A DNA stretch of 64,000 nucleotides from Stigmatella aurantiaca DW4/3-1 (GTDB lineage Bacteria > Myxococcota > Myxococcia > Myxococcales > Myxococcaceae): assembly GCF_000165485.1 (NCBI RefSeq), contig NC_014623.1:4607501-4671500 (forward strand), read 5' to 3'. Within the stretch, counting starts at the first letter, position 1. Each line of letters begins with the position of its first letter. Shown piece by piece: positions 1 to 64,000 of this stretch. The notes under the pieces are model-generated. The model was not told the DNA's origin and searched no databases. It saw only the letters and a list, made by a program, of their open reading frames with translations. A program made the position numbers and the translations under genes.

Positions 1-489
1 CCGGGCGGCCTGGGGGGGGTAGCGCTCCACGAGGCGGCGCAGCCAGGGGAAGAGGCGCTTGAGGAGGGTGGAGTCGTGGAAGGTGTCGAGCGGGTAGCCG
101 TAGCTGCCGCAGATGAGCACCAGCCCCTTCACGCGGCGCGCGTGGCGGCGGTGGAACTCCAGGGCCACCTGGACGCCAATGGAGTGGCCGAAGAGGACCG
201 CCTGCTGGATCCCCGCGGCGTCCATGAGCCGGGCCAGATCATCACAGGTGTAGAGCATCCCCAGGCGGGAGCGGTCCTTGGGCACCCCGGAGCGGCCGTG
301 GCCGCGGTAGTGCCAGCGCAGCACCTGGTGGTGGCGCGCGAGGAAGGGGGTCAGGTACTTCCAGGCGAAGCCGTCGCAGCCGAGCCCATCGCAGAGGATC
401 ATCGTGGGCTCGCCCTCGCCCAGGCGCTGGTAGTAGAGCGGCGTCCCATCGGGGAGGTGGAGGAAGTCCTGGTGGAAGAGGTGTCCCAT
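1..489 (-). CDS. alpha/beta-fold hydrolase, 3' end cut by window edge
   Basis: This frame encodes the first 163 residues of an alpha/beta-fold hydrolase and runs off the left edge of the window. The product begins MGHLFHQDFLHLPDGTPLYY and carries the nucleophile-elbow motif GHSIG near residue 104, so Ser is the likely nucleophile. The histidine of the triad would lie beyond the edge. The ATG at 489 is only 4 bp after the stop of the sigma-54 activator upstream, so the two are very probably one transcript. The substrate cannot be told from the sequence; esterase, lactonase and peroxidase-like members all share this fold. Confidence 0.85.
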   Translation of the reverse strand, partial: MGHLFHQDFLHLPDGTPLYYQRLGEGEPTMILCDGLGCDGFAWKYLTPFLARHHQVLRWHYRGHGRSGVPKDRSRLGMLYTCDDLARLMDAAGIQQAVLFGHSIGVQVALEFHRRHARRVKGLVLICGSYGYPLDTFHDSTLLKRLFPWLRRLVERYPPQAAR

Positions 490-493
490 GGCC

Positions 494-2068
<1,575 letters not shown>

Positions 2069-2181
2069 CCCTCTTCCTCGCGTGCCTGTCCTCCCTCAGG
2101 ACAGCCTCAACCCCGGGGTGTTCGAATTTCAGCCACCGCCCCTATCCTGACACCAGCCCGCAGCCCGCAGGATTCTTTCCC

Positions 2182-3192
2182 GTGACTACATCAGCGCACC
2201 CGCCTGGCAAGACGAAGCACGCGCATGGCGGAGGGCATGGGCATGATCACCACGGCCATGACCATTCGCATGGGCACGGGCATGGGAACGGCCAGCCCCC
2301 TGGGAGGCCCTCCCAGCTGGCCGACGAGCGGCGCAAGGATCGCCGCCGCCTGCTGCTCGCGTTGGTCTTCACGGCCACCATCGCGCTGGCGGAGGCCATT
2401 GGGGGCTACCTGACCCAGTCGCTGGCGCTGATGTCCGACGCGGGCCACATGCTGACGGACATCTCCGCGCTGGCGCTGAGCCTGCTGGCGCTGTGGTTCG
2501 CGGGCAAGCCGGCGGACCTGAAGAAGACCTACGGCTATTACCGGATGGAGATCCTCAGCGCGCTCCTCAACGGGATGCTGTTGCTGTTGCTGACCGCGTT
2601 CATCGTCTTCGAGGCCTGGCAGCGCTTCCGCGAGCCCACCCCGGTCCGGGTGGGGCCCATGGCGGTGGTGGCGCTCGTGGGCCTGGTGGCGAACCTGGCG
2701 GCGCTGGGCTTCCTGCACCGGACGCACTCCATGAACGTGCGCGGTGCGTTCCTGCACGTGTTGGGGGATGCGCTGTCCAGCGTGGGCGTGCTCGTGGGCG
2801 CCGCCATCATGGCGGCGACGGGCTGGTATGCCGTGGATCCCCTCATCTCCCTGCTCATCTCGGTGGTCATCGTCGTGGGCGCCCTCCGGCTGGTGCGGGA
2901 CGCGGTGGACGTGCTGCTGGAGGCCGTGCCCGCGCACGTGGACCTGGAGGCGGTGAAGGGGCTGCTGATGCGGGTGCAGGGGGTGAGCGCCGTGCATGAT
3001 CTGCACGTGTGGACCATCTCCAGCGGGCTGTACGCGCTCTCGGCGCACCTGGTGGTGGCCGACCCCATGGTCTGCAACAACGATGAGATCCTCTCCTCGG
3101 TGAAGCACGAGCTGTTCGACCGTTTCGGGATCGATCACACCACCATCCAGATCGAGAGCGAGACGTACGCCCACCTCGGCGAGGTGCACTGA
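2182..3192 (+). CDS. cation diffusion facilitator (CDF) metal exporter
   Basis: The 336-residue inner-membrane protein belongs to the CDF family, which exports Zn(II) or similar divalent ions in exchange for protons. Residues 12-37 form a His/Gly-rich tail typical of zinc-handling members. Six transmembrane segments follow between about residues 55 and 240. The paired metal-site motifs are visible as SDAGHMLTD and HVLGDALSS, giving the HxxxD pairs in helices 2 and 5. The last 90 residues form the cytoplasmic ferredoxin-like domain. The start is a GTG at 2182; no in-frame ATG lies near it. The metal specificity is inferred from the His tail only. Confidence 0.93.
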   Translation: MTTSAHPPGKTKHAHGGGHGHDHHGHDHSHGHGHGNGQPPGRPSQLADERRKDRRRLLLALVFTATIALAEAIGGYLTQSLALMSDAGHMLTDISALALSLLALWFAGKPADLKKTYGYYRMEILSALLNGMLLLLLTAFIVFEAWQRFREPTPVRVGPMAVVALVGLVANLAALGFLHRTHSMNVRGAFLHVLGDALSSVGVLVGAAIMAATGWYAVDPLISLLISVVIVVGALRLVRDAVDVLLEAVPAHVDLEAVKGLLMRVQGVSAVHDLHVWTISSGLYALSAHLVVADPMVCNNDEILSSVKHELFDRFGIDHTTIQIESETYAHLGEVH

Positions 3193-3278
3193 AAGAGGGG
3201 CCCGGAGCGGTGGGCAACGGACGTTGCCAGCGGCAGTTGGCTTGCAGAGCAGGCAGAGCCGGCACATAACGGCTTCCG

Positions 3279-4322
3279 ATGAGCGTGCTGGACAAGGTGC
3301 TGACATTGCGGCCCGCCAACGCGGTGGCGCGGCTGGGGCCGGGCTCCCGGTTGCCGGTGCTCACCCCACATGAGTTGCTCCGGGCGTTGGACAGTGTCCC
3401 GGTGGCGCTGCCCTGCTTGCCGGTTCAAGCCAAGGCGGCCCTGCCGGGCTTGCTGCGCGCGGCGCGGGCGGAGGATGCGGTGCTGGGGCTGGCCTGTGCG
3501 CACCCCCTGGCGGACCGGGGGGCCGGCACGCGCTTCGTGGAGGCGGTCAAGGCGGCGGCGGAGGAGGCCGAGCACCGGCGTCCCCTGTTCCTTCAGGCGG
3601 GGCCCGTGCGGGTCTCCCCCCCTGGGCCCGAGGGCCTGCAAGCCCAGCAAGAAGCGATTTTTCACCTGGTGGATGCGGGGTTCTCGCTGGTGTCGCTGGA
3701 CGTGTCGCGGCTGGACACGGCGGCGGCGGTGGAGGCGGTGAGGGCGCTGGTGACCCCGCTCTGGGAGCGGGAGCTGCCGCTGGAGCTGACGCTGCCTTCA
3801 CCCGCGTCCGAGGTCGCGACCCTGATCGACACGGCCCGCGCGCTGCTCGAGGGGCTGCGCGAGGGACGCCTCTCGGTCCGGTTTCTGCGGGTGTCCTCCG
3901 CGGCGCTCGGGGAGGGGGAGCCGGATGTGGCGATGCTGCGTGCGCTGGTGGCCCTGGCCCGGGAGCACGGCACGAGCGTGACGGTGGGGGCGGCGGCCGA
4001 GCGCTCGGCGCGGGGGCTGTCCACGTTCGTGGAGGCTGGAGCCCGGAAGCTGGACTGTGGGGCCCCCTTCGAGCGGCTGTCCCTGGCGGCATGGCCCGTG
4101 GAGACGCGGGCGGTGGTGGAGCAGAGGGCTCAGGCCCTGGGGCTTCCGCCGGGCGAGCTGCTGAGCCTTCTGGAGGAGCAGCTCCCCCCGCTGGAGCCCG
4201 CCGCGCGTGAGCGCCTGGAGGCGCTCTCCTTCTCGGAAGCGACGGAGGTGCTGGCCGCACTCGGGTCGGTGAGAACGGGTTGGCGCTCCATGGAGTGGCT
4301 GGCCGAGCATCGGAGCGATTGA
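3279..4322 (+). CDS. unassigned protein, possible TIM-barrel (class II aldolase-like)
   Basis: This 347-residue cytoplasmic protein has no signal peptide or membrane segment. Its rhythm of short hydrophobic strands and amphipathic helices suggests an alpha/beta barrel. Segments such as FHLVDAGFSLVSLDVSRLD vaguely recall class II fructose- or tagatose-bisphosphate aldolases, in which a similar strand carries a catalytic Asp. The His-rich zinc site of true class II aldolases is not evident, so the enzyme assignment is weak. The stop is only 4 bp before the rsmD start, so the two genes are probably cotranscribed. Confidence 0.8.
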   Translation: MSVLDKVLTLRPANAVARLGPGSRLPVLTPHELLRALDSVPVALPCLPVQAKAALPGLLRAARAEDAVLGLACAHPLADRGAGTRFVEAVKAAAEEAEHRRPLFLQAGPVRVSPPGPEGLQAQQEAIFHLVDAGFSLVSLDVSRLDTAAAVEAVRALVTPLWERELPLELTLPSPASEVATLIDTARALLEGLREGRLSVRFLRVSSAALGEGEPDVAMLRALVALAREHGTSVTVGAAAERSARGLSTFVEAGARKLDCGAPFERLSLAAWPVETRAVVEQRAQALGLPPGELLSLLEEQLPPLEPAARERLEALSFSEATEVLAALGSVRTGWRSMEWLAEHRSD

Positions 4323-4326
4323 GCCC

Positions 4327-4884
4327 ATGCGAATCGTTGCTGGCAGTGCCCGGGGCCGCGCCCTTCAGGGTCCCAAGCCCACGTCCCGGCACATCCGGCC
4401 CACGGCGGACCGGGTCCGGGAGACGCTTTTCAACGTGCTCGGCCAGTGGCTGGAAGGCCAGGCCGTGCTGGATCTCTACGCGGGCACGGGGGCGCTGGGG
4501 CTGGAGGCCCTCTCCCGGGGGGCTGGCCGGGCGGTGCTCGTGGACTCGGACCGCGAAGCCCAGGCGCTTTGTCGGCAGAACACGGACACGCTGGGGTTCT
4601 CCTCACAGGTGGAACTGCTGTGCCTGCCCGTGGCGCGGGCCGTGGAGCAGTTGGGCCAGAAGGGGTTGTCCTTCGAGCTCATCTTCGCGGATCCACCCTA
4701 TGCGGTGCGGGGGGTGGAGGGGGTGCTGGAGCAGGTGGCCCGGTCGAAGCTGCTGACACCGGGGGGGATGCTCGTCGTCGAGCACGACAAGCGAGAGGTG
4801 GCGCCCGGCTCCCACGAAGGGCTCGAGCGGGTGGATCAGCGCAAGTTCGGGGACACGGTGGCGAGCTTCTACCGCAATCCTTGA
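4327..4884 (+). CDS. rsmD: 16S rRNA (guanine(966)-N2)-methyltransferase RsmD
   Basis: The product (185 residues) methylates the N2 of G966 in 16S rRNA during 30S assembly, using S-adenosylmethionine. The N-terminus MRIVAGSARGRAL and the following RPTADRVRETLFNVL block are RsmD signatures. The SAM-binding loop is LDLYAGTGALGLEAL near residues 47-61. The catalytic motif ADPPY, shared by N6-adenine and N2-guanine methylases, lies near residue 121. The length matches the family. The gene sits between the barrel-like gene and coaD; rsmD-coaD adjacency is common in bacteria. Confidence 0.95.
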   Translation: MRIVAGSARGRALQGPKPTSRHIRPTADRVRETLFNVLGQWLEGQAVLDLYAGTGALGLEALSRGAGRAVLVDSDREAQALCRQNTDTLGFSSQVELLCLPVARAVEQLGQKGLSFELIFADPPYAVRGVEGVLEQVARSKLLTPGGMLVVEHDKREVAPGSHEGLERVDQRKFGDTVASFYRNP

Positions 4885-4917
4885 CCGGCCCGGGGGGGCG
4901 GCCGAGACTCCGGGGCC

Positions 4918-5409
4918 ATGCCGGTGGCCATTTATCCAGGTTCCTTTGATCCGCTCACCAACGGGCACCTCAGCCTCATCCAGCGTGGCCTCAAGATGTT
5001 CGATCGGCTCATCGTGGCCATCGCGGTGAACCCCAAGAAGACGCCGCTGTTCTCTCTGGAGGAGCGCAAGCAGCTCATCCGCGAGGCCTGCCAGGACCCC
5101 CGTGTGGAGGTGGACTCCTTCCAGGGCCTGCTGGTGCAGTACGCCCAGCGGCGCCAGGTGAACGTCCTCATCCGGGGGCTGCGTGCCGTGTCGGACTTCG
5201 AGTTCGAATTCCAGCTCGCCAACATGAACCGCAAGCTGGAGCCCGACATCGAGACGGTCTTCATGATGACGGGAGAGGACTACTTCTACATCTCCTCGCA
5301 GCTGGTCCGCGAGGTCGCCTCGCTGGGGGGGGACGTGACAGGCCTGGTACCCGCCAACGTGAACGCGAAGCTTCAGGAGAAGTTCGCGCCCCAACTGCCG
5401 AAGCCCTAA
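4918..5409 (+). CDS. coaD: phosphopantetheine adenylyltransferase
   Basis: CoaD transfers AMP from ATP to 4'-phosphopantetheine, giving dephospho-CoA in the penultimate step of coenzyme A synthesis. The 163-residue length is typical. The nucleotidyltransferase motif TNGH (the HxGH-type loop) occurs at residues 15-18 after AIYPGSFDP. The later [15 protein letters not shown] block matches the ISSTxVRE nucleotide-binding signature. It follows rsmD by 33 bp and is probably in the same transcript. The downstream gene is on the opposite strand. Confidence 0.97.
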
Positions 5410-5422
5410 GGCACAGCGCGCT

Positions 5423-6115
5423 TCAGTCGGTGTAGGCGAAGGCGTGCGGCAAGGGCTCCCCGCGGGGAGCCCGGAACAGCAGGATTGCGGGGTGGCCGGA
5501 GAGGTTGGCGATGGCCGCGTAGAGGTCCGCCTCCTTCAGCGCCCCCAGCCCCAGCCGGGCGGGGGCCTTGCCGTACTTCTTCTCCATCTCGGCCAGGGAA
5601 AGAACCTCGATGCCGTAGAGGGTGACGAGATCCGTCCGCTTCTGCCGGAGCTGCTTCACCCAGGCGGCCACCAGCTCGTCGGCGGTGGCATACCGCTTGT
5701 CCTCGAGCTGGAAGGGATAAAGCACCTCGCCCGCGAAGCTCCGGACATCCCCCAGCAAGAGGTTCTCAAAGATTGCACGGGCTTCCGATTTCACCCGGTT
5801 GCGGAGGTCCTGTTCCGTGGCCGCTGGCTCCTGGGAGGGCTGGTCGGGGGCAGGCGCGGGGGGCGGGGGCCGGGGGGCCGCCGGGGCGGATGGGGGAACC
5901 GAGGGGGCGGGGGCACGAGCAGGGGCCGCGGGGGTCGGGGTAGGGGCAGGAGCCGAGGGGGCGGGGGTGGGAACAGGGGCCGAGGGGGCCGGGGCGGGGG
6001 TGGGAGCCGCCACGGGGGGCGCCGGTTCGGCAGGGGGCGCCGCATCCGGGGCGGGCGCCTGGGCGAGGGCGGGGAGCGCGAGCAACAGGAGCAGGGCCAG
6101 GGACCGGCGACGCAT
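5423..6115 (-). CDS. secreted protein with long Pro/Ala linker, function unknown
   Basis: The 230-residue product starts with a clear signal peptide (MRRRSLALLLLLALPALAQA). Residues 20 to about 98 are almost entirely Pro and Ala with Ser/Thr. A folded domain of about 130 residues follows, with no family I recognise. A Pro/Ala linker of this kind usually spans the periplasm or cell wall. The gene converges on coaD (13 bp apart) and is divergent from carB. The low-complexity stretch creates several antisense open frames that are not genes. Confidence 0.85.
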   Translation of the reverse strand: MRRRSLALLLLLALPALAQAPAPDAAPPAEPAPPVAAPTPAPAPSAPVPTPAPSAPAPTPTPAAPARAPAPSVPPSAPAAPRPPPPAPAPDQPSQEPAATEQDLRNRVKSEARAIFENLLLGDVRSFAGEVLYPFQLEDKRYATADELVAAWVKQLRQKRTDLVTLYGIEVLSLAEMEKKYGKAPARLGLGALKEADLYAAIANLSGHPAILLFRAPRGEPLPHAFAYTD

Positions 6116-6235
6116 GGAGCCTCCAGAATGCCGGGGGTTCTATCAGAGCCGCGAGCCGCCGGACGAGGGTAGGTGAGCGGGCGACTTCAATCCTCACGTG
6201 CATGTGCGGGTGGAGGTTGGTATGGGGGGCGCCCG

Positions 6236-9481
<3,246 letters not shown>

Positions 9482-9528
9482 GCGCTTCCCAACCGGCGGA
9501 CATTTAGGCTAGCCGTCGCTGAGTTTAT

Positions 9529-9557
9529 CCTTGTGCGCTGCCCCTTAGCGCACAAGG
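9529..9557. promoter_or_regulatory. 11-bp perfect dyad upstream of amtB
   Basis: CCTTGTGCGCT at 9529-9539 is repeated as its exact inverse complement, AGCGCACAAGG, at 9547-9557, with a 7-nt centre. It ends 12 bp before a candidate sigma-54 promoter and is not followed by a T-run, which favours an operator over a carB terminator. The inner GTGC/GCAC half-sites resemble NtrC-type sites, but the match is loose. Confidence 0.55.
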
Positions 9558-9568
9558 ACTTGAAATTT

Positions 9569-9584
9569 AGGCATCCCGCATGCA
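9569..9584 (+). promoter_or_regulatory. candidate sigma-54 (-24/-12) promoter of amtB
   Basis: The sequence AGGCAT-N5-ATGCA has GG at 9570-9571 and GC at 9582-9583 with the required 10-nt spacing, and matches 8 of 11 positions of TGGCAC-N5-TTGCA. Transcription would begin near 9595, giving a leader of about 25 nt before the ATG at 9620. Ammonium transporter genes are classic sigma-54/NtrC targets, which supports the call. Confidence 0.45.
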
Positions 9585-9619
9585 CGATGCAGTGCGTTGG
9601 TCTCTGCAGAGGAGATGCC

Positions 9620-11008
9620 ATGAAGAAGGGGTGGGCAGTCGCGGTCCTCGCTGTCCTGGCGCTGCTGGGCGTATTCGTGACGCCCGCGGCTCAGGTGAAG
9701 CAGGGAGGGCCGATCAACGCAGCCGATACGGCATGGATTTTGACCGCCACGGCGCTGGTCTTGTTGATGACGCCAGGGTTGTCGTTCTTCTACGGCGGCA
9801 TGGTGCGCCTGAAGAATGTCGTCTCCACACTGCTGCAGAGCTACATGGCGATGGCCGTCATCAGCCTGCTCTGGGTGGCGGTGGGCTTCAGCCTGAGCTT
9901 TGGCGACAGTTTCCACGGGCTCATCGGAGATCCCCGGACCTTCTTCATGTTCAGCGGAGTGGGCGGGGAGACGCATCCGGATCTGGCGCCCACCATCCCG
10001 CTGATGCTCTTCGCGCTGTTCCAGATGAAGTTCGCCATCATCACCCCGGCGCTCATCACCGGCGCGTTCGCCGAGCGCGTGCGCTTCAAGGCGTACGTCG
10101 TCTTCATGGTGCTCTTCAGCCTCTTCATCTACGCGCCGCTGGCGCACTGGACGTGGCACCCGGAGGGCTTCCTGCGCAAGTGGGGCGTGCTCGACTTCGC
10201 GGGCGGCACGGTGGTGCACATGTCCGCGGGCTTCGCGGCGCTGGCCGGGGCCATGGTGCTGGGCCGCCGCAAGGCGCACGTGGACAACGCTGCCCACACG
10301 CCCGCCAACCTTCCGCTCGTCCTGCTGGGCACGGGCATGCTGTGGTTCGGCTGGTTTGGCTTCAATGCCGGCTCGGCGCTCTCGGCCTCGTCGCTGGCCA
10401 CGCAGGCGTTCGCCACCACCAACACCGCCTCCGCGGCCGCCATGCTCGGGTGGATGGCCTTTGACTGGATGCGCGGCCGCAAGCCGAACGCCATGGGCGC
10501 CTGCGTGGGCGCGGTGGTGGGCCTGGTGGCGGTGACGCCCGCGGCCGGCTTCGTCACCGTGGGCCAGAGCATCCTCGTGGGCCTGGTGGCCAGCGGCATC
10601 AGCAACGCCGCGGCGCACTTCAAGAGCCGCACCGCCCTGGACGACACCCTCGATGTGTTCCCCTGCCACGGCCTGGGAGGCGCGGTGGGCATGGTGCTCA
10701 CCGGGCTGCTGGCCAAGGACGTGGGCCTCATCAATGGAAAGACGGAGACCTTCCTGATGCACCTGCTGGCGCTGGTCATCGTCACCGTCTTCTCCTTCGT
10801 GGGCTCCTACCTGCTCTACAAACTGGTGGACCTCATCGTCCCGCTGCGCGTCTCGCAGTACCAGGAAGAGGAAGGGTTGGATCTCAGCCAGCACGGGGAG
10901 ACGGTGGGCGAGACCGCCGTGGCGTCCGTGGCCGCGCCGCCCGAGGCTCCCGCGGGAACCAAGCCCGCCGCCTCTGCGCCAGAAGGCTCCGTTCCGGTGC
11001 CTGCGTAG
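9620..11008 (+). CDS. amtB: ammonium transporter (Amt family)
   Basis: This 462-residue inner-membrane channel passes ammonium/ammonia under nitrogen limitation. It has a cleavable-looking N-terminal segment and eleven hydrophobic helices. Family motifs include GLSFFYGGMVRLKN in the first core helix, FAERVRFK, HMSAGFAALAGA and DDTLDVFPCHGLGGAVG, which contains one of the twin pore histidines. The ATG at 9620 is chosen because AGAGGAG lies 6 nt before it. A longer in-frame start at 9533 would add 29 unlikely residues. A Pro/Ala-rich tail follows the last helix. No glnK (PII) gene is adjacent, although amtB is often paired with one. Confidence 0.95.
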   Translation: MKKGWAVAVLAVLALLGVFVTPAAQVKQGGPINAADTAWILTATALVLLMTPGLSFFYGGMVRLKNVVSTLLQSYMAMAVISLLWVAVGFSLSFGDSFHGLIGDPRTFFMFSGVGGETHPDLAPTIPLMLFALFQMKFAIITPALITGAFAERVRFKAYVVFMVLFSLFIYAPLAHWTWHPEGFLRKWGVLDFAGGTVVHMSAGFAALAGAMVLGRRKAHVDNAAHTPANLPLVLLGTGMLWFGWFGFNAGSALSASSLATQAFATTNTASAAAMLGWMAFDWMRGRKPNAMGACVGAVVGLVAVTPAAGFVTVGQSILVGLVASGISNAAAHFKSRTALDDTLDVFPCHGLGGAVGMVLTGLLAKDVGLINGKTETFLMHLLALVIVTVFSFVGSYLLYKLVDLIVPLRVSQYQEEEGLDLSQHGETVGETAVASVAAPPEAPAGTKPAASAPEGSVPVPA

Positions 11009-11022
11009 TCCTTCCGCGAGAG

Positions 11023-11050
11023 GCACCGGGGTTCGCATCGGCCCCGGTGC
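11023..11050 (+). terminator. hairpin after amtB
   Basis: GCACCGGGG at 11023-11031 pairs with CCCCGGTGC at 11042-11050 across a 10-nt loop, starting 15 bp after the amtB stop. There is no T-run, so an intrinsic terminator is likely but not certain. Confidence 0.5.
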
Positions 11051-11093
11051 TCTCGAGGAACGCGCGGCGCTCGGCTCGCGCCCAGCCCCGCCA

Positions 11094-11110
11094 GTGCCCA
11101 CGTGGGGCAC
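11094..11110 (-). terminator. hairpin after the GH30-CBM gene
   Basis: GTGCCC at 11094-11099 and GGGCAC at 11105-11110 form a short stem 15 bp past the stop of the GH30-CBM gene. The same element, with a longer stem, follows the GH18 gene at 13084-13108, so it appears to be part of the duplicated cassette. Confidence 0.4.
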
Positions 11111-11554
11111 CGGGGGGGCCAAGGTTTACTGCTTGACGAGCTCGAACTGGTCGAACGCCGCCCAGTTCTGAGCGTTGGCGTCGCTGTAGACGCCCACCTC
11201 GATGGTGCCGGTCGTCACCTGGAGGTTGTTGATGGTGTACTGGGTCCAGCCCGTGACAGCGCCGGAGCCAATCTCCGCCGTCACTTCGGCCCCGCCGTGG
11301 TTCTTGGCGTACAGGCGCAGCGCACGCTGGCCGCCGCTGGAGCGGGCCCAGACGCTGGCGCGGTAGGTGCCGTTGGCCACGCTCTTGGTCTGGCCGGTCA
11401 GCTGCTGGTAGGCCGCGGACCAGTAGTGGGTGAGCTTGTAGTTCCCCGTGTAGACGGTGTCCGTGTCGACCTTGTGCGCCAGCGCGACGTTGTGCCACTC
11501 GGAGTTCCAACTCGCCAGGTTGCCATTCTCGAAGCCCGGGTCGGTGAGCAGGTT
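11094..11554 (-). repeat. copy 1 of duplicated CBM + 3' hairpin cassette
   Basis: About 460 bp covering the hairpin, the stop codon and the C-terminal carbohydrate-binding module of the GH30 gene is repeated in the same orientation at 13087-13548. By eye the two copies are about 90 percent identical at DNA level, including the non-coding part after the stop. Confidence 0.85.
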
Positions 11555-13021
11555 CTGCGGCGTGGGGCCGGTCTCACGCGTCCAGAGGTACGTGCCCACG
11601 GTCTTCGCCGGCAGCGTGGCGAGCAGCTCCCACCCATCGGTGGACAGCTTGAACCGCTGGCTCGCGGCCGTCTGGTTGATGACGACGGACACGACGGTGT
11701 TGTCCGGGTTGAGGAAGGACACGTTCGTCACGGTGCCGGAGGAGCCGTAGCCGCTGGAGATGCGCTTGGCGCCCGCCTTCACGTACTTGGAGTACTGGGC
11801 AATCAGGTAGTACTCGGGCAGCGCCCAGTACGTGTCGTATGAGGACGCGCTCTGGATGAGCATCGTCGGGCCGGGGGTGCCGGTCCACTTCTCCGGCTGG
11901 ATGTTGCTGTCCAGCATCGTCACCCAGGAGTTGTAGCCCGCCGCCCAGTTGCGGAAGTACTGCGCCATCCGGTCCGCCCCGGCCGTGCCCCACACCGCAC
12001 GCTCGGTCATCAGGATGTTCTTGTTCGGGTAGGCGTTGCGCACCTCCGTCATGATGCTGGGCTCGCCCGCGTAGTCGTGGAAGGCCACGCCATCCACCGC
12101 CGCGTTCGAGGCGGCGTCATCGAGGATGGTGGGGACGTAGGACCAGGCCGAGTCGAAGTTGTGATCAAACGCCCAGATGCGGGTGCTCAGGCCGTTGGCG
12201 TTCAGCTCGTTCTTCAGGGCGAGGATGAGCTGCTTGGATTGGGCCGGGCTCACCGAGGCGCTGGGATAGTCCGGAGCCGTGTACAGGGGCTCGTTCTGGA
12301 CGGTCAGCGCGTAGATGGGAATGCCCTGCGCCTGATAGGCCTGAATGGCCTTGCGGTAATACACCGCCAGGTTGGGGATGTACTGCGTCAGCAGCTTCCC
12401 GCCGATCAGGCTGCCGTTGTCCTTCATCCAGGCAGGCGGGCTCCACGGGCTCGCGAAGATCTTCAGGTTGGGATTGACCGCCAGCGCCTGCTTGATCGTG
12501 GAGATGATGTTGTAGTCGATGTCCTTCTGAATCGAGAAGTACGTGAGGTTGGGGTCCGTCTGTCCCGCGGGCCGGTCGTCGTATGTATAGAATTGCCGCG
12601 CGGTGAAGTCAGACGTCCCGAGGGTGATGCGCAGCAGGTTGATGCCCGCGCCGGTGGACGGATCCAGCAGCTTCTTCAATGCCTCCGTCCGCTTCGCCTG
12701 GGACATGCGCGAGAGGTTGTAGATCGTCGACTCTTCCAGCGAGGTGCCAATGCCCAGCATCGTCTGGTATTGCACCGAGGGATCCACCGCGAGCGTCGTG
12801 GCGGACGTGGAGGTGGGGCTCGTCAGGGCGATGTTCGCCTGTTGGCTCAACGTGTAGGGAATGGATGAAGGGCCGCTGAACCAGCTGCCATTGCCCGGGT
12901 TCTTTTCGGAACTCCAGATGACCTGCGCGGTGGGGGCGGCCGAGGCGGCCGTTCCTACGGCGAAGGTTCCACAGGCCAGGGCCGAGGCCACCCGGCGCTT
13001 CCATGTCTTCAGAGAATTCAT
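11126..13021 (-). CDS. secreted GH30 glycosidase with C-terminal carbohydrate-binding module
   Basis: The 631-residue product is a secreted glycoside hydrolase of family 30 (beta-1,6-glucanase, xylanase or glucosylceramidase types). A signal peptide covers residues 1-28 and ends ASA. The catalytic barrel plus beta-side domain covers about 33-485. The acid/base Glu is in VQNEP (E244) and the nucleophile Glu in LMTERAVW (E340). A jelly-roll-like binding module fills 490-631 and ends FDQFELVKQ. The ATG at 13021 directly precedes the signal peptide; the frame stays open upstream but that stretch is Ser-rich noise. The module is nearly the same as that of the chitinase upstream. The exact substrate is unknown. 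Confidence 0.92.
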   Translation of the reverse strand: MNSLKTWKRRVASALACGTFAVGTAASAAPTAQVIWSSEKNPGNGSWFSGPSSIPYTLSQQANIALTSPTSTSATTLAVDPSVQYQTMLGIGTSLEESTIYNLSRMSQAKRTEALKKLLDPSTGAGINLLRITLGTSDFTARQFYTYDDRPAGQTDPNLTYFSIQKDIDYNIISTIKQALAVNPNLKIFASPWSPPAWMKDNGSLIGGKLLTQYIPNLAVYYRKAIQAYQAQGIPIYALTVQNEPLYTAPDYPSASVSPAQSKQLILALKNELNANGLSTRIWAFDHNFDSAWSYVPTILDDAASNAAVDGVAFHDYAGEPSIMTEVRNAYPNKNILMTERAVWGTAGADRMAQYFRNWAAGYNSWVTMLDSNIQPEKWTGTPGPTMLIQSASSYDTYWALPEYYLIAQYSKYVKAGAKRISSGYGSSGTVTNVSFLNPDNTVVSVVINQTAASQRFKLSTDGWELLATLPAKTVGTYLWTRETGPTPQNLLTDPGFENGNLASWNSEWHNVALAHKVDTDTVYTGNYKLTHYWSAAYQQLTGQTKSVANGTYRASVWARSSGGQRALRLYAKNHGGAEVTAEIGSGAVTGWTQYTINNLQVTTGTIEVGVYSDANAQNWAAFDQFELVKQ

Positions 13022-13083
13022 GTCTTGGTCTCGTTGTCGGCTCGATGTGACTGTTGCGCTCAGGGGGGTGGCCAGAGAGGCCT

Positions 13084-13108
13084 CCCGGTGCCCACGGGGG
13101 GCACCGGG
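13084..13108 (-). terminator. hairpin after the GH18 gene
   Basis: CCCGGTGCCC at 13084-13093 and GGGCACCGGG at 13099-13108 form a 10-bp perfect stem with a 5-nt loop, 10 bp beyond the GH18 stop. It belongs to copy 2 of the duplicated cassette. Confidence 0.55.
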
Positions 13109-13548
13109 GGCCCAAGGCTTACTGCTTGACGAGCTCGAACTGATCGAAGGCGGCCCAGTTCTGGGCATTGGCGTTGCTGTACACGCCCACCTCGATGGTG
13201 CCGGTCGTCACCTGGATGTTGCTGATGGTGTACTTGGTCCAGCCCGTGACGGCGCCGGAGCCAATCTCCGCCGTCACTTCGGCCCCGCCGTGGTTCTTGG
13301 CGTACAGACGCACCGCCGCCTGGCCACCGCTGGAGCGGGCCCAGACGCTGGCGCGGTAGGCGCCGTTGGCCACGGCCACCGACTGGCCGGTCAGCTGCTG
13401 GTAGGCCGCGGACGCGTAGTGGGTGAGCTTGTAGCTGCCCGCGTACACCGTGTCCGTGTCGACCTTGTGCGCCAGCGCGGCGTTGTGCCACTCGGAGTTC
13501 CAGCTCGACAGGTTGCCATTCTCGAAGCCCGCGTTGGCGAGCAGGTTG
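13087..13548 (-). repeat. copy 2 of duplicated CBM + 3' hairpin cassette
   Basis: This is the partner of the repeat at 11094-11554. It encodes the C-terminal binding module of the GH18 chitinase and its 3' hairpin. Similarity ends sharply just before the catalytic domains, which are unrelated. Confidence 0.85.
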
Positions 13549-14549
13549 CCCGTCACCGGGGGCGTGCCCCCTTGCGCCTTCTGGTAGATGGCGGTCAGCA
13601 GCGAGGCGCTGCCGGTGGCGTCATCCGAGATGTCCCAGATCATCACGCCGCCGCCCCGCTGCATGGCGAGCGTGGTCTTCGACTGGATGGTGGCGATGCC
13701 GTTGTAATAGACGTTGCCGACGTTGTCCTTGTAGGGCGCCTGCGAGTCCCGGGCGACCAGGGAGCGATAGCCCTCGTAGGTCGAGGGCGAGCGGCCGTAG
13801 AACGGAACGCCCAGCACGGCCTTCTCCTTGGGGAGGCCGCGGCCGAGCCAGTAGTCCAGGGACTGGACGGCGTAGTTGTACGTCGAGTGCGGCTGGCCGC
13901 CGTCGTAGGCCATGATGTTCAGGAAGTCCACGTCGGCGAAGGTCGCCGTGGGGATGCCGCCGCCCGTGTAGCCATTGGCGACCACGGCCGCGGTGAGCAG
14001 CTTGCCGCGGCTGTGCATCGCCGAGGACAGCTCGCGCATCAGGGCCGCGAAGTTGTTGGCCGAGGTGCCCGGGTCCGGGTACTCCCAGTCAATGTCCACG
14101 CCGTCCAGCCCGGCCTGGTTCACGTAGTTCACCAGGTTGTTGACGAAGGCCGTGCGCGTGCCGGCGTTGGCGGCCAGCTGCTCGAAGCCGGAGTCATTGC
14201 CGTCATTCCATCCGCCCACGGCGATGGAGACCTTGACGCCCCGGGCGTGCGCTGCCGTGACCAGCGAACGGAGCCGGCTGTCACCGCTGCCCGGCCCGGT
14301 GAGACCGCCTTGGGCATTGGGGACGATGAAGGCGTAGTTGATGTGGGAGAGCTTGTCGTACTGGATGGCGTTCACGTCGCCATTCCAGCTGGGGAAATAG
14401 CCGACCACCTTGGTGGCGAGCGCGGGTTGCTCGTGCGTGGCGATGGGCGCCTCCTCGGCGGCATCCATCGGGCCGGAGCACGCCGCCAGCGCGCTCAGGC
14501 AAGCAGCTCCGAAGGCCAGGTGTCTGAAGGGGGTTACGAAACGGGCCAA
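13119..14549 (-). CDS. lipoprotein GH18 chitinase with C-terminal carbohydrate-binding module
   Basis: This 476-residue protein hydrolyses beta-1,4-linked N-acetylglucosamine polymers if it acts as its family suggests. An N-terminal lipoprotein signal ends in LAAC (C24), so it is probably anchored to the envelope. The GH18 barrel covers about 47-330, with the strand-4 motif DGVDIDWE at 149-156 and catalytic Glu E156 intact. A duplicated binding module occupies about 335-476. The only start that keeps the signal peptide is TTG at 14549, preceded by AGAGAGGA at a good distance. The next in-frame ATG would remove the signal. It is probably one transcription direction with the GH30 gene, but a strong hairpin separates them. 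Confidence 0.92.
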   Translation of the reverse strand: MARFVTPFRHLAFGAACLSALAACSGPMDAAEEAPIATHEQPALATKVVGYFPSWNGDVNAIQYDKLSHINYAFIVPNAQGGLTGPGSGDSRLRSLVTAAHARGVKVSIAVGGWNDGNDSGFEQLAANAGTRTAFVNNLVNYVNQAGLDGVDIDWEYPDPGTSANNFAALMRELSSAMHSRGKLLTAAVVANGYTGGGIPTATFADVDFLNIMAYDGGQPHSTYNYAVQSLDYWLGRGLPKEKAVLGVPFYGRSPSTYEGYRSLVARDSQAPYKDNVGNVYYNGIATIQSKTTLAMQRGGGVMIWDISDDATGSASLLTAIYQKAQGGTPPVTGNLLANAGFENGNLSSWNSEWHNAALAHKVDTDTVYAGSYKLTHYASAAYQQLTGQSVAVANGAYRASVWARSSGGQAAVRLYAKNHGGAEVTAEIGSGAVTGWTKYTISNIQVTTGTIEVGVYSNANAQNWAAFDQFELVKQ

Positions 14550-14800
14550 GGGTATGTCCTCTCTGGTTGCGGGTGTCCCGGAGGCAATGGTTTCAGTGCC
14601 TTGCAGGGTTGTAGGAATAGAGGCGAATCTCCTGATTTTCGGGTCACAGGGGTGAAGAAGTAGGCCCAGGGTGGATTTCGGCTGGCAGCTGGGAACAAAT
14701 CACTGGCTCATCCACGCAAGCGCGCCATGGGGCCCTGCGGCATCGTTCGCTCCGTTCGCCGGGGCACTCCTGCTCCGGCCGGGAAGCGGAGGAGAGACAC

Positions 14801-15754
14801 ATGCGTTGGACGATGGGTTGCTGGCTGCTGGGAGCGTTGGGACTGCTGGGGTGCGCGCACACGAAGCAGGAGGACGCCCCCGTGGCGCGCTACACGAGCG
14901 ACGCCCAGGGCTTCGACACCCACTCCTTCTTCTATGACACGGGCTCCGAGGTGGTCATCTTCGATGCCCAGTTCACGGAGGCCGAGGCGGGCAAGGTGCT
15001 GGCCGCCGTCCGTGCGGAGACGCCCCATCCCATCCGCTATGTGGTGGTGACGCACCCCAACCCGGACAAGTTCAACGGGGTGGCGGTCTTCCAGCGGGAG
15101 GGGGCCCAGGTGGTGGCCAGCGAGGCCACCGCGGCGGCCATCCCCGCGGTGCATGCCGCCAAGAAGCACTACTGGGTGAACGTGGCGAAGGCCTTCAGCG
15201 AGCCGTCCTATCCCGCCCAGGCCACGGTGGACATCACCTTCCGGGGGACCTACCGGCTGCCCCTCCAGGGCGAGGGGCAGGTGGAGCTGACGGAGCTGCA
15301 CCACCCGGGCGTCGCTTCAACGCAGACGGTGGCATATCTGCCCCGGCGCCAGGCGCTCCTCGTGGGGGATCTGGTCCACTACCGGACCCACGCGTGGCTG
15401 GAAGGGGCCCTGCGCGAGGGCCGCGCGGTGCCGGATCTGGATGCCTGGAAGGCAGCGCTGGAGGAGCTGAAGGCGTGGAAGGGGGCCACGGTGTACGGCG
15501 GGCGCGGCGAGAGCGCGCCGGTGGAGGAGGCCGTCGCTGAGCAGCAGCGGTACCTGGATGGGATGGAAGGGTTGGTGAAGGCGTACGTGGCGGAGCTGGG
15601 CAGCCGGAAAGCGGAGCTGTGTGGGAATGACGCGGCCCCTCACTACGAGGCGCTGACGAGGCGCGCCGCAGAGGCCTTCCCGGGTTACGCGCTGCCATAC
15701 ATGGTGCAGTACAGCGTGTACGGCCTGGTCACTCCGCTCGCTTGCGGCGAGTAG
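14801..15754 (+). CDS. metallo-beta-lactamase-fold lipoprotein with altered metal ligands
   Basis: The 317-residue product has a lipoprotein signal (LLGC, C18) and a metallo-beta-lactamase-like fold. The usual zinc motif HxHxDH reads THPNPDKFNG at 84-93, so the second His is Asn and the last His is Lys. Other fold landmarks remain: ELHHPGVAST around residue 165 and the later GDLVH. Related proteins annotated as MBL-fold hydrolases may share this variant, so the loss could be ancestral. An active metal site is doubtful. The ATG follows GGAGAGAC. The 3' end overlaps the AraC gene on the other strand by 26 bp. Confidence 0.85.
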   Translation: MRWTMGCWLLGALGLLGCAHTKQEDAPVARYTSDAQGFDTHSFFYDTGSEVVIFDAQFTEAEAGKVLAAVRAETPHPIRYVVVTHPNPDKFNGVAVFQREGAQVVASEATAAAIPAVHAAKKHYWVNVAKAFSEPSYPAQATVDITFRGTYRLPLQGEGQVELTELHHPGVASTQTVAYLPRRQALLVGDLVHYRTHAWLEGALREGRAVPDLDAWKAALEELKAWKGATVYGGRGESAPVEEAVAEQQRYLDGMEGLVKAYVAELGSRKAELCGNDAAPHYEALTRRAAEAFPGYALPYMVQYSVYGLVTPLACGE

Positions 15755-16568
15755 GGCGCAGGGGCGGGGCGGGGCGGGGAGCCCCTTGGGCCACGCGCTG
15801 CCGGAAATCGCGTGGCCGCTCCCCCGAGAAGGCATGGAAGGCGTGGGTGAAGGCGGCGAGGCTCTCGAAGCCCACGTCGTAGGCGGTTTGGGTGACCCGG
15901 GCGCCGTCCTGGGCGAGCAGTTCCATGGCGCGCAGCATGCGGGCATCGTGGAGAAAGCGGCGCCAGGTGGTCTGCGCCTCCTCGTCAAAGCGCCGCGCGA
16001 GGGTCCGGCCCGAGAGCCCCGCGGCCCGCGCCGCCTCCTCGAAGGAGAGGGGGCCGGCGAGGTGGGCCAGGGTGTAGGCCATCGCCTTCTCCAACTCGGG
16101 CGTGCGGGCGCGGGGCAGCCGCCAGGTTTGGCCCTGGGAGGACCACTCGGCCAGCAGGTGCGCCAAGGTTTGGAAGAAGCTCTCCGCCACGGTGTCGTCC
16201 GGAGCCCGCTCGGGGCCCCAGCGCACGGAGTAGATGAGCATCTCCCGGGCCAAGGGGGGCAAGAGGAAGACGCTGCACTCCTCCTGGGGGGCGGTGGGCA
16301 CGAGCGAGGGCTCCAGGTACACGGTGCACAGCGTCACCAGGTGGTTGGCGCGCGCCCGGTGAAGGGTGCCCCCCCGAAGCCAGGCGGCCCGCTGGGGGGG
16401 CAGGAGCCATTGTGCGCGATCCACCTCCAAGTGCAGGGCTCCCCGGGCCGCATAGAGCAACTGGTGCCGGCGGTGGGCATGCCAGCCCGTCGTCAGGGGC
16501 GGCATCTCATCGGTGAGGCAGAAGGAGGACGCCGCGGAGGCATCCACGTTCACCAGCGGCTTGGGCAC
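15729..16568 (-). CDS. AraC-family transcriptional regulator
   Basis: The 279-residue protein has an N-terminal cupin-like ligand domain (about 15-130, with HAHRRHQLLYAARG). A C-terminal pair of helix-turn-helix motifs lies at about 170-262, with the AraC hallmark YDVGFESLAAFTHAFHAFSG. The start is GTG at 16568 with a G-rich ribosome site. It lies 15 bp after the oxidoreductase gene, so the two form an operon and the regulator may control the oxidoreductase. Its own 3' end overlaps the convergent MBL-fold gene. Confidence 0.92.
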   Translation of the reverse strand: MPKPLVNVDASAASSFCLTDEMPPLTTGWHAHRRHQLLYAARGALHLEVDRAQWLLPPQRAAWLRGGTLHRARANHLVTLCTVYLEPSLVPTAPQEECSVFLLPPLAREMLIYSVRWGPERAPDDTVAESFFQTLAHLLAEWSSQGQTWRLPRARTPELEKAMAYTLAHLAGPLSFEEAARAAGLSGRTLARRFDEEAQTTWRRFLHDARMLRAMELLAQDGARVTQTAYDVGFESLAAFTHAFHAFSGERPRDFRQRVAQGAPRPAPPLRPTRRKRAE

Positions 16569-16583
16569 GGAGTACCCCCAGGC

Positions 16584-17612
16584 TCAGGCGGGTCCGGAGG
16601 CCAGCTTCACCACCATCTTCCCGGTGTTGTGGCCGCGCAGCAGGCCGATGAAGGCCTCGGGGGCCTTGTCCAGCCCCTCCACCACCGTCTCCACCTCCTT
16701 CACCTTCTTCTCGCGGAGCCAGCCCCCCACGTCGCGCAGGAAGTCCGGGCGCCGGTGCTGGTGGCGTTGATCGCTGACGATGAAGCCCTGGAGCGTGAGG
16801 CGCTTGCCGACCGCCAGCGTGAGGTTGCGGGGGCCCGGGGTTGGCGCGGTGGCGTTGTACTGGGAGATGGCGCCACACAGGACGATGCGCCCGTAGTTCT
16901 TCATCTTCCCGATGGACGCTTCCAGGTGCTCGCCGCCCACGTTGTCGAAGTAGACGTCGATGCCCTCGGGGCAGGTGCGCGCCAGGGCATCGGCCACCGG
17001 GCCATCCTTGTAGTTGAAGGCGTCGTCGAACCCGAGGTCCTCTCGCAGGTGCTTCACCTTCTCCGGGGAGCCCGCGCTGCCCACCACCCGGCAGCCCTGG
17101 ATCTTGGCGATCTGCCCCACGAGCCCGCCCACCGCGCCGGCCGCGCCGGAGACGAACACCGTCTCGCCCGCCACGGGCTTGCCGAGATCGAGCAGCCCCA
17201 CGTAGGCCGTCATGCCCGGCATGCCGAGCACCCCCAGGTACGCGGAGAGCGAGCCCACGTTGGGATCCACCTTCATGTACTGGCGCGCATCGGCGACGTG
17301 GTACTCACGCCAGCCGCCCGAACTGGTGACGAAATCTCCCTCCTGGAAGCCCGGGGCCCGCGAGCGGACCACCTGGCCCACCGCGCCGCCATCCAGCGCC
17401 TCGCCCAGCTTGAAGGGGGGCACGTAGGACTTCACGTCGTTCATCCGCCCCCGCATGTACGGGTCCACGGACATGAAGAGGTTGCGCACCAGGAGCTGGC
17501 CCTCGGCGGGCTCGGGGACGGTCACCTCCACCAGCTCGAAGTTGCCAGGGGTGGGCTCGCCCTGGGGCCGGGACTTCAGGTGGATTTCACGCCCTTTGAT
17601 TTGCTTGGACAT
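16584..17612 (-). CDS. NADP-dependent MDR oxidoreductase (zinc-free, LTB4 dehydrogenase-like)
   Basis: The 342-residue enzyme belongs to the medium-chain dehydrogenase/reductase superfamily. Its closest type is the NADPH-dependent 2-alkenal or curcumin reductase group, which reduces carbon-carbon double bonds next to a carbonyl. The N-terminal part has the family block MSVDPYMRGRMND. The Rossmann motif is VFVSGAAGAVGGLVGQIAK near residue 155, and the zinc-ligand cysteines of alcohol dehydrogenases are absent. The ATG at 17612 follows GGAAAGGAA. It is the first gene of a two-gene operon with the AraC regulator. Confidence 0.93.
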   Translation of the reverse strand: MSKQIKGREIHLKSRPQGEPTPGNFELVEVTVPEPAEGQLLVRNLFMSVDPYMRGRMNDVKSYVPPFKLGEALDGGAVGQVVRSRAPGFQEGDFVTSSGGWREYHVADARQYMKVDPNVGSLSAYLGVLGMPGMTAYVGLLDLGKPVAGETVFVSGAAGAVGGLVGQIAKIQGCRVVGSAGSPEKVKHLREDLGFDDAFNYKDGPVADALARTCPEGIDVYFDNVGGEHLEASIGKMKNYGRIVLCGAISQYNATAPTPGPRNLTLAVGKRLTLQGFIVSDQRHQHRRPDFLRDVGGWLREKKVKEVETVVEGLDKAPEAFIGLLRGHNTGKMVVKLASGPA

Positions 17613-17725
17613 CGCGGTTCCTTTCCACGGGATGACGGTGAATGGGGCGCTGAACTAACAGCGCCCCACCCACCGGGCACCCCAGAATGTCACCGCGTGC
17701 TGGCAGGGTTTTCACCCCAGATGAA

Positions 17726-20980
<3,255 letters not shown>

Positions 20981-21103
20981 GTCTTTTCCTTCGGTGGGGG
21001 TGTTGGCGGAGGCGGTGCGCTTGGCCATGAGGATGGCGATTCAGCTGTGCGCAAACTCCGGTCAAGTGCCTATCAGAAGGTGCTGACACTCTGAAATGAA
21101 ACA

Positions 21104-21141
21104 GTCCCGTGACCCCTGAAATGTCGACAGGATCACGGGAC
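21104..21141 (-). terminator. terminator of the GH30-ricin gene
   Basis: GTCCCGTGA (21104-21112) and TCACGGGAC (21133-21141) form a perfect 9-bp stem about 80 bp after the GH30-ricin stop. On the minus strand the stem is followed by TGTTTCATTT, as expected for an intrinsic terminator. Confidence 0.6.
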
Positions 21142-21222
21142 GGAAATGGCTCCCTGCGTCATTGACGCGGGTTGTCACGGACAATCCGTCTCACGACGCG
21201 TCACGTCATGAGACAGAGCGCA

Positions 21223-23121
21223 TTACATCGGCTCGAGCCGGAATTGCTGGCAATCATTGTTGGACCAGGCCCACTGCTGAAGCCTGGCGCCGTCGGTGCT
21301 CGTGGTGCAGTCCGTGACGTCGAGCACCTTGCCGCTGTGGCGAGCCTCCAGCCGGCTGTAGCCATTGCCCAGGGAGACAGGCTTGAACTGCTGGTGCGTA
21401 GCGCCTGTCACACTCCACTGCTGGAGCTTCGCGCCGTCGGCCGCGCTCATGTCGGCGACGTCGAGCGCCTTGCCGCTGTAGCGCGACACAAGCCGGTAGA
21501 AGCCGTTGTCGGTGGCCTCCATGGCCCACTGCTGGCTGGAGCCGGTGTGGCAGCCCCACTGGTGGATGGCGGCGCCATCGGCGGTGCTGGGCCCGGCGAT
21601 GTCCAGGCAGCGGCCGGTCGCCTTGTTCACGATGCGGTAGGCCGTGCTCGCGGTGCCCCGGTTCCACTTGAATGAAGCCACCGAGCGTGCCGGCAGGGTG
21701 TAGTCGAAGGACTGGCCCGCCCACCGGACCTTGAAGGTGAGCGCCTGGGAGCCGTTGGAGTTCAGCGCCACCAGCGACAGCGAGCCATCGGGGTTGCGGA
21801 AGGCGACGGTCTCGATGTTGCCGTTGCCCAGCGACGTCGAGGAGAGGCGCACCGCGCCCGAGCGCACCACCTTGGCGAAGTGGGCCCAGACGTAATAGTC
21901 CTCGTTCTTCGTATAAGAGCCGTTGCCGTTGTTCACGGTGATCATTCCGCGGCAGTTCTCGCAGCCGCCCACGCGGGGGCCATGGTTCGGATCGAGCGCG
22001 ATGTTCCAGTACAGCGAGGTCCGCGCCCAGTTGCGCAGGGGGCCGATGACGTTGTGACGCAACTCCCACGTCAGGTTCCCGGCCGCGTCCGTGGCCCACG
22101 CTCCGCCCGAGCACTCGGTGAAGTGGACCTCTTCATTGGGGTAAGTGTTGCGGAAGTCGGACTGGACGCTGAAGGCTCCGTCTGGGCTCTCGTAGCAGTG
22201 GTAGGCCGCGCCCGCCACCGCCGCCTGGGCCTGGCCCCCGGCGTGGCTCATCACATCGAAGGGGAAGCGCGACACGCCGCCGTTTTCGTACCAGTTGTGA
22301 TCCCAGGCGAGGATCTTCACCCCGCCAAAACCGGCGTTGTTCAGCGCGGGCCGCAGGTTCTGGGCCGCGAAGTTCGACTGGTCCGCGGGCTCCATCTGCA
22401 TGGACGCGTAGTTGGCGGCGGCGTGGTGCGGCTCGTTCTGGATGCTGACGGAGTGGATGGGCAGCCCGTGGCCGCTGTAGGCCTGAAGGAACTTCACGAA
22501 GTAATTGGCGTACAGGCCGTACTGGTCGTTGCGCAGGTACCCGCCACCGGTCAGCGAGTTGTTGAACTTCAGCCAGGCGGGCGCGCTCCACGGCACGGCC
22601 ATGATCTTCACTTCGGGGTTGATCTGCCGCGCTTGTTGCAGGAGCGGGATGATGTAGGGGACGTCGTGGCTGACCGAGAAGTCATTCAAGTCACAGCACG
22701 TCTGGTCGTAGGTGTAGTGGTTGCGCGCGAAGTCCGACGAGCCCATGGGCAGCCGGACCATGCTGTACCCAGCGCCGCTGCCCACGTTGAACAGGTCGTT
22801 CATGATGGCGTTGCGCTGGGGCGAGTTGAAGATGAGCCAAGCGGACGAGTCGGTGAGCGCGCCGCCGAAGCCATCGATGGTCTGGTAGGTCACGGACTCG
22901 TTGACGTCGATGACGGTGGCGGTGCCGCTCTCCGGTCCGAATGTCTTGGCGGCCTCGGCGCTCAGCTTCTTGGAGAGCGTGCTGCCCGAGGTGGTCGTCA
23001 ACCAGACCTGAACGGACTCGCCCGCGGCCTGCGCAGTGGAGAAGGGAAGGGCACCCAGCGCGAGCGCGGCAAGGGTCAGTTTGCTGCGCAGGGGGTGGCC
23101 CGGAGGGGAATGTGAGTTCAT
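21223..23121 (-). CDS. secreted GH30 glycosidase with ricin-type lectin domain
   Basis: The 632-residue product is a second family 30 glycosidase, only distantly similar to the one at 11126. A signal peptide covers residues 1-32 (ending AQA). The barrel and side domain cover about 70-490. The acid/base Glu is in SIQNEP (E230) and the nucleophile in HFTECSGG (E336). Residues 494-632 are a beta-trefoil ricin-type lectin with QQW-type motifs, likely to bind galactosyl or other glycans. The ATG at 23121 follows AGGAG. A strong terminator lies upstream, so it has its own promoter. Confidence 0.92.
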   Translation of the reverse strand: MNSHSPPGHPLRSKLTLAALALGALPFSTAQAAGESVQVWLTTTSGSTLSKKLSAEAAKTFGPESGTATVIDVNESVTYQTIDGFGGALTDSSAWLIFNSPQRNAIMNDLFNVGSGAGYSMVRLPMGSSDFARNHYTYDQTCCDLNDFSVSHDVPYIIPLLQQARQINPEVKIMAVPWSAPAWLKFNNSLTGGGYLRNDQYGLYANYFVKFLQAYSGHGLPIHSVSIQNEPHHAAANYASMQMEPADQSNFAAQNLRPALNNAGFGGVKILAWDHNWYENGGVSRFPFDVMSHAGGQAQAAVAGAAYHCYESPDGAFSVQSDFRNTYPNEEVHFTECSGGAWATDAAGNLTWELRHNVIGPLRNWARTSLYWNIALDPNHGPRVGGCENCRGMITVNNGNGSYTKNEDYYVWAHFAKVVRSGAVRLSSTSLGNGNIETVAFRNPDGSLSLVALNSNGSQALTFKVRWAGQSFDYTLPARSVASFKWNRGTASTAYRIVNKATGRCLDIAGPSTADGAAIHQWGCHTGSSQQWAMEATDNGFYRLVSRYSGKALDVADMSAADGAKLQQWSVTGATHQQFKPVSLGNGYSRLEARHSGKVLDVTDCTTSTDGARLQQWAWSNNDCQQFRLEPM

Positions 23122-23140
23122 GAACAGCTCCTGAAAGGGG

Positions 23141-23182
23141 AAAACACTCGCGCCCGGCCACTCCGAGGAGCGGGCGGGCGCG
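23141..23182 (-). terminator. terminator of the four-cysteine peptide gene
   Basis: CGCGCCCG (23149-23156) pairs with CGGGCGCG (23175-23182), with an inner CTCC/GGAG pairing. On the minus strand the hairpin is followed by AGTGTTTT. It lies 22 bp past the stop of the small peptide gene and before the GH30-ricin start. Confidence 0.7.
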
Positions 23183-23204
23183 GTGAACACATGGGCAAGG
23201 GAGG

Positions 23205-23366
23205 CTACGGACAGGGAGCGGTGCAGATCAGCGCCCCGGTGATGGGGTGCTTGTAGCAATGAGGGGTACAGTCAGCGGCGGACGCTGCGGCAGGGGCCAC
23301 GAGCGCGGTCCCCACGGCGGCGGCGAGCAGGGACAGCACGAGAGACACACGAAGGCGCTTGGGCAT
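23205..23366 (-). CDS. 53-residue secreted four-cysteine peptide, unknown function
   Basis: The gene encodes a signal peptide (start MPKRLRVSLVLSLLAAAV, cleavage after ASA) and a mature part of about 22 residues. The mature part has four cysteines spaced CTPHC and CTAPC, which could form two disulfides. I recognise no family. The ATG at 23366 is chosen over the one at 23396 because GGAGAAAG lies 7 nt before it and because the predicted transcript starts near 23402. It has its own promoter with an overlapping dyad and its own terminator, so it looks like a deliberate single-gene unit rather than noise. It could be a toxin, signal or small binding protein. Confidence 0.75.
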   Translation of the reverse strand: MPKRLRVSLVLSLLAAAVGTALVAPAAASAADCTPHCYKHPITGALICTAPCP

Positions 23367-23397
23367 CACGGCTTTCTCCAGGCTGGCAGGTTTCATG

Positions 23398-23436
23398 AGA
23401 CAAATCAGATAATACTGGTTTGTCTGACGCTGGCAA
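23398..23436 (-). promoter_or_regulatory. promoter of the peptide gene with overlapping 28-bp operator-like dyad
   Basis: On the minus strand, -35 TTGCCA (23436-23431) and -10 TATTAT (23414-23409) are 16 nt apart. The -10 sits exactly at the centre of a dyad with 11-nt arms, AGACAAATCAG (23398-23408) and CTGGTTTGTCT (23415-23425), matching at 10 of 11 positions. A protein bound there would block polymerase, so repression is the natural reading. Confidence 0.6.
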
Positions 23437-23456
23437 TGAATCCCGCCGACCTGGTT

Positions 23457-23651
23457 TCAGCAGCAGCGCCCTCCGCCGCTGCGATACCGCGCCTGCATGC
23501 GCTCGTTGAAGAAGTCGGCGTAACTCATCACCGGCCGTTCCGGGTGGTGCCGCCGCATGTGCTCGACATAGGTGCCGTAGTCGGGCACGCCGATCAGCAA
23601 CCGGGCGGTTTGCACCGCCCGGCGCCAGAACTGTTGGAGGGCTCCGGTCAT
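23457..23651 (-). CDS. YbdD/YjiX-family small protein, partner of CstA
   Basis: This 64-residue protein has the family signature GVPDYGTYVEHMRRHHPE and the conserved double-cysteine end RCC. YbdD-type proteins are encoded next to CstA or BtsT peptide/pyruvate transporters and are thought to assist them. Its ATG overlaps the cstA stop as ATGA, which indicates translational coupling. The length agrees with the E. coli homologue (65 residues). Confidence 0.93.
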   Translation of the reverse strand: MTGALQQFWRRAVQTARLLIGVPDYGTYVEHMRRHHPERPVMSYADFFNERMQARYRSGGGRCC

Positions 23652-25717
23652 GTCACGGGCCCCGCGGGGGCCAGGGGCACGTAGGGGCTCTCCTGGGCGG
23701 TGGGGACCGCCGAGCGGCGGGCCGCCAGCGCGGCGCGGATGCCGAACGCGAGCGTGGTGACGACGACCAGCATGAACAGCACGGTGAGGGTGGCATCCAC
23801 ATAGTCGTTGGTGATGACCTGCTGCATCTCCTCCAATGACTTGGCCGGGGCCAGCACCTTGCCGTTGGCCACCGCCTCTTGGAAACCGCGGGCGTGGGCC
23901 AGGAAGCTGACCCGCGGGTTGCTGCTGAACACCTTCTCGGCGCCCGCGGTCAGCGTGCAGATGATGAGCCACAGGGCCGGGATCGCCGGAATCCACAGGT
24001 AGCGATCGCGCTTCATCTTCACGAGGACGACGCTGGCGAGGATGAGCGCGATGGCGGCGAGCATCTGGTTGGCGATGCCGAACAGCGGCCAGAGCGTGTT
24101 GATGCCGCCCAGGGGATCCACCACCCCCTGGTAGAGGAAGTATCCCCAGCCCGCCACGCACAGGGCGGTGGCGATCAGGTTGGCGCCCCAGGAGTCGGTC
24201 CTCTTCAAGGGCGCGTAGACGAGCCCTGCCAGCTCCTGGATCATGAAGCGGCCCACCCGGGTGCCCGCGTCCACGGTGGTGAGGATGAACAGCGCCTCGA
24301 ACAGGATGGCGTAGTGGTACCAGAAGGCCATCATGCCCGCTCCGCCGACCAGCCCGTGGAGGATCTGCGCCATGCCCACCGCCAGCGTGGGCGCGCCGCC
24401 CGCGCGGGACAGGATGGACGTCTCGCCGATCTCCCGGGCGGTCTGGGTGAGCATCTCCGGGGTAATCACGAAGCCCCACTGGCTGATCACCTGAGCGGCT
24501 TGCTCGGCGGTGGTGCCAATCAGGCCCGGAGGGGAGTTCATGGCGAAGTACACGCCCGGTTGCAGCACCGAGGCGGAGATGAGCGCCATGATGGCGACGA
24601 AGGCCTCCATGAGCATCGAGCCGTAGCCCACCATGCGCGCCTCGCTCTCGTTGGCGAGCATCTTCGGGGTGGTGCCCGAGGAGATGAGCGAGTGCCAGCC
24701 GGACACCGCGCCACAGGCGATGGTGATGAACAGGAACGGGAACAGGTTGCCGGAGAACACGGGCCCGCTGCCATCGATGAACCGGGTCACCGCGGGCATC
24801 CGCATCTCCGGCATGGCCAGGACGATGCCCACCGCCAACACGAGGATGGTGCCAATCTTCAGGAAGGTCGACAGGTAGTCGCGCGGGGCCAGCAGCAGCC
24901 ACACCGGCAGCACCGAGGCGCAGAAGCCATAGGCGATCAACATCCACGCCAGGGCCTTGCCATCGTAGGTGAACAGCGGCGCCAGCGCGGCGTCCTCGGC
25001 GACGCGGCCGCCCAGCCAGATCGACAGCATCAGCAGCACGAAGCCGATGAGGGAGACCTCGAGCACCCGTCCCGGACGGAGGTAGCGGAGGTAGCCGCCC
25101 ATCAGCAGCGCGATGGGGATGGTCATGGCGACCGTGAAGGTTCCCCAGGGGCTGGAGGCCAGCGCCTTGACGACCACCAGGGCGAGCACCGCGAGGATGA
25201 TCATCATGATCATCAGCACGCCGATCATCGCCACGACGCCCGCGGCGGGCCCCAGCTCCATTCGCACCATGTCGCCCAGGGACTTGCCGTTGCGCCGGAC
25301 GGACAGAAACAGGATGGTGAAGTCCTGCACCGCGCCCGCGATCACCACGCCGGAGAGGATCCACAAGGTGCCCGGCAGGTACCCCATCTGCGCGGCGAGC
25401 ACAGGGCCGACCAAGGGGCCCGCGCCCGCGATGGCGGCGAAGTGGTGGCCGAAGAGCACCCACTTGTCGGTGGGCACATAGTCCAGCCCGTCGTTGTGCT
25501 GCTGCGCGGGCGTGGCCCGGGTGGGATCCAGCTGCAGCGCCTTCTGGGCGATGAACCGGCTGTAGAAGCGGTAGCCAATCATCAAGACAGAGACCGCGGC
25601 CACCACCAGCCAGGTCGCATTGATGGTCTCACCCCGGTGCAGCGCCACCGTTCCTAGGCAGAACGCGCCCACGACGGCCAGCAGTGCCCAACCCAACTTG
25701 CTTGCCAAACCCCGCAT
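23648..25717 (-). CDS. cstA: carbon starvation protein A, peptide/pyruvate transporter
   Basis: CstA (689 residues) is a polytopic inner-membrane transporter induced on carbon starvation in enterobacteria, with pyruvate and peptide uptake reported for the family. The sequence has more than fifteen hydrophobic helices. The conserved blocks include TPAQQHNDGLDYVPTDKWVL, FGHHFAAIAGAGPLVGPVLA and GTTPKMLANESEARMVGYGS. The start at 25717 is supported by GGAGGGG 3 nt upstream and by the position of the first helix; the long open frame upstream has no transporter features. It forms a coupled pair with the YbdD-type gene. Confidence 0.96.
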   Translation of the reverse strand: MRGLASKLGWALLAVVGAFCLGTVALHRGETINATWLVVAAVSVLMIGYRFYSRFIAQKALQLDPTRATPAQQHNDGLDYVPTDKWVLFGHHFAAIAGAGPLVGPVLAAQMGYLPGTLWILSGVVIAGAVQDFTILFLSVRRNGKSLGDMVRMELGPAAGVVAMIGVLMIMMIILAVLALVVVKALASSPWGTFTVAMTIPIALLMGGYLRYLRPGRVLEVSLIGFVLLMLSIWLGGRVAEDAALAPLFTYDGKALAWMLIAYGFCASVLPVWLLLAPRDYLSTFLKIGTILVLAVGIVLAMPEMRMPAVTRFIDGSGPVFSGNLFPFLFITIACGAVSGWHSLISSGTTPKMLANESEARMVGYGSMLMEAFVAIMALISASVLQPGVYFAMNSPPGLIGTTAEQAAQVISQWGFVITPEMLTQTAREIGETSILSRAGGAPTLAVGMAQILHGLVGGAGMMAFWYHYAILFEALFILTTVDAGTRVGRFMIQELAGLVYAPLKRTDSWGANLIATALCVAGWGYFLYQGVVDPLGGINTLWPLFGIANQMLAAIALILASVVLVKMKRDRYLWIPAIPALWLIICTLTAGAEKVFSSNPRVSFLAHARGFQEAVANGKVLAPAKSLEEMQQVITNDYVDATLTVLFMLVVVTTLAFGIRAALAARRSAVPTAQESPYVPLAPAGPVT

Positions 25718-25906
25718 GTCCCCTCCGCGCGAAACTTCGCGGGAAGGTTCCTCCCGGGTCCCAGGCGGGTCAATGAATGAGGGAGATTCTGGTAGCCCCT
25801 CAAGGGATGACGCGGCGCGGCATGGCCAGACAGGGAGGCCCCTTCTCGGACCCCCGGTCTCATCCGCATTGCGCGCGGCACGCGTGGAGCGTAGGTCGCG
25901 TCTCCC

Positions 25907-28855
25907 ATGTCCGCGACCGCCCAATTGCTCGAAGCCGTTCGTAAGGAGGCCCGCCCGGGAATCTGGGCCAATGGTGTGAAGCTCGCCCGGGCTGGCGCCG
26001 TCGCGCTCCAGTCTCAGACGGAGAAGGAGCTGGAGCTGCGTGTCCGCGCGCCGGGCCGCTCGGTGGCCCTCACGGTCACCCTGTATCCAGGCGATGAGGT
26101 CTGGGAGTGCGACTGCCCCAGCCAGGTGGATCCCTGTGAGCACGTGGTGGCGGCGGCCATCTCGGTTCAACAGGCGGAGAAGCAGGAGACGCCGCTGGTG
26201 GCCACCGCGAACCGGTGGTCGCGCGTGGTGTACCACTTCACGCGTGTCGACGGAGGGCTTCAGCTCCAGCGGACACTCGCGCACGCCGATGGGAAGGAGG
26301 AGCCCTTCGAGGGCAGTTTGACGTCCCTCATGGCCCAGCCGGCCCGGGCCGCGGAGATGCAGATCGAACAGTCGGATCTGGTCGTGGACCGGCTCCTGGA
26401 GCGCCGCACCCGTGGGGCCATTCCCCCCGAGCGGCTGGACGCGCTGCTCAAGGCGCTGGAGCCCGCGCGCAACGTGTTGCTGGATGGGCGCCCCGTCGCC
26501 GTCTCGGACGAGCTGGTTGTGCCGAAGGCGGTGGTGGAGGACCGGGGCTCGCAGTGGGCCGTGACGGTGATGCGCGATCCGCGCATCGTGGAAGTGGTGA
26601 GCCCGGGGGTCGCGTTGTGTGGGGACGCGCTGGCCCGGCTGGGCGAGACGCCGATGACAGGGCCGTGGCTCCAGAACCTCCCCATCGTGCGCACCTACGC
26701 GCCCGAGCAATTGGGAGAGCTCTCCGCGAAGGTGCTGCCAGAGTTGGTTCGCCGCATGCCGGTCGAGGTTCGCAGTCGGCGCCTGCCGTCCATCGATCGG
26801 GATCTGAAGCCGCGCATTCAGGTAGAGCTCCATCAGCTGGACTCCGGGCTCTCGGTGCTGCCGACCCTCGTCTATGGGGCGCCTCCCTCGGTGCGGATCG
26901 ACAACGGCAAGATGGTCTACCTGCGCGGGGCGGTGCCCCTTCGTGACGAGGCGGCCGAGCAGCGCTTGGTGCATCAGCTCCGGGACGAGCTGAACCTGGT
27001 TCCCGGCCGGCGGCTGACCGTGCAGGGCCAGGAGATGGTGCGCTGGGCGGACAAGCTGCGGCGCTGGCGCGGAGACCTCACCGGAGACGGCGCGGGCATC
27101 GTGAGCCCCGATGTCCGCCTCCGTCCCTCGCTCCAGTTGGACTCGGCCGTCTCGGGTTCAGGGGTGCCCGAGGTGCGCTTCACGCTCGAGTTCCAAGTGG
27201 AGGGAGGAAAGGGAGGACCGCAGACCGTGGACGCGGCGGCGGTGATCCGCGCGTGGACCGAAGGGCTGGGGCTCGTGCCTCTGGACGGGGGTGGGTGGGC
27301 GCCTCTGCCGCGGGCGTGGCTGGACAAGAACGGACAGCGCGTGGCGGACCTCCTGGCCGCGAGGCAAGAGGATGGCAAGGTCGCCAACCATGCCCTGCCG
27401 GAGCTGTCCGCGCTGTGTGAGACGCTCGAGCAGCCCCCGCCCCTGGGCCTCGACCGTCTGGCACCCATGATCGAAGGCTTCGAGAAGCTCCCGCCACCGG
27501 AGCTTCCCGGGGATCTCACCGCGACGCTGCGCGCCTATCAGTTGCAGGGGGTGAGCTGGCTGCGCTTCCTCCGGGGGGCGGGGCTCGGTGGAATCCTCGC
27601 GGACGACATGGGCCTGGGAAAAACGCTCCAAACGCTGTGTGTCCTGGGACCCAAAACCCTCGTGGTCTGCCCCACCAGCGTGCTTCCCAACTGGGCCGCG
27701 GAGCTCAAGCGCTTCCGGCCCTCGCTCCGGGTGGGCGTGTACCACGGGCCTGGCCGGGCGCTGGACGATGCCACGGATGTGACGCTCACGACGTACTCCC
27801 TCCTGCGGCTGGATGCGGCCGTGCTCGCGGGACGCGCGTGGGATGCCGTCATCCTGGATGAGGCCCAGGCCATCAAGAACCCCGAGAGCCAGGTGGCGCG
27901 CGCGGCGTTCGGGCTCAAGGCAGGCTTCCGCCTGGCGATCAGCGGCACGCCGCTGGAGAACCGGCTGGAGGAGCTCTGGAGCCTGATGCACTTCGTGAAC
28001 CCAGGCTTGCTGGGAGGGCGTCGGCACTTCGAGGATCGCGTGGCACGGCCGATCACCGACGGCCAGGCCGAGGCGGCCGAGCGGCTGCGCAGGCGCATCC
28101 GGCCCTTCGTGCTCCGGAGGCTCAAGCGGGATGTGGCGCCCGAGTTGCCGCCGCGCACCGAGTCCGTGATGCATGTGTCCTTGGACGACCGGGAGCGGGC
28201 CGTCTACGACGCGGTCATGGCGGCGACGCGCGCGGAGGTGGTGGCCCTGCTGAACGAAGGGGGCAGTGTGCTGAAGGCGCTGGAGGCGCTGTTGCGCCTG
28301 CGCCAGGCGGCCTGTCACTCGGCGCTCGTGCCAGGACAGCACGCCACGTCGTCCTCGAAGGTGCAGACGCTGGTGGAGGCGCTCGGCACCGCCGTCTCGG
28401 AAGGGCACAAGGCGTTGGTGTTCTCCCAGTGGACCTCGCTGCTGGATCTGATCGAGCCAGGGCTCAAGGGGGCGGGAATCGCTTTCGAGCGCTTGGACGG
28501 GACGACGGCCGATCGCGGCGCGGTGACCACACGCTTCCAGTCCCCGGAGGGGGCACCCGTGATGTTGATGTCGCTCAAGGCGGGCGGCACGGGGCTGAAC
28601 CTCACCGCGGCGGACCATGTGTTCCTGATGGACCCCTGGTGGAATCCGGCGGTGGAGGCGCAGGCCGCGGACCGGGCGCACCGCATCGGCCAAGAGCGCC
28701 CCGTGATGGTGTATCGGTTGGTGTCTCAAGGGACCGTGGAGGAGCGCATCCTCGGGCTTCAGGAGAAGAAGCGCGCCATCTTCGAGGCGGCCCTGAGCGA
28801 GGCGGGTGCGGCGACGGCCATCACCCGGGCCGATCTGCTCGAGCTCTTCGCGTGA
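25907..28855 (+). CDS. SNF2/SWI2-family ATP-dependent helicase with SWIM zinc finger
   Basis: The 982-residue protein is a bacterial SNF2-type DNA translocase. An N-terminal SWIM finger of the form CxCx6CxH lies at residues 68-79 (C68, C70, C77, H79). The ATPase core begins near residue 540. Its Walker A is [12 protein letters not shown] (about 565) and its box II is DEAQ (about 650). Later motifs include [15 protein letters not shown] and the helicase C-terminal block [23 protein letters not shown] followed by DRAHRIGQ. Bacterial members are linked to transcription recycling, repair or defence, but the context here gives no hint. It is divergent from cstA. Confidence 0.94.
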
Positions 28856-28981
28856 GCGGGGGCGAGAGGGCCGCGAGAATCAGCCGGTGAATCGCGGAAC
28901 GCTGGCTGTCCGGAGCCTTCTCGCGGCATAAAGCGGAGGGGCCCCTGGCCGGAACGGGCTCATGGGTCAAGGAGTAGGTTC

Positions 28982-29602
28982 ATGATTCGAAACAGTTGGA
29001 TTTGGGCTGCCGTGCTGTTCACGGCATCGATCGCGAGTGCTGAGGATGACGGTGGCCGCCATGTCCACGATGGCTTCTACCTGCGCTTGCAGTTGGGCGG
29101 CGGTTACACCCATGCCGATGCCTCATCGATGGACCTGACGCTCAAGGGGGGCGCGGCGGGGCTCAATGCGGAGATTGGTGGCGCGCTGACGCGCAACCTC
29201 ATTCTCTACGGGAAGCTGTTTGGCACCTCCGTCCCGGGCCCGGATTTCGAGGTTGGCAAGCTCACCGTCCGGGGAGAGGCGGACAGCGTGAGCCTCAACT
29301 TCGCCGCGGTCGGACTGGGGCTCACCTACTACATCATGCCCAGCAACTTCTATGTCTCGGGCGCACTCTCGTTCACCCAACTCAGCATCAGTGACGATGA
29401 GGGAACCCTGGCCGAGACCGACCTGGGGGGAGGCCTGCACCTGGGGCTCGGCAAGGAATGGTGGGTGAGCGACAACTGGGGTCTCGGGTTGGGCGCCGAG
29501 TTGGCACTGGGGCGCATCCGAAGCAAAGAGACCGACGCGGAGCTCAAGGACGACTGGAACGCCGCCAATTTCATGATCTTCTTCACGGCCACGTACAACT
29601 GA
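28982..29602 (+). CDS. outer-membrane beta-barrel protein
   Basis: The 206-residue product has a signal peptide (residues 1-20, ending ASA) and a mature part built of alternating strands rich in Gly and aromatic residues, for example GFYLRLQLGGGYTH. It ends FMIFFTATYN, typical of outer-membrane barrels that close with an aromatic-flanked strand. The size suits an eight-stranded barrel of the OmpW/OmpX sort. The ATG follows AAGGAGTAGG. Its function is unknown. Confidence 0.82.
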   Translation: MIRNSWIWAAVLFTASIASAEDDGGRHVHDGFYLRLQLGGGYTHADASSMDLTLKGGAAGLNAEIGGALTRNLILYGKLFGTSVPGPDFEVGKLTVRGEADSVSLNFAAVGLGLTYYIMPSNFYVSGALSFTQLSISDDEGTLAETDLGGGLHLGLGKEWWVSDNWGLGLGAELALGRIRSKETDAELKDDWNAANFMIFFTATYN

Positions 29603-29684
29603 GGCCTCCGGGCCGTGTCGCATTGCACGGAGAGTGCGTGCCTGGTAAGTTAAGCACGTAGTTATCGACTTACTGGGCTTCCGC

Positions 29685-30419
29685 ATGAAACATGATTTGA
29701 AACAGTTTCCGTTGAGAGTCTCCCTGGGTGTCTTGGTGTTGACGGCCTGTGGCGTTCCCGAGGACGGGAGCATGGGGCCCGAGGAGGGGGTGGGCACTCA
29801 ACAGTCCGCCCTGTGCGCTGCCTTGAGCGTCACCACCCTGACCACCGTGGGCATCTCCTCTTATGGGGGAGAGATCGCGGGGAATGGGGCCTGGGCGGTG
29901 TCGCCTCTGGCCAACGCCGCGAGGCTGGAGTACCGGGTGGATGGCGTCCTGCGTACCGTCGATGAGCGCCCGGGGAACTCTGGCTTCTGGTTCATGAGCA
30001 GCGCGGGGACCACCTGTGGAACCCACACGGTCGAGGTGAAGGCCTACCCGATGGTCATCGACAGCAACGGGAACCGCACCACGTGTCTGGAAGCCCCTCG
30101 GACGCTTACCCAGTCCGTCGTCCAGGAGTGCCCCACGGCCTCACTGTCGTGCCCGTACGCCTCTCCTCAGATCAATTGCACGGCCAGCGGCAGTGGCGGC
30201 ACGGGGGGATACACCTACTTCTGGAAGGAGAGCATCTCGTACCCGGATGGCACCGAGTACACGAGCTCCTGGTATCCAGGAGGGCCAGTCAATGGTTTTT
30301 ACTGCCCTCCTGTCGTCGACCGGAGTGAGACCACCCGGAACACGCTCTCCCTGAAGGTGCGTGACAGTGCTGGACTGGAGTCGCCCTCCCGGATGTTCGT
30401 CCGGATGTGCGGATACTAG
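29685..30419 (+). CDS. secreted lipoprotein, function unknown
   Basis: The 244-residue product has a lipoprotein signal ending LTAC (C22) and an acidic mature start with a TQQSALC block. I recall similar QQSAL-type starts in secreted myxobacterial proteins. The rest is beta-rich with six or more cysteines and a PKD/Ig-like look (GTGGYTYFWKESI), suggesting a surface sandwich domain. It follows the barrel protein by 82 bp on the same strand. No enzyme motif is visible. Confidence 0.8.
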   Translation: MKHDLKQFPLRVSLGVLVLTACGVPEDGSMGPEEGVGTQQSALCAALSVTTLTTVGISSYGGEIAGNGAWAVSPLANAARLEYRVDGVLRTVDERPGNSGFWFMSSAGTTCGTHTVEVKAYPMVIDSNGNRTTCLEAPRTLTQSVVQECPTASLSCPYASPQINCTASGSGGTGGYTYFWKESISYPDGTEYTSSWYPGGPVNGFYCPPVVDRSETTRNTLSLKVRDSAGLESPSRMFVRMCGY

Positions 30420-30453
30420 TCTCCCGTCAGACCATCCGGGGTATGCCAGGGCC

Positions 30454-31302
30454 ATGGCGATGAGCGCTCCCTTGGCCCTGGACGATTGGGGCGGCACCGG
30501 TCCGGTGCTGCACCTCGCGCATGCCAACGGTTTTCCGCCAGGCACCTACCGGAAGCTCATCGAGCTCCTGAAGCCCCGGTACCACGTCGTCACCGTGCGG
30601 AACCGCTGGCTGGTCCCCGGGACGGACCCGCTGGAGGTCCAGACCTGGGACGATGTGGCGGGGGATCTGATTCAGGCCCTGGAGGCCCAGGGGCTGGAGG
30701 GCGTGGTGGGCGTGGGACACAGCCTGGGCGGCGTGGCCACCTTGCTGGCCGCCGCCCGGCAGCCCCGGCTCTTCCGGGCCGTGGTGGCGTTGGATCCGGT
30801 GCTGCTCACGGGACGGCTTCTCCTGGCGGTCCGGGGTTTGTCGCTGCTGGGGATCCGGGGTTGGATTCCGCCCGCGAGCCAGGCCCGACGTCGGCGCGAG
30901 CGCTGGAGTTCCCGCGAGGAGGCTGCGGAGAAGCTGCGCGGCAAGCCGCTCTTCCAGCGGTTCGATCCCGAATGCTTCCAGGATTACATCGCCTCCGGCC
31001 TCACCAGCACGCCAGAGGGGGATTTCCGCCTGACCATCCCCAGGGCCTGGGAGGCCCGCATGTTCGAGACGTCCCCGCGTGACGCTTGGCGGAGCCTTCG
31101 GTCCTTGAGCGTGCCAACGCTCATGGTGCGGGGGGGGGACTCGGATGTGTTCTTCCCCGAGGCCCTGGAGCGTGTCCGCCGCACCGTGCCGGGGGTGCGG
31201 ACCGAGGAGCTGCCCAACACGGCGCATCTCTTTCCGCTGGAGCAGCCAGAAGAGTGCGGCAGGCGCATCCTCTCATTCCTTGAGAGCACTCACACCCGGT
31301 GA
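30454..31302 (+). CDS. alpha/beta-fold hydrolase
   Basis: This 282-residue hydrolase has the nucleophile elbow GHSLGG (S90), an oxyanion-type HANGFPP at 23-29 and a C-terminal NTAHLFPLEQP that supplies the catalytic His. The acid is probably the Asp in RGGDSDVFFP. No signal peptide is present, so it is cytoplasmic. The ATG at 30454 (or a second at 30460) is preferred over an upstream frame opening at 30361 that would overlap the lipoprotein gene. The substrate is unknown; esterase or lipase-like activity is the safest statement. Confidence 0.9.
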   Translation: MAMSAPLALDDWGGTGPVLHLAHANGFPPGTYRKLIELLKPRYHVVTVRNRWLVPGTDPLEVQTWDDVAGDLIQALEAQGLEGVVGVGHSLGGVATLLAAARQPRLFRAVVALDPVLLTGRLLLAVRGLSLLGIRGWIPPASQARRRRERWSSREEAAEKLRGKPLFQRFDPECFQDYIASGLTSTPEGDFRLTIPRAWEARMFETSPRDAWRSLRSLSVPTLMVRGGDSDVFFPEALERVRRTVPGVRTEELPNTAHLFPLEQPEECGRRILSFLESTHTR

Positions 31303-31348
31303 CGGAACGGCCCTGGTTAGTCTGTTTTACGGGTGTTGATACATGTGA

Positions 31349-31377
31349 TTGACACTGCAAACATCCACGTTTAACAT
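31349..31377 (+). promoter_or_regulatory. near-consensus sigma-70 promoter of the S8 protease gene
   Basis: TTGACA at 31349-31354 and TAACAT at 31372-31377 are separated by 17 nt. This is one of the best housekeeping-type promoters in the window. Transcription would start near 31384, leaving a leader of about 176 nt before the protease ATG. Confidence 0.65.
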
Positions 31378-31559
31378 CTTCTTCACCGCGTGAAACATCA
31401 GGGGGCGATGCGGCCGTCCAGAGGCGTGCGCTGAGCCGCCGCGAAGATTGAAGATTGATGGAGCGCGGGCAGAGGGATGGCCCTGGAACGGTGAGGACAG
31501 GAAGACAGCGGTCCGCCGGGCCGCTGTATGCATTTCATCTCATCCAGGGAGCATCACGA

Positions 31560-33647
<2,088 letters not shown>

Positions 33648-33704
33648 GGCGCAGGGACACGCCGCCACGCAGGGGCCTCCAGCCGGAATGCTCCGGTTGG
33701 AGGC

Positions 33705-36700
33705 TCAGGCCCTCAGCGGCAACCGCACGGTGAAGGTGGTTCCCACCTCGGGGGTCGAGAGGAGGTTGATCGCTCCACCGTGTGCGCGGACGATCTGGGA
33801 GACGATGTAGAGCCCCAGCCCGATGCTCCGCCCGGCCCGGTCTCCCCCATGCCCTCCTTGCTGCATGGGCATGAAGAGTCGGGCCTGGAGTTCCTGGGAG
33901 ATGGGCTCCCCTTCGTTGTGCACGTCGATCTGGGCCTCGGTCTGGGTTCCCGTGAGCCGGACGGTGACGGAGGTCGACGAGGGGCTGTATTTCACCGCGT
34001 TGGTGATCAGGTTCGTGAGGAGCTGGAAGAGGCGGTCGTCGTCCCATTCTCCCGTCTGCACGCCCACGGCCTCGAACAGGACTTTGCGCTCTGGGTGCGC
34101 GAGCTTGACCTCCTCGACGGCCAGCCAGGCGATGTGCTGGAGTTCGGCCGGCCGGCGTTCGATGCGCAGCCCCCCTCCCAACCTTGCCTGTGTGAAGTCG
34201 AGCAGGTCCCGGATCATCCGCATGGCCCGCTCCGCGCTGGCCTGGATGCGGGTGACCACCTTGGCCGCCCGCTCCTCCAAGGTTCCCATCCGGAACAGGA
34301 AGCTCGTGGACATCAGGATGGCGGAGATGGGATTGCGCAGGTCGTGGCTGACGATGCCGATGAGCTGTTGCTCCAGCTCGCCGCGCTCTCGTGCCAGCCG
34401 CTCCCGCTCGGAGCGCTCTCGCGCCAGCCGCACCGCGTTCTCGATCCGCGCCAGCAGCTCGCGCGCGCTGAAAGGCTTCACGAGGTAATCGTTCGCTCCG
34501 GCCTGGAGTCCCTCGATGCGGGCCTCTTCTCCCGCGCGTGCGGACAGCAGGATGAGTGGCACCCCCTGGGTCTTCGGGTTCTCACGCACTTTCTGGAGGA
34601 GCCCGAACCCGTCGAGCCGGGGCATCATCACATCGCTGAGCACCAGGTCTGGCGGGGAGTCGAGGATGGCCTGATAGGCCGCCTCACCGTCTTGCACGGT
34701 TTCCACGACACAGGTTGGGTCGAGCAGCGACCGGATGTAGCCCCGCATGTCCGAGTTGTCGTCCGCCACGAGAACCCGTGGGCGAGAGCCCTGGGCCATG
34801 AGTGGGGAGGGAAGCGGTGCCGCTCCTGGGGTGGGAGGGCCTTCGTTGGCGGCGGGCTCCGGCAGCCAGCGGAGGGCCTCCTCGACGAAGGACACGCTCA
34901 ACGTGCCCGGCTCCGACGGCCCCTCTTCCGAGGCGACGCGCTCTTGTGGCAGGTGGGCCCGGCCAAGGGGAAGCTCGACGTGGAAGGCACTTCCTCTGTT
35001 TTCGACGCTCTGCACGCCGAGGATGCCCCCGTGCATCTTCACCAGCTCCATGATGAGGGCCAGCCCGATGCCCGTTCCCTCGAACGTCCGTCCCTGGGTG
35101 GTCTCCACGCGGTGGAACCGTTCGAACAGGCGGGGCAGCTCCGCTTCGGGAACCCCCGTGCCGGTGTCCCGCACGGTCAACCGCACCCGGCCTTCGAGCT
35201 GCGTGAGCTTGACTTCCACTTCTCCGTGGAAGGTGAACTTGAAGGCGTTGGAGATCAGATTGAGGACAATCTTCTCCCACATGTCGTGGTCGACATAGAC
35301 GGGCTCGAGGCTGTCTGGAACGGTGACGCGGTAGTTCAGCCCTGCCTTCTCCATCGCCGAGCGGAAGGCGCTGGCCACATCCGCGGTGAGCTTCGGGAGA
35401 TTCGTCGCCCGGTAGGTGGCCTTGACCCGTCCTGCTTCGAGGCGGGAGAAGTCCAGCAGCGTGTTGACCAGCTTGAGCAAGCGCAGCGCGTTGCGGTGAA
35501 TGAGCTGCTGGCGCTCCCGTTGCGACGGGGTGAGCGGCTCGCTGTGGGAGGACAGGGAGTCCTCCAGAGGCCCCAGCATCAACGTCAGGGGTGTTCTGAA
35601 CTCATGCGAGACATTGGAGAAGAACGCGGTCTTCGCGCGGTCGATCTCCGCGAGGGCTGCGGCCCGTTGCTGCTCCTGCTCGTACGCGCGCACGTTCGAG
35701 ACGGCCGTCGTGAAGGTCGTTTCGAGCAGCTCGTAAAAGGCGCGGTAGGTGGAGTCCAACGCGCGCCGCGCACTGACCCCCGCCACCAGGAAGCCGAGGG
35801 GAAACGTCATGCCGGGCGGGGTGATGGGAATCAGCAAGGCGGTGGTGGGCGCCTCGGGGTAAGGGCCACAAGGCAGTGAGTCGAAGCGCTCGCCCAGGTC
35901 ATCGACCTGCTCGATCTGACGGAATTGGAGCATGCGCGCCAGGGGCCAGGCCGCTGTTTGCTCGTCGATACCGAGGACCGCCGGGGCGGCGGCCGTGTCC
36001 AGGGCAATCCCGGCGGCGCCCACCCGGTGGGCTTGCTTGCCGGCCGCGTCGAGCTGGTAGAAGAGCAGAAAGGGCAGGTCGAGTTCATACTCGCCATAGG
36101 CCTTCGCCGTGGTGTCCCAGACTTGCTGGAGGGTCTGGGTCTTGCCGAACTGTTCGGACAATGAGCGCAGCGCCTGGGTCCTCCGGGCGCTGATCATCTT
36201 GTCGGTGACCTCGGTGATGGGGTGGAAGAGCCCTCCAACCTTTCCGGATTCATCCCGGATCGGGCTGAAGGAAAAGGTCATGAACGCCTCTTCCAGGTAC
36301 CCGTAGCGGTCGAGAAACATGCGCAGGTTTTCGATGTAGGAGCCCTCGCCTTGCTGGGCCCGGTCGAAGACGCCGCCGACCGCGGGCAGGGCGGAGGCCC
36401 AGCACTCCCGGAAGCGCTGTCCCATCGACTGGGGGTGCTTGGCGCCACAGATCGGCCGGTAGCTGTCATTGTAGATCTGGACGTGCTCGGGCCCCCACGC
36501 AATCAGGATGGGGAAGGTGGACGAGAGGCAGAGGCTGACCGTGGTCCGCAAGCTCTGGGGCCAGGACTCGACGGGGCCCAGGGGCGTCTGGCTCCAGTCC
36601 ATGGAGCGAATCAGCTTGCCCATCTCCCCGCCACCCGAGAGCCAATCCAGGCCGTCGGGCTCGGGGGAGCGCTTCAGATTCGTGTGTTTGTTGTTCATGA

Positions 36701-36713
36701 CCCCTGTGTTCAC
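33705..36713 (-). CDS. hybrid sensor protein: PAS/GAF, histidine kinase, receiver, second kinase
   Basis: The 1002-residue protein carries, in order, a PAS-type sensor (about 35-165), a GAF-like region (170-340) and a first kinase (HisKA H370 in SHEFRTP, then an ATPase domain with NLISNAFKF). A receiver follows (about 640-760, phosphoacceptor D694 in LSDVMMP), then a second complete kinase (H790 in SHDLRNP, ATPase with NLITNAVKYS and GLGLYIVSQ). There is no membrane segment, so sensing is cytoplasmic. The start is uncertain: GTG at 36713 or ATG at 36698, neither with a good ribosome site. The kinase-receiver-kinase order is unusual and suggests an internal relay. Confidence 0.93.
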   Translation of the reverse strand: MNTGVMNNKHTNLKRSPEPDGLDWLSGGGEMGKLIRSMDWSQTPLGPVESWPQSLRTTVSLCLSSTFPILIAWGPEHVQIYNDSYRPICGAKHPQSMGQRFRECWASALPAVGGVFDRAQQGEGSYIENLRMFLDRYGYLEEAFMTFSFSPIRDESGKVGGLFHPITEVTDKMISARRTQALRSLSEQFGKTQTLQQVWDTTAKAYGEYELDLPFLLFYQLDAAGKQAHRVGAAGIALDTAAAPAVLGIDEQTAAWPLARMLQFRQIEQVDDLGERFDSLPCGPYPEAPTTALLIPITPPGMTFPLGFLVAGVSARRALDSTYRAFYELLETTFTTAVSNVRAYEQEQQRAAALAEIDRAKTAFFSNVSHEFRTPLTLMLGPLEDSLSSHSEPLTPSQRERQQLIHRNALRLLKLVNTLLDFSRLEAGRVKATYRATNLPKLTADVASAFRSAMEKAGLNYRVTVPDSLEPVYVDHDMWEKIVLNLISNAFKFTFHGEVEVKLTQLEGRVRLTVRDTGTGVPEAELPRLFERFHRVETTQGRTFEGTGIGLALIMELVKMHGGILGVQSVENRGSAFHVELPLGRAHLPQERVASEEGPSEPGTLSVSFVEEALRWLPEPAANEGPPTPGAAPLPSPLMAQGSRPRVLVADDNSDMRGYIRSLLDPTCVVETVQDGEAAYQAILDSPPDLVLSDVMMPRLDGFGLLQKVRENPKTQGVPLILLSARAGEEARIEGLQAGANDYLVKPFSARELLARIENAVRLARERSERERLARERGELEQQLIGIVSHDLRNPISAILMSTSFLFRMGTLEERAAKVVTRIQASAERAMRMIRDLLDFTQARLGGGLRIERRPAELQHIAWLAVEEVKLAHPERKVLFEAVGVQTGEWDDDRLFQLLTNLITNAVKYSPSSTSVTVRLTGTQTEAQIDVHNEGEPISQELQARLFMPMQQGGHGGDRAGRSIGLGLYIVSQIVRAHGGAINLLSTPEVGTTFTVRLPLRA

Positions 36714-36769
36714 AGCGGATGCACGGCCGGATGCCCTCTGGGGGCAATCACCCGCGGGGTCCCGTCATC

Positions 36770-38545
36770 CTAGCCTGGGTCCTCGCCAAGCAGCAGCCTG
36801 CGCAGGATGGGAATGGGCGGGTAACCGTAGGAGACAAGTTCATCGTGGAAGCGGCGCAAGGTGAAGTCCGCCCCCCATTTCGCCTGGGCGTCCTCGCGGA
36901 GCTGGAGGATCAGCTTCTTTCCGAGAGCATACACGAGGTAGGTGGGATCCGACGTGCCCCGGCGCGCTTCCCGCTCTGCGTTGGTGCGGGTCATGTACGC
37001 CTCCTGCTCGAAGAAGCTCACAGCTTGTTCGTACGTCATCCCTCGCGTGTGCAGGGACAGGCCCACCATGTAGCGCGCCAAGCGCTGGAGGTAGAGGGCC
37101 AGCTGGTTGAGCCGTAGCTTGTCTGTCTGGAGACCGCCGCCGCCGTAGCCCTCGTCGAGCATCATCTGCTCGGTGTAGAGGCCCCAGCCCTCGCTGAACG
37201 AGCTCGAGCCGAGCAGTTTCCGCACCTTCGATTCCACCTGCCGGGTCCACAGGAATTGCACGTAGTGGCCGGGATAGGCCTCGTGGATGGAGATGATGGG
37301 CAACGCGTAGCGGTTGTAGAAGCTCATGTGCTGCTCCACCTGCTCCGCGTTCCACGTGGGCTCGGGGGGCGTCACGTAGTAGTACGCCTCCGTGGCGCGC
37401 GTCTCGAAGGGGCCCGCGATGTTGATGCTGGCGAAGGACAGCGCCCGGTTGAAGGCCGGTGTCTCGGCCACCTGGGCGCGCACCTCGCTTGGGATGGTGA
37501 TGATGTTCTGGTCGATGACGAACTGACGGAGCTCCTCCAGCGTGGCGCGCGTGGTGTCCACCAGCGCCTCCGGGGTGGGGTGCTCCTTGCCCAGCGCTTG
37601 GTAGACGTCCATGGGCGCCTTGCCACGGGCGATGCGGTCGGCCACTTCGCGGAACTGGGCCTGCGTGCGCTTCAGCTCCGCGTGGCCCCAGGCCAGCAGC
37701 GAGTCGATGTCTTCGGTGACGCCCTCCTCGTATTGCAGCTTCTGGCGGTACACCTTCTCGCCGATCGGAAACTCCCCCTGGGAGCGGGGCAGCAAATCCT
37801 CGCGCAAGAAGCGGATGTAGCCATCGATGGCGGCCAGGCAGCGCGCTTGTTCTTGCTGGAACTGGGTCTGCAGGGAGGCGTCCTTCACGGGCGCAAAAGC
37901 CTTCGGCAGCGTCTCGGCATAGAGCGCGCGGGTGCCGGCCGCCTGCATGAGGGCGATCTCCGTCCACAGCTTGGGGGGATTCTTCAGCGTGCTCTGCGCC
38001 GCGGTGAAGACGGCGGGAACCGCCTTCATGCGGCCCACCGCGGAGCGCATGCGCTCATCGAGGGGCGCGAAGTCCCGGTTGATGAGTTGGTAGAGCGAGT
38101 AGGAGACAGTGCTCAGGGCGGTGTTGGGGTTTCGCTCCCAGCCGCGCACGGTCTCGATGTCCAGGATGCGGGCCCTCAAGTGGTTCTCGAGGATGTCGTA
38201 GTCCGCCCGGTCGAGGGGAGGCAGGGCCGCGCGGTCCACTTGCTGTGGCAGGGCTTCTAGCTCGGTCTTGAGCTGCGCGAGGTGGGCCATGCGCTCCTCG
38301 GTTGTGAAGCCTCTGAGCTCTCCATCGTAGGTGTGGATACCCGCCTGGGTGGCCATCGTGGGAAAGCGCCGGAAGGAATCCTCGAAGTGCGCGTCCACGA
38401 AGGCCCGCAGGGCTACCTGGGCGGGAGACAAGGCCGCTGAAGGCGTCAGGGTGGGCCCGGTTTGTGAAGGGGGCCGCGAGGCCGTGCAGGCAGGGGAGAG
38501 GAGGAGGAGCGCGGAGAGTGCGCCCAGGGCTCGCATCGAGTGCAT
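36770..38545 (-). CDS. DUF885-family lipoprotein, probable zinc metallopeptidase
   Basis: The 591-residue product has a lipoprotein-type signal ending SPAC (C20). The body is almost all helical, as in DUF885 proteins. The family signature HEAYPGH at 421-427 supplies two likely zinc ligands, and SEGWGLYTEQ at 451-460 supplies a Glu. This arrangement resembles gluzincin peptidases, although the activity of the family is only partly established. The ATG at 38545 has AGG upstream; an internal ATG three codons later is also possible. It lies on the same strand as, and 57 bp upstream of, the hybrid-kinase start region's far side, with no sign of coupling. Confidence 0.88.
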   Translation of the reverse strand: MHSMRALGALSALLLLSPACTASRPPSQTGPTLTPSAALSPAQVALRAFVDAHFEDSFRRFPTMATQAGIHTYDGELRGFTTEERMAHLAQLKTELEALPQQVDRAALPPLDRADYDILENHLRARILDIETVRGWERNPNTALSTVSYSLYQLINRDFAPLDERMRSAVGRMKAVPAVFTAAQSTLKNPPKLWTEIALMQAAGTRALYAETLPKAFAPVKDASLQTQFQQEQARCLAAIDGYIRFLREDLLPRSQGEFPIGEKVYRQKLQYEEGVTEDIDSLLAWGHAELKRTQAQFREVADRIARGKAPMDVYQALGKEHPTPEALVDTTRATLEELRQFVIDQNIITIPSEVRAQVAETPAFNRALSFASINIAGPFETRATEAYYYVTPPEPTWNAEQVEQHMSFYNRYALPIISIHEAYPGHYVQFLWTRQVESKVRKLLGSSSFSEGWGLYTEQMMLDEGYGGGGLQTDKLRLNQLALYLQRLARYMVGLSLHTRGMTYEQAVSFFEQEAYMTRTNAEREARRGTSDPTYLVYALGKKLILQLREDAQAKWGADFTLRRFHDELVSYGYPPIPILRRLLLGEDPG

Positions 38546-38737
38546 GGGACCTCGAGGGGAAGAGGGGACGGGAGCCTCGCCGATGCTCCAGGAACCGGCA
38601 AGGACGCCGCGGCAGGTTTGGCCTTCGAGGCAGTGCTTGTCCGTGGTGCATTACGGGACTGATGCGTCGCGCTCCCTGTTGGGGAGGGGGCTGGACGACA
38701 TCGCTTAGCCCGTGCAACGGCAGCGCTGGGTGTCGGC

Positions 38738-39460
38738 TCAAGGTGCTGAGCGCGTCAGGAACACCTTGAATTGCAGCACGGCGAAGATCTGTCGGGGGGG
38801 CTCCAGTCCTGCCCGGCCGAGCAGCGCGGCGAGCGCGGCCTCGGACTCGGGAGGCTGGAGGGTGGCGAGGCCCTGTGTGAAGTTCGACACGGCTTCGGCT
38901 GAGGCTCCAGCGCGCCGGAGCCGATGCACCTCCACGGCCGTGAGCACGGGGTCGAGCCCGATGCGGCAGCCCAGGATGAAGGGCGCGCCGGGCTTGAGCC
39001 GCCGCACCACCTCGCGCAGCAGTGCCAGGCGACCCTCCTCGCCCGCCACGTGGTGGAGCACACCAATCATCTCCGCCCCATCAAACAAAGGGCCAGGGGG
39101 GAGGGAGTCCAGTAGGCCAGCGTGCAGCCGAGTTCGTTCCAGGAGCCCCGCCGCGGCGAGCTGCTTCTGCGCGACCGCCAGCATGTCGGGGGAGGGGTCC
39201 ACCCCCGTGAAGCGCCAGCCCGGCGCTCCCTGTTTCGCGTAGGGCAACACGTCCTGCCCCGTGCCCACGCCCACGCAGAGCAGGGACGCCGCGTCCTGTC
39301 CATCCAGCGTGGCCGCCATCACCGTGGCAATCGCCTCGTGCATCGCTTGGACGCCGATGAACCAGGACGTGGCCTGGGCGTCATACCGGGCGGCGCGCTC
39401 GGCGCCGAACTTCCGCACGGAAGCCTCGTGTTGCAGGTGTGAGGGGTCGTGTGAGTGCAT
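38738..39460 (-). CDS. class I SAM-dependent methyltransferase
   Basis: This 240-residue cytoplasmic protein has the class I methyltransferase fold. The SAM-binding loop is LLCVGVGTGQDVLPYA near residue 60, followed by the acidic strand end FTGVDPSPDML. The GVLHHVA segment near residue 135 is a typical motif 4/5 region. The ATG at 39460 follows GGAGAAAC; the frame stays open upstream but has no conserved features. The substrate is unknown. It is divergent from the small charged protein at 39655 with a dyad between them. Confidence 0.9.
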   Translation of the reverse strand: MHSHDPSHLQHEASVRKFGAERAARYDAQATSWFIGVQAMHEAIATVMAATLDGQDAASLLCVGVGTGQDVLPYAKQGAPGWRFTGVDPSPDMLAVAQKQLAAAGLLERTRLHAGLLDSLPPGPLFDGAEMIGVLHHVAGEEGRLALLREVVRRLKPGAPFILGCRIGLDPVLTAVEVHRLRRAGASAEAVSNFTQGLATLQPPESEAALAALLGRAGLEPPRQIFAVLQFKVFLTRSAP

Positions 39461-39594
39461 AGTTTCTCCGGTCAGCCCAAAAGGGGGGGCGTTGGGGGGT
39501 CTGAAGGGAGGATGCGTCTTCGGTGCCTTCCTCGGCAGAGCGGGGATTGGGGTGGGATCGGCGTGGATTTCGATGGTCCCTGGAAAGGAGGGTC

Positions 39595-39615
39595 CCCTTG
39601 TCGATTTGACAAGGG
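39595..39615. promoter_or_regulatory. 8-bp perfect dyad in the divergent region
   Basis: CCCTTGTC (39595-39602) and GACAAGGG (39608-39615) flank a 5-nt centre. The right arm overlaps a TTGACA hexamer at 39606-39611 that points toward the small charged protein. It may be an operator for one or both divergent genes. Confidence 0.4.
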
Positions 39616-39654
39616 TCATTAGGTTTACCGCGCTTGCCAACGAAAGGCGTGGTC

Positions 39655-40074
39655 ATGTCGAAATACGAGTCCAAACCGCAGGTTGCTCCCGAAGCCATTC
39701 GCGTGGAGACTGCCGCCACGGTTCAAGGACCAGCCGCGACCACCATCTCCGTGGAAGTGGAGGAATCAAAGCTCGGACAGTCTGGGGCCGACGCCAACCG
39801 CGCTGAGCGTGCGATCGCGATGGTTCCGAGCACCCACGATGGAAAGCAGGAGTGGAGAGAAGAAGAACTCCGGCATTCCGGTGGCCGCGTGACCCACGAC
39901 GAGCGCGTCCTCAAGACGTTCAACGCGACGGTGCCTGGCCCTGTCGATGCCCATGATTCCGGGGTCTCGGTGAAGGTGGAGACCCCCTCCGGAACCGTGT
40001 GGGCGAACGACAAGAGCAAGCCCTTGGCTACACGCGATGCAGACAAGGCGCTGCCCGGGAAGCCCAAGGTCTGA
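39655..40074 (+). CDS. small charged hypothetical protein
   Basis: The 139-residue product is hydrophilic, lacks a signal peptide and is rich in Glu, Lys and Ala. Nothing in it matches a family I know. The ATG at 39655 follows GAAAGG; a TTG at 39634 is a weaker option. Its codon use is typical of the window, so it is probably a real gene. It might be partly disordered. Confidence 0.65.
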   Translation: MSKYESKPQVAPEAIRVETAATVQGPAATTISVEVEESKLGQSGADANRAERAIAMVPSTHDGKQEWREEELRHSGGRVTHDERVLKTFNATVPGPVDAHDSGVSVKVETPSGTVWANDKSKPLATRDADKALPGKPKV

Positions 40075-40380
40075 TTGAGTCAAAGGTCGGCATGCTTCTG
40101 GACTGCCACCAACCAAGAGGGTGCGACGTGGACGAGCGCTCCCTGCCAATCTCCGGTCATCCCTCCGGTCAAGAGCGGTGAGCGCCGCGGGACGGGCAAT
40201 CCTGGCTGCGCGCTCGGCGGGACAGGCACGGGCGTCTCTGTCCCGCTGCGGATAGGGCCGCCTGGCCCTCGCCTTGCCGTCCCAGGTGTGCGTGGCTTCA
40301 ACCCCATGCATACCAACACTTCCCTCAGGCGAGGGGGGGGCCAGCATTTTTGGCAACCAGGGTGGAGGAGGAGTCCTGCT
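40075..40380. other. 306-bp convergent gap, nothing recognised
   Basis: This stretch lies between the ends of the charged protein gene and recD2. The open frames in it have no recognisable similarity, and I see no strong hairpin or repeat. Confidence 0.6.
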
Positions 40381-42660
40381 TCAGTCCCGCAGCCGCGATG
40401 CGAGCCGCGTGAAGCGCTTCTGGGTCTCCCCGTTGCGCACCGCAATTCCCAGCGCCTTCCTGCTTCCCACCAGCACCACCAGCTTCCTGCCTCGCGTCAC
40501 ACCGGTGTAGAGCAGGTTGCGTTGTAGGAGCGTGTAGTGCTGCGTGTGCAGGGGCAGCACCACACACGGGTATTCGCTGCCTTGCGATTTGTGCACGCTC
40601 GTGGCGTAGGCGAGTACCAGTTCGTCGAGGTCCGCCCAGGCGTAGTCCACCCGCCGCCCGTCGTAGCGCACCACCAGCGCCTGCTCCTCCCGATCGATGG
40701 CCTCCACCCGCCCGATGTCTCCGTTGAAGACGCCGAGCTCGTAGTTGTTGCGCACCTGCATCACTTTGTCGCCCACCCGGAACGTCCGGCTGCCCCGGGC
40801 GAGTTCCTCCCCAGAGGGGTTCAGGTGTTCCTGGAGCGCGGTGTTGAGGTTCGCGGTGCCGATGAGGCCCCGGTTCATCGGGACGAGCACCTGCACCTCG
40901 TCCACCGGGTGCAGCCCGAAGCGGCGCGGAATGCGCTCCTTCACCAGCGTCTTGAGGGCCGCGAGGATGGCCTCGGGCTCCTCCTTCTCGATGAAGTAAA
41001 AGTCGGCCAGCGCGTCCGCGGGGGGCTCCTGGGGCAGCTCCCCCTGGTTGATGCGGTGGGCATTGGTGATGATGAGGCTTGCCTGGGCCTGGCGGAAGAT
41101 GTGCTTCAACCGCACCACCGGCACATGCCCGGAGGCGATGATGTCCTGGAGCACGCTCCCCGGCCCCACGCTCGGCAGCTGATCCACATCCCCCACGAGC
41201 AGCAGTTGGCAGTGGGGAGGCAGCGCCTTGAGCACGTTGAGCATGAGCACGGTGTCCACCATGGACACCTCGTCGAGCACCAGCACGTCCGCCTGGAGCG
41301 GGTTGTGCCGATCTCGCAGGAAGCTGTGGGTACGGGGGTTGTATTCGAGCAGCCGGTGGACGGTCTCCGCTCCTCGCCCCGTCGTCTCCCCCAGCCGCTT
41401 GGCCGCGCGCCCGGTGGGCGCCGAGAGCAGAATCCGGCGCTCCTTCTTCTCCAGGATGGAGAGAATGACATTGACCAGCGTCGTCTTCCCGGTGCCCGGG
41501 CCGCCGGTGACGACCAGCACCTTGGACACCATCGCCTGCCGCACCGCCTCCTTCTGCTCGGGCGCCAACGAGATGCCCTGGCGGCCCTCAGCCCAGGCAA
41601 TGGCCCGCGCCACGTCTACCTCCAGGGGCCGCGCGGACCCAGCGTGGAGCGCCTTGAGGAGGTTGGCGACACCGAGCTCCGAGACGTGGAGGGCTCTCAG
41701 GTACACCGCCTCGCAGGCATCCTCGGGGCGGGGGTGGGCCAGGGCGCTGGCTCCCTCCACGGCGATGTACTCGGCGGCGTTGAGCCGGGTGATGGCCGCC
41801 TCCACGAGCGGTGGGGGGACCTCCAGCAACTCCACCGTGCGCGCGGTGAGCTTCTCGCGCGGTGCGTAGAGGTGGCCGTCCTCGGAGAACTCGCGGAGCA
41901 CGTGCAACACCCCCGCCTCGGCGCGCTTCGGCGAGTCAGAGGGAACGCCGAGCGATTGGGCGATGCGGTCGGCGGTGCGAAAGCCGATGCCGTACACGTC
42001 GATGGCCAGCCGGTAGGGGTTGTCCCGCACGACGTCAATCGCCCTGGCGCCATACTGCTTGTAGACCTTCACCGCGAAGCTGGCCGGCACCTCGTGAGAT
42101 TGCAGGAAGACCATCACCTGGCGGATGTCACGCTGCTCGGCCCAGGTCTCGCGCAGGAGCTTGCGGCGCTTCTCCCCGAAGCCTTTCACCTCCGCCAGCC
42201 GCTCGGGCTTCGAATCGATGATGTCCAGCGTCTCCAGGCCGAAGTGCTCCACCAGGCGCCTGGCCATCGCCGGACCCACGCCCTTCACCAACCCGCTGCC
42301 GAGATACTTCTCGATGCCCACCAGCGTCGCCGGCTTTACCGTCGCGAAGGAGAGGACCCGGAACTGCTCCCCGTACTTGCGGTCCTGCACCCACTGCCCG
42401 GTGAGGCGCAGGGATTCCCCTGGCTGGACGCCCAGGAGGTTGCCCACGGCGGTGATGGGCTCTTTGCGTCCGGAGAGCACCACCCGCACCACGCTCCAGG
42501 CGGCCTCCTCGTTGGCATAGGTGATGCGCTCGAGGTTTCCCTCCAGGGTGAGTGTGGGGCGCGTGCGGGCGTCGCGGCTTCCGGGGCTCCCTTCCCGCGC
42601 TGCGGGCAGGAGGTCCCCTCCGTCGGCGGCGTAGACCGAGGCGGGACGGGAGGCGGACAT
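40381..42660 (-). CDS. recD2: RecD2-type SF1B DNA helicase
   Basis: The 759-residue protein is the stand-alone RecD-like 5'-3' helicase found in bacteria with or without RecBC. The N-terminal part (about 35-330) carries an OB-like domain and two helix-hairpin-helix regions (KGVGPAMARRLVEHFG and EVKGFGEKRRK). The ATPase begins with the Walker A VVTGGPGTGKTTLVN near residue 390, and DEVSMVD forms Walker B. The C-terminal YATSVHKSQGSEYPCVVLPL segment is helicase motif V/VI of the RecD group. The gene is probably monocistronic. Confidence 0.95.
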   Translation of the reverse strand: MSASRPASVYAADGGDLLPAAREGSPGSRDARTRPTLTLEGNLERITYANEEAAWSVVRVVLSGRKEPITAVGNLLGVQPGESLRLTGQWVQDRKYGEQFRVLSFATVKPATLVGIEKYLGSGLVKGVGPAMARRLVEHFGLETLDIIDSKPERLAEVKGFGEKRRKLLRETWAEQRDIRQVMVFLQSHEVPASFAVKVYKQYGARAIDVVRDNPYRLAIDVYGIGFRTADRIAQSLGVPSDSPKRAEAGVLHVLREFSEDGHLYAPREKLTARTVELLEVPPPLVEAAITRLNAAEYIAVEGASALAHPRPEDACEAVYLRALHVSELGVANLLKALHAGSARPLEVDVARAIAWAEGRQGISLAPEQKEAVRQAMVSKVLVVTGGPGTGKTTLVNVILSILEKKERRILLSAPTGRAAKRLGETTGRGAETVHRLLEYNPRTHSFLRDRHNPLQADVLVLDEVSMVDTVLMLNVLKALPPHCQLLLVGDVDQLPSVGPGSVLQDIIASGHVPVVRLKHIFRQAQASLIITNAHRINQGELPQEPPADALADFYFIEKEEPEAILAALKTLVKERIPRRFGLHPVDEVQVLVPMNRGLIGTANLNTALQEHLNPSGEELARGSRTFRVGDKVMQVRNNYELGVFNGDIGRVEAIDREEQALVVRYDGRRVDYAWADLDELVLAYATSVHKSQGSEYPCVVLPLHTQHYTLLQRNLLYTGVTRGRKLVVLVGSRKALGIAVRNGETQKRFTRLASRLRD

Positions 42661-42796
42661 GGCGCCGGAAACTATCAGGGCGCTGGCAACTGAGACAGTG
42701 GAAGGCCAGGAGCCGTTGATGGGCAGGGTGCCGAGGAGGCTGCCAGCCAGGGGGCCAGCAGGTCGCGAGGTGAGCGCTCTTGAGCAGGCGTGTGCC

Positions 42797-44164
42797 CTAT
42801 AGGGCTGCCGGGACCGCCTCCTCCTGGGGCTCGACGAGCGACTTCCGCTCCCAGGCCCGGCTCTTCCAGCGGTACCAGAAGACCAAGCCGCGCATCCACT
42901 CGTCCGCCGCGATCGCGAGCCAGACGCCGGGAAGCCCGAATTGGAACCTGAACACGAGCGTATAGCCCAGCGGCAGGCTCATGCAGACCATGGAGAGCAG
43001 CGCCATGTAGACGGTGAACTGCGCGTCCCCGGCGGCGCGCAAGGCATTCACTAGGACGCGGTTGAAGGAGCGTCCGGACTCCAGCAGCAGGCTCAGCAGG
43101 ATGAGCTGCGCGGTCAACAGCACGATGTCCCCGTTGTCCGTGAACAGGCTCACCAGCGGCTGGCGCATCAGGATGACGAGCACGTCCACCAGGACGGTGA
43201 TGGCCACGGCCCACTTCAGGCTCTCCATGGCCCGCCGGTAGGCCTCGTCCGACTGACGCGCGCCCACCATCCGTCCCACCACGATGGCTGTCCCCATCCC
43301 GATCGCCAGGCTGCACAGGAAGATGTACTGGGAGATGGCCATCGCGTACTGCCGGGATGCCAGTGCCACGGACCCCAGGAACGTGACGAAGTACAGGAAC
43401 ACCGTCTGGCAGGAGTGGTAGGTGACCTGCTCGATGGCCGCGGGGACGCCCACCTTGAGGATCTTCCGGATGTACTCCCCGGGAAACGCCACGAAATCCC
43501 GCGGCGCCATCCGCACGTCCATCACCCGGTAGAGCAGCCACGCGAAGACTCCGAGCGCCGCGGCCCGGCTGAGTCCCGTGGATACCGCCGCACCGGTCAC
43601 CCCCATTTCGGGCATCCCGAAGTGTCCGAAGATGAGGGCGTAGTTGCACAGCATGTGCAGCAGGTTCATCCCCAGCGATACGAACATGGATTGCCGCGTG
43701 AAGCCGTAGGTGCGGATGAGAGCGGCGAGCACATTGATGAGGGCTTGCAGGAAGATGAAGCCGCCCGCGATTCGCATGTACGCATGGGCTTGAACCAGCA
43801 CCGTGCCTTCCAGGTTCATCCGGCCCAAGATGAAGCCGCCGAGCGACAGCAGCACAGCGCTCACCACGAGCCCAAGCATCAGATTCATCATGATGGCCAC
43901 GGCCGAGATGCGAGAGGCCTCCGCATTCCGGCGCGCGCCCAGATACTGCGCTACGACGATGGAGGCGCCGTGGCTGATGACATTCATGATGAGAATGCAC
44001 AGGGAAATGTACTGATTGACCACGCCCGCAGCCGAGACGGCGTCGTCGGACACACCGCTGAGCATGAGAACGTCCGAGGTGCCCATCAGCATGAACAACA
44101 ACAGTTCTAAGAAGATGGGCCAGGTCAGCCGGAACAGCCCCAAGGAGGGGTTCGGTACGTCCAT
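42797..44164 (-). CDS. MATE-family multidrug/toxin efflux transporter
   Basis: This 455-residue inner-membrane protein has twelve hydrophobic helices in two halves, as in MATE exporters that extrude cationic drugs using sodium or proton gradients. The first helix begins LFRLTWPIFLELLLFMLMG and the second domain near PAAIEQVTYHSCQT. The ATG at 44164 is chosen because it immediately precedes the first helix and gives the normal family length. The longer upstream frame adds 59 polar residues. It lies downstream of recD2 on no shared transcript, since recD2 is read away from it. Confidence 0.92.
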   Translation of the reverse strand: MDVPNPSLGLFRLTWPIFLELLLFMLMGTSDVLMLSGVSDDAVSAAGVVNQYISLCILIMNVISHGASIVVAQYLGARRNAEASRISAVAIMMNLMLGLVVSAVLLSLGGFILGRMNLEGTVLVQAHAYMRIAGGFIFLQALINVLAALIRTYGFTRQSMFVSLGMNLLHMLCNYALIFGHFGMPEMGVTGAAVSTGLSRAAALGVFAWLLYRVMDVRMAPRDFVAFPGEYIRKILKVGVPAAIEQVTYHSCQTVFLYFVTFLGSVALASRQYAMAISQYIFLCSLAIGMGTAIVVGRMVGARQSDEAYRRAMESLKWAVAITVLVDVLVILMRQPLVSLFTDNGDIVLLTAQLILLSLLLESGRSFNRVLVNALRAAGDAQFTVYMALLSMVCMSLPLGYTLVFRFQFGLPGVWLAIAADEWMRGLVFWYRWKSRAWERKSLVEPQEEAVPAAL

Positions 44165-44533
44165 GCCTTGGCGTGTCGCATGCTCCACCCGGGCTGTCGA
44201 GCCACTCCTGGATACCCAGTTCACTGCCTGCCAGGCGCTCCCGCTGATTGGTTTAAACTCCACACCCCTATCCTTCTGATGTGCCTTAGATGCGCAGCCT
44301 CGGCAGCCGGAAGGCTGGCGGAACTGACGGCCACGGCACAATTGACCCGTGAAGGAGACACGCTGGCGAGACGGCGAATACGATATTTCTCATATCGCTT
44401 TATGGGTGAGCGCGAACAAGGACTGAAACGTCTGTCACCGCACCGTCTACGACGGAGTCGGACGCCCATGGCTTGATTCGGCCTGGACCAAACGTGGCAT
44501 ATGGCCCGGTCAGTTCACACAGAGGAGAATGAA
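44165..44533. other. 369-bp divergent regulatory region
   Basis: This region separates the MATE gene from the secreted protein gene. It is locally AT-rich around 44375-44405, with a small dyad CGATAT/ATATCG (44381-44397). A plus-strand frame ending near 44475 encodes an Arg-rich tail that I do not recognise and do not call as a gene. Confidence 0.5.
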
Positions 44534-45346
44534 ATGCGAGCCCGAAAGCTTTGTCTCAACGCCGTCTGCGCTTTAAGTGTCTACCTGGTTACGGCGTCTT
44601 GCTGGGCTGCTGGTGCACCCTCGGGCCAGACGCGATCGTTGGCAGATGCCCTCGGTAGCGCGGACGCCGAACATGAGGTGCGTCAACTGCGGGGTGACCG
44701 CTACGACGTGTTCGTCGAAAGCTTCACGGTCACCGCAACCCCTGTTCTCCTGAAGGACGGAGGCATCTTCCTGGACGGCTGGCGGGTCGGCTATTCCGGG
44801 CAACACGCAGCGGCATTTGTTCACGATGCCGACGGCCGGACCTACGCCGCGTATTTCGACGCGGAGCGCGGCAAGGTCATCTCCTTCGGTGACGTGGGCG
44901 GCCGGATTCATCCTGCCATCGAAGGATGGGCACGGCGTTTTGGCCCGCCCGTGGACATCATCCTGAAGGCGGACCCGGCGGCCAGGGCACCTGCCAACCT
45001 GCCGCAGGCCACCGCGGCGACCCCGAGCCCCGGCGAACAAGTGGAGTTGCGAAAGGTAGCCGCCTCGATCTGGAATGGGTCGCTGGCAGCCAGCTGGAAT
45101 ATGAACGCCGAGGTGGGCGACATCTTAGGAACCGTGACCCACGAAATCATGGAGTGCTCGGCGGCTTTCAACTTGGTGCCTAAACCGGTGGGTTGGGTTC
45201 CGGGATGGTCCTACGTGACCAAGAGCGCGCTATCGATCGTGGCTTACGTCACCGGTGTTTCGAGGGACCGGCAGTACAAGGGATGCGTCAATTCCGCCGC
45301 GGCGAATTGGCGAAGCGCGATTGAAATGGCCTCCGCCGACATCTGA
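44534..45346 (+). CDS. secreted protein of unknown function
   Basis: The 270-residue product has a signal peptide (residues 1-26, ending CWA or AAG). No family is evident in the mature part. The first half looks like a beta-rich domain (YDVFVESFTVTATPVLL) and the second half contains WNMNAEVGDILGTVTHEIME. The ATG follows AGAGGAG, an excellent ribosome site. It could be a surface or periplasmic binding protein, but there is no evidence for that. Codon use fits the window. Confidence 0.78.
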   Translation: MRARKLCLNAVCALSVYLVTASCWAAGAPSGQTRSLADALGSADAEHEVRQLRGDRYDVFVESFTVTATPVLLKDGGIFLDGWRVGYSGQHAAAFVHDADGRTYAAYFDAERGKVISFGDVGGRIHPAIEGWARRFGPPVDIILKADPAARAPANLPQATAATPSPGEQVELRKVAASIWNGSLAASWNMNAEVGDILGTVTHEIMECSAAFNLVPKPVGWVPGWSYVTKSALSIVAYVTGVSRDRQYKGCVNSAAANWRSAIEMASADI

Positions 45347-45544
45347 CGGGCCCTGGTGGGGAGGGGGGGGAGGACTGGTTCGGCAGACGCCGCGCGAAGC
45401 GCTTTCCAACGCGGCCAGCCCTGGGGGACGAGAGTCCTATCACCTCCCGGAGGCGTGCGCCGGCTCCATGCTTTCGGCTCCATGGCGCACTGCGCAACGT
45501 CCGGCGCGTCCGCAACCCTTCTCCCCAGCTTGCGACAATCGGAC

Positions 45545-45754
45545 ATGACCCCGCTTCGCAAGCCGTCCGGCCCGTTGTCCCCCCTGTTTCCCCGCGGGCC
45601 TTCGCAGGCGGTGGACCACCACCGCCAAGGCGACCATGAGAGTTTCCTGTCGGCGCTGCTCGAGCGGGGCGCGAAGGCGTTCAATCTGCTTCAGCAACTT
45701 GCGCTGGACACTGGCAAGCCTCTGCCCGGCAAGGTGAAGATCAATGGCGAATAG
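45545..45754 (+). CDS. small 69-residue protein overlapping the esterase start
   Basis: The frame uses mostly G or C at third positions and ends KPLPGKVKINGE, so it looks coding. It overlaps the esterase start by 11 bp, which would couple their translation. I recognise no domain. The start lacks a clear ribosome site. It may be a genuine small gene or the tail of an older one. Confidence 0.45.
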   Translation: MTPLRKPSGPLSPLFPRGPSQAVDHHRQGDHESFLSALLERGAKAFNLLQQLALDTGKPLPGKVKINGE

Positions 45755-46868
45755 CTTCTCTGAACATTGGAAGAGTGCCTCCCCCCTGAGGGGCCCGCTC
45801 GTGGCCCTGTCTCTCCTGTTGTGGAGCACCCTGGCGGAGGCCACCACCGTCCGTATTCATTACGACGTTGGTTATGGCAACCGCATCACGATCCGTGGGA
45901 GCAAGGCCCCTCTTTCCTGGACCACCGGCCTCAACGCCTCCTGGAGCGCGGGCAACATCTGGACGTTGTCCTGGGCTAACTCCGTGGGTGACGTGGAGAT
46001 CAAACCCCTCGTCAACGACTCCATCTGGTCCACTGGCGCCAACTACCGCATCAAGGCGGGCACCACGGTGGAACTCTATCCCTTCTTCGGTCCGGCCTCG
46101 GGACGGTTGCAGTACGTCTCCAATGTCTACTCTCCACAGCTTGGCAATTCCCGCACGTTCGCGGTTTATCTGCCGCCCAGCTATTCGGAGAATCCGCTCA
46201 AGCGCTATCCTGTCTTGTATGCCCATGACGGACAGAACCTGTTCAATGCCGCCACCGCCTTTGGTGGCGTTGAATGGCGCATGGACGAGACAGCCAATGC
46301 CCTCATCGGCAACGGTTCCATGGACGAGGTCATCATCGTGGGGGTCTACAACGCGGAGGCCAATCGCATCTACGAGTACACCCCCTGTTGCGATTCCCAG
46401 TACGGCGGCGGAGGCGCGGACCTGTACGAGCGCTTCCTCATCGATACGGTCAAGCCCTACGTCGACCAGAACTTCCGCACGTTGACGGGAAAGCAGAACA
46501 CCGCCCTTCTCGGTTCATCGCTGGGGGGGCTGGTGTCTTTCTATATCGGACGGCGCAATCCGTCTGTTTTCGGCAAGCTCGCGGCGCTGTCGAGCTCCTT
46601 CTGGTGGAACAACCAAGCGCTCACCCAGCAGGTGGAGGCGTCCCCCACGAAGGTGGAGGTAAACGTCTACCTCGATGCCGGGACGAGCGGTGATGGGCTG
46701 ACGGAGACGGCTCGGATGCGCGATGCGCTGGTGGCGGATGGCCATCTCCAGGGCCGGGATCTCTTCTATTACGTGGCCCAGGGCGCGGGGCACAATGAGT
46801 CCGCTTGGGCCGCGCGGTTGAACCTGCCCCTCACGTATCTCTTCCCTTGGCAGGGGACGGCCTACTGA
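45744..46868 (+). CDS. secreted esterase of the putative-esterase (esterase D/feruloyl) fold
   Basis: The 374-residue product has a signal peptide (about 1-33) and a small beta-sandwich (35-125) that may bind carbohydrate. An alpha/beta hydrolase domain of the Esterase (PF00756) kind follows. The nucleophile elbow is GSSLGG (S259). A catalytic His lies in GAGHNESAW near the C-terminus. Typical hallmarks are RYPVLYAHDGQNLF and YEYTPC. Members act as feruloyl, acetyl-xylan or mycolyl esterases or siderophore esterases. Fit with nearby secreted hydrolases is suggestive only. Confidence 0.9.
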   Translation: MANSFSEHWKSASPLRGPLVALSLLLWSTLAEATTVRIHYDVGYGNRITIRGSKAPLSWTTGLNASWSAGNIWTLSWANSVGDVEIKPLVNDSIWSTGANYRIKAGTTVELYPFFGPASGRLQYVSNVYSPQLGNSRTFAVYLPPSYSENPLKRYPVLYAHDGQNLFNAATAFGGVEWRMDETANALIGNGSMDEVIIVGVYNAEANRIYEYTPCCDSQYGGGGADLYERFLIDTVKPYVDQNFRTLTGKQNTALLGSSLGGLVSFYIGRRNPSVFGKLAALSSSFWWNNQALTQQVEASPTKVEVNVYLDAGTSGDGLTETARMRDALVADGHLQGRDLFYYVAQGAGHNESAWAARLNLPLTYLFPWQGTAY

Positions 46869-46888
46869 GCGCGCCCGGTGGTTGGCTC

Positions 46889-47833
46889 TCAGGGGCGGGT
46901 GTCGCCAGGCTGGGCAGCGCCTGGCAACAAACGCCGTATCCACGGCCCCGCGTTGACCAGGGTGATGCCCAGCAGCACCAGCACGGCCCCGGCGACGAAG
47001 TTCAGGCTGAGTGGCTCGTCCAACAGCACCACGCCAAAGGTGACGCCAAACAAGGGGGTCATGAAAGAGAGCACCGCCATGTGTGACGCCAGGTAGCGGC
47101 GCATCAGCGAGAACCAGATGAGGTAGCTGGCGAACGACACCACCACGCCCTGGAACAGCACGCTGCCCACGCTCAGGGGCGTGAGCGTCACCCGGTCAAG
47201 CTGCCCGCTCACCCAAGCGAGTCCCAGCAGCGTCACGGTGGCGACGGCCAGTTGGTAGAACAGCGTCAGGGTTGGGGGCGCTTCGGACAGACGGGAGGCC
47301 CGGACGGCCACGGTGGTGGCCCCCCAGGCCGCACCGCTGAGAATGCCCACCGCGTCCCCGAGGAGCATCCGCCTGTCCATGTGGGCCAGCGTCAGCCCGC
47401 CGCTGAAAGCCACCGCGATGCCCCCGAAGCACACGGCGACGCCCAGCCATTGCACCGGCAGCAGGCGCTCGCTCGGCAGAAGCCAGTGCAAGCCGAGCGC
47501 CGAGAAGATGGGCGCGGTGTAGAGGAAGAGCGAGATGTGCGACGCCAGGGTGTATTGCAGGCCGAGCGCGATGAAGAGGAACTCAAGGGCGAACAACGCT
47601 CCGGTCAGCAGCCCGGCGGGCAGCGTCCCCCGGACGCGCTTCCAGTCGCCGCGCCAACCCATCACGAGTCCCACCAGCAGCGCGGCGATGCCGGAGCGCG
47701 CCATGGCTTGCATCAGCGGCACCATGTCCGGCGCCGCGGCCTTGATCGCCGCCTGCTGTAGGCCCCAGACGGTGCACAGGCCGAGCATCACCTGGAACAG
47801 GAAGGCATCGGCCCCCCTCCGGGCCGTACTCAT
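46889..47833 (-). CDS. EamA/DMT-family transporter
   Basis: This 314-residue inner-membrane protein has ten hydrophobic helices arranged as two EamA repeats, as in drug/metabolite exporters. The start at 47833 (MSTARRG) is preferred to 47848 because GGAG lies 9 nt upstream. The transported compound is unknown. It converges on the esterase gene with a 20-bp gap. Confidence 0.9.
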   Translation of the reverse strand: MSTARRGADAFLFQVMLGLCTVWGLQQAAIKAAAPDMVPLMQAMARSGIAALLVGLVMGWRGDWKRVRGTLPAGLLTGALFALEFLFIALGLQYTLASHISLFLYTAPIFSALGLHWLLPSERLLPVQWLGVAVCFGGIAVAFSGGLTLAHMDRRMLLGDAVGILSGAAWGATTVAVRASRLSEAPPTLTLFYQLAVATVTLLGLAWVSGQLDRVTLTPLSVGSVLFQGVVVSFASYLIWFSLMRRYLASHMAVLSFMTPLFGVTFGVVLLDEPLSLNFVAGAVLVLLGITLVNAGPWIRRLLPGAAQPGDTRP

Positions 47834-48080
47834 GGGCACGCGCTCCATTCAGGAGGGCAAAAGGAGTGAAGGAGGGGAGGCACGGAGGACGGCCTTCTCT
47901 TCCAACCGATCCCCCCTGTCAACAGGCCGGGCTCTGGGCGTATCAGGGGAACGAAGGCGGTCCACATCCCCGGTGCGGGTTTCCGGATGTAGGTTTCTTC
48001 AGGAAAGGGTAGAACGCAGGCCTTCTCTGTCTGTTCCTCCTGAAGAGGGGGGATGGCCCAGCCAGTGCGCGAGGTGGTGA

Positions 48081-48770
48081 ATGTCTGAGCAAGTAGCGAA
48101 GGAACTCGTCGATAAGGGAGTCGGGCTGTCCGACGTGAACAAGAGCCAGGAGGCCCTGCCGCTCTACGACGAGGTGATCCAGAAGTTCGGCGGTGGCAAG
48201 GAGACGGGTCTCCGCGTGCAGGTCGTGCGCGCGTTCACCAACAAGGGCATCGCGCTGCACCGGATGCAGAAGCCCCTGGAGGCCCTGCCGCTCTACGACG
48301 AGGCGATCAAGCGGGCCGAAGGCAGTGAGCCGGCCCTGCGTGAGGCGGCGGCGAAGGCACTTCTGCAGAAGGCCAACGTCCTGCGGGATCTGAACCAGAA
48401 CGAGAACGCCCTGTCCTTGTGTTCCGAGCTGATCAAGGGCGCTGCCGCCGCGGCGCTGCCCGTGCCGGTGGCGGGGGCGCTCTTCACCATGGCCGACACG
48501 CTGGCGAACCTGGGCCGTCAGGACGAGGCGCTGCCGCTCTACGACGAGGTGGTGCAGCGGTTCGGGGCCAGCAGCGACCCGGCGCTCAAGCCACTGGTGG
48601 CAGGGGCGCTCTTCAGCAAGTCCATGCTCCTGCGGTTCAAGAACCGTCCCCAGGAGGCCGTGGCCGCCTACGACGAGATCATCAAGCGGTTCGGCGACGC
48701 CGCCGAGCCACACCTGCGCAACATGGCGGTCATGGCGCAGCAGAGCAAGAACGAGCTCCAGCCGAAGTAG
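48081..48770 (+). CDS. TPR-like repeat protein with 42-44-residue units
   Basis: The 229-residue cytoplasmic protein is a solenoid of about five helix-pair repeats. The recurring EALPLYDE-type consensus begins at residues 24, 67, 149 and 192, with a divergent copy (ENALSLCSE) at 109. The spacing of about 42-43 residues is longer than the canonical 34 and resembles the kinesin-light-chain kind of TPR. Such proteins serve as scaffolds; no partner is evident. The ATG follows GAGGTGG. Confidence 0.85.
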   Translation: MSEQVAKELVDKGVGLSDVNKSQEALPLYDEVIQKFGGGKETGLRVQVVRAFTNKGIALHRMQKPLEALPLYDEAIKRAEGSEPALREAAAKALLQKANVLRDLNQNENALSLCSELIKGAAAAALPVPVAGALFTMADTLANLGRQDEALPLYDEVVQRFGASSDPALKPLVAGALFSKSMLLRFKNRPQEAVAAYDEIIKRFGDAAEPHLRNMAVMAQQSKNELQPK

Positions 48771-48914
48771 TCAACGGATCCACGGGGGAGGGTGGCGGGC
48801 TCTCCCTGCCTCTCCCTCGTGCCGTTCCAAGCATCCGGGCGCGCTTTCGTGCACTTCAGCCCCCCTCGCGGCAGAAAGTGCCCTGGCGCCAAAGGCGGGC
48901 TCCCCGTGGGATGA

Positions 48915-49118
48915 GGTGCCTACCGCTATGGCCTCACGGCATGGCTGGAGTGCGCCACGCCCGCTATGGGGTGCTCCAGCATCAGCTCCCCCGGTGCCTT
49001 CGGCTGGACGCCCTGGGTGGACCGTGACGCGGGTTACTACGCCATCCTCGGCATGCAGCTGTCGAGCGGCGATGCCACGGGCGGCGTGGTGGCGTTCTCG
49101 GTGGATCTGGAGCACCGC
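48915..49118 (+). pseudogene. C-terminal remnant of a beta-lactamase-like serine hydrolase
   Basis: A 68-residue in-frame stretch reads like the end of class C beta-lactamase-related serine hydrolases, with YRYGLTAWLEC, SSPGAFGWTPWVDRDAG and YYAILGMQLS. It opens directly after a stop at 48912-48914, and the catalytic SxxK region is missing. It has no start codon or ribosome site of its own. The surrounding 430 bp between the TPR gene and gltD contain nothing else that I recognise. Confidence 0.6.
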
Positions 49119-49169
49119 TCATCCGCACGGCGCTCGGCAACTGAGCGCGGCGTCCAAGGAGGTATGGGC

Positions 49170-49203
49170 GGCCCCTGCATTTGCAGGGGCCCCCTGTCTT
49201 TTT
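49170..49203. terminator. hairpin terminator between converging units
   Basis: GGCCCCTGCA (49170-49179) and TGCAGGGGCC (49182-49191) form a 10-bp stem with a 2-nt loop, followed on the plus strand by TCTTTTT. It lies at the end of gltD as well and can serve both directions. Confidence 0.7.
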
Positions 49204-50665
49204 AGCCGAACGCGGCGTCCCGGCCCCGGGTCGGCAGGGCGGAGGGAAGGCCCGTGAGGTAGGCGTCGACGGCCTTCGCCGCCTCGCGGCCCTCCGAGAG
49301 GGCCCAGACGATGAGGCTGGCTCCCCGGCTCGCGTCACCGGCGCAGAACACGCCGTCCGCCGAGGTCGCGAAGTGCTTGTCGATCTGCACCGTGCCACGG
49401 GGGGTGATCTTCACGCCCAGCTGCTCGCTCAGCTGCGCCGTGTCCGGTCCCGTGAAGCCCATGGCGAGGATCAGCATGTCCACTTCATGCGTCACCTCGG
49501 TGCCGGGGGCCTCGATCAGCCGGAGGGGACCATCTCCCTCGCGCCGGGGCTCCACCTTCACCGCGTGCAGCGCCTGGAGACGGCCGTCCTGGCCTGACAG
49601 GTGCTTTGTCATGAAGCCGAACTCGCGCACGCCGCCTTCCTCCTGGCTGGAGGAGGTGCGGAACAGCAGCGGCCAGCGCGGCCACGGGTTGTCGGCGGCC
49701 CGGACATGGGGCGGGGCTGGCATCAGCTCCACCTGGGTCACGCTCTTCGCGCCCTGCCGGAGCGACGTGCCCAGGCAGTCCGAGCCGGTGTCGCCACCGC
49801 CCAGGATGAGCACCCGCTTGCCCGCAGCGCTCAGCCGCGGGTCTGGGGTGGCCAGCCCGGAGACCACCCGGTTCTGGTGCTCCAGGAACTGCATCGCGGG
49901 CAGCACGCCTTCCAACTCGCGTCCGGGCACCTCCAGCTCACGGGCCTTGCGCGCGCCCAGGGCCAGGACGACGGCGTCATGCTGCTCTCGCAGGGCGCGG
50001 AAGCCGATCTCCTTGCCCACGTCCACGCCGGTGCGGAACACCACGCCTTCGGCCTCCATCACGGCCAGGCGCCGGTCCAGCACCGACTTCTCCATCTTGA
50101 AGTCCGGGATGCCGTAGCGCATCAGGCCCCCGAGCCGGTCGTCCCGCTCGTAGACGGTGACGGTGTGTCCCGCCTGGTTGAGCTGTGCCGCCGCGGCGAG
50201 CCCCGCTGGGCCCGAGCCCACCACCGCCACGCGGCGGCCCGTGCGGGAGGCGGGGGGACGCGGCGTCACCCAGCCCTCGGTGAAGGCCCGCTCGGCGATC
50301 TCCTTCTCCATCTGCTCGATGGTCACGGCGTCCTGGTTGATGGACAGGACGCAGGAGGCCTCACAGGGCGCGGGACAGAGCCGCCCCGTGAACTCCGGGA
50401 AGTTGTTGGTGCCGCTCAGCGACAGGTACGCCGCCTTCCAGCGCCCGTTGTAGACGGCGTCGTTGAAGTCCGGGATGGGATTGCCCAGCGGACAGCCCTG
50501 CTGACAGAAGGGCACGCCACAGTCCATACAGCGCCCCGCCTGCCGCTTCGCCTCGTCGGGCGCCAGCGGCAGCACGAACTCCTTCCAGTCCTGGACGCGC
50601 TCGGACTTCTCCCGCTTGGGGGCGGGGCTGCGGGACCACTCCAGAAAACCCGTTGGCTTTCCCAT
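49202..50665 (-). CDS. gltD: glutamate synthase small (beta) subunit
   Basis: GltD (487 residues) passes electrons from NADPH through FAD and iron-sulfur clusters to the large subunit for glutamate formation from glutamine and 2-oxoglutarate. Two cluster-binding cysteine groups are visible in CMDCGVPFCQQGCPLGNP (C46, C49, C54, C58). The FAD GxGxxG is VGSGPAGLAAA near residue 150, and an NADPH-binding ILGGGDTGSD lies near 290. It starts 3 bp after the gltB stop. The two form one operon. Confidence 0.96.
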   Translation of the reverse strand: MGKPTGFLEWSRSPAPKREKSERVQDWKEFVLPLAPDEAKRQAGRCMDCGVPFCQQGCPLGNPIPDFNDAVYNGRWKAAYLSLSGTNNFPEFTGRLCPAPCEASCVLSINQDAVTIEQMEKEIAERAFTEGWVTPRPPASRTGRRVAVVGSGPAGLAAAAQLNQAGHTVTVYERDDRLGGLMRYGIPDFKMEKSVLDRRLAVMEAEGVVFRTGVDVGKEIGFRALREQHDAVVLALGARKARELEVPGRELEGVLPAMQFLEHQNRVVSGLATPDPRLSAAGKRVLILGGGDTGSDCLGTSLRQGAKSVTQVELMPAPPHVRAADNPWPRWPLLFRTSSSQEEGGVREFGFMTKHLSGQDGRLQALHAVKVEPRREGDGPLRLIEAPGTEVTHEVDMLILAMGFTGPDTAQLSEQLGVKITPRGTVQIDKHFATSADGVFCAGDASRGASLIVWALSEGREAAKAVDAYLTGLPSALPTRGRDAAFG

Positions 50666-50668
50666 GGC

Positions 50669-55231
<4,563 letters not shown>

Positions 55232-55291
55232 CAGTTGGCTCCCTCTTTGCACCAGGGCGGAACCCATCACGGGTGCACCCCTACTCCGTAA

Positions 55292-55317
55292 CGCATTACG
55301 CTAATGCGGCTCGTCAA
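55292..55317 (-). promoter_or_regulatory. gltB upstream dyad with -35-like hexamer
   Basis: The 17-nt element CGCATTACGCTAATGCG (55292-55308) is a perfect 7-bp dyad with a 3-nt centre. On the minus strand it lies just after TTGACG (55317-55312), so it sits inside a promoter spacer, a typical regulator position. No convincing -10 was found. NtrC-like half-sites TGCACC (55248) and GGTGCA (55272) also lie nearby. Confidence 0.4.
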
Positions 55318-55489
55318 GTTGGGGAAGAAGGTTCTGGGGGAGGGGCTGTTTGGAACTCCGCTTGGGATGTGGACAGGCAGGCAAGAAGTGTCTGGCCACC
55401 CGGGCGCCCCTTCGTCACGGTGAGCAGGCGGTCAGCCACAAGGTAGGATACGGCGGGCGCCTGGACTTGGGTTATCCCTGGGGCCACCC

Positions 55490-56692
55490 ATGGCCTCCAC
55501 CGAGCGTCTTTACTTCGCCGATCCCTTCCTGCACCGCTTCACCGGACGCGTGGTGGCCCACGCGGCCTGGAATGGAGCGCCTTCAATCATTCTAGACCGC
55601 ACCGCGTTCTATCCGGAGGCCGGAGGGCAGATGGCGGACCGGGGCGTGCTGGGGGGCGCCGTAGTGCGCGATGTCCAGGTCGATGACGCGGGCCTCGTGC
55701 ACCACGTCCTGGAGCTGTCCGAGGGGGGCGCCCTTCCCGAGGTCGGCGCCGAGCTGCCGGGGGAGATTGACCGGGTGCGTCGCCGCCTGCACATGGCGCT
55801 GCACACCGGACAGCACATGCTCTCGCGGGCCCTCGTCGATGTGGCCAACGCGCACACCGTCTCCTCGCGCCTGGGCGAGACGCTGTGCACCATCGATGTG
55901 GACCTGGACGTGCTCGATGAGCGGAAGGTGGCGGAGGCGGAGGAGTTCGTGAACGCCGTCATCGAGGACGACGTGGCCATCCGCGCCTTCTTTCCCACCC
56001 CCGAGGAGCTGGCCGCGCTGCCCCTGCGCCGCCAGCCAAAGGTGACCGAGAACATCCGGGTGGTGCAGATCGACGGCTTTGACGTGTCGCCCTGTGGCGG
56101 CACCCACTGCACCCGCTCCGCGCAGGTGGGGATGATCCGGGTGCTGGGCGTGGAGCGCAATAAAGGCAAGGGGCGGGTGCTGTTCTCCGCGGGGCGCCGG
56201 GCCCGGAGCGAGCTGTGGGCGGAAGCCGGCACGCTTCGGGGGCTGAGCCGTGCCTTCACCTGCGGGCCGGGCGAAGTGCCCACCTCCATTGACAAGCTCC
56301 GCCGCGAGCTCACCGAGGCGCGCGAGGCGCTGGGAGCGGCCCGGGCTCGGCTGGCCGAGCACACCGCCGCCGAATTGGCCTCCGCCCTGGAGCAGTCGCC
56401 GGAGCACCGGGTGGTGGCGGTGGTGGAAGGGGCTTCCCCGGAGTCGCTCCGGGCCATCGCGGCGCGGCTCACCGCTCGGCCGGAGGCGGTGGTGCTGCTC
56501 GCGGGCCAGGGCCCCGAGGGGCTGCCGGTGCTGATCGCCCGAGGCAGTGGGGCCTCCTTTGGCTGTGGGGCCTTCCTCAAGCGCCTGGCGGAAGCCGCGG
56601 GGGGGCGAGGGGGGGGACGTCCCGAGCATGCCGAGGGACGTCTTCCTCCGGGAACGGATTTCCCAGCCCTCGTGGCGTCCCTGCTCGGCTGA
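55490..56692 (+). CDS. AlaX-type alanyl-tRNA editing protein with DHHA1-like tail
   Basis: This 400-residue protein resembles the editing half of alanyl-tRNA synthetase and would remove Ser or Gly mischarged on tRNA-Ala. The zinc-site motifs are HxxxH at 105-109 (HTGQH) and CGGTHC at 202-207. The fold begins with TAFYPEAGGQ, typical of the editing domain. A coiled region (about 260-300) and a DHHA1-like domain ending GASFGCGAFLKRL complete it, as in the longer AlaX type. There is no aminoacylation domain. The ATG at 55490 is the first sensible start. Confidence 0.92.
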   Translation: MASTERLYFADPFLHRFTGRVVAHAAWNGAPSIILDRTAFYPEAGGQMADRGVLGGAVVRDVQVDDAGLVHHVLELSEGGALPEVGAELPGEIDRVRRRLHMALHTGQHMLSRALVDVANAHTVSSRLGETLCTIDVDLDVLDERKVAEAEEFVNAVIEDDVAIRAFFPTPEELAALPLRRQPKVTENIRVVQIDGFDVSPCGGTHCTRSAQVGMIRVLGVERNKGKGRVLFSAGRRARSELWAEAGTLRGLSRAFTCGPGEVPTSIDKLRRELTEAREALGAARARLAEHTAAELASALEQSPEHRVVAVVEGASPESLRAIAARLTARPEAVVLLAGQGPEGLPVLIARGSGASFGCGAFLKRLAEAAGGRGGGRPEHAEGRLPPGTDFPALVASLLG

Positions 56693-56769
56693 GCGGGCTC
56701 CTTGTCGGAACGCCTTGGGTTGGATTTGCGAACGGCTGTGAAAACGAGGCACCCGCTCTGGGGCCGTCG

Positions 56770-56847
56770 TGCCTGGAGTATGGAGTGTTGGCGCACGGCT
56801 TCGCGTGGATGCGCTGCGAGAGTTGCAAGGACGGGCTTCTCGTCTTG
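56770..56847 (+). pseudogene. fragment of an IS91-type transposase zinc-binding domain
   Basis: A 26-codon in-frame stretch reads CLEYGVLAHGFAWMRCESC, then KDGLLVL. This matches the start of the zinc-binding domain of IS91-like transposases, where ExGxLAHGFxRxRC is usually followed by AFSCKxRxFCPSC. The second cysteine pair is missing, the frame has no ribosome site and no catalytic domain follows. It is a remnant in the gap before the hydrolase gene. Confidence 0.5.
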
Positions 56848-56915
56848 TTGTTGGGGGACACGAGGGTTACTAACGTCGGCGTGCTCTCCCATTGTTGTCC
56901 TCTCAGGGAAGAACC

Positions 56916-57707
56916 ATGAACCGTGAGGGGCTCGTCGATATCGGCACCGGACCGGCTGTCGTGTTGTTGCACGGCTTCCCGCACACACCGCGACTGTGGG
57001 ACGCGGTGCTGCCCCGGCTCGCCCAGACCCACCGGGTGATCGCGCCCAACCTGGTCGCTGGCGGGGATGGGCATGCCCTCGCGGCCGCCGTCGCAGCCCT
57101 CCTCGACGGACTGGGGATTGACCGGGCCGACGTCGTCGGCATCGACGCAGGCGCACCGCCGGCCTTTGTTCTGGCCCTCTCGCAGCCGGAGCGGGTGCGG
57201 CGGCTGGTGCTGATGGAGTCGTTGCTTGGACGGCTCCCAGGCGCGGAATCCTTCCTCGCCAACGGTCCGCCGTGGTGGTTCGGCTTCCACCAGGTGCCCG
57301 GCTTGGCCGAGACCGTGTTGGAGGGGCATGAGCGGGAGTACATTGAGTGGTTCCTCCGTGCTGGCACCCACGGCGGCCGTGGAGTGGCCCCGGAGATCCG
57401 GGATGCCTTTGTCGCCGCCTACACCGGACGTGCAGCACTGGCCAGCGCCTTCGCGTATTACCGCGCGCTGCCAGTCACAGCGGCGCAGATCGCGTCGCTC
57501 ATCGTCGAACAGGGGAGACGGCTGCCGATGCCGGTGCTGGCGATCGGTGCGCATCCCGTTGGCCCTGCGCTCGCGGCCCAGCTGCGGCCGGTCGCCGACA
57601 ATCTGACCGAGGTGCAGCTCGAGAACTGCGGGCACATCATCCCGCTCGATGCGCCCGGGCAGCTCCTGGAGGTGTTGGTGCCGTTCCTGCTCACGCCCGT
57701 TGCGTGA
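56916..57707 (+). CDS. alpha/beta hydrolase with Asp nucleophile (epoxide hydrolase/dehalogenase type)
   Basis: The 263-residue cytoplasmic enzyme has the oxyanion motif HGFP (19-22) and the elbow VVGIDAGAPP, where the nucleophile position is D77 instead of Ser. An Asp there is characteristic of epoxide hydrolases and haloalkane or haloacid dehalogenases. A C-terminal NCGHIIPLDAP provides the catalytic His. The WWFGFHQ segment in the cap is typical of the same group. The ATG follows GGGAAGAA. The exact substrate is unknown. Confidence 0.88.
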   Translation: MNREGLVDIGTGPAVVLLHGFPHTPRLWDAVLPRLAQTHRVIAPNLVAGGDGHALAAAVAALLDGLGIDRADVVGIDAGAPPAFVLALSQPERVRRLVLMESLLGRLPGAESFLANGPPWWFGFHQVPGLAETVLEGHEREYIEWFLRAGTHGGRGVAPEIRDAFVAAYTGRAALASAFAYYRALPVTAAQIASLIVEQGRRLPMPVLAIGAHPVGPALAAQLRPVADNLTEVQLENCGHIIPLDAPGQLLEVLVPFLLTPVA

Positions 57708-57716
57708 ACCCGCCCC

Positions 57717-57947
57717 TTGAGATGTGCCACAGGGCTTCCAACCGGTTGGGAGGGCTGCCAGCAGCGCAGGTACCCCCCCAGCACGCGTTGTGTCGCCGGG
57801 CCGAATGCGGGCAAGGCCTGTTCGTCTGATTCGAGCTGTGGCACCCACTGTGTGGGCGGCCCCAGTACCGGTGCGTCCTGCTTCTCCGATTCGAGCTGCC
57901 CCAATTCATACTGCGCAGGCACCTATTGCGCGCAGTCGGGCTGCTGA
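57717..57947 (+). pseudogene. tail of a cysteine-rich repeat protein
   Basis: The frame encodes two and a half repeats of about 20 residues of the form C-x-GGP-x-GxxCxSDSSC, ending AGTYCAQSGC. Such repeats occur in secreted proteins of myxobacteria and relatives. There is no ATG, signal peptide or ribosome site, and the frame opens from a TTG inside the gap. A 12-bp palindrome CCAACCGGTTGG lies near its start (57738-57749). I read it as a gene tail rather than a complete gene. It fills most of the 304-bp gap. Confidence 0.4.
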
Positions 57948-57989
57948 TGATGGGCGTTGACGTGAAGTAAGGCGGACTTTCGGTCCCGA

Positions 57990-58012
57990 GCCCGGCTCTC
58001 CCCGGGCGTTTT
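57990..58012. terminator. hairpin with T-run
   Basis: GCCCGG (57990-57995) and CCGGGC (58002-58007) with a 6-nt loop are followed by GTTTTC. It lies directly at the end of the sulfur-transport operon and of the cysteine-rich frame. Confidence 0.55.
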
Positions 58013-58461
58013 CAATTCGTTGCATCAGGCGATCCTCCAACCGGTGCCCTGAATCGCGTCCAAAAGCGGAACAACAGCATCCCCGCGAGCATGGACAAGG
58101 CGAACATCAACGCGTCCCGTCCGCCCGTGGCCAGCGCGACGAAGGCGGGGCCCGGGCAGTAACCCACGAGGCCCCAGCCCACGCCGAACAGTGCGGCCCC
58201 TGTGACGAGTGAGCCGTCTACCCGTGAGTAAGGCGGGGACGCGAACCGGGCGGCCAACACTGGGGCCTTCCAGCGCCGGCTCCATCGAAGGAAGAGGGCA
58301 TGCACGCCCAACGCCCCGCCCATGACCAGGGCCAACGACGGCTCCCACCTGCCCATGACGTCCAGGAAACCCAGCACCTTCTCAGGGTGCGTCATCCCTC
58401 CCAGCCCAAGGCCGAGTGCGAAGAGGACACCCATGAGCCCCGCGCTCACGATGGCCTTCAC
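58012..58461 (-). CDS. YeeE/YedE-type sulfur-transport protein, second subunit (DUF6691-like)
   Basis: This 149-residue membrane protein has four to five helices and the conserved GYCPGPAF motif. It is the usual second half of a split YeeE/YedE transporter for reduced sulfur such as thiosulfate. The GTG start at 58461 overlaps the stop of the first subunit as GTGA, so the pair is translationally coupled. No rhodanese or regulator is adjacent. Confidence 0.88.
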
Positions 58462-58883
58462 CCTGCACTTCCCAGCACGTGGCGAACGAAGAAGACCGTC
58501 AGAGCTCCCGTGGCCATGAACGTCAGCGTGGCGACGAACGACCGCCTCGAGCCCCTTGCAAGGCCGCACACTCCATGACCGCTGGTGCAGCCATTTCCCA
58601 GCCGCGTGCCCACGCCCACCAATAACCCCGCTGCCACCAGCCATCCCGACCCGGGGGCATGGGACGTCCCCAGCGTCTCGGGCCACACGACACGCAGGAG
58701 CAGCCCTCCGCCGACCAGTCCCCCCAGGAAGGCCAGGCGCCAGCCTCGCTCTCCCTTCATCTCCCCGAAGAGCCCTCCCGCGATACCACTGATTCCCGCG
58801 ATGCGTCCGTTGAACAGCAGTAGGAGCGAAGCGCTCAACCCGATGAGAGCGCCGCCCAGGAGTGGAAGAAGCAAAGAGGACAT
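58458..58883 (-). CDS. YeeE/YedE-type sulfur-transport protein, first subunit
   Basis: The 141-residue membrane protein begins [20 protein letters not shown] and has the signature [19 protein letters not shown], whose Cys is thought to relay the sulfur compound. The ATG at 58883 follows AAGAGG and gives the normal length of the split family; the open frame upstream has no membrane features. It is the first gene of the pair. Confidence 0.9.
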
Positions 58884-59149
58884 AAGGCCTTTGGCTGGGG
58901 TTGAGCGCGGGATCTTAACGCACCCGGCTTCAGCCCGCTGAACGCGCGGCGGACAGTGCCGCCCTTCGTTGAGAGCCTTCGCTCGGATGCGTCTATTCAG
59001 CCGGACGCTCCGCTCAATCGACAGCCCGGCAATGCCACCCTGGCCTTGCGTCAGGCGCTGCGCCACGCGCGGCACGTGACCGAATGCCCGTCTTAGCAGG
59101 CCGCCCCGGCTCTACAAAGCCACGCCCTTATTATTTATCAATCAGATTT
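58884..59149. other. intergenic stretch with one possible short frame
   Basis: The stretch between the sulfur-transport genes and the CsbD promoter holds a plus-strand frame of 46 residues (GTG 58956 to TAG 59096) with moderate GC at third positions and no recognisable match. It may be a gene remnant. Nothing else was seen. Confidence 0.35.
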
Positions 59150-59193
59150 ATTGTTTGTCGTGGACTTGACAAACAATTCTTGAGGCCTAGCTT
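59150..59193 (+). promoter_or_regulatory. CsbD gene promoter with overlapping dyad
   Basis: TTGACA (59166-59171) is followed after 16 nt by TAGCTT (59188-59193), a weak -10. The -35 is embedded in a perfect 10-bp dyad, ATTGTTTGTC (59150-59159) and GACAAACAAT (59168-59177), with an 8-nt centre. The region is unusually AT-rich for this genome. Confidence 0.5.
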
Positions 59194-59221
59194 ACGGTAC
59201 ACCAAAAAAGGAATAGCAAAT

Positions 59222-59416
59222 ATGAATCAAGACCAGGTAAATGGCGTTTGGGAGCAGTTCAGGGGCAAGGCGAAGCAGGTGTGGGGGGAGCTCACCGACG
59301 ATGACTTCATGAAGGCGGAAGGGTCGACGGACAGACTGTACGGCATCATTCAGCAGCGATTCGGTGACACCAAGGAAGCGATCAAGGCAAAGTTGGACAA
59401 GCTGAAGCTTCCGTAA
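59222..59416 (+). CDS. CsbD-family stress protein
   Basis: The 64-residue product has the CsbD pattern MNQDQVNGVWEQFRGKAKQV, with WGELTDDD and the KLDKLK end. CsbD-type proteins are abundant, small helical stress proteins, sigma-B dependent in Bacillus. The ATG at 59222 is clear. A tiny stem CTTCCGT/ACGGAAG surrounds the stop codon. It is followed by the GlsB-type gene, a pair often seen in stress operons. Confidence 0.92.
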   Translation: MNQDQVNGVWEQFRGKAKQVWGELTDDDFMKAEGSTDRLYGIIQQRFGDTKEAIKAKLDKLKLP

Positions 59417-59598
59417 ACGGAAGACTGCGCCAGCGGTGGGCGGCGCCTGCCGCTCGCCCAGCGTTACGCTACGACGTGCGGCTCATTCCTGGAGCTGCGC
59501 GACACCGCAATGAAAACCATGCGGATCTTGGTGGACGGCCACCTGCAGGCTTGCTGACAGGGCCGGTTCCACCCTATTTCGTTACACAAAGGCAATCA

Positions 59599-59871
59599 AT
59601 GAATCCGGCATATGGAATCGTATTGTGGATCATCATCGGCGCGCTCGCGGGCTGGATTGGCAGCAAGATCATGGGCACTGATGCGCGCCAAGGAGGACTG
59701 GCGAACATCGTTATTGGAATCATCGGGGCTGTGGTCGGTGGTTTTGCTTCCCGTCTCTTCTTCGGGAATGACGCCAATACCAACAGCTTGCTGGGCAGTT
59801 TCCTGATCGCGCTGATGGGATCGTGCGCGGTCATTTTCGCCTGGAAGACTGTCTCACACCGCAAGGCTTGA
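59599..59871 (+). CDS. GlsB/YeaQ/YmgE-family membrane stress protein
   Basis: The 90-residue inner-membrane protein has three hydrophobic helices, starting IVLWIIIGALAGWIGSKIMG, and the Gly-rich NIVIGIIGAVVGGFASR core. These proteins were once called transglycosylase-associated and are widely stress-induced. The ATG at 59599 fits the family start; the frame opens upstream without features. It lies 182 bp after CsbD on the same strand and may share its transcript. Confidence 0.92.
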   Translation: MNPAYGIVLWIIIGALAGWIGSKIMGTDARQGGLANIVIGIIGAVVGGFASRLFFGNDANTNSLLGSFLIALMGSCAVIFAWKTVSHRKA

Positions 59872-60022
59872 CCCGTTCCTTCGGTTGACGAATCCCTCAC
59901 CTGTTTGGACACAGTGTGGGCGCTGCGCCCGACTTTCAATCTCTCCCAATGTATCGCGCGCTCCCCACGCTCTTCTCAAGCTTCCCCTTCTCATCGCCAT
60001 GGAAGAACAACGGAGTGACGCA

Positions 60023-61165
60023 ATGCTTCACACATGGGCTGTTCCGAAAACAATTAGGAAAAACTTTATTTTTATCACCCCAATCACCCTGGCCCTGCTG
60101 GCATTCCCGATGCCAGCGCGGGCCGCTGACTTCGGATTGAAGTTCGAGCCCGGAGTGGCGGTGCCGCTGACCGCCCCCCAGTCGCAGCTCTACAAAACCG
60201 GAGGTGGCCTCACCCTGAAGGCGCTCTTCGGCTTGAACCAATATCTGGACATTGGCCCCAGCGTGACCCTGCTTCAGTTGCCTGCGACGGCGGATCAGAT
60301 GGAGCCCGGAGCGGCGTGGGCGTTCGGCGGAGGACTGCGCTTCAAGCGGCCCCATAACGCTCCCGGCGGTTCCGAGGGGTTCTTCGCCATCTCGCCCTGG
60401 GCGGATGCTGACGCCCTCTATGTCCGCACCGGCTCGCTCAACCGTCCTGGCCTCGCCGTCGCCGCGGGCCTCTCCATTCCCATCGGAGAGACACGGTCGT
60501 TCTGGGCCGGCCCGTTCGTTCGCTACCTCCACATCATCCAGCACGGCCGCGCCGACTACGACAACCATGACGCCAAGATCTTGAGCGTGGGCGTCAGCCT
60601 GGAGGTCGGACCCGGTCTCCCGCGCAAGCACGAGGCCGTCGCCGCCGTGGAGGTCCGCACCATCCCCCAGGAGACCTTCTCCTGTCCTGACCGTGACAAG
60701 GACGGCGTCCCCGACAACGTGGACCGCTGCACCCACGTGGCGGGGCCGATGGACTCGTGGGGCTGCCCTGAATACAAAAAGGTGGTCGTCAACCGGGACA
60801 AGTTGGTGCTGAAGGAGAAGCTCTACTTCGCCTGGAACCAGAGCACGCTCGAAGAGGCATCGTTCCCAGTGCTCGATGAGGCCGTACAAGCGCTGAAGGA
60901 CAACCCGGACTTTCGCGTGCAGATCGAAGGGCACAGCGACTCGTCCGGCGCGGACGATAACAACCAGACGCTCTCCGAGAAGCGGGCGAAGACGGTGTTG
61001 GATTACCTCGTGGCGCACGGCATCGCAAAGGAGCGGCTCGTCTCGAAGGGCTTCAGCTCGTCCGTCCCTCTCGACACCAACAACACGGTCGCCGGTCGCG
61101 AGAACAACCGCCGCGTCGAGTTCGTTGTCAACTTCAACATCCTGAATGACGGGAGCACGAAATGA
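60023..61165 (+). CDS. OmpA-family outer-membrane protein with calcium-binding-type linker
   Basis: The 380-residue product has a signal peptide (to about 34, ending ARA) and an N-terminal beta-barrel-like part (35-215). A thrombospondin-type-3-like stretch with DRDKDGVPDNVD follows (about 223-235), where Asp ligands may bind calcium. A C-terminal OmpA domain follows (about 265-375), with LSEKRAKTVLDYLV and ENNRRVEFV for peptidoglycan contact. The ATG at 60023 is preferred because GGAG lies 8 nt upstream. Its stop overlaps the next start as ATGA. Confidence 0.93.
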   Translation: MLHTWAVPKTIRKNFIFITPITLALLAFPMPARAADFGLKFEPGVAVPLTAPQSQLYKTGGGLTLKALFGLNQYLDIGPSVTLLQLPATADQMEPGAAWAFGGGLRFKRPHNAPGGSEGFFAISPWADADALYVRTGSLNRPGLAVAAGLSIPIGETRSFWAGPFVRYLHIIQHGRADYDNHDAKILSVGVSLEVGPGLPRKHEAVAAVEVRTIPQETFSCPDRDKDGVPDNVDRCTHVAGPMDSWGCPEYKKVVVNRDKLVLKEKLYFAWNQSTLEEASFPVLDEAVQALKDNPDFRVQIEGHSDSSGADDNNQTLSEKRAKTVLDYLVAHGIAKERLVSKGFSSSVPLDTNNTVAGRENNRRVEFVVNFNILNDGSTK

Positions 61166-62583
61166 GAAGCCTGAAGACTGGAGTCCTGTTCCTGCTGTTC
61201 TCCTTGATGACCGCCTGCGGGCAGCAACTGGTCGAGTTCCCCGACGACACCAACGACCCGGGTGATGACGCCGGCAGCGGCGGTGACGCCGGCAGCGGCG
61301 GTGACGCTGGCAGCGGCGGTGACGCTGGCATCTCGCCAACCGTCGTCTCCACCAGACCCGCGAATGCCGCGACGTCGGTCGCCGTCAATGCCCCCATCAC
61401 CGCGACCTTCAGCACGGAGATGAACCCTGCGACGCTGTCCACGGCGTTCACGCTGAGGCAAGACGCGACCTTCGTGGCTGGAGATGTGGCCTACCTCGGC
61501 ACCACCGCGACGCTGACCCCCAAGGGCAACCTCGCTCCGGGTTCCGTGTTCACCGCGACGATCTCGACCGCGAGCAAGGACCTTGAGGGCCACGCCCTGG
61601 CCACGGACTACACGTGGAGCTTCACCACGGATGCTCACATCATCTCGCCGACCGTCATCGCCTCAAGCCCGGTGAACGCCGCGACGAACGTGTCGACCAA
61701 CAAGAGAATCATGGCCACCTTCAACAAGGGGATGAACCCGGCGACGATCACCACCTCGACCTTCACCGTGTATCAAGGGGCGACGGCTGTCGCAGGCGCT
61801 GTCACCTGGTCGGCGGCAACCAACGAGGCGACCTTCACGCCGACCCTCCCGCTTGAACTGTCGCAGACCTATACGGCGACAATCTCGACGGGCGCCCAGG
61901 ATGCGGCGGGCAGCTCATTGGCAACCAACCACGATTGGAGCTTCACCACGGGTGCCTGCAGCCAATTGCCAGTCGAACTCGGCTCGGCCGGCAACTTCGC
62001 GGTGATGGCTGGCTCCACCGTGACCAGTACCGGTCAGACCTCGGTCACGGGAGACCTCGGGGTGAGTTCAGGCACTGCCATCACCGGGTTCCCGCCTGGA
62101 AAACTCATCGGGGCGAAGCATGCGGGAGATCCGACGGCGGCCCAGGGTATTGCCGACTTGACGGCGGCCTACAACAATGCTGCGGGGCGATCGCTGTGCC
62201 CAGTCACCGTGGCCGGAAACCTCGGCGGACAGACGCTGACACCTGGCCTCTACAAGTCGACGTCCTCCCTCGCGATCTCCGAGGGGGATCTCACGCTCGA
62301 CGCCAAGGGTGATGGGGACGCAGTCTTCATCTTCCAGATGGCGTCCACGTTGACCACCACCGCCGGGCGCCAGGTCGTCCTGACCGGGGGCGCCAGATCG
62401 ACCAACATCTTCTGGCAGGTCGGCACCTCGGCGACCTTCGGAACAACGTCCTCCTTTCAAGGAACGGTCATGGCGGATCAAGCAATCACGTTGAATACAG
62501 GTGCCACGCTGAACGGAAGAGCGTTGGCCCGGATTGGCGCGGTCGCCTTGGATGACAACACGATCGTGAAGCCCGCGCCGTAG
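61162..62583 (+). CDS. lipoprotein with two Ig-like domains and an ice-binding (DUF3494) domain
   Basis: The 473-residue product has a lipoprotein signal ending MTAC (C19) and a Gly/Asp-rich repetitive linker (28-55). Two Big-5 type bacterial Ig-like domains follow (about 58-155 and 165-265), each opening with the S-P-x-N-A-A-T-x-V motif. A DUF3494 domain (about 273-470) closes it; DUF3494 is the ice-binding beta-solenoid fold. In non-polar bacteria such proteins may act in adhesion rather than ice binding. Its start overlaps the OmpA stop, so the two are probably made together at the cell surface. Confidence 0.9.
   Translation: MRSLKTGVLFLLFSLMTACGQQLVEFPDDTNDPGDDAGSGGDAGSGGDAGSGGDAGISPTVVSTRPANAATSVAVNAPITATFSTEMNPATLSTAFTLRQDATFVAGDVAYLGTTATLTPKGNLAPGSVFTATISTASKDLEGHALATDYTWSFTTDAHIISPTVIASSPVNAATNVSTNKRIMATFNKGMNPATITTSTFTVYQGATAVAGAVTWSAATNEATFTPTLPLELSQTYTATISTGAQDAAGSSLATNHDWSFTTGACSQLPVELGSAGNFAVMAGSTVTSTGQTSVTGDLGVSSGTAITGFPPGKLIGAKHAGDPTAAQGIADLTAAYNNAAGRSLCPVTVAGNLGGQTLTPGLYKSTSSLAISEGDLTLDAKGDGDAVFIFQMASTLTTTAGRQVVLTGGARSTNIFWQVGTSATFGTTSSFQGTVMADQAITLNTGATLNGRALARIGAVALDDNTIVKPAP
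61261..61332 (+). repeat. 18-bp tandem repeats coding a Gly-Asp-Ala-Gly-Ser linker
   Basis: Three to four units of GGTGACGCCGGCAGCGGC with C/T variants at one site encode GDAGSG repeats between the lipid anchor and first Ig-like domain. The unit number can change by slippage. Confidence 0.8.
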
Positions 62584-62602
62584 GCCGCCCATGCGTTCCG
62601 TT

Positions 62603-63499
62603 CTACTTCACCAGGAGTTCACTCGGAAGGGTGGCGTGCAATTCCAGGCGCTCGCCCGTGAGGGGATGTACGAAGCAAAGCCTCTCCGCGTGTAGCAGAT
62701 AACCCGTGTCCCCGAGCAGTCCCGGCTGCTCGGCGCGCGGGACACCTCCCACGGTGTAGACGGGATCTCCCTCGAGCGGGTGCCCGATGAAGGCCAGGTG
62801 GATGCGGATCTGCTGCGAGCGGCCTGTCTGGATATCCACCTCGAAGAGGGTACTCGCCGCGCGCCGCTGGAGCACGCGCGCCAGACTCCGGGACGCCTTG
62901 CCGCTGGGGAGCGCCATGGAGAGCAGGCCCCGCCCCGGATGCACCGCCTCGCCGATGGGCGCGGTGATGTCGTAGGCATCCTGGGAGGCCACGTGGCTCG
63001 ACAGGGCCCGGTAGCGCTTCTCCACCTCGTGTTCTCTCCAGGCCCTGGACAGCTTCGCCGCCGCGTCGTGCGTGCGCGCGAAGAGCACGAGGCCCGAGGT
63101 GCCGCGCCCCAGCCGGTGCAGGGGGCTCACCTCCGGGAAGCGCTCCCGCACGACGTGGAGCAGGGTGTTCACGAGGAAGCCACCCCCCGGCATCGTGGGC
63201 AGTCCGCCCGGCTTGTCGACCGCGAGGATTGCCTCGTCCGCATACACGAGCGTGTAGTCGCGCGGCGTCTCCTTCTCCTCCCAGGGGGGCCGGTTCCAGA
63301 CGAGCCTCTGGCCGGGTTTCAGAAGCTCCTCGCCCGTCGCGGGCAGGTCATCCAACAGGACTTCGCCTCGCGCGAGCCGCTCCCGCCACACCGGCTCCGG
63401 AGAGTGCCGGTAGGAGGCGACCAGATAGGAGAGCGTGCTCTGTCCTCGGGCCCGGACACCGAGTTGTTCGCGGTAGGCATAGCCCGTGTTGAACGCCAT
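62603..63499 (-). CDS. RluA-family RNA pseudouridine synthase
   Basis: This 298-residue enzyme converts uridine to pseudouridine in RNA. The catalytic motif HRLGRGTSGLVLFA holds the Asp-equivalent region of the family; note that the usual D of HRLDxxTSG is replaced by G here, so activity is uncertain. The rest matches well: DEAILAVDKPGGLPTMPGGG, then RYRALSS and GRSQQIRIHLAFIGHPLEGD. The ATG at 63499 is preferred over GTG at 63511 because of the spacing from GAGGGT. It converges on the ice-binding gene. Confidence 0.88.
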   Translation of the reverse strand: MAFNTGYAYREQLGVRARGQSTLSYLVASYRHSPEPVWRERLARGEVLLDDLPATGEELLKPGQRLVWNRPPWEEKETPRDYTLVYADEAILAVDKPGGLPTMPGGGFLVNTLLHVVRERFPEVSPLHRLGRGTSGLVLFARTHDAAAKLSRAWREHEVEKRYRALSSHVASQDAYDITAPIGEAVHPGRGLLSMALPSGKASRSLARVLQRRAASTLFEVDIQTGRSQQIRIHLAFIGHPLEGDPVYTVGGVPRAEQPGLLGDTGYLLHAERLCFVHPLTGERLELHATLPSELLVK

Positions 63500-63588
63500 G
63501 TCGCTAGCCACCCTCGTGATGCTCTTCGCGCTGGACGTCTTCGCGTGCTCCCAGTGTGGAGACGGTGTGCTGATGCGCTCCTCATACC

Positions 63589-63721
63589 ATGGAGGGCCCT
63601 TTTTGCGCTTCTATGAGCCAGGAAGATCGGGAGCGGATGTATCAGCGGACGGGTGCCGCGCTTCCCCGTGAGCCGCGTGGGCGAGGCGGATGACGTGGCC
63701 CAGACTTACATGGATTCGTAG
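63589..63721 (+). pseudogene. C-terminal piece of an SDR oxidoreductase, frameshifted
   Basis: The plus strand reads GPFCASMSQEDRERMYQRTG, then ALP. After a one-base shift it continues as VSRVGEADDVAQTYMDS and stops at 63719-63721. The pattern MSEEDRERMY...LPVGRVGEADDIAQTYLYLM is a common end of short-chain dehydrogenases. An extra C near 63664-63667 breaks the frame. The final TGxxxxxDGG segment is missing. Confidence 0.55.
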
Positions 63722-63789
63722 CCAATGCCACTGGATGCGCCGGTGACGACAGCGAGCAGCCGGATCTTTCCTTGTTCCAATGAAGTCAT
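63706..63789 (-). pseudogene. N-terminal piece of an SDR oxidoreductase
   Basis: The minus strand encodes 27 residues, MTSLEQGKIRLLAVVTGASS, then GIGYESM and a stop. VTGASSGIG is the coenzyme-binding motif of short-chain dehydrogenases. The piece meets the plus-strand SDR fragment tail to tail at 63706-63721, which indicates a rearrangement breakpoint. Confidence 0.6.
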
Positions 63790-63797
63790 CTGCAGCG

Positions 63798-63989
63798 TCA
63801 GCGTTCAACCCAGTGCGCGAAGAACGGTTTGGCGCTCTCCGGCATGGAATCGAAGGCCGCCTGCGGGATCAGGGGGACTGAATTGTCTTTCCCCTTGGAA
63901 TCACGCAGAAGCCGCTCGTATTCAGGTGAGCCTTTCCTGCGGAACTCAAGGTTGAGCCACCACGCTGAGTAGCGCACATTCAAGGCCAT
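63798..63989 (-). CDS. small protein or C-terminal part of a gene cut by the window edge
   Basis: The 63-residue frame (ending FDSMPESAKPFFAHWVER) looks coding, with ordinary codon use. An ATG is present at 63989, but the frame also stays open to the right edge, so it may be the end of a longer gene. I recognise no family. It ends 9 bp before the start of the minus-strand SDR remnant. Confidence 0.5.
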   Translation of the reverse strand: MALNVRYSAWWLNLEFRRKGSPEYERLLRDSKGKDNSVPLIPQAAFDSMPESAKPFFAHWVER

Positions 63990-64000
63990 TCTGGGCCCAG

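Follow-up and report, generated by a model that had tools for sequence, protein, structure and literature searches.

Two neighbouring genes of Stigmatella aurantiaca DW4/3-1, coding for a putative GH18 chitinase and for a GH30 glycosidase, end in near copies of one carbohydrate-binding module. We give a probability of about 85% to the following account of their likeness: to judge from comparison of sequences, the module is old on both enzymes, and tandem neighbours have been kept alike by gene conversion limited to this domain, a form of concerted evolution. Positions given below are those of the window, the whole stretch of 64,000 nucleotides that was analysed.

Two hydrolases and their common module

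Both genes are read from the minus strand, in head-to-tail order: GH18 (13,119–14,549) and then, 97 nt further on, GH30 (11,126–13,021). The GH18 protein, 476 residues long when read from a TTG codon, combines a lipoprotein-like N-terminus (LSALAAC, by eye), a GH18 barrel, a TPPVTG linker and the C-terminal module. It matches Pfam PF00704 (4.3e-44) and, in the PDB, the candidate chitinase 6xyz (1.9e-39). The stretch DGVDIDWE, invariant in 9 of 9 aligned GH18 rows, fits the DxxDxDxE motif of GH18 chitinases; with domain and motif present, the enzyme resembles a chitinase. Its structure model is weak (mean pLDDT 56.0). The GH30 protein (631 residues) begins with a signal-like stretch (by eye), followed by a GH30 barrel with a beta-sandwich and by the module, as delineated with Pfam, PDB, NCBIfam and Foldseek; PF02055 (1.3e-26) and PF17189 (9.8e-12) both score above cut-off. 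By sequence, curated model and fold, its nearest likeness is the GH30 endo-beta-1,6-glucanase BT3312: 5ngk is the best PDB sequence match (2.9e-59), 5ngl the best fold match, by Foldseek (7e-34), and the endo-beta-1,6-glucanase equivalog NF053856 the best NCBIfam model (2.8e-78), reached at 263.6 bits, far under the curated cut-off of 700. It differs from BT3312 by an identity of about 30% and by its extra C-terminal module. Glu244 and Glu340, which we take to be the two catalytic glutamates, are invariant in 15 of 15 GH30 rows. Here too the structure model is weak (mean pLDDT 65.6), better in the module part and worse in the catalytic part.

The modules, 142 residues each and coded on the minus strand, occupy 11,129–11,554 (GH30) and 13,122–13,547 (GH18). 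In phmmer searches both match PDB entry 2xom, at 1.1e-11 for GH30 (query residues 1–141 aligned) and 2.2e-12 for GH18. We presume that 2xom is the CBM61 module of a Thermotoga galactanase; CBM61 binds beta-1,4-galactan. The match to this solved member runs over the whole module length, which makes both modules CBM61-like, with the difference that they sit on GH18 and GH30 enzymes, not on a galactanase. With Pfam CBM_4_9 (PF02018) they score 22.5 bits (GH30) and 24.2 bits (GH18), under the gathering cut-off of 25.9. Chitin and beta-1,6-glucan are both polymers of fungal walls. Passages of the relevant papers present beta-1,6-glucan as a fungal wall polymer (PMC11319602), report S. aurantiaca as a chitin degrader and place CBM61 among the modules occurring with myxobacterial GH18 (PMC12093494). 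The occurrence of both polymers in fungal walls, taken with the reported chitin degradation, makes a joint attack on these walls the natural reading, and the enzyme pair probably acts in this way. Judging from its family and those of its partners, the module would probably anchor both the chitinase and the beta-1,6-glucanase to one shared polysaccharide of a wall, most probably that of a fungus.

When aligned without gaps the two modules are identical at 389 of 426 nucleotides, in keeping with the initial annotation, which had described near-copy C-terminal modules on the two enzymes, at coordinates correct to within some 10 bases. The 37 differences are distributed as 15/7/15 over codon positions 1/2/3, with 13 synonymous and 18 non-synonymous codons; dS is 0.17, and GC3 is 0.95 in both modules. 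Identity begins at the first codon of the module and extends about 39 nt beyond the stops. The sharp limit claimed at the catalytic domains is real, the 200 nt upstream of the modules being only 34% identical (ungapped). So is the similarity said to run past the stop codons into a 3' hairpin: beyond both TAA stops 32 of 39 aligned columns match, with one gap, and none of 500 shuffles equalled the local score of the flanks (first 60 nt, stop included), which gives p = 0.002, the lowest value that the test allows. A repeat search returned 300 nt at 90% and, for the flank, a partly overlapping 33 nt at 85%. A GGTGCC/GGCACC hairpin folds in both flanks (z −2.6 and −3.1). After GH18 (13,080–13,118, minus strand) it lies inside the 97-nt intergenic gap (13,022–13,118, minus strand), ahead of the GH30 start. 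After GH30 (11,086–11,125, minus strand) the flank, common to the GH18 flank, carries the hairpin with one mismatch, its left arm being of GH18 type and its right arm of GH30 type (arm types by eye, over 4 and 6 flanks). These hairpins are rich in G+C and no T-run follows them; terminator-like sites between 10,900 and 15,000 number 0, against 2.0 in shuffles. A terminator role is therefore unproven, and the word 'terminator', used at the outset, was an assumption. The convergent ammonium-transporter gene ends near another hairpin (11,005–11,055, arms GCACCGGGG/CCCCGGTGC; z −4.0 for 10,985–11,060), whose core sequence is akin to both GH hairpins.

As to further copies, for which a search of the genome had been proposed, the DNA query found, beyond the window pair, one copy at 68% on another GH30 at 1.866 Mb and four stretches at chance level (40 of 128 first-look candidates scored), and with these matches the idea of a many-copy cassette was rejected. 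With the protein query, five loci came up at E ≤ 0.1, of which two have 34–35% identity. A genome-wide repeat or mobile hairpin was likewise rejected: the exact form with 8-nt arms occurs 2 times in the 10.26-Mb genome, where a reversed control pattern occurs 5 times, so that the hairpin is no dispersed element.

Distribution and age of the fusions

In what follows, Stigmatella stands for genus group g1, to which the window genome (G000) belongs, and g12 for the second genus. At E ≤ 1e-20 the module is present in 13 of 116 genomes examined, and at 1e-40 in 12 of 96 genomes of the family. It is carried by both GH18 and GH30 in nine genomes of two genera. Seven of the nine hold the two genes in tandem, namely G000, G001, G004 and G005 in Stigmatella and G034, G048 and G054 in g12; in G006 (Stigmatella) and G017 (g12) they stand at separate places. 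Three genomes (G013, G033, G020) have the module on GH30 only, and G002 and G003, of genus group g1, gave no match at E ≤ 1e-20. A broken GH18-module copy is seen in G041 (L048:5603-6323), where some 174 GH18-matching residues are followed directly by the last 69 of the module, with two TGA codons within the module match. In the four Stigmatella tandem genomes the pair adjoins the same ammonium transporter and carB; at the g12 tandem loci neither of these genes lies within the 14-kb stretches compared.

Linkers are conserved by enzyme, over nine GH18 rows and 12 GH30 rows. In a tree of 16 GH18 catalytic domains, all nine intact module-bearing proteins form one clade (99/98), which makes the GH18 fusion both old and single; the sisters of this clade are two module-less g8 proteins with a QXW-repeat tail. 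In G013 and G033 the nearest module-less GH18 (L075, L076) displays a C-terminal module swap, a QXW-repeat tail, presumably CBM13-like, replacing the CBM61-like module. Neighbourhoods of GH18 and GH30 are recurrent: another GH30, at about 31–33% identity, adjoins a second GH18 in G033 and G013 (L077, L078), and another, also at about 31–33%, lies some 5 kb ahead of the tandem in G001 and G004 (L035:2-859, L036:5-835).

The hairpin is old as well. It follows GH30 in all four Stigmatella tandem genomes and GH18 in G000, G005 and the three g12 tandem genomes. Behind the GH18 of G001 and G004, which is separated from GH30 by 28 nt, the hairpin is lacking. Since it is missing after GH18 in these two close relatives, module and hairpin were not one recent joint arrival. 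With this absence, the enzyme-specific linkers and the single GH18 fusion, the proposal that a module and its terminator had moved together onto an unrelated enzyme falls. These sequence comparisons indicate that both enzymes have long carried the module; for the lineage of the window, they exclude that an unrelated enzyme received it in a recent transfer.

Probable exchange between neighbouring modules

Within a genome, nucleotide identity between the two modules is high where the genes are in tandem (G000 91%, G001 92%, G004 91%, G005 87%, G034 90%, G048 88%, G054 91%) and lower in both genomes where they are dispersed (G017 77%, G006 71%); mean dS is 0.188 for tandem neighbours and 0.456 for dispersed pairs. 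The dispersed genomes are a confounded control, because their GH30s, together with that of G020, form a separate and more divergent subclade (100/100). Inside Stigmatella, NG86 dS of the modules is 0.186 within genomes and 0.376 between orthologues of the two subclades, an order that 0 of 2000 codon bootstraps reversed. Orthologous catalytic domains of the same subclades differ by a dS of 0.24–0.33; hence the module pair within a genome is, on average, less diverged than one and the same enzyme is between the sister subclades, the exception to this mean being the module pair of G005 (dS 0.276).

This pattern varies along the module. We split it at nucleotide 200, a cut picked after viewing the sites. 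In the 3' part alone, Stigmatella dS is 0.170 within genomes against 0.470 between subclade orthologues; in the 5' part it is 0.211 against 0.292 (P 0.008), and there the comparison of dS within tandems with that between Stigmatella and g12 is not significant (P 0.15). Between G000 and G001, 20 quartet sites group the modules by genome, 10 by enzyme and 0 crosswise, the by-enzyme sites lying mostly 5' and the by-genome sites mostly 3'; of the 20 genome pairs listed, which are non-independent, 8 show this contrast of position at p < 0.05. For nucleotides 201–426 grouping by enzyme is rejected (p-AU 2.9e-4 with four genomes, 2.8e-5 with the seven tandem genomes). For nucleotides 1–200 the four Stigmatella GH30 modules stay together (91/94, not starred), g12 GH30 modules group with g8 GH30 modules (91/89), and a tree that unites all seven tandem GH30 modules in one clade is not rejected (p-AU 0.080). 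Between genera the grouping by enzyme is nonetheless lost in this part, all eight Stigmatella modules falling together (87/90), which earlier exchange, in the common ancestor of Stigmatella, would account for. Over the full length, a single clade of GH18 modules is rejected only marginally (p 0.047). When conversion tracts are sought by run length, the test gives p < 0.05, uncorrected, in three of the seven tandem genomes, and in four of seven when dispersed rows are added; for the window's own pair it is not significant (p 0.12).

The diagnosis of concerted evolution has several sides. Paralogues are closer than orthologues at silent sites, between the Stigmatella subclades and not between G000 and G005. 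The duplication predates the speciations compared, according to the orthologous fusions, the linkers and the catalytic trees. Finally, with a cut chosen post hoc, the 5' part of the Stigmatella modules groups in conflict with the 3' part. Adjacency is not sufficient: at three Paenibacillus loci (L030, L031, L032, from 5581), two back-to-back CBM61-like modules in one protein, read through without a stop, are unhomogenised, with 73–91% amino-acid identity for the same copy and 53–62% for different copies, and copy-by-copy orthology kept (the second copy of L032 holds a masked stretch).

Three other explanations have to be weighed. The alternative closest to the initial annotation, which spoke of a recent 'duplication or conversion', is that a module-plus-hairpin cassette was copied between the genes in the window's own lineage, creating a new fusion. 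It would account for the 91% nucleotide identity, the similarity of the flanks and the abrupt catalytic edge; we nevertheless hold it very improbable, for both fusions recur in all seven tandem genomes, the window's included, and in the two with separate genes. Each enzyme has kept its own linker, the hairpin follows GH18 in the second genus too but not in G001 and G004, and the dS of the window pair, 0.17, does not point to a very recent event. Indeed, such an origin of the fusion is refuted by the orthologous fusions in relatives. Of the annotated phrase, conversion is what the within-genome likeness of adjoining genes supports, and 'recent' is lost to the fusions of nine genomes in two genera.

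The same within-genome similarity would be expected if the whole module had been re-duplicated independently in each lineage (the Stigmatella subclades, the second genus), and unequal exchange between direct repeats is a plausible route; the clustering of all eight Stigmatella modules in the 5' part would fit as well. Yet each event must have struck the same junction while sparing the enzyme-specific linker and 5' residues, and the 5' part groups by enzyme within Stigmatella, and g12 GH30 with g8 GH30, so that we consider this course of events improbable. Finally, strong purifying selection or codon bias might have acted alone, with no exchange whatever: a GC3 of 0.95 in both modules limits silent change, and ligand binding would constrain the sequence. 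This is barely credible when orthologous modules of sister subclades are silently twice as distant as those of one genome (0.376 against 0.186), with dispersed pairs at 0.456, since constraint alone should not bring a paralogue closer than an orthologue.

Conversion between old fusions, the account that we prefer, would have proceeded as follows. Before at least two genera of the family diverged, a GH30 and a GH18 had each acquired a CBM61-like module at the C-terminus, as distribution, linkers and the GH18 catalytic tree show. The genes stood in tandem, GH18 ahead of GH30, and the modules thus form direct repeats, each about 430 nt long and spaced by some 2 kb. Homologous recombination would since have replaced stretches of one module by the other copy time and again, as phylogenetic conflict and low silent divergence suggest; copying would halt where homology halts, at the catalytic junction, and in the window genome it probably ran beyond the stop codon into the 3' hairpin. 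For its direction, identities to dispersed or single-enzyme references are not decisive.

The history of the window's own pair can be dated relative to its relatives. In the comparison with the nearest of these, G005, grouping by enzyme prevails with 22 sites, against 4 for grouping by genome, which implies that the large exchanges in the coding pair precede the split of G000 and G005; by the comparison of subclades, they would fall after the split from G001 and G004. One later and small exchange is suggested just past the GH30 stop of G000, on a handful of bases examined by eye: the sequence there reads TAA-A-CCTTGG followed by a left hairpin arm of GH18 type, whereas the GH30 of G005, G001 and G004 has a TGA or TAG stop and another left arm. 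The right arm in G000 is still of GH30 type, hence the mismatch in the stem. In G005, a short tandem duplication of 11 nt spans the GH18 stop, at the module edge (L037:7252-7275).

Some residues appear to have resisted homogenisation in Stigmatella, at codons 4, 5, 6, 36, 38 and 45, near the 5' end of the module, and at codon 109, either on account of their position close to where homology ends or owing to a fit with each catalytic partner. All seven sites fixed by enzyme in the four Stigmatella genomes are amino-acid changes and none is silent, as against 2:9 (amino-acid:silent) for subclade-specific sites alike in both enzymes (Fisher p 0.0023). Selection as the proven cause of this excess was set aside, as there is no difference from dispersed pairs (149:68, p 0.10); in the second genus enzyme-specific sites are 19:5 (p 0.35 against dispersed).

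Precedents and meaning

The closest precedent is that of mtrA-1 and mtrA-2 in Methanococcales and Methanomicrobiales, two genes of one operon whose concerted evolution is limited to a domain (PMC4632066): the shared domain is homogenised by long-lasting conversion, and the fused remainder differs. In that system the genes are paralogues set apart by a transmembrane domain, and by the authors' dating the process spans billions of years; here two unrelated catalytic folds are involved, a binding module is exchanged, and the pattern is shown across two genera. Concerted evolution has also been reported to recur in 26 prokaryotic genes, tuf for example, in which gene conversion likewise makes the paralogues of one genome closer than orthologues (PMC6053082); the authors of that study state a focus on exchange over whole genes, with which a module-limited case would probably be missed. 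The family CBM92 offers another parallel, as one kind of binding module appended to predicted GH18 chitinases and GH30 beta-1,6-glucanases, among others; it is a different module family, and the passages on it mention no exchange between neighbouring genes (PMC11039641). Nothing equivalent concerning gene conversion or shuffling of binding modules appeared in the titles and abstract openings of the literature matches listed. The GH18/GH30 case is of a known kind, the concerted evolution of mtrA, from which its wholly unrelated catalytic partners and the exchange of a binding module set it apart.

Near-identical modules on neighbouring hydrolases invite a reading of recent shuffling. When likeness is refreshed on old fusions, module identity misdates the shuffling of domains. 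A further idea, which we advance as a conjecture and think rather unlikely, is that the tandem is a device: conversion would keep a shared 'address tag' on two unrelated hydrolases, changes in binding specificity would spread from one to the other, and residues fitted to each partner would be protected by selection. If the tag is indeed kept alike for a shared target, tandem hydrolases would be a natural test of how binding specificity evolves jointly through conversion, and the protected residues would mark the contacts between module and catalytic domain.
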